Assembly (NCBI GenBank): GCA_951812805.1
Contig: CATOSZ010000003.1
Span: 946,557-1,010,556, forward strand
Origin: an uncultured Alphaproteobacteria bacterium
GTDB lineage: Bacteria; Pseudomonadota; Alphaproteobacteria; GCA-2731375
Length of the DNA: 64,000 nucleotides
Reading direction: 5' to 3'
Position 1 is the first letter of the stretch; each line of letters starts with the position of its first letter. The translations under genes were made by a program, and so were the position numbers. The notes beneath the pieces are model-generated. The model was not told the origin of the DNA and ran no database searches. It worked only from the letters and a program-made list of their open reading frames with translations. Shown piece after piece: positions 1-64,000 of this stretch.

Positions 1-2
1 CG

Positions 3-722
3 CAGGTGCGCGCGGCGCTGGAGGGGGCGGCGGTGGACCTGGCGATCCAGCCGGTGGCGGGGCGGCGCAAGCAATTGCTGATCGCCGACATGGACTCGAC
101 CTTCATCACCGTCGAATGCATCGACGAGATGGCCGCCGCCTTCGGCATCGGCGCGCAAATCGCCGAGATCACGCGCCGCGCGATGCGCGGAGAGCTCGAC
201 TTCGCGCAGGCCCTGCGCGAGCGGGTGGCGATGCTGGCGGGCTTCGCGCGCGCCGATCTCGACGCGGTCTGGGAAGACCGTATCACTCTAATGCCCGGCG
301 GGCGCGCCCTGGTCGCCACGATGCGGGCCAACGGCGCCTTCACGGCGCTCGTCTCAGGCGGCTTCGACGTCTTCACGAGCCGGGTGCGCCGGGCGGTCGG
401 CTTCGACCTCGATCTCGCCAACCGCCTGCTGCTGGCCGACGACCGCCTGACCGGCGCGGTGGCGGAACCGATCCTCGGTGCCGACGCCAAGCGCGAAACC
501 CTCGACCGCCTGCTGGCCGAACGGGGCCTCGACGCGTCCCAGGCGCTCGCCGTCGGCGACGGAGCCAACGATGCGGCGATGATCAGCGCCGCCGGCCTGG
601 GCGTCGCCTATCACGCGAAGCCCATCCTGGCCGAGATCGCCGACGTTCGCGTCGAGCACGGCGACCTCGCGACGCTGCTCTATATCCAAGGCTACCGTGC
701 GGGCGAGATCGTCGTGGATTGA
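3..722 (+). CDS. serB: Phosphoserine phosphatase SerB (5' end outside window)
   Basis: HAD-superfamily phosphatase that removes phosphate from L-phosphoserine in the last step of serine biosynthesis, in the cytosol. The nucleophile motif DMDSTFITVECIDE is near the start of the visible part, followed by the substrate-cap region, a lysine in KRETLDRLLAERG and the metal-binding GDGANDAAM motif. These are the standard SerB signatures. The frame is open to the left window edge and about 240 residues are visible against roughly 290-300 for the family, so the N-terminal regulatory part lies upstream. A GTG at position 6 is probably internal. Confidence 0.93.
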   Translation, partial: QVRAALEGAAVDLAIQPVAGRRKQLLIADMDSTFITVECIDEMAAAFGIGAQIAEITRRAMRGELDFAQALRERVAMLAGFARADLDAVWEDRITLMPGGRALVATMRANGAFTALVSGGFDVFTSRVRRAVGFDLDLANRLLLADDRLTGAVAEPILGADAKRETLDRLLAERGLDASQALAVGDGANDAAMISAAGLGVAYHAKPILAEIADVRVEHGDLATLLYIQGYRAGEIVVD

Positions 723-820
723 GCGGCGCGCCCAGGGCACATTGTCGTCGGCGGCACGCTTGTGCCAGTCTTGGCGCACGTCACGCGATCCCGTCCGCAC
801 AATTTCCGAGGAATGCCGCC

Positions 821-2053
821 ATGACCGAGACCATTGCCGACTTCGCCTTCCTGAAGGGCGTGAAGGTGATCGACTTCACCCAGTTCGAGGCGGGGCCGTC
901 CTGCACCGAGGCGCTGGCCTGGCTCGGCGCGGACGTGGTGAAGATCGAGAATCCGCTGCGCGGCGATCCCGGGCGCCGCCTGCGGCCGAACCAGCCGGAC
1001 AACGACCCCTACTACTTCCACATGTTCAACGCCAACAAACGCTCGGCGACCGTCAACCTGAAGTCCGAGGAAGGCCTCGCCCTGATCAAGCAGATGATCG
1101 CCGAGGCCGACGTGATGATCGAGAACTTCGCGCCGGGCGCGATCGAGCGGCTGGGCCTCGGCTACGACGTGGTGAAGGCAATCAATCCGGGCCTCATCTT
1201 CGCGCAGGTCAAAGGCTTCGGCGAGGGCAGCCCGTTCGAGAAGAACCTGGCCTTCGACATGATCGCGCAGGCCTGCGGCGGCACCTTCTCGGTCACCGGC
1301 GAGGCGGACGGCCAGCCGACCCGGCCGGGCGTGACGATCGGCGACACCGGCACCGGCATGCTGATGGCGATCACCATCCTCGGGGCGCTGTATGAACGCC
1401 GGGAAAGCGGCGAAGGCCATCGCCTGCAGGTCGCCATGCAGGACGCGATGCTGCACTACATGCGGGTCAACTTCGCGACGCAAGGTCTCACCGGCCGGGC
1501 GGCGGAGCGGGGCGGCGCCAAGATCCCGGGCGTGGTGAACGCGCCGATGGGGCTTTATCCCTGCGCGCCCGGCGGCTCCAACGACTGGGTCTACATCATG
1601 ACCAGCCGGGCCAATCCGGACCATTGGGACCGCCTGCTGGGCGTCATCGGGCGGGACGACCTGATCGGCGACGCGCGCTATGCGACGCCCGCCGACCGGG
1701 TCGAACGCGACGCGGAGGTCGACGACGTGATCTCGGAATGGACCCGCACCCAGGACAAGTTCGAAGCAATGCGCAGAATCGGCGAGGCCGGCATTCCGGC
1801 GGGCGCGGTGCTGGACACGGACGAGCTGAACAACGACGCCACCTTCGAGGAGCGCGGCGTGATGCAGACCATGCACCATCCCGTCCACCGTCCCTTCAAG
1901 ATGCCGGGCTGGCCGGTCCGCGTCGACGGCCAGGCGACCCGTGTGACCTCGTCACCGGTCCTGGGCGAGCACACGGAAACGGTGATCGGCGAATGGCTCG
2001 GCCTGAACGAGTCCGCGATCCAGGCACTGCGGGAGGCGGGGACGCTCGGGTGA
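821..2053 (+). CDS. CaiB/BaiF family (class III) CoA-transferase
   Basis: A 410-residue class III CoA-transferase, which moves CoA between acyl-CoA and a free acid through an aspartyl-CoA anhydride. The N-terminus has the family's hallmark (VKVIDFTQFEAGPSCTEALA, then LGADVVKIENP), and GDTGTG at about residue 175 carries the expected catalytic Asp. The ATG at 821 is preceded by a GAGG motif; the frame runs open further upstream over serB, but that stretch is only an overlap. The substrate cannot be told from sequence. It follows serB by about 100 bp and is probably independent of it. Confidence 0.9.
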   Translation: MTETIADFAFLKGVKVIDFTQFEAGPSCTEALAWLGADVVKIENPLRGDPGRRLRPNQPDNDPYYFHMFNANKRSATVNLKSEEGLALIKQMIAEADVMIENFAPGAIERLGLGYDVVKAINPGLIFAQVKGFGEGSPFEKNLAFDMIAQACGGTFSVTGEADGQPTRPGVTIGDTGTGMLMAITILGALYERRESGEGHRLQVAMQDAMLHYMRVNFATQGLTGRAAERGGAKIPGVVNAPMGLYPCAPGGSNDWVYIMTSRANPDHWDRLLGVIGRDDLIGDARYATPADRVERDAEVDDVISEWTRTQDKFEAMRRIGEAGIPAGAVLDTDELNNDATFEERGVMQTMHHPVHRPFKMPGWPVRVDGQATRVTSSPVLGEHTETVIGEWLGLNESAIQALREAGTLG

Positions 2054-2072
2054 CCTCGCGCCGCGTCGCCGA

Positions 2073-2489
2073 TCAAGTTTCCGTGCAGTTTCGATACCGT
2101 TTCAAAAGGACCAACTGATCGCGCTGCGCTTGAAGCTCGTCGATCTTCCGTTTCGCGACGGCGGTATTGTCGAGGGCAAGGAGAGCCGGGGCGAAGATCA
2201 CGCCACCGAGAAGGCCGCTGACCTGGTTGCGAGTTCGTTTGCCATGGATGATGGCTTCGTTCGTTGCGATGGCGTTATCCAATCTCAATTGCTCGTCGGC
2301 AATTTCGGCGCATGTGAGCCGAAGCTGGCCCACCGAGAAGGATTTGGCCGACAGGGCGTTCTCAGCGCCGCGCGATCCATAATCCGGCGGCACCTCCGGT
2401 GCCGAACGCGCGCAGGCGACAGCGAACCCCAAGATCAGCAAGAGTGTTGCGATTCTATTTTTCGAAAGAAACCGCTCGGCCTCTACCAT
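2073..2489 (-). CDS. Small secreted or lipoprotein-like protein of unknown function
   Basis: A 138-residue protein, not recognised. It has an N-terminal hydrophobic segment (ATLLLILGFAVAC) ending in a cysteine that could be a weak lipobox, then a polar region, a small hydrophobic stretch (LLGGVIFAPALLAL) and a charged helical C-terminus (KRKIDELQAQRDQLVLLKR) that may form a coiled coil. Its start overlaps the end of the upstream lipoprotein gene by 35 bp, so the two are probably co-transcribed. Base composition is less GC-rich than the neighbouring metabolic genes, which suggests a later acquisition. Confidence 0.6.
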   Translation of the reverse strand: MVEAERFLSKNRIATLLLILGFAVACARSAPEVPPDYGSRGAENALSAKSFSVGQLRLTCAEIADEQLRLDNAIATNEAIIHGKRTRNQVSGLLGGVIFAPALLALDNTAVAKRKIDELQAQRDQLVLLKRYRNCTET

Positions 2490-2874
2490 CGAGGGACCCC
2501 CAGCTGATGACCGAAACGCCGACAGTCCCGTAGCGGACCAGGATCACCGCGTCTGCGCCGAGCTTCGCCGCTTCCTCCCTCAGCCGCGCATTTACGGCGG
2601 CCTTCGTCGGATCCTTATGGAAGATCGTCGTCTTATTTACCGTCACCTTGATATCCCGCAGGACCATATAGGGCCTGTCGCTGATATCCTCGGTCGTGAT
2701 CAAAATCTTTTCCGGTTGGGTCGGTGCGCGTTTCTCAGTTGTCGAGGCCGTTCCGCTCGGCGGCGCCTCATGTTCCGCCGTCGACCACGTCGCACAGCCC
2801 GGAACCACCAGCAACATTGTGATCATGGCTAGAGTTTTCGTTATTGGTATCCTTGAGCGGTAGAACAATGCCAA
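2455..2874 (-). CDS. Lipoprotein with a YbjQ/UPF0145-like domain
   Basis: A 139-residue probable lipoprotein. The signal segment ends with a lipobox-like VVPGC and is followed by a Ser/Thr/Pro-rich linker. The mature part includes VTVNKTTIFHKDPTKAAVN and LREEAAKLGADAVILVRYG. The latter resembles the conserved part of the YbjQ/UPF0145 family (a proposed metal-binding fold), although this assignment is by eye only. It leads a two-gene unit with the 138-residue protein downstream. The role is unknown, presumably in the envelope. Confidence 0.65.
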   Translation of the reverse strand: MALFYRSRIPITKTLAMITMLLVVPGCATWSTAEHEAPPSGTASTTEKRAPTQPEKILITTEDISDRPYMVLRDIKVTVNKTTIFHKDPTKAAVNARLREEAAKLGADAVILVRYGTVGVSVISWGSLDGRGRAVSFEK

Positions 2875-2951
2875 TCTCCTTTACATTTAGAGCTTTATTC
2901 TACAGACACGATAAACGGAGTGTCCAGCGTTTAATCAACGATTCTTTACGC

Positions 2952-2985
2952 GAAAAAGGCGCCGCCGGTTTCCCGGCGACGCCCG
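2952..2985 (-). terminator. Rho-independent terminator after the HtrA gene
   Basis: Read on the minus strand, an 11-bp GC stem (GGCGTCGCCGG / CCGGCGGCGCC, one G-U pair) with a three-base A loop is followed by five T. It lies about 25 bp beyond the HtrA stop codon, as expected for that gene's terminator. Confidence 0.8.
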
Positions 2986-3009
2986 TTTCAACGCAACGCT
3001 GAAACGTGA

Positions 3010-4494
3010 TCAGCCCTTGTCGAGGCGGACCGCGATGAAGCGGAGGTCGCCGCCGCGTTCCAGCAGCAGCAGGATCGACTTGCGGTTCGACTTCTTCACC
3101 TTGGTGACCTTGCGCAGGACTTCGCCCGGCGTCTTCACCTCTTCCTGCGCGACCTCGACGATGAGGTCGCCCTCGCGGATGCCCTTCTCGGCCGCGGCAC
3201 CGTCCGCATCGACCTTGGCGACGACGACACCGTTCGCGTCGTCGGCCAGGTCGTACTTCTTGCGCAGCTCGTCCGTCAGGGTCGAAAGCGTCATGCCGAC
3301 GGTATCCACCGTGTCCGGCTCCACCGGCGCCTTGGGATCGGCGGAGGCGACCTTGGTTTCGGCATCCTCCAGCTCGCCGATGGTAACGCCGACTTCGACC
3401 TTCTCGCCCTTGCGCCAGAGCGCGACCTTGACCTCCTTGCCGATCTGCGTTTCGGCGACGATGCGCGGCAATTCGCGCATCTCGGAGACGTCCTTGCCGT
3501 CGAAGGTCAGGATGACGTCGCCCTGCTGCAGGCCCGCGCCCTCGGCCGGGCCGCCCTCGGAGATGCCGGCGACCAGCGCGCCGGAGGCCTTGTCCAGGCC
3601 CAGGCTTTCGGCGATCTCGTCGGTCACCGTCTGGGTCCGCACGCCGAGCCAGCCGCGCTTGGTCCGCCCGAACTCGGCCAGCTGTGCGATGACGTTCTGG
3701 GCGAGCGTGGCCGGAATGGCGAAGCCGATGCCGACGCTGCCGCCCGTCGGCGAAAAGATCGCCGTGTTGATGCCGATGACCTCGCCGTCCATGTTGAACA
3801 GCGGCCCGCCCGAGTTGCCGCGGTTGATCGAGGCGTCGGTCTGGATGAAGTCGTCATAGGGACCGGCGTTGATGTCGCGCCCGCGGGCCGAGATGATGCC
3901 CGCCGTGACGGAGCCGCCGAGGCCGAAGGGGTTGCCGATGGCGACGACCCAATCGCCGACCCGTGCCGTGTCGGAGCTGCCCCACGGCACCGCGGGAAGC
4001 GGCGTCTCGCTCTCCACCTTCAGCAGCGCGAGGTCGGTCTTCGGATCCTTGCCGAGGATCTTGGCCGGCAGCTTGTCGCCGTTCGGGAAGGTGACGGAGA
4101 CTTCGTCCGCCTCGGCGATGACGTGGTTGTTGGTGACGATCAGACCCGCCTTGTCGATGACGAAGCCGGAGCCGAGGGAGGTCACCCGCCGCGGGCGGTT
4201 CTGCTGGCCGCCGCCGCCGGGCGGCCGGTTCCGCTCGAAGAAGTCCTTGAAGAATTCCTCGAAGGGGGAGCCCGGCGGAAACTGGAAGCCGGGGCCACTC
4301 TGATTGCCCTGCTGGACCTTCTGGGTGGTCGAAATATTGACGACGCTCGGCGAAAGCTCCGCCGCGAGATCGGCGAAACTCTCCGGCGCCGAGCGCGCGA
4401 AGACCGGCGTTGCCAGCGCCAGCGCCGCCGTCGTTGCGACGGCCGCGACCGCGCGGACCGGTCGTATTTCTGAAATTGAGAACATCCCTGTCAC
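3010..4494 (-). CDS. degP: HtrA/DegP-family periplasmic serine protease (Do protease)
   Basis: A secreted chaperone-protease for misfolded envelope proteins. A signal peptide (AVATTAALALATPVFA) precedes a trypsin-like domain with His124 (TNNHV), Asp154 (KTDLALLK) and Ser228 (NRGNSGGPLF), all three catalytic residues being intact. Two PDZ domains follow (around KASGALVAGISEGGPAEGAG and DANGVVVAKVDADGAAAEKG). The longest frame starts at 4560, but an AAGGAG lies seven bases before a GTG at 4494, and an ATG follows at 4485; I use the GTG. About 494 residues, normal for DegP/DegQ. Paralogue-level naming (DegP, DegQ, MucD) is not certain. Confidence 0.92.
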   Translation of the reverse strand: MTGMFSISEIRPVRAVAAVATTAALALATPVFARSAPESFADLAAELSPSVVNISTTQKVQQGNQSGPGFQFPPGSPFEEFFKDFFERNRPPGGGGQQNRPRRVTSLGSGFVIDKAGLIVTNNHVIAEADEVSVTFPNGDKLPAKILGKDPKTDLALLKVESETPLPAVPWGSSDTARVGDWVVAIGNPFGLGGSVTAGIISARGRDINAGPYDDFIQTDASINRGNSGGPLFNMDGEVIGINTAIFSPTGGSVGIGFAIPATLAQNVIAQLAEFGRTKRGWLGVRTQTVTDEIAESLGLDKASGALVAGISEGGPAEGAGLQQGDVILTFDGKDVSEMRELPRIVAETQIGKEVKVALWRKGEKVEVGVTIGELEDAETKVASADPKAPVEPDTVDTVGMTLSTLTDELRKKYDLADDANGVVVAKVDADGAAAEKGIREGDLIVEVAQEEVKTPGEVLRKVTKVKKSNRKSILLLLERGGDLRFIAVRLDKG

Positions 4495-4677
4495 GAGCCT
4501 TCTCCTTGGGCAGTGGCGACGGTGACCCGGGGTCGGGACCGGCCGCGCATGATCGGACAATTAGTCCCCGCCGCACACGCTTTCAAGCACCCGGGAGGAC
4601 AGTAGCCAGCTGGGCACCGATTGAGACCATTCTATGGCCATTTCGTGGAAATGTCCGGTCACGGCGGGCCTCAACAG

Positions 4678-4708
4678 AAGAGGGCGGCCCCGAGGAGCCG
4701 CCCTGTCC
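4678..4708 (-). terminator. Probable terminator after the CNPC-P460 gene
   Basis: On the minus strand AGGGCGGC pairs with GCCGCCCT around an eight-base loop, followed by a weak T-rich tail (CTTCTGTT). It lies about 45 bp past the stop of the P460-like gene. Confidence 0.55.
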
Positions 4709-4751
4709 CGTCGTCAAGCGGCGCTTGGCCGGCCGGAGCCGGCACGCGCCG

Positions 4752-5627
4752 TCAATTCGATTTCACACGATACTCGTCGGGCAGCAGCATCACGCTGTCC
4801 TGGTCGTCCGCAACGGCGGCGTGGCAATCGATGCAGAACTGCATCTTCGCACTGTTCTGGCCGTTGGTGACGCCGAAGATCGCGCCGTCCGGCATGACCA
4901 TGGTGTAGCGCCAGTTGCCGCTCGCCTTATTGAAGCCGGCCGGCATCTTCTCCATCAAGAACAGCGGCCCGGGGCCCGTCTTGCCGTTGCCGTGCACGGC
5001 GAAGCTGTCCTTGGCCAGCATCGCGCCCACGGGCAGCCGGCCGACGTCCTCGAACTTGCCGTAGTTCCGCGCCGTCGCGTTGGCGTAGTTGTTGACGAAA
5101 CGACCGCCATGGGTGTCGGAGACATAGGGCTGGTTGTTGTAGATGTCCCAGTCCTTGTAGAAGCCGGCCACCTTCATGCCCGACTTCTTGTAGCCCGCGA
5201 GCATTTCCTTCACCAGGCACTCGTAGGCGCCCTTGGCCTCGGCCGTCGTCAGCTCGGGCGCCGCCGCACCGCCGCAAGGATTGCAGGCGCCGCCGCACGG
5301 ATTGCAGGGGTTGCTGGCCGCGCAGGGATTGCACGGATTGCAGGCGCGCTTGGCGGCGCAAGGATTGCAGCCACCGCAGGCCTTCTTCGCAGCGCAGGGG
5401 TTGCACGGATTGCAGGCCTTCTTCGCGGCGCAAGGATTACAGGCCTTGCAGGCTGCGAGCCGGATCGCGCCGTCGGCCGGTTTCGCTACCGCCGCCGGGT
5501 TCGCCAGACCGTCGCCGCCCCGGGCGAAGCTCGCCTCGCTCAGGGCAAAACCGCCGGCGGCCACGCCGGCGCCGACGAACAATTGGATCATCGTGCTCGA
5601 AAGCAGATTTGATTTATGGGATTTCAC
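4752..5627 (-). CDS. Secreted CNPC cysteine-repeat protein fused to a cytochrome P460-like domain
   Basis: A 291-residue secreted protein in two parts. After a signal peptide, residues about 60-125 are a cysteine-rich repeat (units such as [12 protein letters not shown] and [12 protein letters not shown]) with about 16 Cys in CxxC and NPC spacing. The C-terminal ~160 residues look like a cytochrome P460-type domain ([40 protein letters not shown]) and end with one haem-c motif, FCIDCH, at 264-269. P460 proteins are c-type cytochromes that oxidise hydroxylamine or act in nitrosative stress; activity here is unproven. The start is a GTG eight bases after AGGAGG. The N-terminus ([11 protein letters not shown]) matches that of the neighbouring repeat protein, so the two are paralogues. 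Confidence 0.8.
5270..5453 (-). repeat. Coding tandem repeats for CNPC units in the P460 fusion
   Basis: Imperfect tandem repeats built from a GCGCAAGGATTGCA-type unit (plus-strand reading), encoding the NPC/CxxC cysteine repeats. The units vary in length, including short GGACNPC forms, unlike the regular array in the neighbouring gene. Confidence 0.75.
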
Positions 5628-5806
5628 GACCCGAGCCTCCTGGTTGTGCTGCGCCTCTCTTCGACGGTACGCCCGGCCTCCCCTGCCGGTAACGTCGCCG
5701 TCATTTCGAGCCGCGATACTACAGACAGGGTGCCGTAACGCCTCATAAAACCTATGTGATGCTGCACCGCAGCATGACGAAAGAGGTGATCACAGGGTCC
5801 CGGAAT

Positions 5807-5843
5807 CGAAAACGCCGCCGCCGGAAAACCGGCGACGGCGCTT
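5807..5843 (-). terminator. Rho-independent terminator after the small CNPC-repeat gene
   Basis: A 12-bp stem (5813-5824 with 5829-5840, one G-U pair) with a four-base loop, followed on the minus strand by TTTT. It sits about 20 bp beyond the stop codon of the CNPC-repeat gene, so that gene is probably separately terminated from the P460 fusion downstream. Confidence 0.8.
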
Positions 5844-5861
5844 TCCACCGAGGTTCGGTGC

Positions 5862-6206
5862 TTACTTCTTCTTCGCGGCGCAAGGATTGCAGCCACCACA
5901 AGCCTTCTTGGCGGCGCAAGGATTGCAGCCACCGCAGGCCTTCTTCGCGGCGCAAGGATTACAGCCACCGCAAGCCTTCTTCGCGGCGCAAGGATTGCAG
6001 CCACCACAGGCCTTCTTCGCGGCGCAGGGGTTGCAGGCCTTACAAGCGGCGAGCTGGATGTATCCGGACTTCGCGGCCGCGGCCGGGTTGGCGACGCCGT
6101 CGCTGGTGGCGGCGCTGGCATGACCGATGGCACCGGCGGCGAGAGCAACGCCGAGCGCGACGGGCATGAAGGTGCTGGAAAGCAGTTTGGACTTATGGGA
6201 ACTCAT
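5862..6206 (-). CDS. Small secreted CNPC cysteine-repeat protein
   Basis: A 114-residue protein with a signal peptide (MPVALGVALAAGAIGHASA) and a mature part of about 80 residues. It begins [10 protein letters not shown], continues with four near-perfect copies of the 12-residue unit [12 protein letters not shown] and ends AAKKK. That gives 15 Cys, all in CxxC spacing, as expected for a metal-binding or redox peptide. The ATG at 6206 has a strong AGGAGG nine bases upstream; a longer frame to 6305 exists but lacks support. It is a paralogue of the CNPC-P460 fusion just downstream on the same strand. I recognise no named family. Confidence 0.8.
   Translation of the reverse strand: MSSHKSKLLSSTFMPVALGVALAAGAIGHASAATSDGVANPAAAAKSGYIQLAACKACNPCAAKKACGGCNPCAAKKACGGCNPCAAKKACGGCNPCAAKKACGGCNPCAAKKK
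5871..6045 (-). repeat. 36-bp coding tandem repeat array (CNPC units)
   Basis: Four consecutive 36-bp units plus a partial copy, differing by a few third-position changes (for example GCAAGGATTGCAGCCACC versus GCAAGGATTACAGCCACC). Each unit encodes [12 protein letters not shown]. Near-identity at the DNA level implies recent expansion or homogenisation. Confidence 0.85.
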
Positions 6207-6381
6207 GGACCGACCTCCTGTTAGGGGACGCAGGGTTTGCCGGCGATGGTGGCGCTGTGCCCCCCGAAGCCGATGCGTCCCGTTTCCTGCCGCGCCGACG
6301 ACCATCGCCGACGCGCTCTGGAAAGGTGGGGCATTCTATGCGCCCTTCCACGTAGAATTTTGTAAAGAATCTGTGATGGCC

Positions 6382-6411
6382 TTCGAAGCACCCCCGCGGG
6401 GTTCCTATAAT
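6382..6411 (+). promoter_or_regulatory. Putative sigma-70-type promoter for the FGE-like gene
   Basis: A perfect TATAAT at 6406-6411 lies 35 bp before the proposed ATG, with a weak -35-like TTCGAA at 6382-6387 (18-bp spacer). The match is by eye only. Confidence 0.45.
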
Positions 6412-6445
6412 GAGGTCGCAACGGGTGAGGTACGGGAGGCTGGAA

Positions 6446-7303
6446 ATGGCAATCAGAGGGGTAATTTTGGCGCTTTTCGCCCTCGTGGCGGCCGAGTCGG
6501 CGCTGCCGGGCCAAAGCGTCGCCGAGGTATCGACGCCGTTGACCGTCGCGATCCCCGCCGGCGCGTTCATTCAAGGCTCGAAACGCCCGGAACGCGAAGC
6601 GGCCTACCGGCTCGACGAGGCGGCCTACGGCCACAGCGTCACCCGGCGCAGCAAATGGTACGAGGACGAGCGTTACCGCACCGTCGAACTGCCGGCCTTC
6701 CAGATCACCCGAAACCTCGTCACCAACTGGGACTACGCGCGCTTCGTCACCGCCACCGGCCATCCGGCGCCCGAAGTGAAACCCGACGTTTGGAAAAGCT
6801 ACCGGCTGATCCACCCCTACAGTCGGTCCCGGCGGCACGCCTGGAAAGACGGCACGATGCCTGAGGGACGTGCGGACCATCCCGTCGTGATGGTCGCCTA
6901 CACGGACGCGGTGGCCTATGCCCGCTGGCTCAGCACCGAGACCGGCGTAAACTGGCGATTGCCGAGCGAGGCGGAATGGGAGAAGGCGGCCCGCGGCACC
7001 GATGGGCGCCGCTTCCCCTGGGGCGACGACTATGATCCCAAACGGCTGAACAGCCACGACAACGGTCCCTTCGACACCGTACCCGTCGGCAGCTTTCCCG
7101 ACGGCGCCAGCCCCTTCGGCATGCTCGATCCCGCCGGCCAGGTGTTCGAATGGACCGCGACGGCGGCGGGCAAGGGACGCCATGTCGTGAAGGGCGGGTC
7201 GTGGGACGACAGCGGTTGCGGCATCTGCCGCCCGGCCGCGCGCCATACCCGACCGGACTTCATAAAGCATATCCTGGTCGGCTTCCGGCTGGTCCGCGAA
7301 TGA
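6446..7303 (+). CDS. Secreted formylglycine-generating-enzyme (SUMF1/EgtB/PvdO) family protein
   Basis: A 285-residue protein with a signal peptide followed by an FGE-sulfatase domain: IPAGAFIQGS, FQITRNLVTNWDYARFV, VMVAYTDAVAYARWL, NWRLPSEAEWEKAARG, GQVFEWT, VKGGSWDD and the C-terminal VGFRLVRE. Family members include formylglycine-generating enzyme, EgtB and PvdO. Only two Cys lie near the active-site region (SGCGICRPAAR), in a spacing unlike the Cys pair of canonical FGE, so the chemistry is open. The ATG at 6446 has a GGGAGG upstream; an in-frame ATG at 6410 would hide the signal peptide. It is divergent from the CNPC-repeat genes and, like them, exported. Confidence 0.82.
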   Translation: MAIRGVILALFALVAAESALPGQSVAEVSTPLTVAIPAGAFIQGSKRPEREAAYRLDEAAYGHSVTRRSKWYEDERYRTVELPAFQITRNLVTNWDYARFVTATGHPAPEVKPDVWKSYRLIHPYSRSRRHAWKDGTMPEGRADHPVVMVAYTDAVAYARWLSTETGVNWRLPSEAEWEKAARGTDGRRFPWGDDYDPKRLNSHDNGPFDTVPVGSFPDGASPFGMLDPAGQVFEWTATAAGKGRHVVKGGSWDDSGCGICRPAARHTRPDFIKHILVGFRLVRE

Positions 7304-7344
7304 TGTTAGATGCTCCCCAGAAACGCTACACGAGAGCCTGAGAG

Positions 7345-8058
7345 ATGACCGCATTCGACGAACTGACGCTGGACGAGATCGAGTGGATGATCGATGCCGG
7401 CAACGAGATCGAGGAGTGCTATCGCGTCCTGCGCAAGGTCGACGCCAATATCGTCGGCGAAGTGCTGAAGGGGCACGGCACCTTCTATGAATGGGATCAC
7501 TATCCGCCGGGCGATGTCTTCGACTACGACACCGGCTCGCAATACTATTACCACTCCCACCGTCCCGAAGGCGGCGAGCATGGCCATTTCCATACCTTCC
7601 TGCGCGACAAGGCGCTGCCCGACAATCTCGAGCCGGTGCCCCACATCGTCGACGAGGAGGAGGACTGGCCGAGTGGCGAGGATCGGATCTCGCACCTGAT
7701 TGCCGTCGTCTGCGAGAAGCGCGGCTATCCGACCCATCTCTTCACCACCAACCGCTGGGTGACCGGCGAAACCATGTACGCGGCCGAGGATATGATCGCG
7801 CAGATCGATCACTTCGAGATCGATCACGCCGATCCGTCCTGGCCGGTCAATCGCTGGCTGACCGCGATGATTCGCTTCTTTCGCCCGCAGATCGAGATCC
7901 TGCTGCGCCAGCGCGACGAGAAAATGGCCGAGTGGGCGGCGGCGCATCCGGGCGAGGATATCCACGAGAACCGCGACCTGGAGATCACCTCGCGGATCCC
8001 GATCAACGTCGGCCGGCAGATGAAACTGTTGCAGAAGGCCAAGCGCGCGCGAAAATAG
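7345..8058 (+). CDS. Conserved protein of unknown function (DUF6969-like)
   Basis: A 237-residue soluble protein without a signal peptide or membrane segment. A His-rich central stretch (YYYHSHRPEGGEHGHFHTF) could bind metal. Other features are YEWDHYPPGDVFDYDTGSQY and a basic C-terminus (MKLLQKAKRARK). It resembles what I remember of DUF6969, but I cannot confirm that. It is about 40 bp after the FGE-like gene and 27 bp before msrB, so it may belong to an operon with either. Confidence 0.6.
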   Translation: MTAFDELTLDEIEWMIDAGNEIEECYRVLRKVDANIVGEVLKGHGTFYEWDHYPPGDVFDYDTGSQYYYHSHRPEGGEHGHFHTFLRDKALPDNLEPVPHIVDEEEDWPSGEDRISHLIAVVCEKRGYPTHLFTTNRWVTGETMYAAEDMIAQIDHFEIDHADPSWPVNRWLTAMIRFFRPQIEILLRQRDEKMAEWAAAHPGEDIHENRDLEITSRIPINVGRQMKLLQKAKRARK

Positions 8059-8085
8059 CGCCCGGGCCAGCAAGGGGAAACGAAG

Positions 8086-8483
<398 letters not shown>

Positions 8484-8487
<4 letters not shown>

Positions 8488-9146
8488 CGCAGCCCGCCGA
8501 GGGCATCGAGGCGGTTCTTTGGGATTTCGGCGGGGTCGTCACGACCTCACCGTTCGAGGCGTTCAGCCGGTTCGAAGCCGCGCGTGGCCTGCCGACCGAC
8601 TTCATCCGCCGGGTGAATTCCACCCGTCCCGACGACAACGCCTGGGCCCGGCTGGAGCGGAGCGAGGTCGACGCCGACGGTTTCGCCGGCCTTTTCGCCG
8701 AGGAGAGCGCGGCGCTCGGCCACCGCATCGACGGCCACGAGGTGTTGGCGCTGCTGGCGGGTGACCTGCGCCCGGCGATGGTCGCCGCCCTCGACCGGGT
8801 GCGGGCGCGCTTCAAGACCGCCTGCCTCACCAACAACGCCCGCGTCGGCGAGGGTCCCGGCATGCAGGCCGATCCGGCCCGTGCGGCGGCGATCGCCGAA
8901 GTCATGCGCCGTTTCGACGTGGTGATCGAGTCGAGCAAGATCGGCGTGCGCAAGCCGGAGCCGCGATTCTACGAACTCGCCTGCGCGCAACTGAACGTCC
9001 GACCGGAACGCGCCGTGTTCCTCGACGATCTCGGCGTCAACCTGAAACCGGCCCGGGCCATGGGCATGACGACCATCAAGGTGGTTGACCCGGCGGTCGC
9101 GTTGCGGGAGCTATCGGAGGTCCTCGACCTCGATCTCACGGGCTGA
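8484..9146 (+). CDS. HAD-superfamily hydrolase (ACAD10-like phosphatase type)
   Basis: A 220-residue HAD-IA protein. Motif I is WDFGGVVT (Asp nucleophile; the usual second Asp is Gly, as in several ACAD10/YihX-like members), motif II CLTNNAR, motif III Lys in [11 protein letters not shown] and motif [11 protein letters not shown]. The start is the ATG overlapping the msrB stop. The substrate is unknown, probably a small phosphorylated metabolite. Confidence 0.85.
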
Positions 9147-9225
9147 GGCCTCCGCCGCCGACTTGCCTTGACGGCGGGTTGCCGGCAAAATTTTGCGCAC
9201 GCGAACCGTGAGGGAGGTGAGGAAG

Positions 9226-10068
9226 ATGGAGATCCAGCAACTGTCCGGCGCGCTCGGCGGCGAAGTTACCGGCATCGATCTCGGGGACCTGGACGACGGC
9301 GGTTTCGAGGCGCTGCATCGCGCGCTGCTCGAGCACGGCGTGCTGTGCATTCGCGGCCAGGACATCACGCCCGACGAGCAGATCGCCTTCGCCCGGCGCT
9401 GGGGCGAGATCCACGACCATCCCTATCTCGCCACCCTGCCCGGACACCCGGAAATCATCGAGATCGTCAAGGAACCCGGCGAGCGAAACCGCTTCGGCGC
9501 GCACTGGCATACCGATCAGATCTTCACCCCGGTACCGGCGATGGCGACGATGCTGCTGGCCAAGGAAGTCCCACCGGTCGGCGGCGATACGCTATTCACC
9601 GACCTGTATTCGGCCTACGACGCGCTCTCCGACGGCATGAAGCGGCTGGCGGCACGGCTCGCGACCTTCAACCTCTACAACAAGCAGGCGGACCGCTCGC
9701 GCGTCATGAAGGCCAAGGTGACGGCACCCGAAACCCCGGCGGAACCGGCGATCCATCCTCTCGTTCGCGTCCATCCGGAGACCGGCCGCCCGGCTCTCTA
9801 CCTGAACGATCCGCGCGTGACGCGCCGCTTCGACGGCATGACGGAGGCGGAAAGCCGACCGCTGATCGACTTCCTGATGGCGCATTGTACGCGGCCGGAA
9901 TTCACCTGCCGCGTCCGTTGGGCCGTCGGCACCCTCACCATCTGGGACAACCGCCGGCTGATGCACCTGGCACTGGACGACTATCCCGACCACCGCCGGG
10001 TGATGCATCGCATCACCATCAAAGGCACGCCGACGGTCGGCCTGGAACAGGCGCGGGTCGCCGCCTGA
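9226..10068 (+). CDS. TauD/TfdA-family Fe(II)/2-oxoglutarate dioxygenase
   Basis: A 280-residue non-haem iron oxygenase of the type that hydroxylates taurine, 2,4-D and similar compounds. The iron motif HWHTDQ (His95, Asp97), the second-shell TLFTDLYSAYDAL and the distal WDNRRLMHLALDDY/RVMHRITIKG (His and the 2-oxoglutarate Arg) are all present. The ATG at 9226 follows GTGAGGAAG. The substrate is not predictable. It is convergent with the globin gene. Confidence 0.9.
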   Translation: MEIQQLSGALGGEVTGIDLGDLDDGGFEALHRALLEHGVLCIRGQDITPDEQIAFARRWGEIHDHPYLATLPGHPEIIEIVKEPGERNRFGAHWHTDQIFTPVPAMATMLLAKEVPPVGGDTLFTDLYSAYDALSDGMKRLAARLATFNLYNKQADRSRVMKAKVTAPETPAEPAIHPLVRVHPETGRPALYLNDPRVTRRFDGMTEAESRPLIDFLMAHCTRPEFTCRVRWAVGTLTIWDNRRLMHLALDDYPDHRRVMHRITIKGTPTVGLEQARVAA

Positions 10069-10072
10069 CGCC

Positions 10073-10492
10073 TCAGGCCGCCCGCCTGGTCGCCGCGTCC
10101 AGCATGGCGCCCGACAGCAGCGTGTAGGCCGACGTCCAGGCCTCGCGCACCTCGTCCGTGAAACCGTCGCCGAGGCCGCGTTCCAGCGTCCAGAGCAAGG
10201 CCTCACCGACGATCTCGTAGTGGCGGGGCTGGGCGCCGTAGGCGACATGGCGGCGGCCGAGATCCTGGATCACCGGCAGGATGCGCTCGAGCTTGTCGAG
10301 ACCGTTCACCACCATCGCCATCGCAGTCATCAGTTTCGCACCCTGCTGGCGCATGTCGCCGGAAAACAGCGGTTGCAGGCTCGGCTCGAGCTCGAACAGG
10401 CGGGTGTAGAAGAGCTCGGCCGCCACATCCGCGATCGGCACGACATTCTCGAAGCTGTCCTGAACCAGGGTGATCTCGCGCGGGGTCATCAT
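10073..10492 (-). CDS. Single-domain bacterial haemoglobin (globin)
   Basis: A 139-residue globin like Vitreoscilla haemoglobin or the globin domain of flavohaemoglobins, without a reductase domain. The proximal haem His is His82 in GRRHVAYGAQ, close to position 85 in Vitreoscilla Hb; KLMTAMAMVVNGL is the E-helix region and HYEIVGEALL the following helix. Such proteins bind O2 or NO and protect against nitrosative stress. It is divergent from the flavin monooxygenase gene at 10691. Confidence 0.9.
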   Translation of the reverse strand: MMTPREITLVQDSFENVVPIADVAAELFYTRLFELEPSLQPLFSGDMRQQGAKLMTAMAMVVNGLDKLERILPVIQDLGRRHVAYGAQPRHYEIVGEALLWTLERGLGDGFTDEVREAWTSAYTLLSGAMLDAATRRAA

Positions 10493-10690
10493 CTCATTCT
10501 CCGAACTTGGCTGGCATCGATGACCTCGGAGATAGGGGGCCTGTGTTTCAGGACGGCCTCGTTCACGATGTCGCGAGGTTTCAATTGTTTCCGCGCCGTG
10601 CGGCTATCCGCGGCGGCCGACTTGCACCGATGGCACCGCCGCGCGAAAATTCGCGGCGTCAAAGGCGAGACGATTTTGGGGGACCCGATC

Positions 10691-12487
10691 ATGGCGATGG
10701 CCGAACAGCTGTATGAGACGAGCGCCGAAGAGCTGGCGAGCCGCTGGCTCGCAGCATTCGAGGCGGCCCTGGCCGGGGGCGACACGACGGCGGCGGCGAC
10801 GCTGTTTCTCCCCGACGGTCATTGGCGCGATCTGGTGAGTTTCACCTGGAGCCTGCGCACCATGGACGGCCGGGCGGCGATCGCCGAGGCGCTGGACCGG
10901 ACCCTGGCGGCGACCGGCCCGCGCGATTTCCAACTCGCCGGGGAGCGTACGGCGCCGCGCGAGGTAACCCGTGCCGGGCACGACGTCATCGAGGCGTTCT
11001 TTACGTTCGAGACGGCGAACGCACGGGCGAACGGCGTGCTGCGCCTGGTGGCCGATGCCGACGACCCGGCGGGCGGCCAGGCCTGGATCCTGCTCACCGC
11101 CCTCGACGAGATCCGCGGGCACGAGGAACTGAACGGCGCGCGGCGGCCCGACGGCGAGTGCTATTCGCGCGAGTTCGGCGGGGAGAACTGGCTCGACCAG
11201 CGCCAGCGCCAGCAGGCCTACGAGGATCACGAGCCGACGGTGCTGGTGGTCGGCGGCGGGCAGTGCGGGCTCGGCATCGCCGCCTGCCTCGGCCAGCTCG
11301 GCCTCGATACCCTGGTCGTCGATCGGCACGAACGGGTGGGCGATGCCTGGCGCAAGCGCTATCGCTCGCTCACCCTGCATAACCAAGTCTACATCAACCA
11401 CATGCCCTATCTGTCCTTCCCCTCCAACTGGCCGATCTACATCCCCAAGGACAAGATCGCCAATTGGATGGAGTTCTATGCCGAAACCATGGAGCTGAAC
11501 GTCTGGTGCGGAACGGAGCCGGTGGGCGGCGCCTGGGACGCCGCGGCCGGGCGCTGGGAGATCACCTTGAAACAGGCCGACGGCGGCGAGAAGATCGTAC
11601 GTCCCCGCCACGTCGTGTTCGCCACCGGCGTCAGCGGCATTCCGATCCGCCCCGACCTGCCGGGCCTGTCCGACTTCCAGGGCCGGGTCATGCATTCAGG
11701 CGACTACAAAGTCGGCACGGACTGGAAGGACCGCAAGGCCCTGGTGCTCGGCACCGGCAACAGCGGCCACGACGTCGCCCAGGACCTGCACGCCCACGGG
11801 GCCGAGGTCACCATGCTGCAGCGGGGCACGACGCTGATCGTACAGCTCGACACCGCGCAAAAAGTTTACGACATGTACCAGGAGGGCCCGCCGCTGGACG
11901 ATTGCGACCTGCTGGCGACCGCCACGCCCTACACGCCCTTGGTCGAGGCCTACAAAATCGCCTCCAAGATGATGCGGGAACGCGACCGCGCGCTGCTGGA
12001 CGGGCTGGAAGCGCGCGGCTTCCGTCTCGACTACGGCCCGCCGGACGACACCGGCTATCAGATGAAATACCTGCGCCGGGGCGGCGGCTATTACTTCAAC
12101 GTCGGCTGTTCCGATCTCATCGTCGACGGCTCGATAGGTCTGGAACAGTTCGCCGACGCCGACCGCTTCGTCGCCGAAGGATTGCGCATGAAGGACGGCC
12201 GGGTGCTGGCCGCCGACTTGCTGGTGACCGCGACCGGCTACGAGAACCAGCGCGAGATGGTCCGCCTGATTTTGGGCGACCGGGTCGCCGACGACATCGG
12301 CGAGGTCTGGGGCTTCGACGCCGGCGGCGAGCAGCGCAACATGTGGCGCCGCACCCCGCAGCCGGGCCTCTGGTTCACCGCCGGCGGCCTGCCGCACGTC
12401 CGCATCTATTCGAAATACCTGGCCCAGCAGATCAAGGCCTGCGAAGTCGGCCTCATCGATCCCGCGGCGCTCGAAGGACGAAGCTGA
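10691..12487 (+). CDS. Flavin-dependent monooxygenase with N-terminal NTF2-like domain
   Basis: A 598-residue protein. Residues 1 to about 150 look like an NTF2-like/SnoaL domain (LPDGHWRDLVSFTWSLRTM). The rest is a flavoprotein monooxygenase: FAD Rossmann motif VLVVGGGQCGLGIAA, HNQVYINHMPYLSFP, a second nucleotide motif LVLGTGNSGHDVAQD and ATGY near the end (LLVTATGYENQ). This architecture is common among uncharacterised FMO/YUCCA-like proteins of proteobacteria and fungi. The frame is open far upstream, but the NTF2-like domain starts at ATG 10691 (or 10697). Confidence 0.87.
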   Translation: MAMAEQLYETSAEELASRWLAAFEAALAGGDTTAAATLFLPDGHWRDLVSFTWSLRTMDGRAAIAEALDRTLAATGPRDFQLAGERTAPREVTRAGHDVIEAFFTFETANARANGVLRLVADADDPAGGQAWILLTALDEIRGHEELNGARRPDGECYSREFGGENWLDQRQRQQAYEDHEPTVLVVGGGQCGLGIAACLGQLGLDTLVVDRHERVGDAWRKRYRSLTLHNQVYINHMPYLSFPSNWPIYIPKDKIANWMEFYAETMELNVWCGTEPVGGAWDAAAGRWEITLKQADGGEKIVRPRHVVFATGVSGIPIRPDLPGLSDFQGRVMHSGDYKVGTDWKDRKALVLGTGNSGHDVAQDLHAHGAEVTMLQRGTTLIVQLDTAQKVYDMYQEGPPLDDCDLLATATPYTPLVEAYKIASKMMRERDRALLDGLEARGFRLDYGPPDDTGYQMKYLRRGGGYYFNVGCSDLIVDGSIGLEQFADADRFVAEGLRMKDGRVLAADLLVTATGYENQREMVRLILGDRVADDIGEVWGFDAGGEQRNMWRRTPQPGLWFTAGGLPHVRIYSKYLAQQIKACEVGLIDPAALEGRS

Positions 12488-12500
12488 CGCGTCGATCACA

Positions 12501-13114
12501 TCAGATCGTTGCTTCGATGACCGCGTCGCGAAAAACGATGAAGCTGGGTGACGTGTTGCGGCCGGGGTCCATATAGGCCCCGATGCTCCGGACGGCCTCG
12601 ATCTTCCTCAGTCCTTCCGGAAAGTATCCACGCCCCTTGAGGATGCGTTCGAAAGCCTCGGCGGTTCCACCGGAAATCTCGTCGGATTTTCGATACGGCG
12701 CGCGCCTCGGCGTGTCTCCGGAAACTCTGTCGAACGCCTCCGTTACGGCGCGCCAATCGCCGAAATACCAGGCTTCGAGCTCTTCGATAGCGATACGATT
12801 AACAACTTGCCACCTGCCGCCGCGTGCAGCACTTCGGCTTACGAGGCCCGCCGTGGCCGCCAGTTCCTCCAACTTGCGCTTCAAGGCCCGGCAATCTTCG
12901 TTGTCACGATCTACAATGACGAAGATTCTGTAGTCCTCCGACATCCAGCGTGCATAGGCGCGGAGACGCTCTTCCAATCTTTTGAGAAGACTCTGCTTGC
13001 CATTGAATGGATGAACTTGAAAAATTACACCTGGTACAAGACGCGGCAATAACTGGTGCAATAGAGCTTCCATGGAAAGCTCCTCGACGAAAAAATTAGC
13101 ATTCTTCCGTTCAT
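12501..13114 (-). CDS. DUF4276 family protein (TOPRIM-like), apparent -1 frameshift near the start
   Basis: A DUF4276 protein of about 205 residues, partner of the AAA ATPase upstream. The expected family start ([19 protein letters not shown]), the acidic [10 protein letters not shown] and [14 protein letters not shown] are present and fit a TOPRIM-like metal site. In this frame no good start codon lies near the conserved N-terminus. An ATG at 13112-13114 overlaps the ATPase stop as ATGA but is one base out of frame; a -1 shift within a run of six T (minus strand, 13090-13095) joins them to give [12 protein letters not shown]. The gene is either frameshifted by sequencing error, mutated, or uses slippage. 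The longer frame starting at 13322 is an overlap artefact. Confidence 0.75.
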
Positions 13115-14355
13115 CCCCGCGCTTTACCCAGCGGCCTGATTGGCTCCCCACCGCCGTAAAGAGGATCACCGACACCGAAGTGGCCTTCCAGCCAAAGATC
13201 TCCCAACAGCGCGCCTTCCTCGACGAACTCTTTGATGCCGCGAAGATCGTCCGTGCGCCGCGACTGAGTGAATCCATCCTGATCACGCCACAAAACTCGG
13301 ACCTCTTTCGGCCGGAGGGCATTCAAATAGAACGGAGAATGGGTCGTAACCAGGAGTTGCGTATGCTGACTTGCGCCTCGGCATTCCTCGGCCAGTTCGG
13401 GCAGAAGCCGAGGGTGCAGGTAGTTCTCCGGCTCTTCGATTCCAATGAAGGGCGGCGGCAGCGGGTCATGCAACAACACGAGATAGGCCAGCATCTTCAA
13501 TGTGCCATCGGACGCGAATCGAGCTAGAACGGGATCATTGAAAGGGGCATCCTTGATCTGCAAAAGCAACCGGCCATCGGGCATCGTATCGGCCCTGACG
13601 CTCTCCACCTTGGGAACTCGGCGCCGCAGCAGATCGAATATTTTCGACAATCGTTCGGGATGTTGCTCGTCCAAATATTGGATGACGTTCGCCAGATTGT
13701 CACCGTTGCGGTTTACACGTTCCTGTGGACCCGCTTCGGGTTGGCTTCGCGCGCTGTCCGCCGACATATAGGAAACATGCCAGCCCGTAATAAAATTTCG
13801 CAGCGCCGCGACTCTTGGATGCTCGGCGAATTGACCTAATGCATTGACGGCGAGAAGGTCGGGCGAGCTCAATGGGACATCAATACGCTCGTCTTCTTCG
13901 TCAGGAAGCTCCCCTCTGACCGCTTGCCCGACGCCGTCACGATATTCCAGGAACCGGAATGGCCGACCATGTCGTTTCCGTTTCCATTCAAGCCATTCTT
14001 CAATGACGCACGGAGAACCATTTCTTTCATCGACGGCCAGGTGATACGTAATCAACGGAGACGCCTTGCGCTGTTCCCTGTACTTGATCTCGATAAGAAT
14101 CGGACCTTCTGCACCGCGCGTCTTCAATTCCTTGGCTCGTCCACGCTTGTCCCAGGCACGACGAATGTTGGACTCGAAACACTCCGAAAGAAACGCAAAG
14201 ACATCGAAGACAGTGGACTTGCCGCTACCGTTCGGCCCCAGCAAGACGGTCAAGGGCGTCATTCCCTTGAATTCGACGTCCTTCAACGCCCGGAAATTCC
14301 GCACTGTGAGCTGTTCGATTCTCGGAGGACCAGGCCTTCCGGCGATGGACGTCAT
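13111..14355 (-). CDS. AAA/ABC-type ATPase (AAA_21, OLD/RecF-like) paired with DUF4276
   Basis: A 414-residue ATPase of the SMC/OLD type. Walker [10 protein letters not shown] is at 40-48, preceded by the typical [15 protein letters not shown] signature-like [13 protein letters not shown], Walker [14 protein letters not shown] and the His switch VTTHSPF follow near the C-terminus. There is no fused nuclease; the TOPRIM-like partner is encoded separately downstream. GAGGGC lies eight bases before the ATG. The pair has the layout of two-gene anti-phage systems (AbiL, PARIS-type: ATPase plus TOPRIM-like protein), but that role is inferred. The base composition is visibly less GC-rich than the flanks. 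Confidence 0.88.
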
Positions 14356-14575
14356 CGTGGTGCCCTCTTGGCGGTAGCGTCGGGTCTATACCAGTCCGAC
14401 CCTACCCCAAGGTTGCCCGGAACGACACACCCAGCGCATGCGGCGTGAAGCCATGAAATGGCCAATCCGGCGGCATCCGCCTCGGCGACCCGAAATCACA
14501 TGGCCCGAACGACAGGCATCGACCTACGGTTGTCGGCTCACGGCACGCGACAAAGCCGCCAATGCTTACCCCGCC

Positions 14576-15391
14576 TCAACTGCCGGTGCGGATGGCGTCC
14601 CAGTAGCCCTTGTTCAAGGTGCCGAGGAAGCCGTCGTGCTTCGATTGCAGGCAGCCCTTGAAGCTCGGCGGGGCCAGCATATAGGCCTCGGTGCCGCCGC
14701 AGCCCTCGAACGCCTTGTCGAAGAGCTCGCGGCCCTCGGCCGGCAGGCTTTGGCCGTGCGTATGAATCACCGAATCATAGAGGATTTCCTGCCGGTCCTT
14801 CGAGATCAGGTGTGACGAGCCGAGTTGGTTGACCGCGGCGAGCGTCATGCGCGCGGCCTTCATCCGGCCCTGATCCCGGTCGACCAGCTCGTCGCCCGTC
14901 GCCCGCAACGTGCCGGTGACCAGCTCGATCTCACTCGCCGAGAAGGGCGAGGGATCGTCGTCCTTCGGGACCGGCAGCAGCACGGCCTTGGTATCGACCT
15001 CGACGAAGGCCTTGACCAGGCCCAACGCGTCGAAGCGATGACTGGACATCGAGATCTTGACCGCGACGTGGGTGCGAAGCGCGGAGACCGTCACTTCCTT
15101 GCCCGCATCCAGGGTCACCCGGCTGCCGTCGGCCCGTTCGCCGACCAGCTTCAGCACACCCGCCTCGGCCAGCGTGTAGCGCTCGCCCTGTTGCGGCGGG
15201 CGCCGCTCGTGCTGCAGGCAAAAGGCGGAAAACTCGGCCGCGCAGTCCGGGCCGAGGCAGGTGAGCGGCACCGGCCCGGCGCTGGCCACCAGCCCCAGGG
15301 CCTGCGGCGCGGCACTGGCACCGCTTGCCGAAACCATCATCGCACCGGCGCCGAACAGCGCCAAAACCAAGTTACGGATCGGATTTTTCAT
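14576..15391 (-). CDS. Secreted protein of unknown function
   Basis: A 271-residue exported protein that I do not recognise. The signal peptide (LVLALFGAGAMMVSASGASA) is followed by a mature domain with five Cys, two in TCLGPDCAAEFSAFC near the N-terminus and two near the C-terminus (GCGGTEAYM, FKGCLQ), which could form disulfides. The ATG at 15391 has GGGACGAG upstream and is preferred over a TTG at 15412. It is a lone gene followed by 220 bp without a gene. Confidence 0.7.
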   Translation of the reverse strand: MKNPIRNLVLALFGAGAMMVSASGASAAPQALGLVASAGPVPLTCLGPDCAAEFSAFCLQHERRPPQQGERYTLAEAGVLKLVGERADGSRVTLDAGKEVTVSALRTHVAVKISMSSHRFDALGLVKAFVEVDTKAVLLPVPKDDDPSPFSASEIELVTGTLRATGDELVDRDQGRMKAARMTLAAVNQLGSSHLISKDRQEILYDSVIHTHGQSLPAEGRELFDKAFEGCGGTEAYMLAPPSFKGCLQSKHDGFLGTLNKGYWDAIRTGS

Positions 15392-15491
15392 CGAACTCGT
15401 CCCTATCGTCAAACGAGCCCCCCTGGCTCATTCATGGAGCCGATATGTAGCGCGCCAATGGTCTCACCGGGTTCCGGTGCTGTCAACCGGA

Positions 15492-15824
15492 TTAGCGCGC
15501 GCCGGCACAGTCGACACACAGCGTCGCGGCCGGATCCAGTTCCAGCCGCTTCTCCAAAAGCTCGTCGTCGCAGCTCAGGCAATAGCCATAGTCGCCGCTT
15601 TCGATCCGTGCCAGCGCCGCCTCGATCCGCTTCAACTCGACCCCGCGGCGGCGTTCCGTCTCCAGCGCCATGGCCTGGTCCTGCAGCGCGTCCATGCGGG
15701 AGAGGCGGCCCACCCGGCTCTGGTCGAGTTCGACCGGGCGGCGCGAGTCCGCCATGGCGGCGTCCAGCGACTGCAATTCCTCGCGGCGGTCTTCCAGGCG
15801 CCGGCGGGCCTCGCTCGGGTCCAT
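15492..15824 (-). CDS. DksA/TraR-type C4 zinc-finger protein
   Basis: A 110-residue protein with a long helical N-terminus (coiled-coil-like, RRLEDRREELQ) and a C-terminal zinc finger: YGYCLSCDDEL and LCVDCAGAR give CxxC-x17-CxxC. These fold like DksA and bind in the RNA polymerase secondary channel. It is shorter than DksA (about 150), so it is more likely a TraR/YbiI-type accessory member. Confidence 0.85.
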   Translation of the reverse strand: MDPSEARRRLEDRREELQSLDAAMADSRRPVELDQSRVGRLSRMDALQDQAMALETERRRGVELKRIEAALARIESGDYGYCLSCDDELLEKRLELDPAATLCVDCAGAR

Positions 15825-15850
15825 TATGATTGCACCCTCTGAAACGACGA

Positions 15851-15874
15851 AGGCCCGGTCGGGTGACCGGGCCT
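15851..15874 (-). terminator. Strong hairpin after rpmG
   Basis: A perfect 10-bp stem, AGGCCCGGTC with GACCGGGCCT, and a four-base loop, 27 bp past the rpmG stop. The T tract is weak on the minus strand, so it may be a terminator or a 3'-end stabilising hairpin. Confidence 0.65.
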
Positions 15875-15900
15875 CGCGCGAAATCTCGCTGAGGCGAAGA

Positions 15901-16068
15901 TTACTTGATCTTCGTCTCCTTGAACTCGACGTGCTTGCGCGCGACCGGGTCGTACTTGCGCATCGACATCTTGTCGGTCTGGGTGCGCGGGTTCTTCTTG
16001 GTCACGTAGTAGTAGCCGGTGCCGGCCGTGCTCTCGAGCTTGATCTTCAACGTCGCGGGCTTCGCCAT
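15901..16068 (-). CDS. rpmG: 50S ribosomal protein L33
   Basis: A 55-residue protein, shorter than most open frames here but unmistakable: it begins [20 protein letters not shown], continues [13 protein letters not shown] and ends [18 protein letters not shown]. It lacks the paired cysteines of zinc-binding L33 forms, as is usual for alphaproteobacterial L33. A structural protein of the large ribosomal subunit near the E site. Confidence 0.96.
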
Positions 16069-16131
16069 GGCGGCCTCCGGGTGCTGGAATCCTGTGTCAG
16101 AGACGGCAAAATAGGCCCCGAGGCTGGGAAG

Positions 16132-17328
16132 TCAAGCCTCGGGCCGGCGCCAGGGGCCGATCGAGCGGGCGAACCAGACCAGCACGAAGGCGAACGAGGC
16201 CAGTGCGAAGGTCGCGGGCAGCCCCTCGGGATCCCAAAGGTCCATCGCCCAGCCCGACATCGGCGGGCCGACCAGTTGCGAGATCCCCCAGAGCACGGAG
16301 AAAGCCGCATTGGCCGTCACCAGATCGCCGCCGCGATAACGCTCGCCGAGGATGGTCATCGCCACCGTATAGAGACCGAACCCGAAGCCGCCCCAGGCGA
16401 ACAGCAACAACCAGAACCAGAGGCCGGCGCCCATCGCGACGGGCAACAGGAGGCTGCCGGCCAGCACCGCCAGGCCGCACAACAGCAGCATGCGTTGCCG
16501 CGCGAAGCGGTCGCAGGCCCAGCCGATCGGTCCCTGCAGGGCGATATTGCCGAGCGTCACCGCCATCAACATCATCGCCGCCGTACCGGTATCGAGGCCG
16601 TGGCGCACGCCGTAGACCGGCAACAGGTTCAGCTGGCTCATCATGACGAAACCGAAGAGCAACACGGCGGCCGCGAGCGTCGGCGCCCCGGCGATGAAGC
16701 CGAGCACGCCGAAACTCGCCCGTCCGCCCAGTTCCGGTGCCGCGTCGCCGGTGGCAGCCAGCGGCAGCAGCGCGGCTGCGACGACCCCGCCGCCGACCAG
16801 GAAGGGCATCCAACCATCGATCCCGAACAGCTGGATGATCAGCGGGCCGAGCGCCAGGCCGGCCGAGATGGCGGTGACGTAGATCGCGACGACACGGCCA
16901 CGCGTCGCTTCCAGCGCGATCTGGTTGATCCAGGTTTCCGCCGCGATGAACAGCAGGGCGCCCGACGCGCCGAGCAGGAAACGCAGGCCGAACCAGGCCC
17001 AGAGCTCGGTGAACAGCGGGAAGAGCAGCAGCACCCCGCCCTCGACCAGCAGGCAGAGCAGCATGGCGAAGCGGAACCCGGTGCGCGCGAAGATCGCCGG
17101 CCCCAGCGGCGCGATCACCAACATCGCCAGCGCCGGCGTCGCGGCGTTGAGGCCGATGATCGTGCGCTCGATCCCGCGTGCCTCCAGCAGCAGCGAGAGC
17201 AGCGGGCTGGTGAGGCCGAGCACGATGCCGTAGATCGAGATACAGGCAATGATCGCCGTCAGGCTGCGCCGGCGCGTGCGGGGGTCGAGGGCCGCCGCCT
17301 CACTCGTAGCGGACGCGGGTGCGGCCAT
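16132..17328 (-). CDS. Major facilitator superfamily transporter
   Basis: A 398-residue membrane protein with about 12 hydrophobic segments and the MFS loop signatures (AIFARTGFRFAML between helices 2 and 3; GWACDRFARQRMLLL in the second half). It resembles YfkF/YcaD-like MFS proteins. The substrate is unknown. Its start overlaps the 3' end of the upstream NUDIX gene by 29 bp, suggesting one transcript with the two NUDIX hydrolases. Confidence 0.87.
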   Translation of the reverse strand: MAAPASATSEAAALDPRTRRRSLTAIIACISIYGIVLGLTSPLLSLLLEARGIERTIIGLNAATPALAMLVIAPLGPAIFARTGFRFAMLLCLLVEGGVLLLFPLFTELWAWFGLRFLLGASGALLFIAAETWINQIALEATRGRVVAIYVTAISAGLALGPLIIQLFGIDGWMPFLVGGGVVAAALLPLAATGDAAPELGGRASFGVLGFIAGAPTLAAAVLLFGFVMMSQLNLLPVYGVRHGLDTGTAAMMLMAVTLGNIALQGPIGWACDRFARQRMLLLCGLAVLAGSLLLPVAMGAGLWFWLLLFAWGGFGFGLYTVAMTILGERYRGGDLVTANAAFSVLWGISQLVGPPMSGWAMDLWDPEGLPATFALASFAFVLVWFARSIGPWRRPEA

Positions 17329-17932
17329 GGCTGTAATGGAACAGCGGGATCCCCGGCGATTCCCACCCGTCCAGCCGCTTCGCCAGCTCGCCCAGCAGGA
17401 ATTCGGTCACGTCGGCCACGTTCATTTCCAGGGCCTTGTGGATTTCCAACCATTGCAGGTCCTGCAATTCGCGGCTGTCGCGGACCTTGCCGGTGGCCCG
17501 GGCCGCATCGGCCAGGAAAAAGCGGGCATGGAAGCGGATGGGCGAGTCGGGTGGCGTGATCGCCCGGGCGACATATTCGAAGCCGTCGAGCGCCGCGCGG
17601 GTCCGGCCATCCACCATCCGGCCGAAGACCAGGCCGGTTTCCTCCTGCGTTTCGCGCGCCGCGGTAACGGCGAGGCCGCGGGCCAGTTCCGGCGACCATT
17701 TGGCGTGCAGCTTGGCCGCCACGTCGGGCGCGAGGTCGCTTTCCACCTCCGCCCGGCGGTCCTCGGCGTCGAGCCGGCCGCCCGGGAAAACATAGACGTT
17801 CGGCATGAAGCGATGGCGCGAGGCGCGCCGGCCCATCAGCACCTCGTGTCGCTTGCCGCGCCGGCGGAGGATGATCAGGCTCGCCGCGTCGCGCGGGCGG
17901 ACCGGGCGTTTGGCCGCGTCTGCGTTGCTCAT
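17300..17932 (-). CDS. NUDIX hydrolase
   Basis: A 210-residue NUDIX protein: AASLIILRRRGKRHEVLMGR at the N-terminus, VYVFPGGRLD, and the Nudix box ending AARETQEETGLVF with the metal-binding Glu residues intact. An insertion of about 30 residues lies between the FPGG motif and the REtqEEtG part, as in RppH-unlike NUDT19-type members (often CoA or NDP-sugar pyrophosphatases). The ATG at 17932 overlaps the upstream NUDIX gene's stop (ATGA). Paralogue of that gene. Confidence 0.87.
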   Translation of the reverse strand: MSNADAAKRPVRPRDAASLIILRRRGKRHEVLMGRRASRHRFMPNVYVFPGGRLDAEDRRAEVESDLAPDVAAKLHAKWSPELARGLAVTAARETQEETGLVFGRMVDGRTRAALDGFEYVARAITPPDSPIRFHARFFLADAARATGKVRDSRELQDLQWLEIHKALEMNVADVTEFLLGELAKRLDGWESPGIPLFHYSHGRTRVRYE

Positions 17933-18621
17933 TCGTGCTCCACCACGCGTTTGCCGTGCAGCACCCGGTAGGCGGGCACGGTACCGCGCTTTCGCCAATC
18001 CTCGGGCGCCGCCAGGATCTTCTCCACCGTGTCCAGCACGATGTGGGTGATGCCGGGCAGTTGCAGCTTCTTGGCCTCGGTAATCGGGATCCAGTCGATA
18101 TGCAGCAATTCCCCGCTGCCCTCGATCCGGCCGCTGATCTCGTCGCCGTCGGCGAGAAAGAAGCGGGCGTTGAAGCGGCGGTTGCGGAACGGCGGGGTCA
18201 CGGCGCGGGTGATGTAGTCGAGCCCGTCGAGATCCGGGCCCTGGCCGGTTTCATAGAACGGCGCCCAGCTGTCGGGCACCCGGGCCGGGCGTTCCATCGG
18301 GTGGCCGATGACCAGGCCGGTCTCCTCGAAGGTCTCGCGCACCGCCGCCATGGCCAGGGCCTGGGCCTTGCGCGGGCTTTCGGCGGTGCGGCCGACCAGG
18401 TCGTGGACCCGATCGGTCAGTGGGCGGGCGGGGCGCGCATGATAGTCGGCCCGGTCGAGCCGGCCGCCCGGAAAGACGTAGTGATCGGGCAGGAACGCCA
18501 TCTTGGAATGGCGCTGGCCCATCAGTACGGCCGGATTCTTGCCGTTCTTGCGGACCAGGACCAGGGTTGCGGCATCCCGTGGCCGGGGCGCCCGGCGCTT
18601 CTCTTCGGCGGAGGTCGTCAT
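17929..18621 (-). CDS. NUDIX hydrolase (paralogue)
   Basis: A 230-residue NUDIX protein with the same layout as its downstream neighbour: DAATLVLVRKNGKNPAVLMG, YVFPGGRLD, a long insertion, then AVRETFEETGLVIG. Both copies keep their metal-binding residues, so this is an active-looking tandem duplication rather than a decayed copy. First gene of a probable NUDIX-NUDIX-MFS operon. Confidence 0.87.
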   Translation of the reverse strand: MTTSAEEKRRAPRPRDAATLVLVRKNGKNPAVLMGQRHSKMAFLPDHYVFPGGRLDRADYHARPARPLTDRVHDLVGRTAESPRKAQALAMAAVRETFEETGLVIGHPMERPARVPDSWAPFYETGQGPDLDGLDYITRAVTPPFRNRRFNARFFLADGDEISGRIEGSGELLHIDWIPITEAKKLQLPGITHIVLDTVEKILAAPEDWRKRGTVPAYRVLHGKRVVEHE

Positions 18622-18685
18622 GGATCAACCGTTCGATGTGGGTGCGCCGGGGATAGCACTCGCGTGACCGGCCTGTCCAGTCGGG

Positions 18686-19441
18686 CTACCCGCTGGCAAG
18701 CCACCCGAGCGCGTCCTCGACGCTTTCGACGTCCCGCGCCGGCGGGAGGGTCGGACGGCGGATCATCACCACCGGCAGGCGAAGCGTGGCGGCCGCCGTC
18801 AGCTTGGCCCGGGCGCCGGTGCCGCCGGCGTTCTTCGCCACCAGGGAATCTATTCCCAAGCGATGGAACAACGCCGTCTCGGCGTCGACCTCGAAGGGTC
18901 CGCGGGCCAGGATTACCCGGTGATCGGGAAGCGGCAGGGCGGCCTCCGGCGGCTCGATCATGCGCACGTGGAAGCGAATATCGGGTCGAATGGCGAACGC
19001 GGCCAGGTCGCGCCGGCCGATGGCGAGGAAGACCTGCCGGGCCGCCGCCGGCAGGGCCCGGGCGGCCGCGGCCGGGTCGGCGACCTCGATCCAGCGTTCG
19101 TCCGGGCCGGGCTTCCAGGGCGGCCGCGCGAGGCGCAGCAGCGGCAGGTCCAGGGCGGCGGCGGCCTCGACCGCGCTGGCGGAAATCCGTTGCGCGAAGG
19201 GATGGGTCGCGTCGATCAGATGGGTGACGCCCTCGGCCCTCAGGTGATCGACCAGCCCGCCGGCGCCCCCGAAGCCGCCACGCCGCACCGGCAGGGGCAG
19301 CGGCGCCGGCTTTCGCGTCAGGCCCGCCAACGACACCGTCGCCTCGATATCAAGTCTTTCCGCCAGCGCCCGGGCCAGCTGGACCGCGTCGCCGGTCCCG
19401 CCCAGGATCAGCACGCGCCGCGGCTCAGCCGAAGCCGGCAT
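18686..19441 (-). CDS. cobK: Precorrin-6A reductase CobK/CbiJ
   Basis: A 251-residue protein that reduces precorrin-6A with NADPH during corrin ring synthesis. The nucleotide-binding start RVLILGGTGDAVQLARAL, THLIDATHPFAQRIS, LLRLARPPW and LVAKNAGGTGARAKL are the family signatures. The ATG at 19441 overlaps the end of cbiD by 17 bp; an open extension to 19543 lies within cbiD. Co-transcribed with cbiD. Confidence 0.92.
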   Translation of the reverse strand: MPASAEPRRVLILGGTGDAVQLARALAERLDIEATVSLAGLTRKPAPLPLPVRRGGFGGAGGLVDHLRAEGVTHLIDATHPFAQRISASAVEAAAALDLPLLRLARPPWKPGPDERWIEVADPAAAARALPAAARQVFLAIGRRDLAAFAIRPDIRFHVRMIEPPEAALPLPDHRVILARGPFEVDAETALFHRLGIDSLVAKNAGGTGARAKLTAAATLRLPVVMIRRPTLPPARDVESVEDALGWLASG

Positions 19442-20507
19442 GGCCGATCTCCCCGCCCTCGCGGTCGTAGACCACGACCTCGACGTCGATGCCGCCCGCC
19501 AGGGTGGCGAGCGCGGTGCGCCGGGCCGCACGCGCCACCGCATGGCCGAGCGGCAGGGATCCCGCCGCGGCGAGCGCGCGGGCGGCGGTGCCGGCCCGGG
19601 CCACCTCGGCGGCGACCGTCTCGTCAGCGCCGGCGCGACGGGCCAGCTCCGCGAGGAAGCCCGGATCGACGCTCGAATGGCTGGAATGCAGGTCCAGGTG
19701 GCCGGCCGCGAGCTTGGAGAACTTGCCGAAGCCGCCCGCCAGCGTAAGCCTGGGGATCGGATGGTCGCGCAGGTACTTCAGGACACCGCCGGCGAAATCG
19801 CCCATATCGATCAAGGCCTGTTCGGTGAAACCGTGCCGCGCGCGGAGCGCCTCCTCCGAGGTTCGGCCGGTCGCCGCGCCGACGTGTTCGAGGCCGAGGG
19901 CGCGGGCGACGTCGATGCCGCGATGGATCGAGTGGATCCACGAGGCGCAGGAAAACGGGATGACGATACCCGTGGTCCCCAGGATCGAGAGGCCCCCGAC
20001 GATACCGAGGCGCGGGTTCATGGTCTGGCGCGCCAGCGCCTCGCCACCGGGAATGGAGAGCGTGACCTCGACCCCGCCGGCGGCCCGCTGCGCGCGCGCC
20101 ACCTCGGCGATCGCCCCCTCGATCATCGCGCGCGGCACCGGGTTGATCGCTGGCTCCCCCGGCGGGATCGGCAGGCCGGCGAGCGTCACGGTGCCGACCC
20201 CCTCGCCCGCCCTGAAAGCGACCCCTTCGGCCGTCGGAAGACGGCGGACCCGGGCGATCACCGTCGCCCCGTGGGTGACATCGGGATCGTCGCCCGCGTC
20301 CTTGACAATCCCGGCCTCGGCCCATTCGGCACCGCGCCGTTCCACACTCAGGGCGAAGGCGACCTTCTGGCCGCGCGGCAGGGTGATCTCGACCGGATCG
20401 GGGAAGTCGCCCGACAGCAGGGCCGTGTAGGCGGCCTTGGCCGCCGCCGTGGCGCAGGCGCCCGTCGTCCAGCCGCGCTTCAGTTCCCGTCGCTCGATGC
20501 CCCGCAT
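19425..20507 (-). CDS. cbiD: Cobalt-precorrin-5B (C1)-methyltransferase CbiD
   Basis: A 360-residue enzyme that methylates C-1 of the corrin ring. It starts RGWTTGACATAAAKAAY and has MNPRLGIVGGLSILGTTGIV, FSCASWIHSIHRGID and GGFGKFSKLAAGHLDLHSS, typical of CbiD. The presence of CbiD (rather than CobF) alongside CobK shows the C-1 methylation of the CbiD type. ATG 20507 is used; a second ATG 60 bp upstream would run into the divergent cobA start. First gene of a cbiD-cobK operon. Confidence 0.93.
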   Translation of the reverse strand: MRGIERRELKRGWTTGACATAAAKAAYTALLSGDFPDPVEITLPRGQKVAFALSVERRGAEWAEAGIVKDAGDDPDVTHGATVIARVRRLPTAEGVAFRAGEGVGTVTLAGLPIPPGEPAINPVPRAMIEGAIAEVARAQRAAGGVEVTLSIPGGEALARQTMNPRLGIVGGLSILGTTGIVIPFSCASWIHSIHRGIDVARALGLEHVGAATGRTSEEALRARHGFTEQALIDMGDFAGGVLKYLRDHPIPRLTLAGGFGKFSKLAAGHLDLHSSHSSVDPGFLAELARRAGADETVAAEVARAGTAARALAAAGSLPLGHAVARAARRTALATLAGGIDVEVVVYDREGGEIGHAGFG

Positions 20508-20565
20508 GGCCGAAAGTGTAGCGAGAGGAGTCGCCACCTGACCAGCGCCCGCGCATAATGCCGCC

Positions 20566-21405
20566 ATGAACGACGCGATCCCGCCGCCCGACATTCCCGA
20601 CCTGCCGGACCTGGAGCCGGGCTGGGTCTGGCTCGCCGGCGCCGGGCCGGGCGATCCGGGCCTACTGACCGTGCTGGCGCTGCATGGCCTGCGGCGGGCC
20701 GACGTCGTGGTGCACGACGCCCTGGTCGACGAGCGTGTCTTGGGCCTGGTTCGCCCCGGCACGGTGCTGGAGTTTGCCGGCAAACGGGGCGGTCGCCCCT
20801 CGGCCAAGCAGCGCGACATCAGCCGCCGGCTGATCGAGCTGGCGCGGGCCGGTCGCCGCGTGCTGCGCCTGAAGGGCGGCGATCCCTTCGTCTTCGGCCG
20901 CGGCGGGGAAGAGGCGCTGGCGCTGGCCCGGGCCGGCGTTTCCTTCCGGGTGGTGCCGGGCATCACCGCGGCGGTCGGCGGCCTCGCCTATGCGGGCCTG
21001 CCGCTCACCCACCGCGACGCCAATTCCGCCGTCACCCTGGTCACCGGCCATGCCAGCTCCGGCGAGGTGCCGGACGGCCTCGACTGGCGGGCGATCGCCA
21101 ACGGGGCACCGGTCGTCGTGCTCTACATGGCGATCAAGCATTTGGCGCGAATCGCCGACCTCCTACGCGACGCCGGCCGGGCGGACGATACGCCGGTGGC
21201 GGTGATTTCGGAGGCGGCGACGCCGCGCCAACGGATGCTGCGCGCCACCCTTGCCACGGTCGCCGATGCGGTCGTAACAGAGGCCATGACTCCGCCGGCC
21301 CTCGTCGCCATCGGCCCGATCGTCGAGCTGGAGGGGGCGCTCGGCTGGCTCGGGGTCCGGCCGGCGGCAGCGGGGGACGGGCTGGACCAGCGTCGTGCCG
21401 GATGA
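20566..21405 (+). CDS. cobA: Uroporphyrinogen-III C-methyltransferase
   Basis: A 279-residue SAM-dependent enzyme converting uroporphyrinogen III to precorrin-2, the branch point to cobalamin and sirohaem. VWLAGAGPGDPGLLTVLAL, VHDALVDERVL, RLKGGDPFVFGRGGEEA and GITAAVGGLAYAGLPLTHR are classic. No CysG-type oxidase domain is present, so this is the single-function form. It is divergent from cbiD and overlaps cobB by 11 bp. Confidence 0.95.
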   Translation: MNDAIPPPDIPDLPDLEPGWVWLAGAGPGDPGLLTVLALHGLRRADVVVHDALVDERVLGLVRPGTVLEFAGKRGGRPSAKQRDISRRLIELARAGRRVLRLKGGDPFVFGRGGEEALALARAGVSFRVVPGITAAVGGLAYAGLPLTHRDANSAVTLVTGHASSGEVPDGLDWRAIANGAPVVVLYMAIKHLARIADLLRDAGRADDTPVAVISEAATPRQRMLRATLATVADAVVTEAMTPPALVAIGPIVELEGALGWLGVRPAAAGDGLDQRRAG

Positions 21406-22711
21406 GGCACCCGGCCTGATCGTCGCCGCCCCGGCGTCCGGCGGCGGCAAGACCCTCCTCACCCTCGCGCTGCTGTCCCATCTCCGCCGCGAGGGTCGCG
21501 CCGTCCGGGCCTTCAAGACCGGTCCCGACTATATCGATCCCGGCTTCCATACCCGGGCGATCGGGGCTGCCTGCCCCAACCTCGACCCCTGGGCGATGCG
21601 GCCGGAAACGCTGGCCACGCTCTGGCGCGGACTCGCGGGCGCGGCGGAAATCGTGCTCGGCGAGGGCGTGATGGGCCTGTTCGACGGCGCGCGCGACGGC
21701 ACCGGCAGCACCGCCGACCTCGCCGCCGACCTGGGCCTGCCGGTCGTCCTGGTGTTGGACGTCGCCGGCCAGGCCGCCTCGGCGGCGGCGGTCGCGCACG
21801 GCTTCGCGGGCTTTCGCAGCGACATTACAGTCGCCGGCGTGATCTGCAACCGGGTCGGCGGGCCGGGCCACGCGGCGATGCTGCGACGCGCCCTCGACGA
21901 GGCCGGCATCGCCTGCTTCGGCTGCCTGCCGCGCCTGCCGGCACTCGCCTTGCCCTCGCGCCACCTGGGCCTGGTCCAGGCGGGCGAACTCGACGATTTC
22001 GACACCCTGCTCGCCCGTGCGGCCGATTGGGTGGCCGACCACCTCGATATCGACGCGCTACTGGCGGCAGCCGCGCGACCGCGCACGCTCGGGGCGGACG
22101 GCCCGGCGCCGCTTCCCCCCCTCGGCCAGCGCATCGCCGTCGCCCGCGATACCGCCTTCGCCTTCGCCTACGAGTCCATCCTCGACGGCTGGCGGCGGGC
22201 CGGCGCCGAGGTGTTGCCGTTCTCCCCGCTCGCCGACGCGGCGCCTGCGGCGGAAGCCGACGCTGTCTATCTGCCCGGCGGATATCCCGAACTGCACGGC
22301 GCCACCCTTGCCGCGGCCGGCAATTTTCGCGGCGGGCTCGAACGCGCGGCGGCACGCGGGGCGGCGATCTATGGCGAGTGTGGCGGCTTCATGACGCTCG
22401 GCCGGGGGCTGGTCGATGGCGAGGGCGTCCGCCACGCCATGACCGGGCTGCTACCGATCGAAACCAGTTTCGAAACGCCCCGCCTGCATCTCGGCTACCG
22501 GCGCATCACCCTCCTCGCCGAGGCGCCGCTCGGCCCGGCCGGCCAGCGCTACCGGGGGCACGAGTTCCACTACGCCAGCCTGACCGAGGCCGACGGCGGC
22601 GACGCGCTATTCGGCGCCAGCGACGCGGAAGGCAACAATGCGGCCCGGCTCGGCTGCCGGGTCGGCCAAGTCATGGGGAGTTATCTGCACCTGATCGATT
22701 CTGCGCCCTAG
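21395..22711 (+). CDS. cobB: Cobyrinate a,c-diamide synthase
   Basis: A 438-residue ATP- and glutamine-dependent amidase acting on the a and c side chains of the corrin ring. The N-terminal P-loop IVAAPASGGGKTLLTLAL and FKTGPDYIDPGFH belong to the synthetase domain; the C-terminal glutaminase has its Cys in YGECGGFMTL and the distal HEFHYA and GSYLHL. It starts with a GTG inside the end of cobA, so the two are coupled. Confidence 0.95.
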   Translation: MPDEAPGLIVAAPASGGGKTLLTLALLSHLRREGRAVRAFKTGPDYIDPGFHTRAIGAACPNLDPWAMRPETLATLWRGLAGAAEIVLGEGVMGLFDGARDGTGSTADLAADLGLPVVLVLDVAGQAASAAAVAHGFAGFRSDITVAGVICNRVGGPGHAAMLRRALDEAGIACFGCLPRLPALALPSRHLGLVQAGELDDFDTLLARAADWVADHLDIDALLAAAARPRTLGADGPAPLPPLGQRIAVARDTAFAFAYESILDGWRRAGAEVLPFSPLADAAPAAEADAVYLPGGYPELHGATLAAAGNFRGGLERAAARGAAIYGECGGFMTLGRGLVDGEGVRHAMTGLLPIETSFETPRLHLGYRRITLLAEAPLGPAGQRYRGHEFHYASLTEADGGDALFGASDAEGNNAARLGCRVGQVMGSYLHLIDSAP

Positions 22712-22964
22712 CCGCGCGGCGGGCAGCCCTTTCAGCGATGCGCTGGTCGCGTTTGGCCCGGCGCTCGGCCTCGATTTTGTCAGCGCCGAGTTCTTCGCGG
22801 CGCGCACCGACCCGCTCCAGGATGCGATGGCGCTCGTCCACGGAGACCGCCATCCAACCGCCGATTTCCGCGGTCGTCCGGTAGCAGCCCCGGCAGAAGC
22901 CGGTTTCCGGGTTCATCGAGCAGATGCCGATACAGGGCGAAATCGGGGTCGGGCGCGTGTCCAT
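22671..22964 (-). CDS. DUF1289 domain protein
   Basis: A 97-residue protein with the DUF1289 motif PISPCIGICSMNPETGFCRGC (four Cys, CxxxC...CxxC, possibly metal or Fe-S binding), then DERHRILERV and a charged C-terminal tail. Common in proteobacteria; function unknown. Its 3' end overlaps the convergent cobB by 41 bp. Confidence 0.85.
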   Translation of the reverse strand: MDTRPTPISPCIGICSMNPETGFCRGCYRTTAEIGGWMAVSVDERHRILERVGARREELGADKIEAERRAKRDQRIAERAARRAARAQNRSGADNSP

Positions 22965-22975
22965 GAGGCCGGACC

Positions 22976-23746
22976 CTACGCCGCGAGACTAACCAAAACC
23001 AGCAAAAAGGCGGCCTCGGCGACCTGTTGCACGGCACCCAGCACGTCGCCGGTCTGCCCGCCGAGGCGCGCGCGGGCGAGCAGGGCCAGCCACCCGGTGA
23101 CGCCCGCCACCACGAGCGCGCCCAGCAGGATGGCCGGCCAGGATACCGACGGCACGGCCAGGGCCAGCGCCACGACCACAGCGCCGAGGACGACGGCGGC
23201 GCTCGGCCGGCCCGCGTGACGGGCGAGGCCGTCGGCGCGGGCCGCGGGCAGGATCGCCATGACCGGCACCATCGCGGCGCGCGAGACCAGGGCCGCCGCC
23301 ACGAGCCCCGCCGCCATCGCCTCGATCCCGGGCAACGCCGCGAGGCAGGCCAGGCGCAACGCCAGCACCGAGACCAGGGCGAGGACGCCGAAGGTGCCGA
23401 TGCGCGAATCGCGCATGATTTCCAGCCGACGGGCCCGTTCGGGCGCGCCGATACCGTCGGCGAAATCGGCGAGGCCGTCTTCGTGCAGGCCCCGGGTGAA
23501 CCAGGCGCCGAAGGCGACGGCGAGCACCAGGGCCGCGAGCGGCGGCACGCCGATGGCATCCAGCACGACGAGGCCCGTCGCCGCCAGCCCGCCCACCAGC
23601 AGGCCCGCCAGGGGGAACGCCCAGGCGGCGCGAGCCAGCGCATCCGCCCCCAGCGTCAGGCCACGATCGGCCGGCAGCCGGGTCAGAAACCCGATCGCCA
23701 GCCGCGCGTCCGCGATTCCTTTGGCCAGCAGGCCCGGTTTTTCCAT
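22976..23746 (-). CDS. cobS: Adenosylcobinamide-GDP ribazoletransferase CobS
   Basis: A 256-residue membrane enzyme that joins adenosylcobinamide-GDP to alpha-ribazole in the last steps of cobalamin assembly. AIGFLTRLPA, FTRGLHEDGLADFADG (the conserved Asp-rich motif), RLEIMRDSRIGTFGV and several hydrophobic segments identify it. ATG 23746 is the natural start; the longer frame up to 23815 reads into the IS. An IS1182 element now lies 44 bp upstream, separating it from the divergent cobT. Confidence 0.93.
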   Translation of the reverse strand: MEKPGLLAKGIADARLAIGFLTRLPADRGLTLGADALARAAWAFPLAGLLVGGLAATGLVVLDAIGVPPLAALVLAVAFGAWFTRGLHEDGLADFADGIGAPERARRLEIMRDSRIGTFGVLALVSVLALRLACLAALPGIEAMAAGLVAAALVSRAAMVPVMAILPAARADGLARHAGRPSAAVVLGAVVVALALAVPSVSWPAILLGALVVAGVTGWLALLARARLGGQTGDVLGAVQQVAEAAFLLVLVSLAA

Positions 23747-23786
23747 TGGAGCCGCCTCGTCCCTGGGGCATAACTCGGCCCCGAAC

Positions 23787-23790
23787 CTAG
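23787..23790. repeat. Target-site duplication CTAG, left of IS copy 1
   Basis: CTAG directly adjoining the left inverted repeat; the same four bases follow the right end at 25335-25338. CTAG is palindromic. Confidence 0.8.
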
Positions 23791-25334
23791 CAGCCTGTCG
23801 GACTCGGGCATGCAAGGATTGGTAAGATTGGCTTGGCGGGCGTCGATGTCATGGATTTACCCCCATGAAGTTGCGAACGCGGGTTGGCCCGCCCGTTCAG
23901 GCGTGGCTGAGGACGAACATCCGCTTGATGTTCCAGGAGAGCGTGGCCAAGGTCCATTCCCCCTTCGCCTTGTCGAGGCCGCGCAGGCTGAACTGACGCA
24001 AGCCCATCACCGATTTGATGATGCCGAACACCGGCTCCGGCGTCTGCTTGCGAAGCGCGTAGAGCGCCCGGCCCTCGGGTGTGGCCAGGCGATGGCACAT
24101 CGCCTCGAGCGGCGTCGGATCCTCGGGCGCTGGCGGCGCCTCGGCGAAGCGGTCCCGCCAGGAAAGATGGTGGTGCTCCCGGCCGAGCGCGATCAGCGGC
24201 GCGATCTCCGCTTCCCCGCAGGCCTCGACGTTGGCCTGGCTGAAGTAGCCGCTGTCCGCCAACAGGGTCTCGACCTCGCCAAGCCCGTCCGGCAGGCCGG
24301 CGAGTGCTTCGAGCGTCGGTTCGATCTGCTGCTTGTCGTTCGCCGCCTGCACCACGTCGGCGCTGACCACCAGCAGGCTGCCGGCGGCCACCGCAGCCTG
24401 GGCGTTGTAGCACTGCTCGAAGCCGCCGCCGGCCACCGGCATGATGCGCGAGTCCGGGTCCGTCAGGTTGACCTGGTCCTTCGCCCGTGGCCCCGGCTCC
24501 GGCGGCTTCGGTGGCCGCCCGCCCGGCTTGCGGCCGGTCCGCGTTTCCTTCGCCTCGCGGGCTGCCAGCTTCTCTTCGTACTCCGCCTGCTCCCGCGCAT
24601 GACGCTCGGCCGCCCGCGCCTCGATCTCCGCCTTCGCCGCGGCGATCGCCGCCAGCCGGTCCTCGCGCCGTGCCAGCTCCTCCGGCACGCTCATGCCGTC
24701 GGGAACCTCGGACCGGTCCGCCGCTTCCGCCAACGCCATCAACTCCGCCACCTCGGCCCGCAGCCGGGCTTCGATCTCGCCCGCACGCTGCCACGACAGG
24801 GCGCTGTGCCGGCTCGCGTCGGCATGGATCTTCGTCCCGTCCAGCGCCACCGTGCCCAGTTGCAGCATGCCGGCCTGCCGCGCCAGCAGCAGAACCTGCA
24901 CGAACAGCCCCTCGATCAGCGGCAGGAAGCGACGGCGGAACGTGGCGATCGTGTCGTGGTCGGGGTGGTCGTTTGCCGCGATGAAGCGGAAGGCCACCGA
25001 ATCATAGCTCGCCCGCTCCAGCTTCCGGCTGGAATGCACCCCCGTCGCGTAGCCGTAGATCAGCAGGCCCAGCAGGACGCTCGGGTGATGCGCCGCCGAG
25101 CCCGAACCACGATAGGCCTTCACGAACGCAGAGAGATCCAGCTGCTCCAGCACATCGACCACGAAGCGCGCCAGATGACGATCAGGCAGCCATTCGTCCA
25201 CCGAAGGCGGCAGAAGATAGCTGGTCTCCCGGTCAACCTGTCGAAAGTTGCTCATCACAAAATCACCGCGCAGGAGAGAATCAGACCGTGACAGTGAATC
25301 TCATCTCGAAACTCGGCTCAAGTCCGACAGGCTG
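23791..25334 (-). mobile_element. IS1182-family insertion sequence, copy 1
   Basis: A complete 1544-bp element. The 14-bp terminal inverted repeats CAGCCTGTCGGACT / AGTCCGACAGGCTG match exactly and CTAG is duplicated at both ends. It carries one transposase gene on the minus strand. A second copy with the same length and, as far as I compared, the same sequence lies at 32101-33644 in direct orientation. This copy interrupts the short gap between cobS and cobT, with its right end 30 bp before the cobT ATG. Confidence 0.93.
23897..25258 (-). CDS. IS1182-family DDE transposase (copy 1)
   Basis: A 453-residue transposase. The N-terminal DUF772 region (VDEWLPDRHLARFVVDVLEQ), a charged coiled-coil-like middle (about 190-265) and the DDE core (VALDGTKIHADAS, LLADSGYFSQANVE, PVFGIIKSVMGLRQFSLRG) are intact, ending with WTLATLSWNIKRM. 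No frameshift or stop, so it is probably functional. Confidence 0.93.
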   Translation of the reverse strand: MMSNFRQVDRETSYLLPPSVDEWLPDRHLARFVVDVLEQLDLSAFVKAYRGSGSAAHHPSVLLGLLIYGYATGVHSSRKLERASYDSVAFRFIAANDHPDHDTIATFRRRFLPLIEGLFVQVLLLARQAGMLQLGTVALDGTKIHADASRHSALSWQRAGEIEARLRAEVAELMALAEAADRSEVPDGMSVPEELARREDRLAAIAAAKAEIEARAAERHAREQAEYEEKLAAREAKETRTGRKPGGRPPKPPEPGPRAKDQVNLTDPDSRIMPVAGGGFEQCYNAQAAVAAGSLLVVSADVVQAANDKQQIEPTLEALAGLPDGLGEVETLLADSGYFSQANVEACGEAEIAPLIALGREHHHLSWRDRFAEAPPAPEDPTPLEAMCHRLATPEGRALYALRKQTPEPVFGIIKSVMGLRQFSLRGLDKAKGEWTLATLSWNIKRMFVLSHA

Positions 25335-25338
25335 CTAG
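25335..25338. repeat. Target-site duplication CTAG, right of IS copy 1
   Basis: Second copy of the CTAG duplicated on insertion. Confidence 0.8.
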
Positions 25339-25364
25339 CCTGTATCACGGGGAGGGAGAAACCG

Positions 25365-26396
25365 ATGGCTGAAATCGCCCCGCCGGCGAACTTCGCGGCG
25401 ATCCGCGCCACGCTCGCCGCGCTGCCCGCGGCCGACGAGGCGGCCCGTTCGGCGGCCGCGGCACGGGAAGTGCAGCTGACCAAGCCGCCCGGCGCGCTCG
25501 GCCGGTTGGAGGCGCTGGTCGGCTGGCTTTCAGCCTGGCAGGGCCGCCACCCGCCGCGCCTCGAGGCGGTGCAGGTGCTGATCTTCGCCGGCAACCACGG
25601 CGTCGCGGCCCGGGGCGTCTCCGCCTTTCCGGCCGAAGTAACGGCGCAGATGGTGGCGAACTTCGAGGCCGGCGGCGCCGCGATCAACCAATTGAGCCGG
25701 CAGGCCGGCGCCGGATTGAAGGTGATCCCGCTCGCGCTCGACACGCCGACCGCCGACATCACCCAGGGCCCGGCGATGAGCGAGGCGGAATGCCTCGACG
25801 CATTCCAAACCGGTTTCACCGCCGTCCCGGCGGCGAGCGACCTCGTCGTCCTCGGCGAAATGGGGATCGCCAACACCACGATCGCCGCCGCCCTTGCCGC
25901 CGCCCTTTTCCGCGGTCCGGCCGAGGATTGGGTGGGGCGCGGCACCGGGCTCGACGACGACGGCCTTGCCCGCAAGAGCGCGGTGATCTACCGGGCGCTG
26001 GCCCGCCACGAGGGCACGCTGGAGGATCCGTTGGAGGCGTTGCGCCGGCTCGGCGGGCGGGAACTGGCGGCGCTCGCCGGCGCGGCGCTCGCCTGCCGCC
26101 TGCAGCGCATACCCCTGGTGCTGGACGGCTATGTCGTCGGTGCCGCCTGCGCGGTCCTGGAGAAGCTGTCGCCGGGCGCCCTCGACCACGCGGTCGCCGG
26201 CCACCGCTCGGCCGAACCGGGTCACCGCCGGCTGCTGGAAGCGCTTGGAAAACCGCCGATCCTGGATCTCGGCATGCGGCTCGGCGAGGCCTCGGGCGGG
26301 GCCCTGGCGGTGACGGTATTGCGCGCCGCGCTGGCGACCCACGACGGCATGGCGACGTTCGCCGACGCCGGCGTCGCCACCGGCGAGCGGACGTGA
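25365..26396 (+). CDS. cobT: Nicotinate-nucleotide:dimethylbenzimidazole phosphoribosyltransferase CobT
   Basis: A 343-residue enzyme making alpha-ribazole phosphate from dimethylbenzimidazole and nicotinate mononucleotide, the lower-ligand step of B12. KPPGALGRLEALVGWL, LIFAGNHGVAARGVSAFP, GEMGIANTTIAAALAAAL and VGRGTGLDD are family signatures, and the C-terminal Glu region LDLGMRLGEASGGALAV is present. GGAGGGAG precedes the ATG. The IS ends 30 bp upstream, so the native promoter has been displaced and transcription may now come from the element or nearby. Confidence 0.94.
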   Translation: MAEIAPPANFAAIRATLAALPAADEAARSAAAAREVQLTKPPGALGRLEALVGWLSAWQGRHPPRLEAVQVLIFAGNHGVAARGVSAFPAEVTAQMVANFEAGGAAINQLSRQAGAGLKVIPLALDTPTADITQGPAMSEAECLDAFQTGFTAVPAASDLVVLGEMGIANTTIAAALAAALFRGPAEDWVGRGTGLDDDGLARKSAVIYRALARHEGTLEDPLEALRRLGGRELAALAGAALACRLQRIPLVLDGYVVGAACAVLEKLSPGALDHAVAGHRSAEPGHRRLLEALGKPPILDLGMRLGEASGGALAVTVLRAALATHDGMATFADAGVATGERT

Positions 26397-26526
26397 CCAG
26401 GGGTCGCGCCCGGGGCGCCGTTTCGCGGTTTCGCCGTCCCCCACCTTTGAGCTATAGTCGATCGTCGCCGGCTGGAAAGAGGCTCGCGGCGATGTGTAGA
26501 CTCGCGATAAGTTACGGACGGTCAAG

Positions 26527-27039
26527 GTGAGCCACGAATTCGTTAAACAGTTCAGCTACTCGCTGGAAGAGCTGATCGAGTGCGGCCACGGACGGCTGTT
26601 CGGCCCGGGTAACGCCCGCCTTCCCCTGCCGCCGATGCTGATGTTCGACCGGATCACCCGCATCTCAGGTGAGGGCGGCGCCTACGGCAAGGGCGAGGTG
26701 GTGGCGGAACTCGACGTCAAGCCCGACCTCTGGTTCTTCGCCTGTCATTTCGAGAACGACCCGGTCATGCCCGGCTGCCTCGGGCTGGATGCCATGTGGC
26801 AGCTGGTCGGCTTTTTCCTCGGCTGGAACGGGCTGCCCGGCAAGGGCCGGGCGCTGTCGACCGGACAGGTCAAGCTGAAGGGCGAGGTGGTGCCCACCGT
26901 GAAGAACCTGACCTGGCAGATCGACATCAAACGGATGATGAGCCGCAGGATGGGCCTCGGCATCGCCGACGGCACCATGCGTGCGGACGACGAAGTGGTC
27001 TATGAAGCCAACGACCTCAGGGTTGGCGTCTTCGCCTGA
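26527..27039 (+). CDS. fabA: 3-hydroxyacyl-[ACP] dehydratase/isomerase FabA
   Basis: A 170-residue hot-dog enzyme that dehydrates 3-hydroxydecanoyl-ACP and isomerises the product, the branch to unsaturated fatty acids. The catalytic His74 is in [11 protein letters not shown] and Asp88 in LGLDAMWQ. The start is a GTG. Followed after 21 bp by fabB, the usual alphaproteobacterial fabA-fabB unit. Confidence 0.95.
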
Positions 27040-27060
27040 ACATAATCGGAAGGCACCGGT

Positions 27061-28278
27061 ATGCGACGAGTGGTGGTCACCGGAATGGGTGTCGTGTCGA
27101 GCATCGGCAACGACACCACGGAAGTTCTCCAATCCCTGCGCGACGGCCGTTCCGGCATCGTCGCCGCGGAGGATTACGCCGAGCGCGGCTTTCGCAGCCA
27201 GATACACGGCTCCATCGACATCGACCTGGCGGAGAACATCGACCGCAAGGCGCTGCGCTTCATGGGCAACGGGGCGGCCTACAACTATCTCGCCATGCGC
27301 GAGGCGATCGCCGACGCCGGCCTCGACGGGGATGCCGTCTCGAACATCCGCACGGGCCTGGTCACCGGCTCCGGCGGGCCGTCGACCAGTAACCAGATCC
27401 TCGCCGCCGACACCGCGCGGGAAAAGAGCGTGAAGCGGATCGGCCCCTACATGGTGCCCCGCTGCATGTCGAGCACGACCTCGGCCTGCCTGGCGACGGA
27501 ATACAAGATCAAGGGCGTCAACTATTCGATGACGGCGGCCTGCGCCACCTCGGCCCATTGCATCGGCCATGGCGGCGACCTGATCCGCGCCGGCCGCCAG
27601 GACATCGTCTTCGCCGGCGGCGGGGAGGAGCTGGACTGGACGCTCTCCATGCTGTTCGACGCGATGGGCGCGATGAGCGCCGGCTACAACGACACGCCGA
27701 ACAAGGCCAGCCGCGCCTTCGATGCCGACCGCGACGGCTTCGTCATCTCCGGCGGCGGCGGCACCCTGGTACTGGAAGAGCTGGAACACGCCAAGGCGCG
27801 CGGCGCCGAGATCATCGCCGAACTGGTGGGCTACGGCGCCACCTCGGACGGCGAGGACATGGTGCAGCCCTCGGGCGAGGGGGCGGCGCGCTGCATGGCG
27901 ATGTCGATGCATGGCCTGGAGGGCGGCGTCGACTACATCAATGCGCATGGCACCAGCACGCCGATCGGCGACGTGCGCGAGATCGAGGCGATCCGCGACG
28001 TCTTCGGCGACGCGCCGCCGCCGATCAGCTCGACCAAGTCACTCACCGGGCACAGCCAGGGCGCAACCGGCGTACACGAGGCGATTTACAGCCTGCTGAT
28101 GCTGAAGCACGACTTCATCGCCGCCTCGGCCAACATCGAGAACCTCGACCCCGCCTGCGGCAACGCGCCGATCGTGCGCGAGCGCTGGGACGGCGTCGGA
28201 CTGAACCGGGTCATGTCGAACAGCTTCGGCTTCGGCGGGACCAACGCGACCCTGGTCTTCCAGCGTTACGAGGACTGA
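27061..28278 (+). CDS. fabB: Beta-ketoacyl-ACP synthase I FabB
   Basis: A 405-residue condensing enzyme needed to elongate the cis-3-decenoyl-ACP made by FabA. Catalytic Cys161 in [11 protein letters not shown], and the two His in [11 protein letters not shown] and [13 protein letters not shown]. The C-terminus [14 protein letters not shown] is typical. Second gene of fabA-fabB-fabI. Confidence 0.95.
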
Positions 28279-28322
28279 GGCATGAGTGTGCGGGCGCGCG
28301 CCGAAGGGTCGGGGACAAAGCC

Positions 28323-29138
28323 ATGAGCGAGGGAACGACGACGGCGCTGATGGCGGGCAAGCGAGGACTGATCCTGGGTGTCGCCAACGATCATTCGATT
28401 GCCTGGGGCGTGGCCCGGCGGCTGGCGGCGCATGGCGCCGAACTCGCCTTCACCTACCAGGACGAGGCGTTCCGCAAACGGGTCGAGCCCCTGGCCGCAA
28501 GCCTCGGCAGCGAGATCGTCATGCCGGCCGACGTCTCGGACTCAGGCAGCCTGGACACCCTGTTCGGCGAACTCGACGCGAAGTGGGGACGGTTGGACTT
28601 CGTGGTGCACGCGATCGCCTATTCGGACAAGGCGGAACTGCGCGGGCGCTATGTCGACACCACGCGGGAAAACTTCCGCAACACCCTGCATATCTCCTGC
28701 TTCTCCTTCACCGACCTTGCCCGGCGCGCGGCGGCGATGATGGACGACGGCGGCAGCCTGATTACGCTGACCTACCTCGGTGCGACCCGCGTGATGCCGA
28801 GCTACAACGTCATGGGCATCGCCAAGGCGGCGCTGGAAACCAGCGTGCGCTACCTCGCGGTCGACCTCGGCAAGGACGGCATCCGGGTCAATGGTATCTC
28901 CGCCGGCCCGATGCGCACGCTCGCCGGCTCCGCCATCGCGGACGCACGCTATGTCTGGCACTTCAACCAGGACAACGCCCCACTGAAGCGCAATGTCAGC
29001 CTCGACGAGGTCGGCAACGCGGGTCTCTATCTGTTGAGCGACCTTTCGGCCGGCGTGACGGGCGAGATCATGCATGTCGACGCCGGCTTCCACGCCATCG
29101 GCATACCGAAGCCCGTCAAGGACGACGCGGCGGGCTGA
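28323..29138 (+). CDS. fabI: Enoyl-[ACP] reductase FabI (NADH)
   Basis: A 271-residue SDR-type enoyl-ACP reductase completing each elongation round; the target of triclosan-like inhibitors. RGLILGVANDHSIAWGVAR binds the cofactor; Tyr151, Tyr161 and Lys168 (YLGATRVMPSYNVMGIAK) are the catalytic set. The frame is open far upstream over fabB but the domain starts at ATG 28323. An essential gene in most proteobacteria. Confidence 0.95.
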   Translation: MSEGTTTALMAGKRGLILGVANDHSIAWGVARRLAAHGAELAFTYQDEAFRKRVEPLAASLGSEIVMPADVSDSGSLDTLFGELDAKWGRLDFVVHAIAYSDKAELRGRYVDTTRENFRNTLHISCFSFTDLARRAAAMMDDGGSLITLTYLGATRVMPSYNVMGIAKAALETSVRYLAVDLGKDGIRVNGISAGPMRTLAGSAIADARYVWHFNQDNAPLKRNVSLDEVGNAGLYLLSDLSAGVTGEIMHVDAGFHAIGIPKPVKDDAAG

Positions 29139-29190
29139 GCCCGGCCCAACGCCACCGGGCCGCGACCCGGCGAAGAAGGACGCGAGGCGG

Positions 29191-30195
29191 ATGACGGATC
29201 AAGCCGCAGTCGGACGAAACGCCCGCGGGGAATGGCGACCCGAGAACCGGATCGCCTCGGCGCCGATCAACCAGTGGCCGCCTGATTTCCGCGCGCTGAC
29301 GCGCTGGTTCCCCCGCTATATCGCGCCGAACAACGTCGTCTGGCTCGCCGCCGCGCTGGTCACCTGGACCTGGCTGACGCCGGCGCTCGGCGACATGGCG
29401 AACCTCGAAGTCTGGTGGATCGCGCTGCTGCTCGCCCGCAACCTCGCGCTGGTCCTGCTGCTGTTCGGCGGCCTGCACCTCTACCTCTACATCTTCAAGC
29501 GTCAGGGCGACGCGACGCGCTTCACGGTCAAGCCCTTCGCCACCGACAGCGCGCGCTTCCTCTTCCGCAACCAGGTGCGCGACAACATGTTTCGCACGCT
29601 GGTGTCGGCCGTCCCCGTCTTCACCGGCTATGAGGTCCTGACCTATTGGGGCTTCGCCAACGGCTACCTCGGGGCCTTCGGGGCGGAAGTCGGCTCGCTG
29701 CTGTTCTGGGCCTGGTTCGTCGCCCTGCTGGTGGCGACGCCGATCATCCACTCGGCGCATTTTTATTTCATCCACCGGCTGCTGCACGTCCGCGCGCTCT
29801 ATCGCCGTGTCCACGCTTTGCACCATCACAACGTCGAGGTCGGGCCCTGGTCCGGCCTCGCCATGCACCCGGTGGAGCATCTGCTGTATTTCTCGACCGT
29901 GGTGGTGCAGTGGCTGCTGGCCCTGCACCCGGTGAACGCGCTCTTTCAAATACAGATCGCCGTCTATTACGCGGCGATGGCGCATACCGGTTTCGACAAG
30001 GTCAAAGTCGGCGAGCGGGTGGCGATCGAGGGCGGCAGCCACTTCCACTACCTCCACCACAAATACTTCGAGTGCAACTACGGCGGTAGCCTGGTGGCGC
30101 TAGACCGGCTGTTCGGAACCTTCCATGACGGCAGCCCGGAATCGCACGAGGCGATGCGCCGCCGCCTGGCCGACATCCGCGCGGCGGAGGGATAG
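29191..30195 (+). CDS. Sterol desaturase / fatty acid hydroxylase superfamily membrane protein
   Basis: A 334-residue integral membrane di-iron protein. About four hydrophobic helices surround the histidine clusters HFYFIHRLLH, HALHHHN and HFHYLHHKYFE. The family hydroxylates or desaturates lipids (sterols, fatty acids, carotenoids). It starts 52 bp after fabI, which suggests a lipid substrate, but that is inference only. Confidence 0.87.
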   Translation: MTDQAAVGRNARGEWRPENRIASAPINQWPPDFRALTRWFPRYIAPNNVVWLAAALVTWTWLTPALGDMANLEVWWIALLLARNLALVLLLFGGLHLYLYIFKRQGDATRFTVKPFATDSARFLFRNQVRDNMFRTLVSAVPVFTGYEVLTYWGFANGYLGAFGAEVGSLLFWAWFVALLVATPIIHSAHFYFIHRLLHVRALYRRVHALHHHNVEVGPWSGLAMHPVEHLLYFSTVVVQWLLALHPVNALFQIQIAVYYAAMAHTGFDKVKVGERVAIEGGSHFHYLHHKYFECNYGGSLVALDRLFGTFHDGSPESHEAMRRRLADIRAAEG

Positions 30196-30215
30196 ACCCT
30201 GCGAAGGAGAGCCCG

Positions 30216-31205
30216 ATGAAGACCAACAAGTTTGGCCGCACGGATCTCGAGGTCTCCCAGCTGACCTTCGGCTGCGGCGCGGTCGGCGGGCTGATGACGG
30301 CTGGTGCTGCGGCCGACCAGGACCGGGCCGTCGCCTGGGCGCGGGACAACGCCATCAACCATTTCGACACCGCCCCCTCCTACGGCAACGGCGCCTCGGA
30401 GGAGAATCTGGGCCGCGCCCTTGGGCCCAACCGCGAGGGCATCGTCGTCAGCACGAAGGTCGGCCTGGGCGAGGGCGACCTGGCGGACATCCCGGGCGCG
30501 ATCCGACGTTCGCTGGAGACCAGCCTGCGCCGGCTGCGCCAGGACCATGTCGACCTCTTCCAGCTGCACAATACGCTGGCCGACCCCGAGGTTGCCGGAT
30601 CGATGCCCGTCGACCAGGTCCTGGGCGACGTCGTCGGGACCTTCGAAGCGCTCCGCAACGAGGGCAAGATCCGCTACCTCGGCTTCACCGCCAAGGGCGA
30701 GACGGACGCCCTGCACGCCCTGATTGATTCCGACCGCTTCGACGGCGCCCAGGTCTTCTACAACATGCTCGCCCCCTCCGCGGGCGAGGCGCAACCAGAC
30801 GGCTTTCCGGCGCAGGACTACCGCCGGCTGCTGGATGCCGCCGGCGACCACGGCGTCGGCAGCATCGCCGTGCGCGTGCTGGCGGGCGGCGCCCTTTCGG
30901 GCAGCGAGGCGCGCCATCCCCTCGGCGTGGCGAGCGTCGCGCCCATCGGCTCCGGCCGGGACTATGCCGCCGACGTCGCCAGCGCCCGTCGCCTCGCCCC
31001 GCTCGTCGAGGCGGGCGCGGCGGCGAGCCTGCCGGAACTGGCGGTCCGCTGGGTCATCTCCAATCCCGCCGTGACGACCATGGAGATCGGCATCGCCACC
31101 TTGGACGAGCTGCAGTTGGCCACGGCGGCGGTGAACAAGGGGCCGCTGTCGGACGCGGCGTTGCAGCGTGCCCGCGAGCTCCGGGCCGGTATCGCCGCAG
31201 CTTGA
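30216..31205 (+). CDS. Aldo/keto reductase
   Basis: A 329-residue TIM-barrel oxidoreductase. NHFDTAPSYGNGASEENLGRA holds the Asp and Tyr, VVSTKVG the Lys and VDLFQLHNT the His of the catalytic tetrad. C-terminal NADPH loop region present (AVRWVISNPAVTTMEIGI). It follows the hydroxylase-type gene by 20 bp and is convergent with the SDR gene with no gap. Confidence 0.9.
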   Translation: MKTNKFGRTDLEVSQLTFGCGAVGGLMTAGAAADQDRAVAWARDNAINHFDTAPSYGNGASEENLGRALGPNREGIVVSTKVGLGEGDLADIPGAIRRSLETSLRRLRQDHVDLFQLHNTLADPEVAGSMPVDQVLGDVVGTFEALRNEGKIRYLGFTAKGETDALHALIDSDRFDGAQVFYNMLAPSAGEAQPDGFPAQDYRRLLDAAGDHGVGSIAVRVLAGGALSGSEARHPLGVASVAPIGSGRDYAADVASARRLAPLVEAGAAASLPELAVRWVISNPAVTTMEIGIATLDELQLATAAVNKGPLSDAALQRARELRAGIAAA

Positions 31206-31991
31206 CTACACCACCGGCGACCGATTGCCGTCGACGTTGATCGCCGTGCCGGTGATGTAGGAGCCGGCGTCGGAAGCGAGGAAGCAGGCCATGGCGGCGA
31301 ACTCCTCCGCCGTGCCGTAGCGGCCGAGCGGCACGGCCTTGCCCATCTTCTCGTAATATTCCTCGAGGCTGTCGTTCGAGCCGGCCTTCGCGTGGCGCTG
31401 GACATGCTGGTCGCTCTCGATCAGGCCGACCAGCAGGCCGTTGACCAGGACGTTGTGCGGCGCGCCCTCGCCGGCCAGCACCTTGGTCAAGGCCATGCCG
31501 GCGGCGCGGGAGACCGCGGTCGGCGCACCGCCGGCCCGCGGCGCCTTGGCGCCGGTGTTCAACACATTGATGATCCGGCCCCAGCGCCGCGCCTTCATGC
31601 CGGGGAAGGTCAGGCGGATGAGCCGCACCGCCCCCATCAGCTTCAGCTCGAGGTCCTCGTTCCAAAGCTCGTCCGTGATCTCCATGAAGTCCATGGCCCG
31701 CGAGGTGCCTGCGTTGTTGACCAGAATATCCACCTCGCCCAATTCGCCGACGACGGCCGCATGCATCGCCTTGATGGCGTCGGCGTCGCCCATGTCGCAG
31801 GCGACGGCGGCGACCCGGGCACCGGGCGCGGCCGCCTGGATCGAGGCCTTGGCCTCGTCGAGGACCTCCTGCCGGCGGGCGACGATGGCGACATTGGCGC
31901 CGGAGCGCGCGAATTCCGTCCCCATCGCCAGGCCCAGTCCCAAGCTACCGCCCGTGATGATCGCCGTACGTCCGTCCATCCTGCATTCCAT
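31206..31991 (-). CDS. SDR-family protein lacking the catalytic Tyr and Lys
   Basis: A 261-residue short-chain dehydrogenase-like protein with an intact NAD(P) motif (AIITGGSLGLGLAMG) and NNAG (ILVNNAGTSRAMDF). Where YxxxK is expected, the sequence reads GAPTAVSRAAG, so Tyr is Thr and Lys is Arg; the catalytic Ser region reads INVLNTGAK without the usual Ser. It is probably a divergent subfamily with a different chemistry or a non-catalytic role. GGGGAG lies eight bases before ATG 31991. IS copy 2 begins about 110 bp upstream. Confidence 0.85.
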   Translation of the reverse strand: MECRMDGRTAIITGGSLGLGLAMGTEFARSGANVAIVARRQEVLDEAKASIQAAAPGARVAAVACDMGDADAIKAMHAAVVGELGEVDILVNNAGTSRAMDFMEITDELWNEDLELKLMGAVRLIRLTFPGMKARRWGRIINVLNTGAKAPRAGGAPTAVSRAAGMALTKVLAGEGAPHNVLVNGLLVGLIESDQHVQRHAKAGSNDSLEEYYEKMGKAVPLGRYGTAEEFAAMACFLASDAGSYITGTAINVDGNRSPVV

Positions 31992-32096
31992 CGTCGCATC
32001 TCCCCTGTTCTCGATGTGAATTTCGCTCCCCGGCCGGGCGAGCGGTTGAGCGGAATGTGCGCCACGACCCCGCGTGAGCACAACTTTTTTTCGCGG

Positions 32097-32100
32097 CTAG
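32097..32100. repeat. Target-site duplication CTAG, left of IS copy 2
   Basis: CTAG adjoining the left end of the second IS copy; matching CTAG at 33645-33648. Confidence 0.8.
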
Positions 32101-33644
32101 CAGCCTGTCGGACTCGGGCATGCAAGGATTGGTAAGATTGGCTTGGCGGGCGTCGATGTCATGGATTTACCCCCATGAAGTTGCGAACGCGGGTTGGCCC
32201 GCCCGTTCAGGCGTGGCTGAGGACGAACATCCGCTTGATGTTCCAGGAGAGCGTGGCCAAGGTCCATTCCCCCTTCGCCTTGTCGAGGCCGCGCAGGCTG
32301 AACTGACGCAAGCCCATCACCGATTTGATGATGCCGAACACCGGCTCCGGCGTCTGCTTGCGAAGCGCGTAGAGCGCCCGGCCCTCGGGTGTGGCCAGGC
32401 GATGGCACATCGCCTCGAGCGGCGTCGGATCCTCGGGCGCTGGCGGCGCCTCGGCGAAGCGGTCCCGCCAGGAAAGATGGTGGTGCTCCCGGCCGAGCGC
32501 GATCAGCGGCGCGATCTCCGCTTCCCCGCAGGCCTCGACGTTGGCCTGGCTGAAGTAGCCGCTGTCCGCCAACAGGGTCTCGACCTCGCCAAGCCCGTCC
32601 GGCAGGCCGGCGAGTGCTTCGAGCGTCGGTTCGATCTGCTGCTTGTCGTTCGCCGCCTGCACCACGTCGGCGCTGACCACCAGCAGGCTGCCGGCGGCCA
32701 CCGCAGCCTGGGCGTTGTAGCACTGCTCGAAGCCGCCGCCGGCCACCGGCATGATGCGCGAGTCCGGGTCCGTCAGGTTGACCTGGTCCTTCGCCCGTGG
32801 CCCCGGCTCCGGCGGCTTCGGTGGCCGCCCGCCCGGCTTGCGGCCGGTCCGCGTTTCCTTCGCCTCGCGGGCTGCCAGCTTCTCTTCGTACTCCGCCTGC
32901 TCCCGCGCATGACGCTCGGCCGCCCGCGCCTCGATCTCCGCCTTCGCCGCGGCGATCGCCGCCAGCCGGTCCTCGCGCCGTGCCAGCTCCTCCGGCACGC
33001 TCATGCCGTCGGGAACCTCGGACCGGTCCGCCGCTTCCGCCAACGCCATCAACTCCGCCACCTCGGCCCGCAGCCGGGCTTCGATCTCGCCCGCACGCTG
33101 CCACGACAGGGCGCTGTGCCGGCTCGCGTCGGCATGGATCTTCGTCCCGTCCAGCGCCACCGTGCCCAGTTGCAGCATGCCGGCCTGCCGCGCCAGCAGC
33201 AGAACCTGCACGAACAGCCCCTCGATCAGCGGCAGGAAGCGACGGCGGAACGTGGCGATCGTGTCGTGGTCGGGGTGGTCGTTTGCCGCGATGAAGCGGA
33301 AGGCCACCGAATCATAGCTCGCCCGCTCCAGCTTCCGGCTGGAATGCACCCCCGTCGCGTAGCCGTAGATCAGCAGGCCCAGCAGGACGCTCGGGTGATG
33401 CGCCGCCGAGCCCGAACCACGATAGGCCTTCACGAACGCAGAGAGATCCAGCTGCTCCAGCACATCGACCACGAAGCGCGCCAGATGACGATCAGGCAGC
33501 CATTCGTCCACCGAAGGCGGCAGAAGATAGCTGGTCTCCCGGTCAACCTGTCGAAAGTTGCTCATCACAAAATCACCGCGCAGGAGAGAATCAGACCGTG
33601 ACAGTGAATCTCATCTCGAAACTCGGCTCAAGTCCGACAGGCTG
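32101..33644 (-). mobile_element. IS1182-family insertion sequence, copy 2
   Basis: 1544 bp, same orientation, inverted repeats and transposase as copy 1, 8310 bp further on, and apparently identical in sequence. It has its own CTAG duplication. The right end touches the stop codon of the EthD-like gene: the TAG stop is part of the CTAG target. Confidence 0.93.
32207..33568 (-). CDS. IS1182-family DDE transposase (copy 2)
   Basis: 453 residues, identical in translation to copy 1, with the same intact DDE core. Two identical intact copies within 10 kb indicate recent transposition. Confidence 0.93.
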   Translation of the reverse strand: MMSNFRQVDRETSYLLPPSVDEWLPDRHLARFVVDVLEQLDLSAFVKAYRGSGSAAHHPSVLLGLLIYGYATGVHSSRKLERASYDSVAFRFIAANDHPDHDTIATFRRRFLPLIEGLFVQVLLLARQAGMLQLGTVALDGTKIHADASRHSALSWQRAGEIEARLRAEVAELMALAEAADRSEVPDGMSVPEELARREDRLAAIAAAKAEIEARAAERHAREQAEYEEKLAAREAKETRTGRKPGGRPPKPPEPGPRAKDQVNLTDPDSRIMPVAGGGFEQCYNAQAAVAAGSLLVVSADVVQAANDKQQIEPTLEALAGLPDGLGEVETLLADSGYFSQANVEACGEAEIAPLIALGREHHHLSWRDRFAEAPPAPEDPTPLEAMCHRLATPEGRALYALRKQTPEPVFGIIKSVMGLRQFSLRGLDKAKGEWTLATLSWNIKRMFVLSHA

Positions 33645-33648
33645 CTAG
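33645..33648. repeat. Target-site duplication CTAG, right of IS copy 2
   Basis: Second CTAG; its TAG part is the stop codon of the gene on the minus strand. Confidence 0.8.
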
Positions 33649-34334
33649 AGCGGCGGGGCTTCGTCCGCTTCGGCGCCGTTCAACAACCGGTGGATGGCGA
33701 GATCGGGCGACGACGCGAGAGCGAGAGGCGCCAAGCATTCCCGCGCCAGCGACTCGAGCACCGCACAGGTCGTACCTTCGATGAAGACGGCGAGGTCGGA
33801 GACCCTGTCCCCGTCGGCACGCAAGGCCCGGTCCCGGGTCGGCTGTCCGGTCGCGGCGGCGTCCTTCTTCCACAATTGCGCTGCGACGATGCCGGGGCGA
33901 GCGACGATGTCCACCAGCAGGTCGTCCAAGAGCCGGGCGACGACATCGTCGGTGCCCGCTCCTGTCGCATCGAACCGCATGGTGAGGGCACCTGCCCCGA
34001 AACCCCGGCCCCGGCGGCGGACGACCTCGAAGGCGGTGCGGTTGGCCTTGCGGAAATGCGGCAGGACCCGTTGCGTCCAGGGCGACGGGGCATCGGCCTG
34101 CGCGAGATAAGCCGCGCTTGCCACGACGTCCGGGGACTCGAGCTCGAAATAGGTGAAGTACTTCGGCGCGCCGGTGACCGTCAGATAATGCCGGGCCCGA
34201 CGGAAGCCCGGCAGCGTCAGGCGCTCGAACATATGCTCGCGCTCGTACCAGGCGGTGTAGTCGTCCTCCGCCTCCGGCGTGATATCGGACCAGACCGCGA
34301 GGATGCCGTTCGGTGTCGGCGCAGGATCCGCCAT
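33645..34334 (-). CDS. EthD-like dimeric alpha-beta barrel protein
   Basis: A 229-residue protein with a ferredoxin-like start (GILAVWSDITPEAEDDYTAW, YEREHMFERL, GFRRARHYLTV, KYFTYFELES) of the kind seen in EthD/DUF4286-type proteins, with a second related half after residue 120. Such proteins accompany catabolic operons; the activity is unknown. It is 2 bp downstream of a GST-like gene. Its stop codon lies in the IS target CTAG, so the reading frame was not altered by the insertion. Confidence 0.72.
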   Translation of the reverse strand: MADPAPTPNGILAVWSDITPEAEDDYTAWYEREHMFERLTLPGFRRARHYLTVTGAPKYFTYFELESPDVVASAAYLAQADAPSPWTQRVLPHFRKANRTAFEVVRRRGRGFGAGALTMRFDATGAGTDDVVARLLDDLLVDIVARPGIVAAQLWKKDAAATGQPTRDRALRADGDRVSDLAVFIEGTTCAVLESLARECLAPLALASSPDLAIHRLLNGAEADEAPPL

Positions 34335-34336
34335 GC

Positions 34337-35101
34337 TCAAAACACCATCGGCCGTTCGAAGTGTTCGGCGAGAATCTCTTCCCGGTGCGCCAGCAGAACG
34401 GGACTGACCGCCGCCGCCACCTCCGGCTCGATCTGGGAGAAGAAGGCACGCCGTTCCGCCGTCAGCGGCACGATGTCGTCCTCCGGCGGATCGAACAGCA
34501 CCGAGAACCCGGCCCAATAGAAGTCGACCGCCGTCGGGGACGATCCGACAAAATAGCGGCTGCCGCGGGCTTGCTGAGCTTGCAACCGTGCCGTCAGCAG
34601 ATTCAGGCCCGCCACCTGCAACCCGGCGGCACGCGCCGCATCGATCGTGTTGTAGCCATGCTTCGCGCCGACGCGGGTAATCCGCTCGGGCGGCTCGGCC
34701 GCCTCATAGGCCGGTCGAAACAGGCTCAGCCGCCGGGTCCAGCCGAGCCCCATCTCGCCGCAGATCTCGTTGGCGAGGCCGACGACCTCCGCCCGCGCGG
34801 CCCGGTCCTCCGGCAGCAGGGCGGGCTCCGGCGCCAGCCGCTCCAACAGGTTGAGGATGTCGAGCCAACGGTCGATCGGCTTCTCCCGATTCCAGGCCAC
34901 CACGGGGCCGCTGTTGACGCCCGACCAGGCGACCAGGTCCTCGTTCTCGCCCGCCGGCACCTGCAGACCCATCTCGAAGTCGAGACCCTTGTAAACCATC
35001 ATGGCCCTGGCGCACTGGCCCCAGGGGCTCGGCGAGCCCTGCACGATGACCAACCGCAGGCCGTCACGCTCCCGCAGTTCCCGAATGCTCCTGAATGCCA
35101 T
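34337..35101 (-). CDS. Glutathione S-transferase-like protein
   Basis: A 254-residue protein with a thioredoxin-like N-terminal part (LRLVIVQGSPSPWGQCARAMM) and a helical C-terminal half. SPWGQCAR occupies the usual GST active-site position. The match to the GST fold is plausible but divergent. It leads a two-gene unit with the EthD-like gene. Confidence 0.65.
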   Translation of the reverse strand: MAFRSIRELRERDGLRLVIVQGSPSPWGQCARAMMVYKGLDFEMGLQVPAGENEDLVAWSGVNSGPVVAWNREKPIDRWLDILNLLERLAPEPALLPEDRAARAEVVGLANEICGEMGLGWTRRLSLFRPAYEAAEPPERITRVGAKHGYNTIDAARAAGLQVAGLNLLTARLQAQQARGSRYFVGSSPTAVDFYWAGFSVLFDPPEDDIVPLTAERRAFFSQIEPEVAAAVSPVLLAHREEILAEHFERPMVF

Positions 35102-35224
35102 TTCTCCAGCCTCCCGTTTCCGACGCCACGCCCGAAGTTAGCCCGCCTGTCGCACGCGCTCCATGGCGCGGGCCTGGCGGAGATGCGAAGCTCGCCACCA
35201 CGCAGCCTGGGAAGGAGATTGCCG

Positions 35225-36265
35225 ATGCCTGAGACCCCGACGCGGTTCGGCCGGATCCGCGCGCCGCGGGAAGACTGGCTCGCGAAGGCCGAGCCGGAGG
35301 CGCCGCTCGAACCGGATCTGGCGATCATCGATACGCACCACCACCTGTGGGACCGGCGGGATCATCGCTATTTCCTCGACGAATTCCTCGCCGACGCCGA
35401 CTGCGGTCACAACATCGTCGCCACGGTGTTCGAGGAATGCCACGCGATGTACCGCGCCGACGGCCCGGAACATTTGCGCGTCGTCGGCGAGACGGAATTC
35501 GTCGTCGGCATCGCGGCGATGAGCCGCTCGGGCCGCTACGGCCCGACCCGCGTCGCCGCCGGTATCGTGGGTGCGGCCGACCTTGCGCGGGGCGATGCGG
35601 TCGAGGAGGTGCTGACGGCGCAGATCCGCGCCGGCGGTGGGCGCTTTTGCGGCGTGCGCCACTCGGGTGCCTGGGATGCGGATCCCGTCATCGGCAACAA
35701 CGCCGCGGCGCCGGGCCTCTACCGCTCGGCGGACTTTGCCCGCGGCCTCGACCGGTTGGCGGCCCTCGGCCTGGTCTTTGACGCCTGGGCCTTTCACACC
35801 CAACTCGACGAGGTGATCGAGCTCGCGTCCGCACACCCGGAGGCAACCATCGTGCTCTGCCATTGCGGCGGCCCGCTCGGCTACGGGCCCTATGCCGGCG
35901 AGCAGGAGACGGTGCGCACGCAATGGCTCGCCCGGATGACGGAACTGGCGACGCGGCCCAACGTGGTGGTCAAGCTCGGCGGGATGATGATGCGTCTCGC
36001 CGCCTACGACTATGGCACGGCGCCCCGGCCCCCGACGTCCGCCGAGCTGGCCGAACTCTGGCGGCCCTATATCGAGCCTTGTCTCGAGCTGTTCGGGGCC
36101 GAGCGATGCATGGCCGAGAGCAACTTTCCCGTCGAAAAGATGGGCATCGGCTACGGTGCGCTCTGGAACGTGTTCAAGCGGATCACCGCCAACGCCTCGG
36201 CGGCGGAGAAGGCCGCGATCTACAGCGGCACGGCACGGCGCATCTACGGCCTGGCGGACGGATAG
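35225..36265 (+). CDS. Amidohydrolase family protein (TIM-barrel hydrolase)
   Basis: A 346-residue metal-dependent hydrolase of the amidohydrolase-2 type. IIDTHHHLWDRR carries the metal His residues, IVLCHCGGPLGYGP the second, and CMAESNFPVEK the C-terminal Asp/Glu position. Members act on lactones and decarboxylate aromatic acids. AAGGAG upstream. Divergent from the GST-like unit and convergent with the PanE-like gene (22-bp overlap). Confidence 0.85.
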   Translation: MPETPTRFGRIRAPREDWLAKAEPEAPLEPDLAIIDTHHHLWDRRDHRYFLDEFLADADCGHNIVATVFEECHAMYRADGPEHLRVVGETEFVVGIAAMSRSGRYGPTRVAAGIVGAADLARGDAVEEVLTAQIRAGGGRFCGVRHSGAWDADPVIGNNAAAPGLYRSADFARGLDRLAALGLVFDAWAFHTQLDEVIELASAHPEATIVLCHCGGPLGYGPYAGEQETVRTQWLARMTELATRPNVVVKLGGMMMRLAAYDYGTAPRPPTSAELAELWRPYIEPCLELFGAERCMAESNFPVEKMGIGYGALWNVFKRITANASAAEKAAIYSGTARRIYGLADG

Positions 36266-37236
36266 ACGCCGCGCACCCGCCCCTTGAGCTTGGCGAGCGC
36301 GATCAAGGCGTCGACCGTTGGCGCTTGAAGGCCGGCGATGCGCGCCATCGCCACCACGGAATCCGCCAGGGCGTCGATCTCGACGGGCCGTTCGCGTTGC
36401 AGGTCCTGCAACATCGACATCGTATGGTCGCTCGCGCCCACGGTCAGGGCGATCCGCTTTTCCATCGGTACCGGAATGCGCGCGCCGAGGGCCGTGGCGA
36501 TCGCCTCCATCTCGACCATCATGCGACGGACGGTCTGCAGCGCATCCGGCGCGTCGGCGAAGCGACCGTTGATCGCCTCGCTCAGGAAGGCGGCCAGGTT
36601 CCAGCACAGGCTGTTGATCATCTTGATCCAGATCTGGCCGCGAATGTCATCCTCGATCGGCGCATGTAAGCCCCCCGCGGCCATCGCCTCGACCAGGGCC
36701 AGCAGCCGCTGCGACCGCTCGCCGCTCGGCTCGCCGATCGGATAGGCGGCCCGCATGCCGTCCTGATGAACGACGCCGGGTGCCACGACTTCCGCCGCCG
36801 TCCAGAACGCGCAGCCGAGGACCCGCTCGGGCCCGATCACCGACCACTGCCGTCCCCCCGGGTCCAGCTCCGGCAGGCGGCGCCCGGCATGAGGCCCGGA
36901 CACGCCGTGGAAATACCACCAGGGAATCCCGGTGGTGGGCGGCACGACCACGGTGTCGGCGGCGAACAATGGCCGCATCGCGTCGAGCGCGCCGTCGACC
37001 TGGTGTGACTTGAGGGTGATGAAGACGTAGTCCTGCGGCCCGAACGCCCGCGCATCGTCGCCGGCACGGACGGACACAGTGAATTCATCGTCGCGGGAGA
37101 CGACGCGAAGGCCGTTTTGCCGGATCGCCTCCAAATGCGGGCCCCGCGCGACGAGGCTGACATCGGCCCCGCCGCGCGCCAGGTGCGCACCGATATGACC
37201 GCCGATCGCGCCGGCGCCGAAAATGCAGACTTTCAT
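36244..37236 (-). CDS. 2-dehydropantoate 2-reductase family protein (PanE/ApbA)
   Basis: A 330-residue NADPH-dependent ketoacid reductase. The N-terminal Rossmann motif IFGAGAIGGHIGAHLARGG, the Lys region VFITLKSHQVDGAL and the C-terminal IWIKMINSLCWNLAAFL are family features. In this catabolic setting it may act on another 2-oxo acid rather than in pantothenate synthesis. Confidence 0.85.
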   Translation of the reverse strand: MKVCIFGAGAIGGHIGAHLARGGADVSLVARGPHLEAIRQNGLRVVSRDDEFTVSVRAGDDARAFGPQDYVFITLKSHQVDGALDAMRPLFAADTVVVPPTTGIPWWYFHGVSGPHAGRRLPELDPGGRQWSVIGPERVLGCAFWTAAEVVAPGVVHQDGMRAAYPIGEPSGERSQRLLALVEAMAAGGLHAPIEDDIRGQIWIKMINSLCWNLAAFLSEAINGRFADAPDALQTVRRMMVEMEAIATALGARIPVPMEKRIALTVGASDHTMSMLQDLQRERPVEIDALADSVVAMARIAGLQAPTVDALIALAKLKGRVRGVYPSARP

Positions 37237-37442
37237 CGTTGCATTTCCGGAAAGGCATGGGTCGGTGGCCTCGCGCCGTCGTCCATCCTGTGTGGCTCCT
37301 TGGAAATCAAAAGGCGTTCCCGCGATGCTAGCATGCGAGGCGGAAGCCTGTTTTCGGGCCGGCCCTGGCGACCGCGCGAGGCTCCGCCTAAAGTGCGCTT
37401 CGAAGATCCACTCTCCGCCCCAAGCCCGATGGGAACCGTGAC

Positions 37443-38582
37443 ATGAAAATTGGAACCGACATCAGTGTCCTGGCCGAACCCGGCCGCTCCGACGCCGCCG
37501 TGCTGGCGGACCACCTGGCGCTTGCCGATCTCGCCGAACCGCTCGGCTTCGATTCCCTGTTCGGGCTGGAGCATCATTTCACCGGCTACTCCATGTCGCC
37601 CCACCCGCTCCAGCTGCTGAGCTATTACGCCGGCAAGACCAAGCGCATCACGCTCGGCACCTGCGTCATCGTGCTGCCGTGGCACGATCCCATCCGCGTG
37701 GCGGAGGAAATCGCCTATCTCGACCTGCTGTGCGGGGGCCGTTGCATGTTCGGCTTCGGCCGCGGCGCCGCGAGCGCCGAATACGCCGGCTTCCGCGTGC
37801 CGATGGAAGAGGCGCGCCCCCGCTTTGCCGAAGCCGCCCGCCTGGTGACGAAGGCCCTGACGGACGAGGTCTTCTCGTGGGACGGCGAGTTCTACCAGAT
37901 TCCCGAGATGTCGATCCGGCCACGCCCGATGTCGCATCCCGAGCGACGCTTCTATGCCTCGTCCGTCAGCCCGGAATCGGCGGAGATCATGGCGAAACTC
38001 GGCTTCGGCATGATGGTCATCATGCAGAACGAATGGAACAAGGCCGCGCGGGACATCGAATCCTTCCGCGAGATCGCCCGCAGCGTCGGCCACACGCCGC
38101 GCCCGCCCGTCGTTCTGACCAACGTCTCCTGCGCCGGGTCGCGCGCGGAGGCGGAGGAGCGGGCGATGCGCTACCTCGGCGCCAAATGGGATTCGATCGA
38201 CGCGCACTACAATTTCTCGGACGGTCACCTCGCCAACGTGAAAGGTTACGAATCCTACGGCAAGATGGCGAAGACCTATTCCAAGCTGAAGGATCCCGAG
38301 GCGCGGCGCAAGATGACGGAATTCTACGTCGGCATCCAGATCGTCGGCACGCCGGACGACTGCATCCAGCAGCTCGCCGAACTCCGGCAGCTGACCGGCA
38401 CCGACCATGTCGTCTGCGATTTTTCCTACGGCGGCATGCCGCGCGAGGACGGCGAGCTCAACATGCGCCTGTTCGCGGACGAAGCCATGCCGACCCTGCA
38501 GCGCGACGCGGCCTTCAAAGGAACGGTCGAGGTCCCGGCCGCGGCGAGCGCACCGCAAGAGGACGTCTTCGCGCCGGCCTGA
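37443..38582 (+). CDS. LLM-class flavin-dependent oxidoreductase
   Basis: A 379-residue luciferase-like monooxygenase with GFDSLFGLEHHFTGYSMSP near the N-terminus, HPLQLLSYYAGKTKRITLGT and FGFGRGAASAEYAGF. These two-component enzymes use reduced flavin. 206 bp separates it from the divergent PanE-like gene, a likely promoter region; I saw no clear element in it. Confidence 0.9.
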   Translation: MKIGTDISVLAEPGRSDAAVLADHLALADLAEPLGFDSLFGLEHHFTGYSMSPHPLQLLSYYAGKTKRITLGTCVIVLPWHDPIRVAEEIAYLDLLCGGRCMFGFGRGAASAEYAGFRVPMEEARPRFAEAARLVTKALTDEVFSWDGEFYQIPEMSIRPRPMSHPERRFYASSVSPESAEIMAKLGFGMMVIMQNEWNKAARDIESFREIARSVGHTPRPPVVLTNVSCAGSRAEAEERAMRYLGAKWDSIDAHYNFSDGHLANVKGYESYGKMAKTYSKLKDPEARRKMTEFYVGIQIVGTPDDCIQQLAELRQLTGTDHVVCDFSYGGMPREDGELNMRLFADEAMPTLQRDAAFKGTVEVPAAASAPQEDVFAPA

Positions 38583-38607
38583 TCCGGCCGCGCACCGCGG
38601 CGGGACA

Positions 38608-39387
38608 TCAACCGCCGTGGGTGGCGACCCATTCGGTGACGGCGGTATTGAAGCGTTCGGCCGCCTCGATGTTGACGGCATGACCAGCGCCCTCGGCGCC
38701 GAGGTAGGTCAGGTGCGGCATGCGCGCTACCGCCCGCGCCCGGCCGGCGGCGAAGCGCCGCTCACGCTCGCCACAGACCAGCAGCGTCGGCACCGTGTTC
38801 TCGTGAATGCGGTCGTAGAGGGAGACATGCGGCGATGAATGGTGGAACGTCATCGCCAGCCCCTTCGGGTTCAACAGGGCCGCGTCCGCGACGAGAGCGT
38901 CGCGGGCTTCCGCCGGCAGGTAGCGACCCCGGGCGGGAAAGATCGGCATCTCGGCGATGAACGCGTGCCCGCGTTCCAGGACCCCCTGGGCGCGGGCCTT
39001 CGCATTCTCCCGGTAGGTCTTCACCGTCTCGGCGTCGGCCAGGGCGGAGTTCGAGTTGGTGAAGACCTGCGCCATCACACGCTCGGGATGGGCAAGCGCG
39101 TAGCGCAAGGTCAGGCAGGCGCCGAAGGACTGGCCGCAGACGAACCAGCGCTCGGCACCGAGCGACTCCCGGATCTCCTCGAACGCCCGCACATAGGCAT
39201 CGGGATGGTAGGACGCCGGCTCTTCCGGCGAGGCCGAGCGGCCGTGCGCCAGCAGTTCCACCAGGACCGGCCGGCAGACCCGGGCCAGCGCCGCGACGTT
39301 CAACAGCCACTGCGCCTTGCTCGACAGCATGCCGTGCAGCAACAGCAGATAGGGGCCCTGCTCGCCATGGACTTCGTAGTGCAGCAT
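38608..39387 (-). CDS. Alpha/beta hydrolase
   Basis: A 259-residue hydrolase with the oxyanion region LLLLHGMLSSKAQWL, the nucleophile elbow FVCGQSFGACLTLRYAL, the acid residue after LLVCGERERRF and His in EGAGHAVNIEAAERF. Substrate unknown. The first in-frame start is a TTG at 39396; I prefer the ATG at 39387. Convergent with the LLM gene and 33 bp from the next gene, with which it is probably co-transcribed. Confidence 0.88.
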   Translation of the reverse strand: MLHYEVHGEQGPYLLLLHGMLSSKAQWLLNVAALARVCRPVLVELLAHGRSASPEEPASYHPDAYVRAFEEIRESLGAERWFVCGQSFGACLTLRYALAHPERVMAQVFTNSNSALADAETVKTYRENAKARAQGVLERGHAFIAEMPIFPARGRYLPAEARDALVADAALLNPKGLAMTFHHSSPHVSLYDRIHENTVPTLLVCGERERRFAAGRARAVARMPHLTYLGAEGAGHAVNIEAAERFNTAVTEWVATHGG

Positions 39388-39419
39388 CTCAGGCAAGCCG
39401 GTTCGCCCAACGCCCGGGT

Positions 39420-41105
39420 TCAGGCAGCGCCTTTGAGCACGGTGCCCGGCAGCGCGCCGTCGGCCGCCGCCACGTCTTCACCGCCGCGGCGGATCAAAGT
39501 TCCGTTTACCACCACGGCCTCGACGCCCGTCGCGTCCGATACCAGGCGGTCGGCGCCGGCCGGCAGGTCGTGGACGCGGCGCAACGGCCCGTCGCTAACC
39601 GTATCGGGATCGAAGACGACGACGTCGGCCGCCACCCCCTCGGCCAGCCGGCCGCGGCCCTCGATGCCGAAGACGTCGGCCGGGCGCGAGGTCAGCATGC
39701 GGACCGCTTCCTCCAGCTCGAGGACGCCCTTCTCGCGCACCCAGCGGCGCAGCATGAAGGTCGGCAGGCAGGCGTCGCACAGCTGGCTCGCGTGCGCGCC
39801 CGCATCCGAAAGGCCGATCACGGTGTTCTTGTTTTCCAGCAGCCCCTGCACCAGATCCTCGTCGTGGTTCGCGACCGGCATGCGGAAGCGGGTTTCCAGC
39901 TCGCTCTCCAACGACAGCTGCAGGGCGAGTGCCGCGGGCTCCAGCCCGCGCTCGGCGGCGACCTCGAACAATAGGCGTTCGGCGAGCGCCGGATCGCGCC
40001 CATGTTCCGCGATCACGGTCTTCGAGAAGGCGTCGCGGAAGCTCGGCCGCACCCCCTCACGCATCTTCACGGCGAAGCCCTGCTGGAATTCCGGGTCCGC
40101 ATAGATCTGCTTTTTGCCCTCGAAGTCGGCGGCCGCGACGCCCTTGAAGGTCGACATCGGCTCGAAGACGAACGGCTCCTTGAACTGGTATTCGAAGTTG
40201 AGCGGGCGCGGCGTCACCTGCGGGACCACGTCATAGCCCTCGGCGACCAAGCGGTCGGTCTCGGCCAGCTGGTCCTCGTGGTTGCCGCCGGCGAGTGCCA
40301 GGCCGGCCAGCAGCGCCGTCCAGGTGACGGTGCGCCCGGTGCGCCGGTTGATCTCGGCGAACTGCTCGAAGGTCAGCTGGCGGCCCGCCGTCGCCTGCAC
40401 GACGCCGCGTCCCTCCTCGCCCAGCACGTCGGCCAAACGGTAGATCTCCTCGATCTCGGCGGCCCGGCTCGGCACCGGCTTGCCCTGGTAGCCGACATGG
40501 GTGCCCGCCTTCGAGGTGGCGAAGCCGATGGCACCGGCGCGCAGGCCCTGGCGCAAAATCTCGCGCATCTCGTCGATCTCGGCGTCCGTGGCCGGGCGCT
40601 CCACCGCGTCCTCGCCCATGACATAGGTCCGCAGCGGCGTGTGGCCGAGCAGGACGCCGACGTTGATGGCACTGCCGACATTTTTAATCGCCGCCAGATA
40701 CTCGGGGAAAGTCTCGAAGGGCCACTCTTCGCCAAGGCCCGCCTTCAGGGCCGCGATGCTCATGCCTTCGACCTTCTCCAGGGTCTGCATGATGAGCTCG
40801 CGGTGCGCCGCCCGGGTCGGCGCCACGCCGAAGCCGCAATTGCCCATGACCACCGAGGTCACCCCATGCCAGGGCGAAATCGACAGCATGCGGTCCCACA
40901 GGATCTGCGCATCGTAGTGCGTGTGAATGTCGACGAAACCCGGCGCCACGACCTGGTCGCGGGCCTCGATCTCCTGCGATGCGCGACCCGGCGCCTCGCC
41001 GAGTGCGACGACGCGGCCGTTCTTGATTCCAACGTCGCCCTCGCGCCGGGGGGCGCCGGTGCCGTCGATGATCGTGCCGCCGGTGATCTTCAGGTCGTAG
41101 TCCAT
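39420..41105 (-). CDS. N-acyl-D-amino-acid deacylase family amidohydrolase
   Basis: A 561-residue amidohydrolase. The N-terminus KITGGTIIDGTGAPRREGDV, the metal site VDIHTHYDAQILWD, MGNCGFGVAP, and the C-terminal Asp in GLSDAGAHASQLCD followed by RGRLAEGVAADVVVFDPDTV are as in D-aminoacylases and dihydroorotase-like proteins. Likely removes an acyl group from a D-amino acid or related amide. Upstream of the alpha/beta hydrolase on the same strand. Confidence 0.88.
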   Translation of the reverse strand: MDYDLKITGGTIIDGTGAPRREGDVGIKNGRVVALGEAPGRASQEIEARDQVVAPGFVDIHTHYDAQILWDRMLSISPWHGVTSVVMGNCGFGVAPTRAAHRELIMQTLEKVEGMSIAALKAGLGEEWPFETFPEYLAAIKNVGSAINVGVLLGHTPLRTYVMGEDAVERPATDAEIDEMREILRQGLRAGAIGFATSKAGTHVGYQGKPVPSRAAEIEEIYRLADVLGEEGRGVVQATAGRQLTFEQFAEINRRTGRTVTWTALLAGLALAGGNHEDQLAETDRLVAEGYDVVPQVTPRPLNFEYQFKEPFVFEPMSTFKGVAAADFEGKKQIYADPEFQQGFAVKMREGVRPSFRDAFSKTVIAEHGRDPALAERLLFEVAAERGLEPAALALQLSLESELETRFRMPVANHDEDLVQGLLENKNTVIGLSDAGAHASQLCDACLPTFMLRRWVREKGVLELEEAVRMLTSRPADVFGIEGRGRLAEGVAADVVVFDPDTVSDGPLRRVHDLPAGADRLVSDATGVEAVVVNGTLIRRGGEDVAAADGALPGTVLKGAA

Positions 41106-41181
41106 CGCTCGCGTCCTCGCGGGTCTGTTTTGGTTGAGGGTCCAGGCGCCCGAAAACGACGCCCGGAAAACGGCGGCGGGC

Positions 41182-42282
41182 TCAGGCCGCGAGGTTGTAG
41201 AGCTTCTTCACGTTGCCGCGCAGGATCGCGTCGCGATTCACCGCCGTAAGATCGGCGGTGTGTTCGGCCAGCATCTCCTGGCTCCAGGGCCAGGTCGAAT
41301 CGCTGTGCGGAAAATCGTTGGCCCACATCAACCGCTCCGGATTCAGCATGCCGGTCGACTTGAAGGCGGTCCAATCGTCCTGGAAGGTCATGTAGACGTT
41401 CTCGCGGAAATACTCGCTCGGCAGCTTGGCCATCTCCGGGCACTTCAGCCAATAGCGGTGGCGCTTGTAGGCATGGTCCATGCGGTACATGTAGTGCGGC
41501 ACCCAGCCGGCGTCCGCCTCGACGCAGACCAGTTTCAGATCGGGGTGACGTTCGAAGACGCCGCCGAAGATGAAGGTGCCGATGATGTCCTGGCAGCCGC
41601 GGATGATGGCGAGGAAGCTGTTGATCTTCGGGCCGCGATAGAGCCGGAGATCGTCGTTCCGCGAGGTGAGAATGTGGAAGGAGAGCGGCAGGTCCAGATC
41701 GATCGCCGCCTCCCACAACGGGTCGTACATCGGGTCGTCATAGTCCGCCTGCACCGGATTGCCGGGCATCATCACGCCCTTGAAGCCCATCTCCTTGATG
41801 CGGCGGAGATCCTCGATCCCCTCCTCCACCGAGCGCATGGCGGTCTGGCCGCAGCCGATCAGCCGGTCCGGCGCGCTCTCGCAATAGGCCTGGAGCCAGC
41901 GGTTGTAGGCATCGAAACAGGCCTTCTTATAGTCGGCATCCTCGTGATTGCAGAGCAGCATGCCGACGGTCGGATAGATCACCTCGGCGGCGATGCCGTC
42001 GCGGTCCTGGTCGGCTAGGCGCTGCACCGGGTCCCAGCCGCCGCGATGCAGCTCCTCGAACTTGGCGCCCTTGGCCTTCAGCTCGCTCGGATCCTTGCCG
42101 GCGGCGGCGACCAGGCCCATGGGAATCGGCGTCGACAGATCGTGGATGACATAAATGTCGCCCAGCTTCTCGTCGTTGTGGATGCGGGGGGCGGTGTCGC
42201 GATACTTGGGATCGATGTGGTCGATGTAGCAATTCGGCGGCTCGGTGATGTGCGAATCGGCCGAAATCGGTTTCATGTCCAT
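41182..42282 (-). CDS. Amidohydrolase-2 family protein
   Basis: A 366-residue TIM-barrel hydrolase/decarboxylase: the start ISADSHITEPPNCY replaces the usual HxH with DSH, as in the 2-amino-3-carboxymuconate semialdehyde decarboxylase branch; also MGFKGVMMPGNP, LSFHILTSR, KLVCVEADAGWVPHYMYRMD and MWANDFPHSDSTWP with the distal Asp. ATG 42282 has GGGAG upstream; the longer frame to 42582 lies in non-coding DNA. First gene of the hydrolase group read leftward. Confidence 0.88.
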   Translation of the reverse strand: MDMKPISADSHITEPPNCYIDHIDPKYRDTAPRIHNDEKLGDIYVIHDLSTPIPMGLVAAAGKDPSELKAKGAKFEELHRGGWDPVQRLADQDRDGIAAEVIYPTVGMLLCNHEDADYKKACFDAYNRWLQAYCESAPDRLIGCGQTAMRSVEEGIEDLRRIKEMGFKGVMMPGNPVQADYDDPMYDPLWEAAIDLDLPLSFHILTSRNDDLRLYRGPKINSFLAIIRGCQDIIGTFIFGGVFERHPDLKLVCVEADAGWVPHYMYRMDHAYKRHRYWLKCPEMAKLPSEYFRENVYMTFQDDWTAFKSTGMLNPERLMWANDFPHSDSTWPWSQEMLAEHTADLTAVNRDAILRGNVKKLYNLAA

Positions 42283-43480
42283 GGCGATCTGCTCCCTGTT
42301 CGTCGCGCGCCGAATCGTGCCCGGCGCCTCGTTGCCGGACATCTTAGCATGCGGGTCGTAGGCTGTGGATATTTTCGAACGAGCATTCGGAACATGCCCA
42401 ATGTCCCGCTCCGGCCCCCAACCTGTTGGGGTTGCACGGCCGCCAGCCACAAAATTTTGTTGCAATCGGCCGGAAAACTTGCTAAGCACCCGCCAACGGT
42501 AAGGGCGCCGGGTCACGTGGTGGTTGGGACCACGTGAATGCTTTCCCGAAGAAAAGCGCCCGACGCCCTCGGAGCTGGTCACGCTCCCGACACGCGCTTC
42601 GTCACGGTACCGGACGGGTTAGGCGGATCTCGATGTAAATCGCGGTCCGCTTTGCCGTTTCGCGTCCCCCGGCCCGGTCTTTCGACCGTGTCGGGCGCGC
42701 CCGGCCTCCGGGTGCCTCGGCGCCTCGGGTCCCGAGGATGCGCGGGCCGGGCCGAAACCCGTCGTCGCGCCGCCTCGCGCCCCGCGCCTCGCCGCCCGGG
42801 CCGCCGTATTCTGCCGGATCGCGGCGCCAACGAGGCCTCGAGAGGTCCTCGACCACGGCGTCTCGCACTCCGACCGACCGCTCGCGAGGTTGCGCGTCCG
42901 AAAACACGGTCCCCTCCGCGCGCGGCCCCGTCTCGAAGGTCCGGGCTCGTCGCGCTTCGGCGACCGAGGCCGCCGTCGCGCCGAGCCGGCACCCCTGCCC
43001 CCGAAGGGGAACGGGGCCGGCAGACCCGCGCCGCGTCGACGACAAGCTCCGAAAAGCCGTGCCGCCGCGCGGGGCGCGGAATCGCGCCGCCTCCGAATCG
43101 AAGGGCACCGACCCCGCCACGCGATCCGAGGACCGCGCCGCGAAATCCGCCTCCCCTCGCCCGGCGATGCCATTGCGCCCGCCGCCCGTCACGCCGTCCC
43201 ACGATTGGTTCGAAGACCACCGCAGACCCCCGTGAAGGGGAATGCGTCGTGAGACCCGCAACGCCCGGCCGGCGACACCGCCAGCGGAGAACACGTCGCT
43301 CCGCTGTCGGAAAGTCCAGCGCCGAAGCCCCGGTCTTCCCGTTCGAAATCCGCCTGTCCGAAACACCGCCGCGGCCCCGGAGCCACCCCCGAAAGGGTTG
43401 CCCGCCACCGCCTTGGCCGTCCCGGTCACACCGATTTCGACGCCAACGCGTGCAAGTAAATCCTGACAGAAATCGAAGAC
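42283..43480. other. Gene-free, very GC-rich stretch
   Basis: No convincing gene. Several frames on both strands stay open for 100-370 codons, but their products are Arg-, Pro- and Ala-rich without any recognisable domain, which is what stop-poor GC-rich DNA yields. From 42540 on, the plus strand is clearly C-rich over G. Short hairpins of the CCCCGAAGGGG type recur. A DnaA-box-like TGTGGATAT lies at 42364-42372. It borders the DnaA-box cluster. Confidence 0.6.
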
Positions 43481-43620
43481 ACGGCAAGCAAAAACTTTTG
43501 CTTCGGCAAACAAACTTGTGTATAAGCCGGCAAGCTCGCGAATATTAATCCACAAGTTTTCCACAGAATTATCCACACTACTGGTAAATACTTGCAACAG
43601 CAGAAAAATCCGGGTTCGGA
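43481..43620. other. oriC: Candidate replication origin: AT-rich patch with clustered DnaA boxes
   Basis: An AT-rich patch in otherwise GC-rich DNA holds four DnaA-box-like 9-mers in 61 bp: TGTGTATAA at 43517-43525 (perfect box TTATACACA on the minus strand), TAATCCACA at 43546-43554 (one mismatch), TTTTCCACA at 43557-43565 (relaxed match) and TTATCCACA at 43569-43577 (perfect). The last three are direct repeats 11 and 12 bp apart, i.e. on the same helix face. Flanking genes are not the usual oriC neighbours, so a DnaA-titration or regulatory site is also possible. Confidence 0.6.
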
Positions 43621-43725
43621 CAGGTGGCCTTTCCAGGGCCACATTTTGTTGAGATACTTCGGCGAAACTCAGAGCCATCCGTGCCGCCCGGCGCGGGGCC
43701 GACAATTGCTCTCGAGGGGCCGACG

Positions 43726-44358
43726 ATGCGAATCTGTTCGACGCGACGTGCGCTGCTATTTGGCCTGCCCGCCCTGGCGCTCCTGCCGGGTCCGGCGTTG
43801 GCCGCGGCGAGCCGGGCGGAGGTCGACGGTGCGGCCGAGTTCATGCGCTGGCTGGCGGGCCAGGCGATCGCCGTGTTGCAGGCGAACAGCGGCAGCTTGG
43901 AACAGCGCGAAACGGCCTTCCGTCGGCTACTGGCCCAGGGCTTCGACGTCGGCTTCATCGGGCGATTCGCGCTCGGCCGGCACTGGCGCGGGGCCAGCGC
44001 CCAGCAACAGCGCGACTATCTGCAAGTGTTTTCCGAGTATCTTCTGGCGACCTATTCCCGCCGCCTCGGCGGCTACGCGGGTGAGCGCTTCGATATCTCC
44101 GGTGCCAAGGCCAAGGGCAAGCGCGATATCCTCGTCGCCACCCGGATCCAGCGCCCGGGCGGCCAGGCGATCCATGCCGACTGGCGCGTTCGGGTGATCG
44201 ACGGTCACTACAAGATCATCGACGTCGCGGTCGAAGGCGTGTCGATGGCGGTCACCCAGCGCGCCGAGTTCGCAGCCGTGGTCAAGAGCCACGGGGTCGA
44301 CGGCCTGCTGCAGGCCTTGCGCGCGCGCACGCAGACCTTCTCGGCCCGCGCTTCCTGA
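43726..44358 (+). CDS. MlaC/Ttg2D-like phospholipid-binding periplasmic protein
   Basis: A 210-residue exported protein with a signal peptide carrying RR (STRRALLFGLPALALLPGPALA) and the Tol_Tol_Ttg2/MlaC pattern: RLLAQGFDVGFIGRFALGRHW, QRDYLQVFSEYLLATYSRRL and DWRVRVIDGHYKIIDVAVEGVSM. Such proteins carry phospholipids between outer and inner membrane for the Mla ABC system, but no other mla gene is next to it here. Confidence 0.87.
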   Translation: MRICSTRRALLFGLPALALLPGPALAAASRAEVDGAAEFMRWLAGQAIAVLQANSGSLEQRETAFRRLLAQGFDVGFIGRFALGRHWRGASAQQQRDYLQVFSEYLLATYSRRLGGYAGERFDISGAKAKGKRDILVATRIQRPGGQAIHADWRVRVIDGHYKIIDVAVEGVSMAVTQRAEFAAVVKSHGVDGLLQALRARTQTFSARAS

Positions 44359-44383
44359 TTAAACGAGACGGCGGGCGCATCCC

Positions 44384-44764
44384 ATGATCGAACGCATCAC
44401 GCTGCCCGACCAGATGCAGCCGGTATCGCACTACTGCCACGTCACCCGGGCGGGCGCCCTGATCTGGGTTTCCGGCATCGTCGGCATGCGTCTCGACGGC
44501 ACGATCCCCGAGGATACGGTGGCGCAGTTCGATATCGCGCTTGCGACCATGGACGCCTGCCTGAAGGCCGCCGGCGCGGGGTCGGAGCATGTCGTCAAGG
44601 TCCAGGTCTTCCTGACCAATATCAGCGAACGCGCGGCGATCAATCCCGCCCGCCAGCGCTATTTCGGCGACCATCTCCCCGCCTCCACCCTGGTCGAAGT
44701 CTCCGCCCTGGTCGATCCGCGCATGAAGGTCGAGATCGAGGCGCAGGCGGTGCTCGACGCCTGA
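44384..44764 (+). CDS. RidA/YjgF family protein
   Basis: A 126-residue RidA-type protein (VSHYCHVTRAGALIWVSGIV, QFDIALATMDACLKAAGAG, VVKVQVFLTNISERAAIN). The C-terminal motif region LVEVSALVDPRMKVEIEAQA is present with the conserved Arg in DPRMKVE. The family removes reactive enamines/imines. Twenty-five bp after the MlaC-like gene. Confidence 0.9.
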   Translation: MIERITLPDQMQPVSHYCHVTRAGALIWVSGIVGMRLDGTIPEDTVAQFDIALATMDACLKAAGAGSEHVVKVQVFLTNISERAAINPARQRYFGDHLPASTLVEVSALVDPRMKVEIEAQAVLDA

Positions 44765-44861
44765 GATCACCCGAGGGGCCGATTTCACCGCGCGCCCGTT
44801 TGCACTAATCTGCCCCCCAAGCCGTCCCGGTGGACGGCGTCCGAATTAGGGAGGATCGCTC

Positions 44862-45185
44862 ATGCTGCTCGACGTACGCACCTATACCTGCCGGCCCGGC
44901 ACCATCAAGGCCCACCTGGAACTCTACGAACGCCTCGGCAAGCCGCCGCAGAGCAAGCATCTCGGCCAGCCGCTCGCCTATCTCACGACCGAGACCGGCG
45001 ATCCCAACCAATACATCCACATCTGGGTCTACGAGAACGCCGGCGACCGAGAGGCCAAGCGGTCCGCCATGCAGGCCGACCCCGACTGGATCGCCTACAC
45101 GCAGGAAAGCGCGAAGCTCGGCGCATTGGAGAAGCAGGAAAACAAGCTGATGCGGCCGGTCGACTTCTACCCCGCGCCCCGCTGA
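44862..45185 (+). CDS. NIPSNAP family protein
   Basis: A 107-residue dimeric alpha-beta barrel protein: MLLDVRTYTCRPGTIKAHLE, EPLAYLTTETG-like strand (QPLAYLTTETGDPNQYIHIW) and KRSAMQADPDWIAY. NIPSNAP proteins are small, often near catabolic genes, and of unknown activity. Confidence 0.85.
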   Translation: MLLDVRTYTCRPGTIKAHLELYERLGKPPQSKHLGQPLAYLTTETGDPNQYIHIWVYENAGDREAKRSAMQADPDWIAYTQESAKLGALEKQENKLMRPVDFYPAPR

Positions 45186-45202
45186 ACGCTACGGCGCGCG
45201 AG

Positions 45203-45655
45203 ATGGCCATCATGGAGCAACGGCTCTCCATGATCGGCCTCGCCGTGGCCGATCTCGAGCGGGCCCGGGGCTTCTACCGGGACGTTCTCGGCTGGCGTGC
45301 GGCCGAGGGGCCGCCCGGCATCGTGTTTTTCGACCTGGGCGGCCTGGTCCTCTCGCTCTATCCCGGCGAGGACCTGGCGCGTGATACGGGTCGCGCGACC
45401 ATGGCCCCGGCGCCCGGCGGCCAGCGCGGTGTCAGCCTCGCCCACAACGTGGCCGATGCGGCGGCGGTCGACGCCATCTTCGAGCGGCTTCGCGCCGCGG
45501 GCGCCGATATCGTGGTGGCACCAGCGCGCGCCGCATGGGGTGGGTACTCCGGCACTTTCGCCGATCCCGACGGCCATCTCTGGGAGGTCGCTCACAACCC
45601 CTTTTGGCATCTCACGGCGGACGGCCGGGTCTCGATGACGCCCGATACCGCGTAG
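45203..45655 (+). CDS. VOC/glyoxalase family protein
   Basis: A 150-residue vicinal-oxygen-chelate protein: LSMIGLAVADLERARGFYRD, LGGLVLSLYPGEDLA, VSLAHNVADAAAVDAIFERL and the terminal FADPDGHLWEVAHNPFW with the metal Glu. Lies 17 bp after the NIPSNAP gene. Substrate unknown. Confidence 0.88.
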   Translation: MAIMEQRLSMIGLAVADLERARGFYRDVLGWRAAEGPPGIVFFDLGGLVLSLYPGEDLARDTGRATMAPAPGGQRGVSLAHNVADAAAVDAIFERLRAAGADIVVAPARAAWGGYSGTFADPDGHLWEVAHNPFWHLTADGRVSMTPDTA

Positions 45656-45659
45656 CGTC

Positions 45660-48600
45660 TCAGCGCGCGGCCCGGGCGCGGCGGGCGACGGCGCGGGCCA
45701 GCCGGTCGAGGTTGTCGCGGCGCGCGGCCCGGCGGATCGGGCCCTCGATTGCGACGACGAGATCGGGGACCTCGGCGCCGATCCCGGGCAAGGCCGCCCG
45801 CAGGTCGAGGTCGAGGTGCCAGGCGGCGAGGTCGATCTCGCCGCGCAACGACGTCGCCAGCCCCTGGATCGTGCCGGCGCCGTCCGCTGTTCTAGCGACG
45901 CCGTCCGCGACGTTCCATTGCCCGTCGAGCCGGAAGGGCACGGTGCCGCCCGCAAGGCCGGCGGCCAGCGCTTCGACCGTGAGGGCGCCGTCGGCCAGAC
46001 GGGACTCGAGGTCGGCGAGGGCGAGCCCGGGCAACCTGCCCTCGGTGATCTCCATGGTGAGCGCGCCGCTCAACCCATCGACCAGCGCCCGCGGGCTGGC
46101 ACCGACGCCGTCGAGCGCGCCGGCGATGGTGATCCGGCCGGCGGGTCCCGCCGGCGCGCCCGCCCAGCCGAGCAGCGCCGCGAGGTCCGCATCGCGCAGA
46201 TTGAACTTGGCGGTCGCCCCCGTCGAACGGCCGGCCAACAGGCGCCCGGCGAGGGACAGCTCGCCCCCGAGCAGGCGCCCCTTGAAGCCTTCGAGGCGGA
46301 GCAGCCCGGGACGGGCCCTAAGGCTGAGCGCCGCGTTCTCGATCTCCAGCGTGCCGATGCCGAGCCGTTCCACGGCGAGTGCGACCCGCCCGTCGATCGA
46401 TGGCAGGCGCGCAAGCCCGAAAGCCGCGCTCGGCCACGGCAGGCCGTCCGCGCCCGGCGGCGGAAAGCCCCCCTCCCCCGCAACGGACAATTCGTTCGCC
46501 TGGAGATCGAGTTCGACCATCGGCCGGGCGCCACCGAGAACCAGCCGGCCGCCACCGGTGATGCGGCGTTCGTCGAGCTGGAGCGATAGATCCCGCAACG
46601 CCAGCTCGGAACGCCGTCCCGCCAGGTCGACGGCGACGGCGAGGTCGCGCGCACGCTCCCCCAGCCAGGGCGCGAAGAGGGCCGCAGGTTCGGGATGGCG
46701 TGCGGCAAACTTCAGCGCCATCTCCGGATCGCGCAGGTCCCCTCCGAGGGTGCCGGCAAGCGTCGCACTCCCCCCGCCCGATCGCATGGCGGCGTCCAGG
46801 GCAAGACCGCCATCGTCGCCCGTCAGCTTCATCTTCAGATCGTTCGGCGCGCTCGGAAGCGGCACGTCGAGTTCGAAGGACGATGCCAAGGCGCCGACAT
46901 CCAAGACCTCGGCCTGTACGTCGAGCGTGAAAGGCCGACGCGCTTCGCCATGGGACCAACGCCCCTCCGCCGCGAGGCGCAGCGCGGCGAGCCCAGCCTC
47001 GGCTTCGAAGGTCAGCTGCTCGAAATCGAGAGCCAGCTTCCCCTCGATGCGGGCACGGCCGAGCCGTTTGGCGAGCGCCGCGCGCGGCAGCGAGAGCGCC
47101 TGTGCGAGACGGCTCGGATCGTCACTCGCCAGGCGGAAGCGGGCCTTCAGACGTGGCGCGTCGGCGAACGCGCCGGCCGTGGCGGTAAAGGCGACGGAGG
47201 CACCCGCAAGGACACCGATGCCGGCACGGCGCACCGTCAGGCGTCCCTCCGACAGGCCCGCGTCGAACTCGACCCGTTCCATGTCTTGGCCGCCCAGCGT
47301 CAGGGCCTCGAGACTGAGTTGCAGGTTGGCGTCGAAGCGCGTCAATGCGGCGAGCCGGCGGCGCCAGGCATCGAGATCGACGCCACCTGCGCCCAGCGCC
47401 GCGTAGGAATCCAGATCGAGACGATCCAGCGCCAGCTCCGCCCCGAAGACCGGGCGCCGCTGCACCCGGTAGGTCGCCACGCCGGTCAGGCGGCTCTCGT
47501 CGAAGCGTGCCTCCAGCGCGCTCAATTGCAGCAGATCGCCGTCGATGCCGACCTCGGCCTCCAGACCGAGGTCGGCGAGCCTGCCGGGCGGCAGGCCGCT
47601 CATGTCGAGGCCGAGCCAGTGGAAAAGCCGGGCGGGATTGCCGGAGACGAGGGTGACCCGTCCGCGGGCGCCGCCGCCGTCCGAGCTCGAGCGCGCGTCG
47701 GCGAAGGTCAGACGGCTGTCACCCGGCAACGTGCTGTCGATACCGTCGAGGCGGACGCCGCCATCGAAGAGACGGGCGCTCACGCGGCTCTGCCGGAGGA
47801 CGCCGCCGCCCCAGGTCAGACCGCCGAAGTCGAGATCGATCCGCCCCCGCAGCCAGGGCGGCGCCCAGGCACGGGTTCCCGAGATCAGGCCGAGGGCGGT
47901 TCCCGCATCCCACGCCACCGTCCCGTCCAGGGCATCGAGATCGACCCGGTTCGCCTCCAGGGTCAGGTCGAATTGCACCGTCGGGCCGATCACGGCGGCA
48001 AGCGCACCGGACATCCGCGCGCCCGCGACACTCAGTTTCATATCGTTGAGCGCGACCTCCCGGCCCCGCGCCGCGAGCCGGCCGGAGATCTGGACGACCC
48101 CCGCCGGCAAAGGTGCGTCCTCGACCCCGCCGAGGCTGGCGACCAGGCCGGCAGGATCGCGGGCCTCAAGATCGAGGGCGCCACGCAGGCTGGGCACACC
48201 GTCCGCCCGCCGGTAGGTGCCGGCGAAGACCAGCTTGGCGCCGGCCCGGTCGACCTCGGCGCGGAACTGGGGGATCACCACGACGCCGTCGTCGCGCAGG
48301 CGGCCGATACTGGCGTTGAAATCGATTCCGCGGCCGCCCCAGACGGCCCGCCCCCGCGCCGAGAACGGCCCGCGCAAGCTGCGCGCGGCACCGCGGCCCT
48401 GAATATTCGTGATCGTCCATCGCCCGCCGTCGGTGCCATCGACGATGTCGAGGCTGCCGTTTTCGACCTCGATCGCCTCGAAGGCGGTTCCGGGCACCAG
48501 GGTTTGAAGGCGGCCGTGCGCCGTCGCCGCCGCATCGCCGTCTCCGAGTTGCAGCTCGACCTCCGGGCGGATCAGGGTCAGGCGGCTGACCTCGATCCGG

Positions 48601-48884
48601 CCGAGAAACAGCGGCAACAGCTCGACCTCGGCATGCACGGCGGCGATGCGCGCGGCGATGCCGTCGCGCCGGGCGAGCATCAGGTCGGCGAGCGCCAGTC
48701 GCGGTTCCGGCAGCAGACGGAAGCCGATGTCGCCGGCGATCTCGATATCGCGCCCGATGAGCTGTCCGGCCGTGGCCACGATGGTATCGCGATGTCGGTT
48801 CCAGTCGACGAAACTCGGCAAGGCCAGCAGGCCCGCAAGCATCCCGGCGAGCAGCAAGAGCACTCCGACGACCAGCTTGCGCAC
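45660..48884 (-). CDS. AsmA-family inner-membrane/periplasmic protein
   Basis: A 1074-residue protein with one N-terminal membrane helix (LVVGVLLLLAGMLAGLLALP), the AsmA start (FVDWNRHRDTIVATAGQLIG, IEIAGDIGFRLLPEPRLAL) and long beta-rich repeats ending in an AsmA_2-type region (LDGVGASPRALVDGLSGALT). AsmA/YhdP-type proteins span the periplasm as lipid-transfer bridges. The start is a GTG at 48884 with GGAGG upstream. A long open frame on the other strand is a shadow. Confidence 0.87.
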   Translation of the reverse strand: MRKLVVGVLLLLAGMLAGLLALPSFVDWNRHRDTIVATAGQLIGRDIEIAGDIGFRLLPEPRLALADLMLARRDGIAARIAAVHAEVELLPLFLGRIEVSRLTLIRPEVELQLGDGDAAATAHGRLQTLVPGTAFEAIEVENGSLDIVDGTDGGRWTITNIQGRGAARSLRGPFSARGRAVWGGRGIDFNASIGRLRDDGVVVIPQFRAEVDRAGAKLVFAGTYRRADGVPSLRGALDLEARDPAGLVASLGGVEDAPLPAGVVQISGRLAARGREVALNDMKLSVAGARMSGALAAVIGPTVQFDLTLEANRVDLDALDGTVAWDAGTALGLISGTRAWAPPWLRGRIDLDFGGLTWGGGVLRQSRVSARLFDGGVRLDGIDSTLPGDSRLTFADARSSSDGGGARGRVTLVSGNPARLFHWLGLDMSGLPPGRLADLGLEAEVGIDGDLLQLSALEARFDESRLTGVATYRVQRRPVFGAELALDRLDLDSYAALGAGGVDLDAWRRRLAALTRFDANLQLSLEALTLGGQDMERVEFDAGLSEGRLTVRRAGIGVLAGASVAFTATAGAFADAPRLKARFRLASDDPSRLAQALSLPRAALAKRLGRARIEGKLALDFEQLTFEAEAGLAALRLAAEGRWSHGEARRPFTLDVQAEVLDVGALASSFELDVPLPSAPNDLKMKLTGDDGGLALDAAMRSGGGSATLAGTLGGDLRDPEMALKFAARHPEPAALFAPWLGERARDLAVAVDLAGRRSELALRDLSLQLDERRITGGGRLVLGGARPMVELDLQANELSVAGEGGFPPPGADGLPWPSAAFGLARLPSIDGRVALAVERLGIGTLEIENAALSLRARPGLLRLEGFKGRLLGGELSLAGRLLAGRSTGATAKFNLRDADLAALLGWAGAPAGPAGRITIAGALDGVGASPRALVDGLSGALTMEITEGRLPGLALADLESRLADGALTVEALAAGLAGGTVPFRLDGQWNVADGVARTADGAGTIQGLATSLRGEIDLAAWHLDLDLRAALPGIGAEVPDLVVAIEGPIRRAARRDNLDRLARAVARRARAAR

Positions 48885-48985
48885 GCGTAGCCTCCGCTTC
48901 TTTTCGTCGTTCCCCAGGCGCCCTGCTTGTTTTAACCTAGAACGGCCACATGCGATATCAACTGAGGACCCCACCGGAGGCCCGA

Positions 48986-49183
48986 ATGAGCGAAATCGTC
49001 AACCTGCGCCAGGCTCGCAAGCGCAAGACCCGCGCTGAGAAGCAGGCCGGCGCGGCGGCGAACCGTGCGACGCACGGTCGAAGCCGCGCCGCCAAAACCG
49101 CCGCCCGGCACGAGGAGACGCGCGCCGCCCGGACGCATGACGGCCATCGCCTGGAGGGCGATCAGGGCGAGGACCAGAGCTGA
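48986..49183 (+). CDS. DUF4169 family small protein
   Basis: A 65-residue highly charged protein (IVNLRQARKRKTRAEKQAG, ANRATHG, ending THDGHRLEGDQGEDQS), the pattern of DUF4169, widespread in alphaproteobacteria and of unknown function. The ATG at 48986 follows GGAGG. Divergent from the AsmA gene. Confidence 0.87.
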   Translation: MSEIVNLRQARKRKTRAEKQAGAAANRATHGRSRAAKTAARHEETRAARTHDGHRLEGDQGEDQS

Positions 49184-49435
49184 AAAGATGCGTCGCCGGG
49201 CCGATTGAGCGGCGGCGGAGTCGGGTCGCGATCCGGACCCGCCTGGGGGCGAGACATTACGTCGTGGCGGGGCCGGATCGCGCCCTGGGACGACCGGTGT
49301 CGGGCCGGTCATCGTCGCTGACCCCGGCGCGCCGTCGGCGGTTTCCAAGGCCTTGTCAGCGAGATGGTAGTGATGGCGCCCGCTGTGAAATATCGAGACG
49401 ATCGAAACCGATAACCGCCTCTTATCGTCGTCGCC

Positions 49436-50320
49436 TCAGGCGGCTTCTTCCCAATCGACGCCGCCGAGAAACCTGACCAGGTCGCCGAGCACCGGGACGA
49501 TATCGCGCTGTGCGACCAGGGCCAGCTCGACGTGACGGCTGAGTTTCGGCTCGACGACGGGGCGGGAATCCAGTTCCGGGCGCAGGAGGGAGAAGCGCGG
49601 CAGCACGCTGACGCCGGCACCGTCGCGGATCATGCTCTGGATCCAGTCTTCCCGCTGGCTGCGGAAGGCGACGTTCAATTCCAGCTCCCGTTCGGCGACC
49701 CGCGCCAGGAACTCGTCGCGGAACTCGCAATGCAGCCGGTCGACGTAGCGTTCCCGCGCGACGTCGTCCAGCGGCACGGCCTCACGCGCGGCGAAGGCAT
49801 GACCGGCGGGGAAGGCCACCACCATCGGCTCCTCGAACAGGGCGACATAGTCGAGTTGCGGGTCCCGGGCGCCGTGGCGGGCGCAGAAGGCGCCGTCGAT
49901 GGTTCCGGCCAGCAGGAGGGGGGGAATCGATTCCAGCGTGACGTCGTGCAGGATCAGGGAGACGTTCGGGTTCGCCTTCTGGAAGCGGTCGAGCGCCAGC
50001 CCCAGCGCGCGCGGCCCCACCGTGCACATGAGGCCGAGGTTCAGCTCCGCCGCCGCAACGGCGGTCACCGCACGGGCCGTGGTGCGAACGAGATTTCGGG
50101 TCCGTTCGATTTCCTCGAAATAGCCCCGGAGCGAGCGGCCGAGCGTCGTCAGTTCGCTATCGCGCCCCTCGCGGCGGATCAGCTCGCCGCCCAGTTCGTT
50201 TTCCAGGCGACGGATCGCCTGCGTCAACGCCGGTTGCGAGACGTTGCAATGCTCGGCGGCACGGGTGAAGTTCAGACTGTCCGCCAGCGCCAGGAAGTAG
50301 CGCACCTGATTGAAGTCCAC
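49436..50320 (-). CDS. LysR-family transcriptional regulator
   Basis: A 294-residue regulator. The N-terminal helix-turn-helix (RYFLALADSLNFTRAAEHCN, SQPALTQAIRRLENELGGEL) is followed by the effector domain (LNLGLMCTVGPRALG, GTIDGAFCARHGARDP). The start is probably the GTG at 50320, just before DFNQVRYFL; an ATG at 50365 is an alternative. Divergent from the hydratase gene at 50460, its likely target. Confidence 0.9.
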   Translation of the reverse strand: MDFNQVRYFLALADSLNFTRAAEHCNVSQPALTQAIRRLENELGGELIRREGRDSELTTLGRSLRGYFEEIERTRNLVRTTARAVTAVAAAELNLGLMCTVGPRALGLALDRFQKANPNVSLILHDVTLESIPPLLLAGTIDGAFCARHGARDPQLDYVALFEEPMVVAFPAGHAFAAREAVPLDDVARERYVDRLHCEFRDEFLARVAERELELNVAFRSQREDWIQSMIRDGAGVSVLPRFSLLRPELDSRPVVEPKLSRHVELALVAQRDIVPVLGDLVRFLGGVDWEEAA

Positions 50321-50459
50321 GGCATACCCAATCCTGCGATCGAACCGCGGCCCCCACCATTCCATCACCCCAAGCGCCTTAACAGCGGGCTGGGCGTGAT
50401 GCAACAACCCATTCTCTGATAGTGTCTGCACCGAACGGGCTTTGCGGAGGACAGCAGGC

Positions 50460-51251
50460 ATGGATACCGACGACAAGATCGCGCGCGCGGCGCGGCACCT
50501 GTTCGAGGAGCATCGCGCCGGTGCCCGGCTGGATGGCCTGCCCGACGGCCTCTGGCCCGCCGATACGGATGCCGGCTATGCGGTACAGGACGCCCTGCTC
50601 GCCGACTATGCGGCCATCGGCGAAGGGGAGATCGCCGGCTGGAAGGTGGCCTTGACGACACCGGTGATGCAAGCCTTGGTCGGCGTCGACCAGCCCTGCG
50701 AGGGCGCGATCCTGAAACAGCGCTGCCACGCCTCGCCGGTGCGTCTCGCCGCCGCCGACTTCGTCAACATCGGCGTCGAAAGCGAGATCGCCGTGCGCCT
50801 GAACGCCGACCTCGACGCCGGCGGCTACGACCGCACCTCCATCGCCGATGCGGTCGCAGCCTGCATGGCGGCGATCGAGATCGTCGACGACCGGGGCATC
50901 GACTACATGAAGATCGACGCCCCCCTGCTGATCGCCGACAACTCGTTCAACTTCGGCTGCGTGCTGGGGCCGGAGGTCGCGGACTGGCGCGGCCTGGACC
51001 TGGCCGCGCTCACCGGGCAGATGGTGATCAACGACGAGGTTGCCGGCGAAGGCGTCGGCGGCGACGTCATGGGCCATCCCTTCGAAGCGCTCGCCTGGCT
51101 CGCCAACAATTTGGTCCGCCGCGGCCACCCGCTTCGCGCCGGCCAGGTGGTGATGACCGGCTCCATCGTCTCGACCAAATGGCTGAAGGCGGGCGACTGG
51201 ATCGAAAGCCGGATCCCCGGCCTCGGCACGGCGCGGCTGGAGGTGAGCTGA
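50460..51251 (+). CDS. 2-keto-4-pentenoate hydratase-family protein
   Basis: A 263-residue member of the hydratase/decarboxylase family of aromatic meta-cleavage pathways. GWKVALTTPVMQALVGVDQP, ESEIAVRLNADL with the metal Glu, AAIEIVDDRGIDY, and GQVVMTGSIVSTKWLKAGD are the family pattern. GGAGG precedes the ATG. It is transcribed away from the LysR gene and is probably regulated by it. Confidence 0.88.
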   Translation: MDTDDKIARAARHLFEEHRAGARLDGLPDGLWPADTDAGYAVQDALLADYAAIGEGEIAGWKVALTTPVMQALVGVDQPCEGAILKQRCHASPVRLAAADFVNIGVESEIAVRLNADLDAGGYDRTSIADAVAACMAAIEIVDDRGIDYMKIDAPLLIADNSFNFGCVLGPEVADWRGLDLAALTGQMVINDEVAGEGVGGDVMGHPFEALAWLANNLVRRGHPLRAGQVVMTGSIVSTKWLKAGDWIESRIPGLGTARLEVS

Positions 51252-51254
51252 GAT

Positions 51255-51557
51255 TCAGCCGGCTTTGTGCGCCTTGATCTCGACTTCGACGAAGGCCATT
51301 TCGCCCGCGCCCGCGTTGATCACGTCATGCTCGACGCCGGCGGCCCGGTAATAGGAGACGCCGGCCTTCAGCTCCGCCAGCTGTTCGCCCGTCGCATCGA
51401 CGATGCGCAAGGTGCCATCGAGAGAGGGCACGATCACATAGTCGTATTCATGGACGTGCCAGCCGGTGGCCTCGCCCGGGCGAAAGCGCCACTCGGTAAC
51501 CCGCACGCGGTCATTGTCGATTTGCTGCGTCGGCGTCGCAGACGTGGTTTCGGACAT
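51255..51557 (-). CDS. Cupin-domain protein
   Basis: A 100-residue single-domain cupin: GWHVHEYDYVIVPSLDGTL (metal His residues) and the second motif YRAAGVEHDVINAG. GGGAGG lies five bases before ATG 51557. Small cupins are sensors or accessory enzymes. Divergent from the TPP-enzyme gene at 51652 and convergent with the hydratase gene. Confidence 0.85.
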   Translation of the reverse strand: MSETTSATPTQQIDNDRVRVTEWRFRPGEATGWHVHEYDYVIVPSLDGTLRIVDATGEQLAELKAGVSYYRAAGVEHDVINAGAGEMAFVEVEIKAHKAG

Positions 51558-51651
51558 CGCCACCTCCCTTGTCTCCAGGCGAACTAAGCACTGATTTGCA
51601 CCTTGCGATAGCCCCTGTAAGGTGCCGCCGGCTCAACCGGGAGGCAGCTTC

Positions 51652-53295
51652 ATGAACGGCGGCGAATTGGTGGCGGAAACCCTGCTCGGCCACGGCATCG
51701 ACACGGTCTTCACCGTGCCGGGAGAGAGCTTCCTGACGGTGATCGAGGCGCTGCGCCGCCAGCAGAACAAGGTCCGCCTGGTCACCACCCGGCACGAAAG
51801 CGGCGCCAGCTTCGCAGCGGAAGCCTTCGCCAAGGTCTCCGGCCGGCCCGCCGTCGCCATGGTCAGCCGCGGGCCGGGTGCGACCAACGCAGCGATCGGC
51901 GTGCATACGGCGAAACAGGACTCGACCCCGCTGGTGCTGTTCATGGGCCAGGTGACGACCAACAGCCGGGGCCGCGAGGCCTTTCAGGAAATCGACCCCG
52001 CCTCGACTTTCGCCTCGATGGCCAAGGGCGTGTTCGAGCCCAAGACGCCCGAGGAGATCGGCCCCGCGGTCGCCGAGGCCCTCGCCCTGGCGGTTGAAGG
52101 CCGGCCGGGCCCGGTGGTGATCGCGCTGGCCAAGGATTTGAGCGAGGCGGACGTGGGCAACGCCGAGCCCATCGCGCCCCGCGCCGCTGCCAGGCCCGAG
52201 GTCGACAAGGTTGCCGCGGGCGAGGCCGCACGGCTGCTGGCCGCCGCCGAACGCCCGCTGATCCTGGCCGGCGAGGCCATCCTATTCGACGACGCGCGCG
52301 ACGCCCTCCTCCGCCTCGCCGAGGCGAGCGGCGCGCCGGTGATCGCCGCCTACCGGCGCCAGGACGCCTACCCGAACGACCACGCGGCCTATATCGGCCA
52401 TCTGGAAATCAACCGGGTCGCCTATCAGCGCCGCGCCCTCGACGAGGCCGACGTGGTGCTGGCGGCCGGCAGTCGCCTGGACGGCATCACCAACGAGAAC
52501 GACACCTGGCCCGCCGCGACGCAGGCGCTGATCCACGTCTATCCCGACGACGAGGTCCGCGACCGCTTCACCGCCGCCGCCACCCTCGGCGGCGATACCG
52601 GCGACGCCCTCGACGCCATCGCCCGGGCGCTCCCCGACGGCGGCGGCGGCGGTGGCGGGACGTGGCGCGAGGAACTTCGCCACGGCTATCTCGCCGACAA
52701 CGATCCCGCCGGCGCCGCGAACCTCGGCGCCGTCAACCTCGCCCATGTGGTCCGCCTGGCCGCGGAACGGCTGGACGAGGACGCGGTCGTGCTGACCGAC
52801 GGCGGCAGCTTCGCGCGCTGGGTCCACCGCTATCACCGCTTCTCCAAGCCGCGCACCCAGGCCGGACCGATCGCCGGCGCCATGGGCTATGCGGTGCCGG
52901 GCGCCGTCGGCGCGGCGCTGGCCCGGCCGGGCGCACGCATCGTCGCCTATGTCGGCGACGGCGGCTTCATGATGACCGGCCAGGAACTGGCGACGGCATT
53001 GGAGCAAGGCCTCGATCTGAAGATCGTCGTCTGCGACAACAACGCCCACGGCTCGATCCTCTCGGGCCAGCTGAAGCGCTTCGGCGAAGAGGGCGTCTAC
53101 GGCACCCGCCTGGCCAGCCCGGATTTCGCCGGCCTGGCGCGCGCCTACGGTGCGCCGGCCTGGCGGGTCGAAACGACGGAGGCCTTCGCCGAGGCCTTCG
53201 ACCAGGCGCTGGCCCACACCGGCCCCGCCCTGCTGCACCTGATCACCGACGAACGCGACATCGTCCCCTTCGGCGAAGAGCGCGAGGCGGTCTGA
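51652..53295 (+). CDS. Thiamine-diphosphate-dependent enzyme (acetolactate synthase-like)
   Basis: A 547-residue ThDP enzyme with three domains: TVFTVPGESFLTVIEALRR and TTRHESGASFAAEAFAKVSG (the activating Glu), a central Rossmann-like domain (AERPLILAGEAILFDDARD), and the ThDP-binding YVGDGGFMMTGQELATALEQ with CDNNAHGS (GDG...NN). Whether it makes acetolactate or decarboxylates another 2-oxo acid is unclear; no ilvN-like small subunit is nearby. Confidence 0.88.
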   Translation: MNGGELVAETLLGHGIDTVFTVPGESFLTVIEALRRQQNKVRLVTTRHESGASFAAEAFAKVSGRPAVAMVSRGPGATNAAIGVHTAKQDSTPLVLFMGQVTTNSRGREAFQEIDPASTFASMAKGVFEPKTPEEIGPAVAEALALAVEGRPGPVVIALAKDLSEADVGNAEPIAPRAAARPEVDKVAAGEAARLLAAAERPLILAGEAILFDDARDALLRLAEASGAPVIAAYRRQDAYPNDHAAYIGHLEINRVAYQRRALDEADVVLAAGSRLDGITNENDTWPAATQALIHVYPDDEVRDRFTAAATLGGDTGDALDAIARALPDGGGGGGGTWREELRHGYLADNDPAGAANLGAVNLAHVVRLAAERLDEDAVVLTDGGSFARWVHRYHRFSKPRTQAGPIAGAMGYAVPGAVGAALARPGARIVAYVGDGGFMMTGQELATALEQGLDLKIVVCDNNAHGSILSGQLKRFGEEGVYGTRLASPDFAGLARAYGAPAWRVETTEAFAEAFDQALAHTGPALLHLITDERDIVPFGEEREAV

Positions 53296-53307
53296 CCGCC
53301 AGCCGTC

Positions 53308-54072
53308 TTAGAAGCGGCCGGGAAACGGCTTGCGCACCACGCTGTCGTAGACCCAGTGCGCCAGCGTCGTGGTGTCGTAGACCGGCAGGCCGACGGCGTC
53401 CTGCACGGCGTGGGCGAAGGTCGGAAACTCCGTGTACTCGGCGACGATCGCCGCCACGTCCGGATTTTCGGCGACATGCCCGCGGGCCAGCGCCACCAGC
53501 TGCTCGACATAGACGGCGGGGTTGAGACGACCGGTCGCGAACTGTTTCTGGGTTTCCGGCAGGCCGGTCGAATGCACCTTGGTAATCCGCGAGAGGTCGG
53601 TGACGCCGCAGGCGGCGAACAGCTCGTCGGTGAGGGAGCCGACGTCGCTGAACACCGCGAGCTTTGCTTGCGGGCGGATCGCCTGGAGGACCAGCGGGAT
53701 CTGCTGCAGGCTGGAGAGGAAGACCGGCACCTCGAGCGCGGCGGCGAGGCGGGCCTGGAAATTCCCGAAGAAGCCGCAGCCGCCGAGGATCGCGCGCACC
53801 CCCTGGCCCTGAAGCTCGAGGGCCGCGTCGATCAGCAGCCGCGCCGTCTCCTCGTCGTTGCGCTTGGTCTTCGCCAGGTTCGAGCCTTCGACGATTTTGT
53901 GCAGCACGGGAAACTCGAAGGTCGTCGCGTTGGCGACGTCGCCCGGCAGGAAGGGCCAGTAGAAATCGTCCAGCAGCAGAATGCCCAGCGCGTGACCGGC
54001 GGTGTGCTGGCCCGGCCCCAGGACCAGGTCCTCGTCGGGCCAGGTACGGCCCGTGAAACTTCGATAGCTCAT
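53308..54072 (-). CDS. Aspartate/glutamate racemase-family protein lacking the second Cys
   Basis: A 254-residue protein with the racemase fold: VRAILGGCGFFGNFQARLAA supplies the first active-site Cys, AVFSDVGSLTD the middle part. The second Cys expected near the end is absent (IVAEYTEFPTFAHAVQ; usually ExTxxP preceded by Cys), so it may not be a two-base racemase. Upstream it is preceded by the TPR-SGNH gene with an 11-bp gap... in reverse order (it is downstream-adjacent on the minus strand). Substrate unknown. Confidence 0.75.
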   Translation of the reverse strand: MSYRSFTGRTWPDEDLVLGPGQHTAGHALGILLLDDFYWPFLPGDVANATTFEFPVLHKIVEGSNLAKTKRNDEETARLLIDAALELQGQGVRAILGGCGFFGNFQARLAAALEVPVFLSSLQQIPLVLQAIRPQAKLAVFSDVGSLTDELFAACGVTDLSRITKVHSTGLPETQKQFATGRLNPAVYVEQLVALARGHVAENPDVAAIVAEYTEFPTFAHAVQDAVGLPVYDTTTLAHWVYDSVVRKPFPGRF

Positions 54073-54083
54073 CGCCTCGTCCT

Positions 54084-55424
54084 CTATTCCGCGAGCGCGC
54101 GCCGCACCGCTTCCGGCGTGACGTGGTTCTGGTCGATGTGCAGGTCCGTGCTGTCCGCCGTCACCCGGTTGACGTCGATGACGCGCACGCCGGCCTTGCC
54201 TGCGATCTCGCGGAGGATCGCGGGGAAGGCCTCGCGCACGCCGTCGAACAGGTCGCGGGCGCTTTCCGGAATCAGGCCCTGCCGGACACGGGAATGGGGG
54301 AAGGTGACGAAGGCCGGCGTCCAGCCCCCCGCCGCCGCCCGCTCGAGGATCATGGCACCGTAGGCCCGGGCGAGGCGGTCGATCTCCGCCGCCGCGTCGA
54401 CCTCGATATCGGCCCGGGCCCGCGCCAGCACACCGGTGCTATAGCGGCAGTCGAGCTCGCCGAAGCAAAACCCCACCTCGACGCCGGCCGGCAGCTCGGC
54501 GATGGCCGCGCGGAAGGCCGCCTGCTGGTGCGAAGCCTCGGAGCGGGTCAGGTGCGCCGCCTGGGCGCCGAATACCAGGCGGGAGAGGAAACGCCGCGGC
54601 CGGCCGTCGACGGTGGCCACCAGGTTGGCGGCGGCGAGCACATGGCTGTCTCCGACGAGGAAGAAGGGCTCCGCCGTCTCGGGCCCGGGATAGGCCCCGG
54701 GATAGGCCTCGGCACCGGCCCCCGCGTAGGCCTCCGCGTTGCCGCGCCGCCAGGCCAGGAGACCGTCGAGCACCCCCGCATAATGCCGCCAGGTCGCCAG
54801 GTTCGGCGCCTTCTCGACCTCGTCGCTCAGGCTTCGTGCCAGGGCGAGATGACGGGTGCACGCCGCCTCGTCGCCGGCGAGCCAGGCGGCGAGCGCCGGC
54901 AACATTTCCTCGCCCACGCGTTGTCCCGCCTCCACCCCACCGGGGCCGAGCGCGTCCAACTCTCCCAATGCGAAGAGGACGAAGGCCAGGACATTGTAGG
55001 GATCCGCGGCATTGCCCGCCCGCGCGATTTCCAGGTGGCCGCGGGCGGTCTCCAGTTCGCCGGTCTGATAGAGCGCCATGCCGAGGGCCTGATTGGCGTT
55101 CGGCTCCTCCGGCGCCATCGCCACGGCCTCCCGGTAGGTCGCCATGGCCGCGTCGTCGCGGCCCAGGCGGCGCTGCGCGATACCGATGTTGAGGCGAATA
55201 CGCGGATCGGCCGGCGCCAGCCGGGCGGCTTCCTCGTAGATGTCGATCGCCCGGTCGACAGTGCCGACCCGCATCAGCAGCTCACCGGTGAAGAGCCGGA
55301 TCTGGATGCTGGCCGGATGGGCGGCGCAGGTCCTGAGCGCGGTTTCCACGGCGCCGCGTGTATCGCCGTTTTCGGCGAGCGTCGTCGCCTGGCGGACCAT
55401 TCGTTCTTCTTCACTGCCGAACAT
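54084..55424 (-). CDS. TPR protein with C-terminal SGNH-hydrolase-like domain
   Basis: A 446-residue cytoplasmic-looking protein. The N-terminal ~170 residues hold about four TPR repeats (AIDIYEEAARLAPADPRIRL, AMATYREAVAMAPEEPNAN). The second half starts FFLVGDSHVLAAANL, a GDSH motif like SGNH block I, has FCFGELDCRYS in the middle and closes with LHIDQNHVTPEAV, resembling the DxxH block V. Such domains act as esterases on acyl or sugar groups. The tandem AYPGAYPG lies between them. It is followed 11 bp later by the racemase-like gene. Confidence 0.75.
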   Translation of the reverse strand: MFGSEEERMVRQATTLAENGDTRGAVETALRTCAAHPASIQIRLFTGELLMRVGTVDRAIDIYEEAARLAPADPRIRLNIGIAQRRLGRDDAAMATYREAVAMAPEEPNANQALGMALYQTGELETARGHLEIARAGNAADPYNVLAFVLFALGELDALGPGGVEAGQRVGEEMLPALAAWLAGDEAACTRHLALARSLSDEVEKAPNLATWRHYAGVLDGLLAWRRGNAEAYAGAGAEAYPGAYPGPETAEPFFLVGDSHVLAAANLVATVDGRPRRFLSRLVFGAQAAHLTRSEASHQQAAFRAAIAELPAGVEVGFCFGELDCRYSTGVLARARADIEVDAAAEIDRLARAYGAMILERAAAGGWTPAFVTFPHSRVRQGLIPESARDLFDGVREAFPAILREIAGKAGVRVIDVNRVTADSTDLHIDQNHVTPEAVRRALAE

Positions 55425-55573
55425 GGCTCATACCGCATCCCGGAGATTGTCGTGGAACATGGCGATGTGGATCCGTCCGTTCATGAACCCGGCTGAAAAC
55501 GCGAAGATCGAGCGTTCACGGCGGACCGCCATCGAGATCGCGTGCCAATTCGCCCGCCAGCCTCCGGGATCGT

Positions 55574-56314
55574 TCAATGCTCGGCCAGCAGGCGGCCCAT
55601 GCCGGAAATCGGCTCCGCGACGCCGGCGGCACGCGCGGCGCGCCAGAACAGCGCCTGGGCGCTGGAGGTGACCGGCTTGCCCGTCGCCGCCTCGATGTCG
55701 GGCAGCGCCTCGAGGGTCGGCATGTCACAGCACGACAGGACGATGGCATCGACGTCCTCGCCGGAGGCGGCGATGGCGCGAGCCGTCAGCGTCTCCGGCG
55801 GGACCCGGTACATGTGGCGCAGGCCGAGCTGTGCGTCGTCGACGATGACGCTGTCGTCGCGCGTCACCTCGATGCCGTTCTCCTCGAAGAACACGCATTC
55901 CTTGGCGTTGAGGGCGGGCGGATAGGGCGTCACCAGGGCGATGCGACGGGCCCCGAAGGCGCCCAGCGCCGCCATCAGCGCCGCCGCCGCCGTCACCGCC
56001 GGACGGCCGGCCTTTTCCGACAGCATGGCCTCGTAGTCCTGCGGGTCGCCCTTGGCGGAGCTGGCGGTGCAGCCATAGGCGATGACATCGGGATCGGCGG
56101 AGTTCGCCTCCTCCAGCACCCGGGGGACGTGACGCTCCATCTCGTCGAAGGGCTTCTCGTACCGGTCGCCAAAGAAGGGCATGCGGGAGGTGTGGATCGA
56201 GACCCCGTCCGGCGCCAGGCGCCAGAATTCGATCTCGGCCACGGTGTTGGTCGAGGGCACGACGAGACCCAGTCTCGCCCGCCCGCCATAGACGCGTTCG
56301 GGGATATCAGTCAT
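55574..56314 (-). CDS. Maleate isomerase/arylmalonate decarboxylase-type Asp/Glu racemase-family protein
   Basis: A 246-residue protein with LGLVVPSTNTVAEIEFWRL, DVIAYGCTASS (first Cys) and DAIVLSCCDMPTLEAL (second Cys), the pattern of maleate cis-trans isomerases and relatives. Both Cys are present here, unlike in the paralogue at 53308. The ATG is at 56314; the long open frame upstream is a shadow of the dehydrogenase gene. Confidence 0.87.
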   Translation of the reverse strand: MTDIPERVYGGRARLGLVVPSTNTVAEIEFWRLAPDGVSIHTSRMPFFGDRYEKPFDEMERHVPRVLEEANSADPDVIAYGCTASSAKGDPQDYEAMLSEKAGRPAVTAAAALMAALGAFGARRIALVTPYPPALNAKECVFFEENGIEVTRDDSVIVDDAQLGLRHMYRVPPETLTARAIAASGEDVDAIVLSCCDMPTLEALPDIEAATGKPVTSSAQALFWRAARAAGVAEPISGMGRLLAEH

Positions 56315-56434
56315 GCGGGCGAGCTTAGCGCATTTGCCCGGCCCGGCGAAGACCGGTGGTTCAGTCCGTGCGGCGAATGGGCTAGAAGATGGGGGACGTT
56401 GCCTCGACGCCCCCCGGACCTGGAGATCAAGCCC

Positions 56435-57487
56435 ATGCCAACCGTCGCACCCGAGCGCCTGGAAACCATCGCCGCCAAGCTGCTGGAGGCCGCCGGCGCG
56501 CCGGCGGCGGAAGCCGCCATCGTCGCCCGCCATTCGATCGGCGCCAACCTCGCCGGCCACGATTCCCACGGCATCATCCAGATCCCAAGCTATATCAAGC
56601 GCATCGAGGTCGGCCACATCGTGCCGGGCGCGCCGATCGAGATCGAGCGCGAAAGCGGCACCACCACCGTCGTCGACGGGGCCTGGGGCTTCGGCTACGT
56701 CGTCTCGGAATACGCCATGAAGCTCACCATCGAGAAGGCGGCGAAGAACGGCATCGCCGCCACCACGGTGCGCCGCCAGGGCCACATCGGCCGCGTCGCC
56801 GATTATCCGATCATGGCGGCGGAGGCGGGCATGATCGCGATGATGACGGCGGACAGCGGCCGCTCGCCCAAGCACGTCGCGCCCTTCGGGGCCCGCGAGG
56901 CGCGGCTCGGCACCAACCCGATCTGCTTCGCCATGCCCTCGAACCTGGACGGCCCCTTCCACCTCGACATGGCGACCTCGGCGGCGGCGGCGGGCAAGCT
57001 GCAACTCGCGAAAGCACGCGGCACCTCGATCCCCGAGGGCTGGGTACTGGACGCGGAGGGCCGCGTTACCACCGATCCGAACGCCTTCGGCAACGGCGGC
57101 GTGCTGATGCCCTTGGGCGGCGGCGAGGGCTACAAGGGCTATGGCCTCTCGGCCATGGTGGAGATCTTCTCCGGCATCCTGCCCGGGCTCGGCTTCGGCA
57201 TCGAGCCGAGCGGCCGGCACAACGACGGCTGCTTCATCATGGCGGTGCAGGTCGAAGCCTTCCGCCCCCTGGAGGAGTTCAAGGCCGAGATCACCGAGTT
57301 CGCCGCCTACCTGAAATCGGCGGCGCCCGCCGAGGGCTTCGACGAGGTCTTCTATCCGGGCGAGATCGAACACCTGAAGACTGCGCGCAACCGCGAAAGC
57401 GGCATCACCATCGAGGACAAGACCTGGGAAACCCTGGCGGACCTCGCCCGCAAGGACGGCCTCGCCGGCGAACTCGGCTTCGAATAA
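56435..57487 (+). CDS. Malate/L-lactate dehydrogenase-family oxidoreductase (Ldh type)
   Basis: A 350-residue NAD(P)-dependent 2-hydroxyacid dehydrogenase of the MdhG/ComC/AllD family: ANLAGHDSHGIIQIPSYIKR, VRRQGHIGRVADYPIMAAE (the catalytic His) and FGAREARLGTNPICFAMP. C-terminal PLGGGEGYKGYGLSAMVEIF is typical. Divergent from the maleate-isomerase-like gene; together they could act on a dicarboxylic or hydroxy acid. Confidence 0.9.
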   Translation: MPTVAPERLETIAAKLLEAAGAPAAEAAIVARHSIGANLAGHDSHGIIQIPSYIKRIEVGHIVPGAPIEIERESGTTTVVDGAWGFGYVVSEYAMKLTIEKAAKNGIAATTVRRQGHIGRVADYPIMAAEAGMIAMMTADSGRSPKHVAPFGAREARLGTNPICFAMPSNLDGPFHLDMATSAAAAGKLQLAKARGTSIPEGWVLDAEGRVTTDPNAFGNGGVLMPLGGGEGYKGYGLSAMVEIFSGILPGLGFGIEPSGRHNDGCFIMAVQVEAFRPLEEFKAEITEFAAYLKSAAPAEGFDEVFYPGEIEHLKTARNRESGITIEDKTWETLADLARKDGLAGELGFE

Positions 57488-57686
57488 CCTGCCCCAGCAC
57501 CGCGACCCGTTCGCCCCGCACGGTCGTGGTCCCTTTCGCACAGGCGAGGGGGACTACGATCTCCCCGGCGTCCCACGAGCGCCGCCGGACGGGACGCCAA
57601 AAATCGATCGCACCGCGAGGGGCTTCATGGCTTCAATAGGGGGCACGCCTTAAAGGGGGCATCTGTGGACGGCACCGTCTTGGGCA
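57488..57686. other. Intergenic DNA, nothing recognised
   Basis: Two hundred bases after the dehydrogenase gene with no coding, terminator or mobile-element signal that I can support, apart from a C-rich run. Confidence 0.5.
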
Positions 57687-57925
57687 TGTCAATCAGCATT
57701 TAATTCTGACCCCCTATCGGCGTGCAAAATTGACCCCCCCCCTTGCTTCGACGGAGGTTGTCCCGGTAGTCCACGGGAGGGCCCCGCGCGGCTTCGTGTA
57801 GCGCTTTGCGTTACGCGGAGCGAAGCCGCGTGGGAGGGGCCTGTGGGCCCACCGGGACAACCGGGCCGGCGGCGGAACGTGGGGATCAGGTGGGGTTCTT
57901 GAAGTGGCAATGAGCTTTTGAAGTA
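57687..57925. mobile_element. Remnant of an IS21-family end
   Basis: The sequence starting TGTC at 57687 has two spaced CTGACCCC/TTGACCCC motifs with GGCGTGCAAAATTGACCC, similar to the end of the intact IS21-like element at 60.6 kb (GGCATGCAAAACTGACCC) in opposite orientation. No matching transposase follows; after a long hairpin it is cut by the IS256-family remnant. Interpretation as a 3' remnant of a second IS21 relative is inference. Confidence 0.5.
57757..57861. repeat. Long imperfect hairpin
   Basis: Outer arms GTTGTCCCGGT / ACCGGGACAAC pair perfectly over 11 bp; inside, CGCGGCTTCG pairs with CGAAGCCGCG and GGCCCC with GGGGCC. About 105 bp in total, like a REP- or MITE-type palindrome. 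Confidence 0.65.
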
Positions 57926-57973
57926 GTGTCCAGACTGTTCTGCAAGTTTGTCATGGCTGCCGATGAGGGCCAC

Positions 57974-58023
57974 CGGCATGCCTGGCGCGGAGATTTCGAT
58001 TGCTCGGAGCGCCAGGCATGCCG
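57974..58023. repeat. 15-bp perfect inverted repeat inside the IS256 remnant
   Basis: CGGCATGCCTGGCGC at 57974-57988 pairs with GCGCCAGGCATGCCG at 58009-58023 with a 20-base loop. Just downstream of the transposase remnant's stop codon; probably that element's terminator. Confidence 0.75.
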
Positions 58024-58031
58024 AGCCGCCG

Positions 58032-58190
58032 TCAGGCGGCTTTCTGGATGCGTTCGCTTTTGCTCTCCTTGAGATGGATCATGTTGAGCTAGCGGTTGGC
58101 ATCCAGCCAGTCCTCATGGATTTCGATCGCGAGAGCCCGGACCAGCCGGAGGCAGCTCATCCACCCCATCGGCCCGGACTTGTGCCCCAG
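58032..58190 (-). pseudogene. IS256-family transposase, C-terminal remnant
   Basis: Read on the minus strand, the frame gives SCLRLVRALAIEIHEDW, then LDANR, an in-frame TAG at 58089-58091 where Tyr is usual, LNMIHLKESKSERIQKAA and a stop. This is the conserved C-terminal end of IS256/Mutator-type transposases. Only about 50 residues remain, with a nonsense mutation. Confidence 0.65.
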
Positions 58191-58255
58191 CTACGAAACC
58201 CCTTTTGCAGAACAATCTGTACAGGACCCGTTTTGATTTGCCCGCCTTTGCGATG

Positions 58256-58304
58256 AAAGCCCCCAGGCTGATTGGCTCCATATAGCGGATCAGCCTGGGG
58301 CTTT
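58256..58304. terminator. Bidirectional hairpin terminator after istB
   Basis: AAAGCCCCCAGGCTGAT pairs with ATCAGCCTGGGGCTTT (one bulged C), loop 16 bases, with A/T-rich ends on both sides. It lies 14 bp past the istB stop. Confidence 0.75.
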
Positions 58305-58317
58305 GCTTACAGGGCGG

Positions 58318-59049
58318 CTACTTTTGTCGTCGCTGTTTGCTTTGTGCGAAGCGGTAAGACATGTTGCCTGTTTCGATGATTGCGCAGTGATGCGTTACAC
58401 GATCCAGCAACGCGGTTGTTATTTTTGCATCTCCGAAGACGGAGACCCATTCCCCGAACTCCAGATTGGTGGTGATGATGACGCTGGTCTTCTCATAGAG
58501 TTTGCTGATCAGGTGGAACAAGAGCGCACCGCCGGATTTGGGGAATGGGATATAGCCCAGTTCGTCGATGATGACGCAATCCATGGCCGTCAGTTGCCGG
58601 ATGATCTTGCCGGCGTTGCCTTCGGCCTGTTCCTTGATCAGCGCATTGATCAGATCGACGGCGTTGAAGAAACGGACCTTCTTTCCCTGATTGATCAACA
58701 GCGTCCCCAGAGCAATGGCGATGTGGGTTTTGCCCGTACCGGTTCCGCCCACCAGAATGAGGTTGTGGGCCTCCTGGGTGAACTGCCCTGAGCAGAAGGG
58801 GTCGATTTGCGCTTGGGTGACGGCGGCTAGGCCGTAATCGAAAGTGGCGAAGTCCTTATGGTGGGGGAACTTCGAGGCCCGCATTTGGTGCTGGATAGAG
58901 CGCACCCGGCGCTCTACAGTCTCGGCGTCGATCAGTTGCTTTATCGCAGTGGTCAGACTTGGCGGCTTGCGCGCGGCCAGCAAAGCTTCGGCGCAAGCCG
59001 CCATTCCATACAGCCTCAGGGCGATCAGTTGGTCTATCAAAGCTTTCAT
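58318..59049 (-). CDS. istB: IS21-family helper ATPase IstB
   Basis: A 243-residue AAA+ ATPase assisting IstA in strand transfer. Walker [12 protein letters not shown], Walker [13 protein letters not shown] and [13 protein letters not shown] (sensor 1) are intact. The ATG at 59049 overlaps the istA stop as ATGA, the typical coupling of this family. A longer frame starts at 59073 within istA. Confidence 0.93.
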
Positions 59050-60522
59050 GCGACGGCCTCCCCGGCAACGCACAGCGTCTCATAGCGCTTGCAGTCCGCT
59101 TCGGGCCGCAAGGTCAGTTGCGGATAGGCGTGGCTCTCGCCCCATGGCGCGATGACCGGCTCCACCAGTTGGTTGATCAGATTGATGATGGCCGGAAGGC
59201 GCAGCGTGTTCTGCTCCACGGCCAGTTCACAGGCTATCTCGACCACCTCGATCCCGTGATCCTGGGCCAGCAGGAGCAGATCGACAAACTCCCGGTCCCC
59301 GCCTTTGCCGGCCATGTAATGCGCCCTGACCCGGTGCATCGCCTCAGGCAATTGCCAACCCACAAAGGGCGCGCCATCTCTCAGCGCGCCGGGCTTGCGG
59401 TCGAGTAGGGGCAGGTAATGCCAGGGCTCGAAATAGCTGGCGTTGCGGGTAAAGCGGCGCTTGTGCTCGGCAATCACATTCTGCCCTGACACAACCACGA
59501 TCCGGTCCGCATAGGCGCGCAGAGAGACAAGCTCCCCGGCGAACCGGGAGGGGACGCTATAGCGATTGGTGGCATATTGGACCAGACAGGTAGAGCGGAC
59601 ACGAGCGGCCTTCTCAACATAGCCGTCAAAAGCCCGGCCCAGGGGACGCAGTTCGGCGCACTCGTCTGCGAACACGTCCGAGATCTTGCGATCCGATTGT
59701 TCGGGGTGGGCGCGATTCGCCAATTCCTCGCAGCGCATCCAGATCGTCAAAGGCGGGCTTGGGCGCAAACAGCTGTCCCCGCAGGAACCCAACCTGGTTC
59801 TCAATCTGACCCTTCTCCCACCCCGCCGCGGGTGTGCAAGCAACCGGTTCCATCACATAGTGGTTCATCAACGCCAGAAAGCGCGGATGGAACACACGGT
59901 CCTTAGAGCGCGAAACATAGGTTACCATCGTCTTGGGGTTGTCGATGATCACCCGGCGCGGTACGCCGCCATAGAAAGACATCGCCCGTGCAAAGGCGTC
60001 CAGCACCATCTCCTGAGATTCGCTGGGATAGGCAACAACAAAGGGCTTGCGGCTATGACATAGGCGGAAGTGGGCAACCTTTACCTTCTGCTCGACACCG
60101 CCCAGGACAGCGTATTCCGTGCTCCAGTCAAACTGGAGCGCGTCACCTGCCGTAAAGTGCAACGGAATGAACGCATCCCCCGATCCGGCGCCAGAACGCT
60201 TCAGGTCGCGGACAAACCTCTGAACCGTCGAGTAGGATCCGCTATAGCCTTCCGACACAAGCTGCTCATAAAGCTTCTTGGCCGTCCGGCGCTCACGGCG
60301 CGGGCGCCCCAGGTCCTGCTCAAAGAGCGCCCGAAGCCGGCTGGCGAAGCCATCGCTAAGCTTACGCCGGACGGGTGAAACGCGCCGCTGATAGCTCGGT
60401 GGATCGCCGTCCTTCAGATACTTCTTAATCGTGTTCCGCGACAAACCAGTCTGACGAGATACAGATCGGATACTCCGACCCTCCCGTAATATCCAACGTC
60501 GGATCTTCAATACGCTTTCCAT
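59046..60522 (-). pseudogene. istA: IS21-family transposase IstA, disrupted by a single-base frameshift
   Basis: About 490 residues in two frames. The first (60522 to about 59731) has the helix-turn-helix SVSRQTGLSRNTIKKYLKDG and the DDE core: LQFDWSTEY, RRVIIDNPKTMVTY and KGQIENQVGFLRGQ. The second (to 59046) carries the C-terminal part from EELANRAHPEQSDR on. Removing one base at 59730 would join D-A-L to E-E-L-A-N-R in frame. Either a sequencing error or an inactivating insertion. Confidence 0.85.
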
Positions 60523-60633
60523 CAATACCACCTGCTCTTTCCTCCGCACTGTTCCGTGCGGATGCTAGCGTTCCAGGTGGGTCAATTCTTACCGCTCATA
60601 ACCCACCAAAGTGGGTCAGTTTTGCATGCCGAT

Positions 60634-63600
60634 TCACAGTCCGATGCCGAAGCGACCCGTCACGCTCATCGAGTAGCGGTGGATGCCTGTGTCGAACTCT
60701 GTCGCGTCGAACTGCACCGACTGCCGGAACTGCTCGGTAACCTCCTCGTTCAGGCCGGCCGTCGAGGTGAACAGCGCCTCGCCCTGGTTCACGCCGGCGA
60801 CGCGGAGGCGATGCGACATGCTTTGCGGGATGGCGACGTCGGTGAGCAGCGTGACGGTGCCGGACACCACCGGTCGCGGCGCGGCATGCTCGCTGTTGTA
60901 AACGAAACGCAGGTCGCGGCTTTGACCGAAGGAACGATGGGAGGCCGTCCTGTGGTCCTCCGACAGGTTGCCCGACGCGAAGTTGCCGGAGGAGCCGATC
61001 GGGGCCTGCTCACCGCAGTCGCAGGGCGGATTGTCTCCGTTGTCCTCGTCGTCATTGGGACCGAACAGGAAGTTGAACAGCGGGAAGCACCAGGTCGCCG
61101 CCGTCAGTCCGCCCGAGATCGTATCGATCTTGGTCTCGTCGGCGCTGACCTGGCCCTGGCCGACGATGGTGAACTGGCCCGAGCCGACGTCGACGGCCCA
61201 GATATCGACCTTGACGCCGGCGGGGAGGCCGTCGGTGTTGGGGAAAGTGATGGGTTGCGGGCTGGAGAACGTCAAGCCGACCGGCTGCACCGTATAGAGC
61301 ACGCCCGGATCGAGATCCTCCGGCAGAGCCACGGGCGCCAGTGCGCGCGGTACCTCGGAAATGGTCACGGTGATGCCGTTGGCATCCCCGCCGTTGAAGC
61401 TGGCTTCGGCGCCGTTCAATTCGAGCGACACGCCGATCGCGGGGTTCGACACGGTCTGGACTTGCGAGGTGTCGAGTACCACGCCGCCCGAGGGGTCGAT
61501 CCGCGGCAGGAACAGCGGCCGCTCGATCACGTTCTCGACCCCATCGATCACGCCGATCGGCTCGCGGAAGCTGGCGTAGGCCTGGCCGTCCGGGGCAGGC
61601 AGCGCGGTGCTGGCGTCGATGTCGATGACCTGGGTACCGGCTGCGACGTCGGCGAGGGTGAAGTTGCCCTGGGAGTCGGTGGTCACCGTCGGCCCGCCGC
61701 CAAGCAGGCGTACCGCGGCGCCGATGATCGGGACTTCGAGCCCGGGGGTCGCGGGATCGGTATAGGCGTTGGTGTCCAGCACCCGGCCGACGATGTCCGT
61801 CGTCTGGCCCGGCGGCGGTCCCGTCACCGTGATGGTGATGGTTTCAGTGGCGATCAGCAGGCCGTCGTCGGCGAAGAAGGTCAGGACGATGTCGCCCACT
61901 TGGCCCTCGTTCGGCGTGAAGGCGAATTCACCGCTCGTCCCATCCAGGCTGGCGCCGTCGGGGAGCGGCAGGGGCGTCGCCGAATAGACGATGCCCGTGC
62001 CGTTCGGATCGGTCGCGGCCAGGGTGAAGGCGAGGCTCGTCCCGAGCGCCACGCTTTGGTCGCCGATCGGTGCCAGGGTCGGTGCCACGTTGGCGGGCGG
62101 CGCGCTCGCGGTGATGGTCACCGTATCGCTCGACATGTCGAAGCCGTCGGAAACCGTGAGGGTCAGGGTGAAGTCGCCGGCGAGGTCGGCGTCCAGACCG
62201 GCGATCGATGTCGTCGCATCGCTGAGCAACGCCAGGCTGCCCTCCGGCGCGCTTTCCAAGGTCCAGGCATAGCTCAGCGTCTGGCCGTCCGGGTCGCTGC
62301 TGGCCGAGCCGTCCAGGATGACGGCGGTGCCGGCGACGAGCGACTGGTCCGGGCCGGCATCGGCCACCGGCGGGTTGTTCACCCGCGTGACGACGATCGT
62401 ATCGGGCCGGCTCGGCTCGGTCCCGTCGTCGACGATCAGCTGCACGACGTAGTCGCCCGGCACGGCGCCCAGCGTCAGACCAGGCGTCGCCGTGGTCGTG
62501 CCCGCCAAGACGGCGGCGGCGCCGTCCGGCTGGCTCAGCAGGGCCCAGGCGTAGGTGATCGCCTCGCCGCCCGCATCGGCCGACGCGCTGCCGTCGAGCG
62601 GCACGGCGCCGGCCGCACTCACCGTCACGTCCGGGCCCGCGTCGGCCAGCGGTGCGACGCCGGTGGTGGAGATCAGCACCGTGTCCGGCGGGCTCTCGAT
62701 GAAGCCGTCGGAGACGGTGAGGCCGACCAGGTAGTCGCCCGCCTTCTTCGCCTCGAAGGTCGGCGTGGGGGCGGAATCGGCCGACAGGCTGCCGCCCGGC
62801 CCGTTCGGCTTGTCCAGCATGGTCCAGCGGTAGCTGAGCACATCGCCGTCGGGATCGGTGGAGGCGCCGGCGTCGAGCTGCACGGTATCGTTGACGCCCA
62901 CCACCTGGTCGGGGCCCGCATCGGCAACCGGTGTCGCGTTGGAGGTCGAGAGGGTGACGGTCGCCGGCACGCTTCGCTCGCCACCGTCCGAGACGGTGAG
63001 CTGGAGCACGTAGGTGCCGGTCGCGTCGACCGTGAAGTGCGGACGGGGGAGCGTCGTGTCGGCAAGCGTCGCAAAGCTCTCCGCCGGGCGGTGCAGCAGC
63101 GCCCATTCGTAGGTCAGCGGATCGCCGTCGACGTCGTGGGAGGCGGCGCCGTCGAGGTCGATCTCGTCGCCCGGGGCGACGCGCCGGTCGGCGCCGGCGT
63201 CGGCCACCGGCGGCGTGTTGAGCGTGTCGATCACCGCCGTGGTCTGGCTGTCGGCCGGGCCGTCGTCGGCCACCAGCTGCACGATGTAGGTGCCCGGCAC
63301 GTCGATGTTCAGGCTGGGGCGAAGCGCGTTCGGATCGGTCAGGCCGGCACTGCTGCCCGCGGGCCGCGCGATCACCGACCAGTCGAAGCCGAGGTCGTCG
63401 CCGTCGAGGTCGCCCACCGCGTCCGGGGTCAGCACGATGCTGGTACCGACCGCGCGGGTCGCGCGCAGGCCTGGCGCCAGGGTCGGGGCGAGGTTGCTCT
63501 CCGTGGTGACGGTGATGCGGGCCGGCGCACTCGCCCGGTCCCCGTCGTTCACCACCAGCTGCACGACATAGTCGCCGCCGAGATCGGGGGTGAGGAAGGG

Positions 63601-63999
63601 ACGCGGCGCGGCCGGGTCGGATATTGCCGCCGCGCTGCCGGCGGGCGCCTGGAGCATCGTCCAGGCATAGCCGAGGCCGTCGCCGTCCATGTCCCAGCTG
63701 CCGGCGCCGTCGAGCTGCGCGGCCTGGCCCACCGCCACCTGGCGGTCGGGGCCGATGGCTGCGACGGGGGCGCTGTTCTCGGTCGAGATCGCCACCTGGT
63801 CCGGCGCCGAACTCCGGTTGCCGATATTGACCACCAGTTCGAAGACATAGTCGCCGGCGAGGTCGATGGTGAAGCTCGGTTTCGGAATCGTCGCGTCGTC
63901 GAGTGCGGCCGCGCTGCCGGCGGGCGCCTGGACCAGGGTCCAGACGAAGCTCTGGATCTCCCGCTCGCGCGGATCCAGCGTGCGCGCGCCCGAGAGCAC
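60634..63999 (-). CDS. Large PKD-repeat surface protein with RHS-type end, truncated by IS21; 5' end outside window
   Basis: About 1120 visible residues, open to the right window edge. Residues 1 to about 635 are seven or so PKD-like beta-sandwich repeats of ~90 residues (pattern PVADAGPDQ, LDGSASSDPDGQ, LSYAWTL, DYVVQLIVDDG). Then follow a cadherin/Ig-like repeat (about 640-735), a carboxypeptidase-regulatory-like domain (IVGRVLDTNAYTDP, DSQGNFTLADV) and GNFASGNLSEDHRTASHRS, LRFVYNSEHAAPRP, which look like the start of an RHS/YD-repeat region. It ends at a TGA that belongs to the IS21 terminus, so the C-terminal part is lost. Probably a secreted adhesin or toxin-delivery shell. Confidence 0.8.
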   Translation of the reverse strand: MLSGARTLDPREREIQSFVWTLVQAPAGSAAALDDATIPKPSFTIDLAGDYVFELVVNIGNRSSAPDQVAISTENSAPVAAIGPDRQVAVGQAAQLDGAGSWDMDGDGLGYAWTMLQAPAGSAAAISDPAAPRPFLTPDLGGDYVVQLVVNDGDRASAPARITVTTESNLAPTLAPGLRATRAVGTSIVLTPDAVGDLDGDDLGFDWSVIARPAGSSAGLTDPNALRPSLNIDVPGTYIVQLVADDGPADSQTTAVIDTLNTPPVADAGADRRVAPGDEIDLDGAASHDVDGDPLTYEWALLHRPAESFATLADTTLPRPHFTVDATGTYVLQLTVSDGGERSVPATVTLSTSNATPVADAGPDQVVGVNDTVQLDAGASTDPDGDVLSYRWTMLDKPNGPGGSLSADSAPTPTFEAKKAGDYLVGLTVSDGFIESPPDTVLISTTGVAPLADAGPDVTVSAAGAVPLDGSASADAGGEAITYAWALLSQPDGAAAVLAGTTTATPGLTLGAVPGDYVVQLIVDDGTEPSRPDTIVVTRVNNPPVADAGPDQSLVAGTAVILDGSASSDPDGQTLSYAWTLESAPEGSLALLSDATTSIAGLDADLAGDFTLTLTVSDGFDMSSDTVTITASAPPANVAPTLAPIGDQSVALGTSLAFTLAATDPNGTGIVYSATPLPLPDGASLDGTSGEFAFTPNEGQVGDIVLTFFADDGLLIATETITITVTGPPPGQTTDIVGRVLDTNAYTDPATPGLEVPIIGAAVRLLGGGPTVTTDSQGNFTLADVAAGTQVIDIDASTALPAPDGQAYASFREPIGVIDGVENVIERPLFLPRIDPSGGVVLDTSQVQTVSNPAIGVSLELNGAEASFNGGDANGITVTISEVPRALAPVALPEDLDPGVLYTVQPVGLTFSSPQPITFPNTDGLPAGVKVDIWAVDVGSGQFTIVGQGQVSADETKIDTISGGLTAATWCFPLFNFLFGPNDDEDNGDNPPCDCGEQAPIGSSGNFASGNLSEDHRTASHRSFGQSRDLRFVYNSEHAAPRPVVSGTVTLLTDVAIPQSMSHRLRVAGVNQGEALFTSTAGLNEEVTEQFRQSVQFDATEFDTGIHRYSMSVTGRFGIGL

Positions 64000-64000
64000 G

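Follow-up and report, generated by a model that had tools for sequence, protein, structure and literature searches.

A predicted structured non-coding RNA gene adjoining a DnaA-box array in Alphaproteobacteria

Between an amidohydrolase gene and an MlaC gene in an alphaproteobacterial genome, about 1.4 kb of DNA contains no recognisable gene. Based on comparison with related genomes, we propose that this stretch very probably carries a conserved, DnaA-linked gene for a structured RNA. The proposed non-coding RNA gene (42,497-43,450, minus strand) would start near position 43,450 and end near 42,497, giving a transcript of about 950 nt. This assignment is based on a conserved 3′ junction, a conserved start side, the strand counts of A-C and G-U cells in paired columns, a G-rich body with UUCG hairpins, and fold z-scores. 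All positions refer to the window, i.e., the whole 64,000-base stretch of DNA that was analysed (G000:C3:946557-1010556), which lies on a 2.4 Mb contig of a 7.42 Mb genome. The amidohydrolase gene (41,182 to about 42,283, minus strand) is the left neighbour of the gene-free stretch, while the MlaC-like gene on its other side (43,726-44,358, plus strand; Pfam MlaC, E 2.5e-41) is divergent from the RNA. Elsewhere in the window, two identical 1,552-base copies (100%) of an insertion sequence, whose minus strand carries a DDE transposase frame, lie in direct orientation 8.3 kb apart (23,787-25,338 and 32,097-33,648). Additionally, IS21-type istB and istA pieces are found in a low-GC stretch at 58,318-60,549, where istA appears split over two frames.

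An initial annotation had delimited the region as positions 42,540-43,450, an interval that includes the body of the element and misses its left end (42,497-42,540) as well as the predicted promoter and the DnaA array to the right (up to 43,577). Its description of the stretch as gene-free agrees with our results: four open frames span it, none with a Pfam match at E 0.01. No tRNA or tmRNA was found within the window. The reported excess of C over G on the plus strand was also confirmed, with a GC skew of -0.135 over 42,540-43,450; only 0.98% of 3,991 equal-size windows from the surrounding 400 kb are as low or lower. The statement that the stretch has no stop codons was an exaggeration, as the six frames contain 2, 0, 2 and 1, 3, 1 stops. 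Such a small number is unremarkable because the body has 74% GC, and in relatives with lower GC many stops occur in every frame. A DNA similarity search with the whole stretch against 40 relatives returned short matches only, the best at E 2.9e-5; the four matches inspected appear to lie within coding sequence and were therefore taken as chance. Plasmid searches gave no match for two junction sequences; for the window's stretch, they gave a single chance-like match (73.5% over 10% of the query).

A pattern search derived from the array led to the relative G015, in which a gene-free C-rich stretch, a DnaA array and mlaC are found in the same order. Four other genomes with a DnaA array and mlaC (G206, G298, G402 and G403) were found next. 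In the six genomes examined, including that of the window (G000) and representing three families, mlaC is linked to the RNA and the array, and a structured motif is common to the far left end of the stretch. In the window, we localized this motif, a three-way junction at the 3′ terminus of the RNA, at positions 42,499-42,588 of the minus strand, based on alignments A3 and A5 and covariance models R1 and R2. Its outer stem pairs 42,503-42,512 with 42,559-42,568 and encloses two hairpins, at 42,513-42,537 and 42,540-42,557; a conserved third hairpin is located at 42,571-42,587, all on the same strand.

The base pairs of the junction show clear covariation. In the six-sequence alignment, both sides changed in 10 of 27 pairs, compared with 3.6 ± 1.3 in shuffles. 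When the alignment was extended to 21 sequences, two-sided changes were present in 20 of the 27 pairs and in a total of 90 cells, compared with 24.4 ± 3.9 cells in shuffles; the covariation score was 0.426 vs 0.146, and sliding the structure along the alignment gave 6-9 pairs. The outer stem is conserved in the sequence itself, beyond its pairing, and the junction keeps conserved unpaired bases. The covariance-model analysis that the initial annotation had suggested recovered a structured 3′ junction in relatives. The same paired columns indicate the orientation of the RNA. Read on the plus strand, they contain 31 A-C/C-A cells and 10 G-U/U-G cells, and the RNA was assigned to the minus strand because the 31 cells turn into wobble pairs there. 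An RNA on the plus strand had also been considered and was dropped after this count.

Past the outer stem, the 3′ tail (42,477-42,502, minus strand) includes a U-tract that is weak in the window (CTTACCGTT...) and clear in most relatives. As a raw count made on the RNA strand only, six or more T are found among the first 15 bases of the tail at 30 of 33 loci, the exceptions being the window (4), G240 (4) and G273 (1). At these 30 loci, which do not include the window, the junction stem followed by the U-tract resembles an intrinsic terminator.

The RNA body (42,591-43,438, minus strand) is C-rich on the plus strand and G-rich on the minus strand, contains many hairpins and has no conserved reading frame. 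G exceeds C in the RNA sense in the region between the two ends at all 29 loci compared. At these loci, UUCG hairpins with a stem of at least 3 occur 64 times on the RNA strand, compared with 2.9 ± 1.6 in dinucleotide shuffles, and 4 times on the opposite strand (2.4 ± 1.3 in shuffles); CUUCGG is the strongest 6-mer of the bodies (106 vs 14.1). The recurrence of CCCCGAAGGGG-type hairpins mentioned in the initial annotation is therefore very strong in the relatives and weak in the window, whose body has one UUCG hairpin on each strand and no excess. The central 300 bases of 12 bodies have a mean folding z of -3.07 on the RNA strand, compared with -1.09 on the opposite strand; in the window, the two values were -2.44 (minus strand) and +0.46 (plus strand). 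For seven congeners from one genus of the window's family (mean identity 71%), the alignment-fold z was -6.8 in the sense and -3.2 in the antisense direction, with both sides changed in 91 of 363 predicted pairs (antisense, 65 of 245). The body sequence is not conserved, and the distance between the RNA ends varies from 27 to 1,357 nt. At locus L167 (G317), the region about 90-430 bases from the junction is a tandem array of many hairpin units that are nearly identical and have UUCG loops, a pattern resembling growth by duplication.

The start side of the RNA adjoins an AT-rich segment with a DnaA array (43,455-43,605), which is a candidate unwinding region and predicted oriC. The array comprises an inverted box on the minus strand, TTATACACA (43,517-43,525), and three boxes on the plus strand that span 43,546-43,577: TAATCCACA at 43,546, TTTTCCACA at 43,557, exactly 40 bases from the inverted box, and TTATCCACA at 43,569, 12 bases beyond TTTTCCACA. 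Within the surrounding 400 kb, 4 of the 13 near-consensus DnaA boxes fall in these 61 bases (43,517-43,577). We searched 44 loci for DnaA boxes, allowing no more than one mismatch. A box is present within 1.55 kb on the start side at 40 loci and on the far side at 9, and an inverted box pair spaced exactly 40 bases is found at 29 loci on the start side vs 0 on the far side; for seven of the 44 loci, less than 1,000 bases of flank were available on one side, which was the far (control) side for six and the start side for one. Of 60 mlaC loci, 5 (from four genomes, the window's counted twice) have at least two DnaA boxes in the 400 bases upstream.

The array is in phase with a putative -35 element, TTGCCG (43,482-43,487, minus strand), whose TTG lies exactly 38 bases from the start of the inverted DnaA box. 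A TTG occurs at offset 38 at 23 of 32 loci and at offsets 37-39 at 28 of 32, compared with a mean of 1.08 loci per offset. For this count, the best-matching box within a range of 45 bases was used, and array positions had been partly set by hand at loci with degenerate boxes; positions set in this way also entered the comparison of the 29 bodies, the folding of the 12 bodies, the reading of the start side and the sigma-70 score. In nine loci added later (L272, L273 and L276-L282), the box with a TTG at exactly 38 was found in eight, which together contain 47 UUCG hairpins, all of them on the RNA strand; L272 has no array. A possible -10 element, GATTTA (43,457-43,462, minus strand), is weak in the window, and GATACT, GATAAT or AATACT are found in relatives. 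The general sigma-70 score of all loci (-35/-10 hexamers, 16-19 spacing) was 7.81, compared with 7.45 ± 0.17 in shuffled sequences. Because this score barely exceeds that of the shuffles, the predicted promoter rests mainly on the TTG phasing and on a conserved hairpin at the 5′ end of the RNA (43,435-43,453; GCACGC...GCGTCG on the minus strand), which was read from the alignment and is matched by hairpins at the equivalent position in many relatives.

Using covariance model R1 at E 0.01, we screened 385 alphaproteobacterial genomes and found the junction in 17, among them members of families outside the training set. With R2, it was found in at least 29 of 385 alphaproteobacterial genomes at E 0.001, which is a lower bound because at most 11 candidates were scored per genome. 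Both models were trained on alignments that include the window sequence. In a phylum-wide draw, R2 identified 3 of 249 genomes, all Alphaproteobacteria, and among 40 chosen genomes it identified 20 at E 0.01, including 11 of the 15 members of the window's family and 6 of the 7 members of f148, and none of the 8 members of f78. Locus L166, a duplicate of L158, and the second matches in G197:C8, G405:C2, G402:C69, G403:C113 and G404:C7 were omitted from the rows. Second junction matches are strong on C2 in G405 and weak in G402, G403 and G404. Two loci, L272 (G405:C1) and L154 (G273:C1), have well-conserved junctions with neither a DnaA array nor a U-tract. These two junctions and the extra matches possibly represent a second locus or replicon, or contamination. 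At L181 (G589), repeats of the GGTATAGG type adjoin the RNA and DnaA-like boxes, at a distance of about 540-640 bases from the junction.

The initial annotation had listed the origin region as one explanation of the stretch. The DnaA-box array next to the RNA in most relatives, with its fixed architecture, makes this reading plausible; GC skew and parS in the window's genome do not support it. On balance, we consider it reasonably probable that the array is the replication origin (oriC). As expected of an oriC, the cluster of DnaA boxes adjoins an AT-rich segment. The GC skew of G000 has no sign change at the locus and is weakly negative on both sides; that of G015 likewise has none and stays negative overall across the 100 kb around the locus. 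In G589, the skew changes sign at about 2.48-2.66 Mb and the RNA is located at 2.50 Mb, where the junction is a weak match (42 bits); the parS of this genome is at 3.33 Mb, 0.8 Mb away from the RNA.

A parS and gid cluster near oriC is usual in Alphaproteobacteria. In G000, no parS was found near the locus: a parS-like pair sits on a different contig, adjoining genes read from their translations as mnmE, mnmG, rsmG and parA. In G346, parS and the RNA share a contig and are 303 kb apart, and parS is also far from the RNA in the other genomes where the distance is visible. Relatives in the window's family (L029, L033, L043, L034, L030-L032 and L035) have extra DnaA-box clusters with no RNA, which lie next to a gene for an acyl-CoA ligase and upstream of a gene read as uvrC. 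Among the relatives with such RNA-less clusters are G002 and G012, in which the RNA is present elsewhere in the genome. Based on the skew, the parS positions and the extra clusters, the array could be another DnaA locus.

Comparison of the loci establishes the structured 3′ end, the strand, the G-rich and tetraloop-studded body and the fixed geometry between the box and the TTG. The arrangement that we favour, with somewhat better than even confidence, is that of a structured RNA gene on the minus strand, transcribed from a promoter beside the DnaA array, away from the array, and ending in a three-way-junction terminator. The predicted promoter would lie next to the AT-rich array with its -35-like element at a fixed 29-base gap from the inverted box, so that DnaA bound at the array may sense or set promoter firing. 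Transcription leaving the array would in turn leave negative supercoils in the AT-rich DnaA region and make it easier to open. In E. coli, transcription heading away from oriC adds negative supercoils and promotes initiation, according to the passages of PMC6606810 on this subject. The stable hairpins and the junction may fold the nascent RNA during synthesis, protect it and end it precisely. Such folding of the nascent RNA is proposed as the reason why structure and G-richness are kept and sequence and length are not. By analogy with E. coli, a role in cis of the transcription in origin opening is nearly as probable as its opposite.

The main alternative is that the RNA acts in trans, as a regulator or scaffold whose synthesis reports the state of the origin or of DnaA and which might, for instance, base-pair with cell-cycle mRNAs or hold a protein by means of its hairpins. 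We regard it as possible, if rather doubtful. The precise conserved ends, the structured 3′ junction with its conserved unpaired bases, the many similar hairpins and the tandem hairpin units of L167 are consistent with such a role, for which the Caulobacter RNA CcnA is a precedent (as presented in the sections of PMC8959179 on its function). Nevertheless, a body whose sequence and length (27 to 1,357 nt) are not conserved is unlike that of a base-pairing regulator and favours the structure, or the act of transcription, over pairing with targets. It is also unlikely that the region functions at the DNA level only, as a DnaA-binding locus, or as a part of the origin rich in inverted repeats, that yields no functional transcript. 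The adjoining array and the outer stem, in which the sequence is kept and not the pairing alone, would agree with a DNA element, but the wobble asymmetry (31 vs 10), the strand-specific excess of UUCG hairpins, the T-rich tail after the stem (counted on that strand only) and the phasing of the TTG to the DnaA box all argue for a transcript.

The RNA could also be a long 5′ leader, attenuator or riboswitch of the left gene, which in the window is the amidohydrolase gene; this gene has the orientation of the RNA, and the 3′ element looks like a terminator. However, the left neighbour is not conserved, and a convergent gene takes its place in G015 and, as read, in G402, which makes such a leader very improbable. 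Decayed coding DNA, another explanation offered by the initial annotation, or a gene missed in a GC-rich genome would account for the long open frames on both strands, yet the stretch matches no Pfam family, no open frame is kept among relatives and the conservation is that of base pairs. Protein-level conservation of a frame, which the initial annotation had named as evidence against its own view, was found for none among the relatives, and in the lower-GC genomes G206 and G298 all frames are interrupted by stops. We thus consider a coding origin almost certainly wrong. The structured-RNA explanation, also among those listed initially, is strongly supported by the covariation, the strand asymmetry of wobble pairs, the strand-specific excess of tetraloop hairpins and the conserved ends.

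Searches against Rfam 15 gave no match for the window at the gathering threshold and, for 11 loci at relaxed E-values, weak matches only, far below the threshold. The closest precedent is CcnA of Caulobacter crescentus, described in the pertinent sections of PMC8959179 as a 182-nt RNA that is encoded within the origin and contains weak DnaA boxes as well as a CtrA box, CtrA boxes being located at its promoter and end; a role in trans has been proposed for it. Both are non-coding RNA genes in or beside an alphaproteobacterial DnaA-box origin, with a link to cell-cycle control; in our case, the origin and this link are predicted. As far as those sections describe CcnA, the RNA reported here differs in its location next to the array, its usual length of 0.4-1.5 kb, its three-way-junction terminator and, at most loci, its wealth of UUCG hairpins; its position and usual size set it apart from an RNA of about 182 nt within the origin.

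OLE, GOLLD and ROOL, as portrayed in the relevant part of PMC12286853, are likewise large, highly structured non-coding RNAs with a role that is partly known or less; unlike them, the RNA described here matches no Rfam family. It shares with gidA and mioC at the E. coli oriC, in the account given in part of PMC6606810, transcription away from a DnaA-box origin that helps its opening, which is here proposed, and it differs from these protein genes in being a non-coding, structured unit with its own predicted terminator. EcpR1 of Sinorhizobium meliloti, also an alphaproteobacterial RNA, is tied to cell-cycle regulation and, unlike the present RNA, is a trans-encoded small RNA, in the sections of PMC4414408 that characterise it.

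The main text of the structured-RNA discovery papers on 26 and 50 bacterial genomes contains none of the terms origin of replication, oriC, dnaA, Alphaproteobacteria and UUCG. To our knowledge, OLE, GOLLD and ROOL have no linkage to DnaA and EcpR1 has no origin location, and we know of origin-linked regulatory RNAs in bacteria only as isolated cases such as CcnA. Within the portions of the literature on origin-linked RNAs covered here, we noticed nothing similar, CcnA being the sole alphaproteobacterial origin RNA encountered. The family, its size, its structure and its predicted DnaA-phased promoter therefore appear new, while a non-coding RNA at an origin is of a known kind.

We tentatively suggest that in many alphaproteobacteria outside the studied models, replication may start at an origin that includes its own DnaA-phased transcription unit, in which DnaA at the array would trigger synthesis of a large, G-rich, self-folding RNA. 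Through supercoiling, an R-loop or its product, this unit would be part of the initiation switch. If so, such a component would have been overlooked because it looks like empty GC-rich intergenic DNA. A widespread structured RNA with a DnaA-phased promoter would provide a marker for origins in uncultured alphaproteobacteria, and the RNA family would offer a direct test of whether the RNA takes part in replication initiation or reports it.

Follow-up and report, generated by a model that had tools for sequence, protein, structure and literature searches.

A phased cluster of DnaA boxes at a probable non-origin locus in an alphaproteobacterial genome

The DnaA-box cluster and its neighbours

The window, by which we mean the whole 64-kb stretch of DNA that was analysed (67.8% GC), covers positions 946557–1010556 of contig C3 in assembly G000, which comprises 7.42 Mb in 19 contigs. 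Within it, between an amidohydrolase gene and an mlaC-like gene, four DnaA boxes occupy a total of 61 bp in a non-coding AT-rich island (Table 1). The first box is inverted and the following three are direct, with direct-repeat spacings of 11 and 12 bp, which phases these three at about one helical turn. A first-pass annotation of the same DNA had described these boxes, their spacing and their span, as well as an AT-rich patch beside a stretch without genes; both descriptions hold, the second on the basis of the AT profile and the absence of codon periodicity in the adjoining 0.84 kb, which is non-coding. The most AT-rich 120-bp segments of the 64 kb centre on approximately position 43491, with 62% AT in a genome that is 68% GC.

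Table 1 Features around the DnaA-box cluster (window coordinates)
Feature	Position	Strand	Basis or remark
Amidohydro_2 gene	41182..42582	-	Pfam PF04909; longest frame given, the actual start being probably nearer 42.28 kb
Gene-free GC-rich stretch	42600..43440		No codon periodicity
AT-rich non-coding island around cluster	43441..43660		AT profile; maximum 0.67 AT over 60 bp
Weak rightward promoter-like pair TTGCTT-N17-TATAAG	43498..43526	+	Read from sequence; under scan threshold
DnaA box 1, TTATACACA	43517-43525	-	Exact; divergent from the other three
DnaA box 2, TAATCCACA	43546-43554	+	One mismatch
DnaA box 3, TTTTCCACA	43557-43565	+	Exact TTWTNCACA
Sigma70-like leftward promoter TTGCAA-N18-GATAAT	43568..43597	-	Consensus scan; predicted
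DnaA box 4, TTATCCACA	43569-43577	+	Exact; 12 bp from box 3
Terminator-like hairpin GTGGCCTTTCCAGGGCCAC-ATTTTGTT	43624..43642	+	Between cluster and mlaC
mlaC-like gene	43726..44358	+	Pfam PF05494

All three exact matches to TTWTNCACA in the 64-kb window fall inside the cluster; elsewhere in the same genome, seven exact boxes were found in 1.195 Mb of sampled sequence. At that density (7 per 1.195 Mb), the expected number of clusters of three boxes in 61 bp is 2 × 10−6 genome-wide, and simulations that kept the local AT-rich dinucleotides reached three boxes in fewer than 2 runs per 100,000. A search of the whole 7.42-Mb assembly for two exact direct boxes (TTWTNCACA-N0-30-TTWTNCACA) returned a single match, which is the window cluster. 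Chance origin of the cluster is excluded. The genome encodes DnaA at C18:33.9 kb with the canonical box-reading motif GGRDHTTVMHA, and this protein very likely binds the cluster.

Promoter-like sequences overlap boxes 1 and 4. The −10 hexamer of the leftward sigma70-like sequence overlaps box 4; this candidate promoter was the single hit of a consensus scan (1 found versus 0.1 expected) and is a sequence match only. The −10 of the weaker rightward pair overlaps box 1. The mlaC gene starts 149 bp to the right of the cluster, beyond a terminator-like hairpin with a fold z-score of −1.46 (3 such hairpins were found versus 1.6 expected).

The first-pass annotation had considered DnaA-dependent control of mlaC, which is possible for this species only: no DnaA boxes are present upstream of the mlaC orthologues of 12 relatives, and such control is thus not conserved. 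That the cluster is a species-specific, DnaA-controlled promoter of the mlaC–RidA–NIPSNAP genes, and nothing else, would fit both the proximity of the mlaC start and the behaviour of DnaA in Caulobacter, in which the double role of the protein as initiator and transcription factor is established (PMC8203912; PMC3193534). However, besides the lack of boxes in the orthologous regions, the hairpin separates the boxes from mlaC and the sole promoter-like site that passes the scan is directed away from it, and we regard this reading as unlikely.

On the left, the amidohydrolase matches orthologues elsewhere at 65–67% and is not the paralogue that adjoins the box site of the relatives described below; conservation in relatives of an origin beside an amidohydrolase gene was rejected, as the window gene is a different paralogue. 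An inverted repeat with two CACGTG cores, TCACGTGGT-N7-ACCACGTGA, lies upstream of this gene at window positions 42513–42537.

The gene-free stretch had no match in comparisons with Rfam, plasmids and phages. Plasmid origins commonly contain DnaA-box clusters, and a 21-bp core of the phased boxes matches four viral contigs exactly, a sharing that we take as shared function, not descent. Both points could suit the origin, or the remnant of an origin, of an integrated secondary replicon (plasmid, chromid or phage); yet nothing like the region turned up among plasmid or phage records, the nearby genes that were examined are metabolic, C3 has no ParB-type match and no integrase boundary was seen, all of which makes such a source highly improbable.

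The candidate chromosomal origin

The origin lies between hemE and the COG1806 gene (DUF299, PF03618) in Caulobacter and Rickettsia; in Wolbachia, these two genes were parted by rearrangement and the origin remained with hemE (PMC1914354). In the family of the window genome, all 14 relatives have a Caulobacter-like origin region of about 420 bp upstream of hemE. It is AT-rich, holds two to five degenerate boxes resembling TNATCCCCA and, in most relatives, includes a conserved CACAGGGATTCACTAnCTACCACTATCT..TTTAAAAA stretch. Wherever the upstream flank was read, the region is adjoined by the COG1806 gene, the product of which starts with MTTFHLHL or MTKFHLHL. In the relative G006, trmE–gidA–parAB and two parS sites lie about 10 kb from the hemE origin region, and at hemE itself GC skew rises abruptly from −0.05 to +0.08; KOPS around hemE (contig C32 of G006) are not polarised.

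In the window genome, hemE is located at C3:444 kb; the gene next to it on the upstream side is reductase-like, and no origin-type region is present there. The COG1806 gene is at C9:37751–38518, and upstream of it an origin-type region survives at C9:37.3–37.8 kb. Between C9:37331 and 37755 it contains six TNATCCCCA-type degenerate boxes (versus 0.26 expected), more densely packed than anywhere else in the 1.26 Mb of this genome that was sampled, and it carries CAATCCCCAGGATTCCC..AACAACGAACCACAATTTTCTTTTAAGAATCTTTGTTTTGTTC, a T-rich end that resembles an unwinding element. Past this end lies an IstB-like insertion sequence (IS) gene, at the place where all relatives have hemE. At C9:62–67 kb, 25 kb from the origin-type region, are trmE–gidA–rsmG–parA–parB and two parS sites (C9:63384 and 65387), the only two in the genome; these read CGTTTCACGTGAAACG, and a parS search with TGTTNCACGTGNAACA found none since the genome uses the former. 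Directly after parB, C9:67501–72500 reads as N, and the DnaA boxes of this par neighbourhood are assessed outside that stretch. In relatives whose contigs were read, parS is TGTTTCACGTGAAACA, and the 2-kb spacing of the two copies is kept family-wide. The cumulative GC skew of C9, computed from samples as for the rest of the genome, has a local minimum at 35–45 kb.

Given the COG1806 synteny, the degenerate boxes, the parS–parAB locus and the skew minimum, the chromosomal origin of this genome is most likely at C9:37.3–37.8 kb. The region was picked out from gene order and from the density of motifs; a nucleotide profile built on the origin region of the relatives does not match it, and also misses the intact region of G003.

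The proposal of the first-pass annotation that the window cluster may itself be an origin is unsupported in view of this conserved-type region on C9. The annotation had set against its own proposal a skew minimum and coverage peak elsewhere together with a better box cluster there: the minimum is present, locally, on C9, but the C9 boxes are weaker than those of the window (local AT content is similar). The genes that it named for locating, dnaA, parAB and hemE, lie at C18:33.9 kb, C9:62–67 kb and C3:444 kb, respectively. In common with a Caulobacter-type origin (Cori), the cluster consists of DnaA boxes in AT-rich, intergenic DNA of an alphaproteobacterium. It differs in its flanking genes (amidohydrolase and mlaC, with neither hemE nor COG1806 adjoining), in the lack of a nearby CtrA site (TTAA-N7-TTAA) and in the absence of parS or parAB within tens of kb, both being on C9; the Cori-type region is on that other contig.

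It could still be argued that the cluster is the functional chromosomal origin, relocated once IS-driven rearrangement had separated hemE and COG1806. It is the best DnaA-box cluster in the genome, is AT-rich and adjoins a gene-free stretch; the IS-like IstB gene now occupies what was the hemE side of the ancestral origin; and TTAATCCACAAGTTTTCCACAG bears a loose likeness to TTAATCCCC..TTTCACAGGGATTCAC of the relatives. However, the COG1806-linked origin-type region persists with parS–parAB nearby, the origin-region profile fails to match at the cluster, C3 has no ParB-type match, no CtrA site lies near the boxes, the IHF consensus is matched there only with two mismatches, and the GC skew shows no turn at C3:990 kb, polarity being weak in this IS-rich genome. 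We therefore consider relocation of the origin to this site very unlikely. We also rejected homology between the window and the origin region of the relatives: the profile search yielded nothing at the cluster, and a 30-bp likeness in a forced alignment is not significant.

GC skew and KOPS are weak in this IS-rich, rearranged 19-contig assembly, and replication arms cannot be drawn. Approximately 85 near-identical IstB (253 amino acids) IS copies are spread across the assembly, for example near 58467–58772 in the window, and could plausibly explain why the skew is scrambled. Four near-identical genes of around 588 amino acids with a ParB-like domain (C1:1653969, C7:19886, C9:17935 and C15:59596) are probably mobile.

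Phased DnaA pairs in related genomes

Ten relatives of one genus carry one phased DnaA pair at a non-origin locus that differs from that of the window. The pair reads [T/C]TWTNCACA-N3-TTATYCACA, with a spacing of 12 bp and, in some genomes, one mismatch in the first box; in most, a CtrA-like GTTAAC..TTAAC element follows about 40 bp downstream. It abuts the start of a conserved open reading frame (ORF) of 50–60 residues (SPYLQRPLRSLDQALKDQAD), for which Pfam gave no match above the cut-off. An acyl-CoA synthetase gene lies on one side of this site and, in several relatives, selB–selA on the other. Together, the pair, the CtrA-like element and the small ORF look like a cell-cycle-controlled promoter.

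This SelB-side box cluster was rejected as the origin of the relatives by unflipped KOPS polarity in both of the two contigs tested: on contig C1 of G005, 47 of 52 KOPS point in one direction with no flip at the box site, and on contig C1 of G006 they are mainly on the minus strand on both sides of it. Because ten relatives have such pairs and KOPS polarity is unflipped in these two contigs, non-origin phased DnaA sites are normal in the family of the window genome. Relatives typically combine weak origin boxes with one strong phased DnaA site elsewhere. A cluster of the window type at the mlaC locus is not conserved in the family; within its own genus, the window cluster corresponds to the relatives' pair, but it occupies a different locus and has neither the small ORF nor the CtrA site. 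The two are likened by their situation, which does not imply descent from a common site.

Known DnaA loci and a possible role

Several described elements gather DnaA outside an origin. The closest in kind are the non-origin DnaA-box clusters of Bacillus subtilis and Streptomyces, cited in PMC4585315 as delaying initiation. As described there, these are non-coding clusters of strong boxes away from oriC, as in the window; they lie near oriC. The window cluster and the candidate origin are on separate contigs. The trait that defines titration clusters, high-affinity boxes outside oriC, is present in the window cluster as judged by predicted affinity.

In the cores of Escherichia coli DARS1 and DARS2, the measured spacing is 12 bp within the direct pair and 14 bp between this pair and the inverted box that faces it (core also described in PMC5742627). 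Three boxes with a 12-bp direct pair and one inverted box can likewise be picked out in the window. However, the inverted box of DARS faces the pair by the CACA ends, whereas that of the window is on the other side, divergent and 29 bp away, and the window has three direct boxes in place of a pair; assignment to DARS fails on the placement of the inverted box. With E. coli datA, the cluster shares several strong boxes in intergenic DNA, but datA requires that its direct boxes be spaced around an IHF site (PMC5742627), and assignment to this class fails as every IHF-like match at the window cluster has at least two mismatches.

We propose, with a probability of roughly two in three, that the window cluster is a high-affinity DnaA locus, distinct from the origin, with a role in DnaA titration, in the control of nearby divergent transcription or in both; sequence alone does not separate these two functions. 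From binding onwards, we infer the steps as follows. DnaA filaments would assemble on the phased boxes, and the cluster would sequester DnaA for which the weak boxes at the true origin also compete, such that duplication of the locus could affect the timing of initiation. Bound DnaA may also occlude the two divergent promoter-like sequences at boxes 1 and 4. Local transcription would then respond to the level of DnaA, giving a leftward non-coding RNA and possibly rightward transcription towards mlaC.

The comparison suggests that genomes of this family have an origin with weak boxes and, at another place, one strong DnaA locus. A broader and rather doubtful extension, which we put forward tentatively, is that each genome keeps one strong, 12-bp-phased DnaA locus apart from its weak-box (TNATCCCCA type) origin, that the position of this locus varies by genus and that it acts in trans on replication timing and so would be free to change place. 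If true, this would be an analogue of datA or DARS that is undescribed in Alphaproteobacteria. In this genome, the 'best DnaA-box cluster' and the 'origin' can be told apart: a box-based origin finder would choose the window cluster and with it the wrong contig, although C9 is indicated by gene order, parS and the density of degenerate boxes. The suggested combination of a weak-box origin and a strong locus elsewhere makes non-origin titration or cell-cycle control directly testable in Alphaproteobacteria.

A separate observation concerns the relative G013, in which two exact DnaA boxes lie at positions 1863–1903 of contig C21, upstream of an apparent dnaB helicase gene, identified by eye from its translation.
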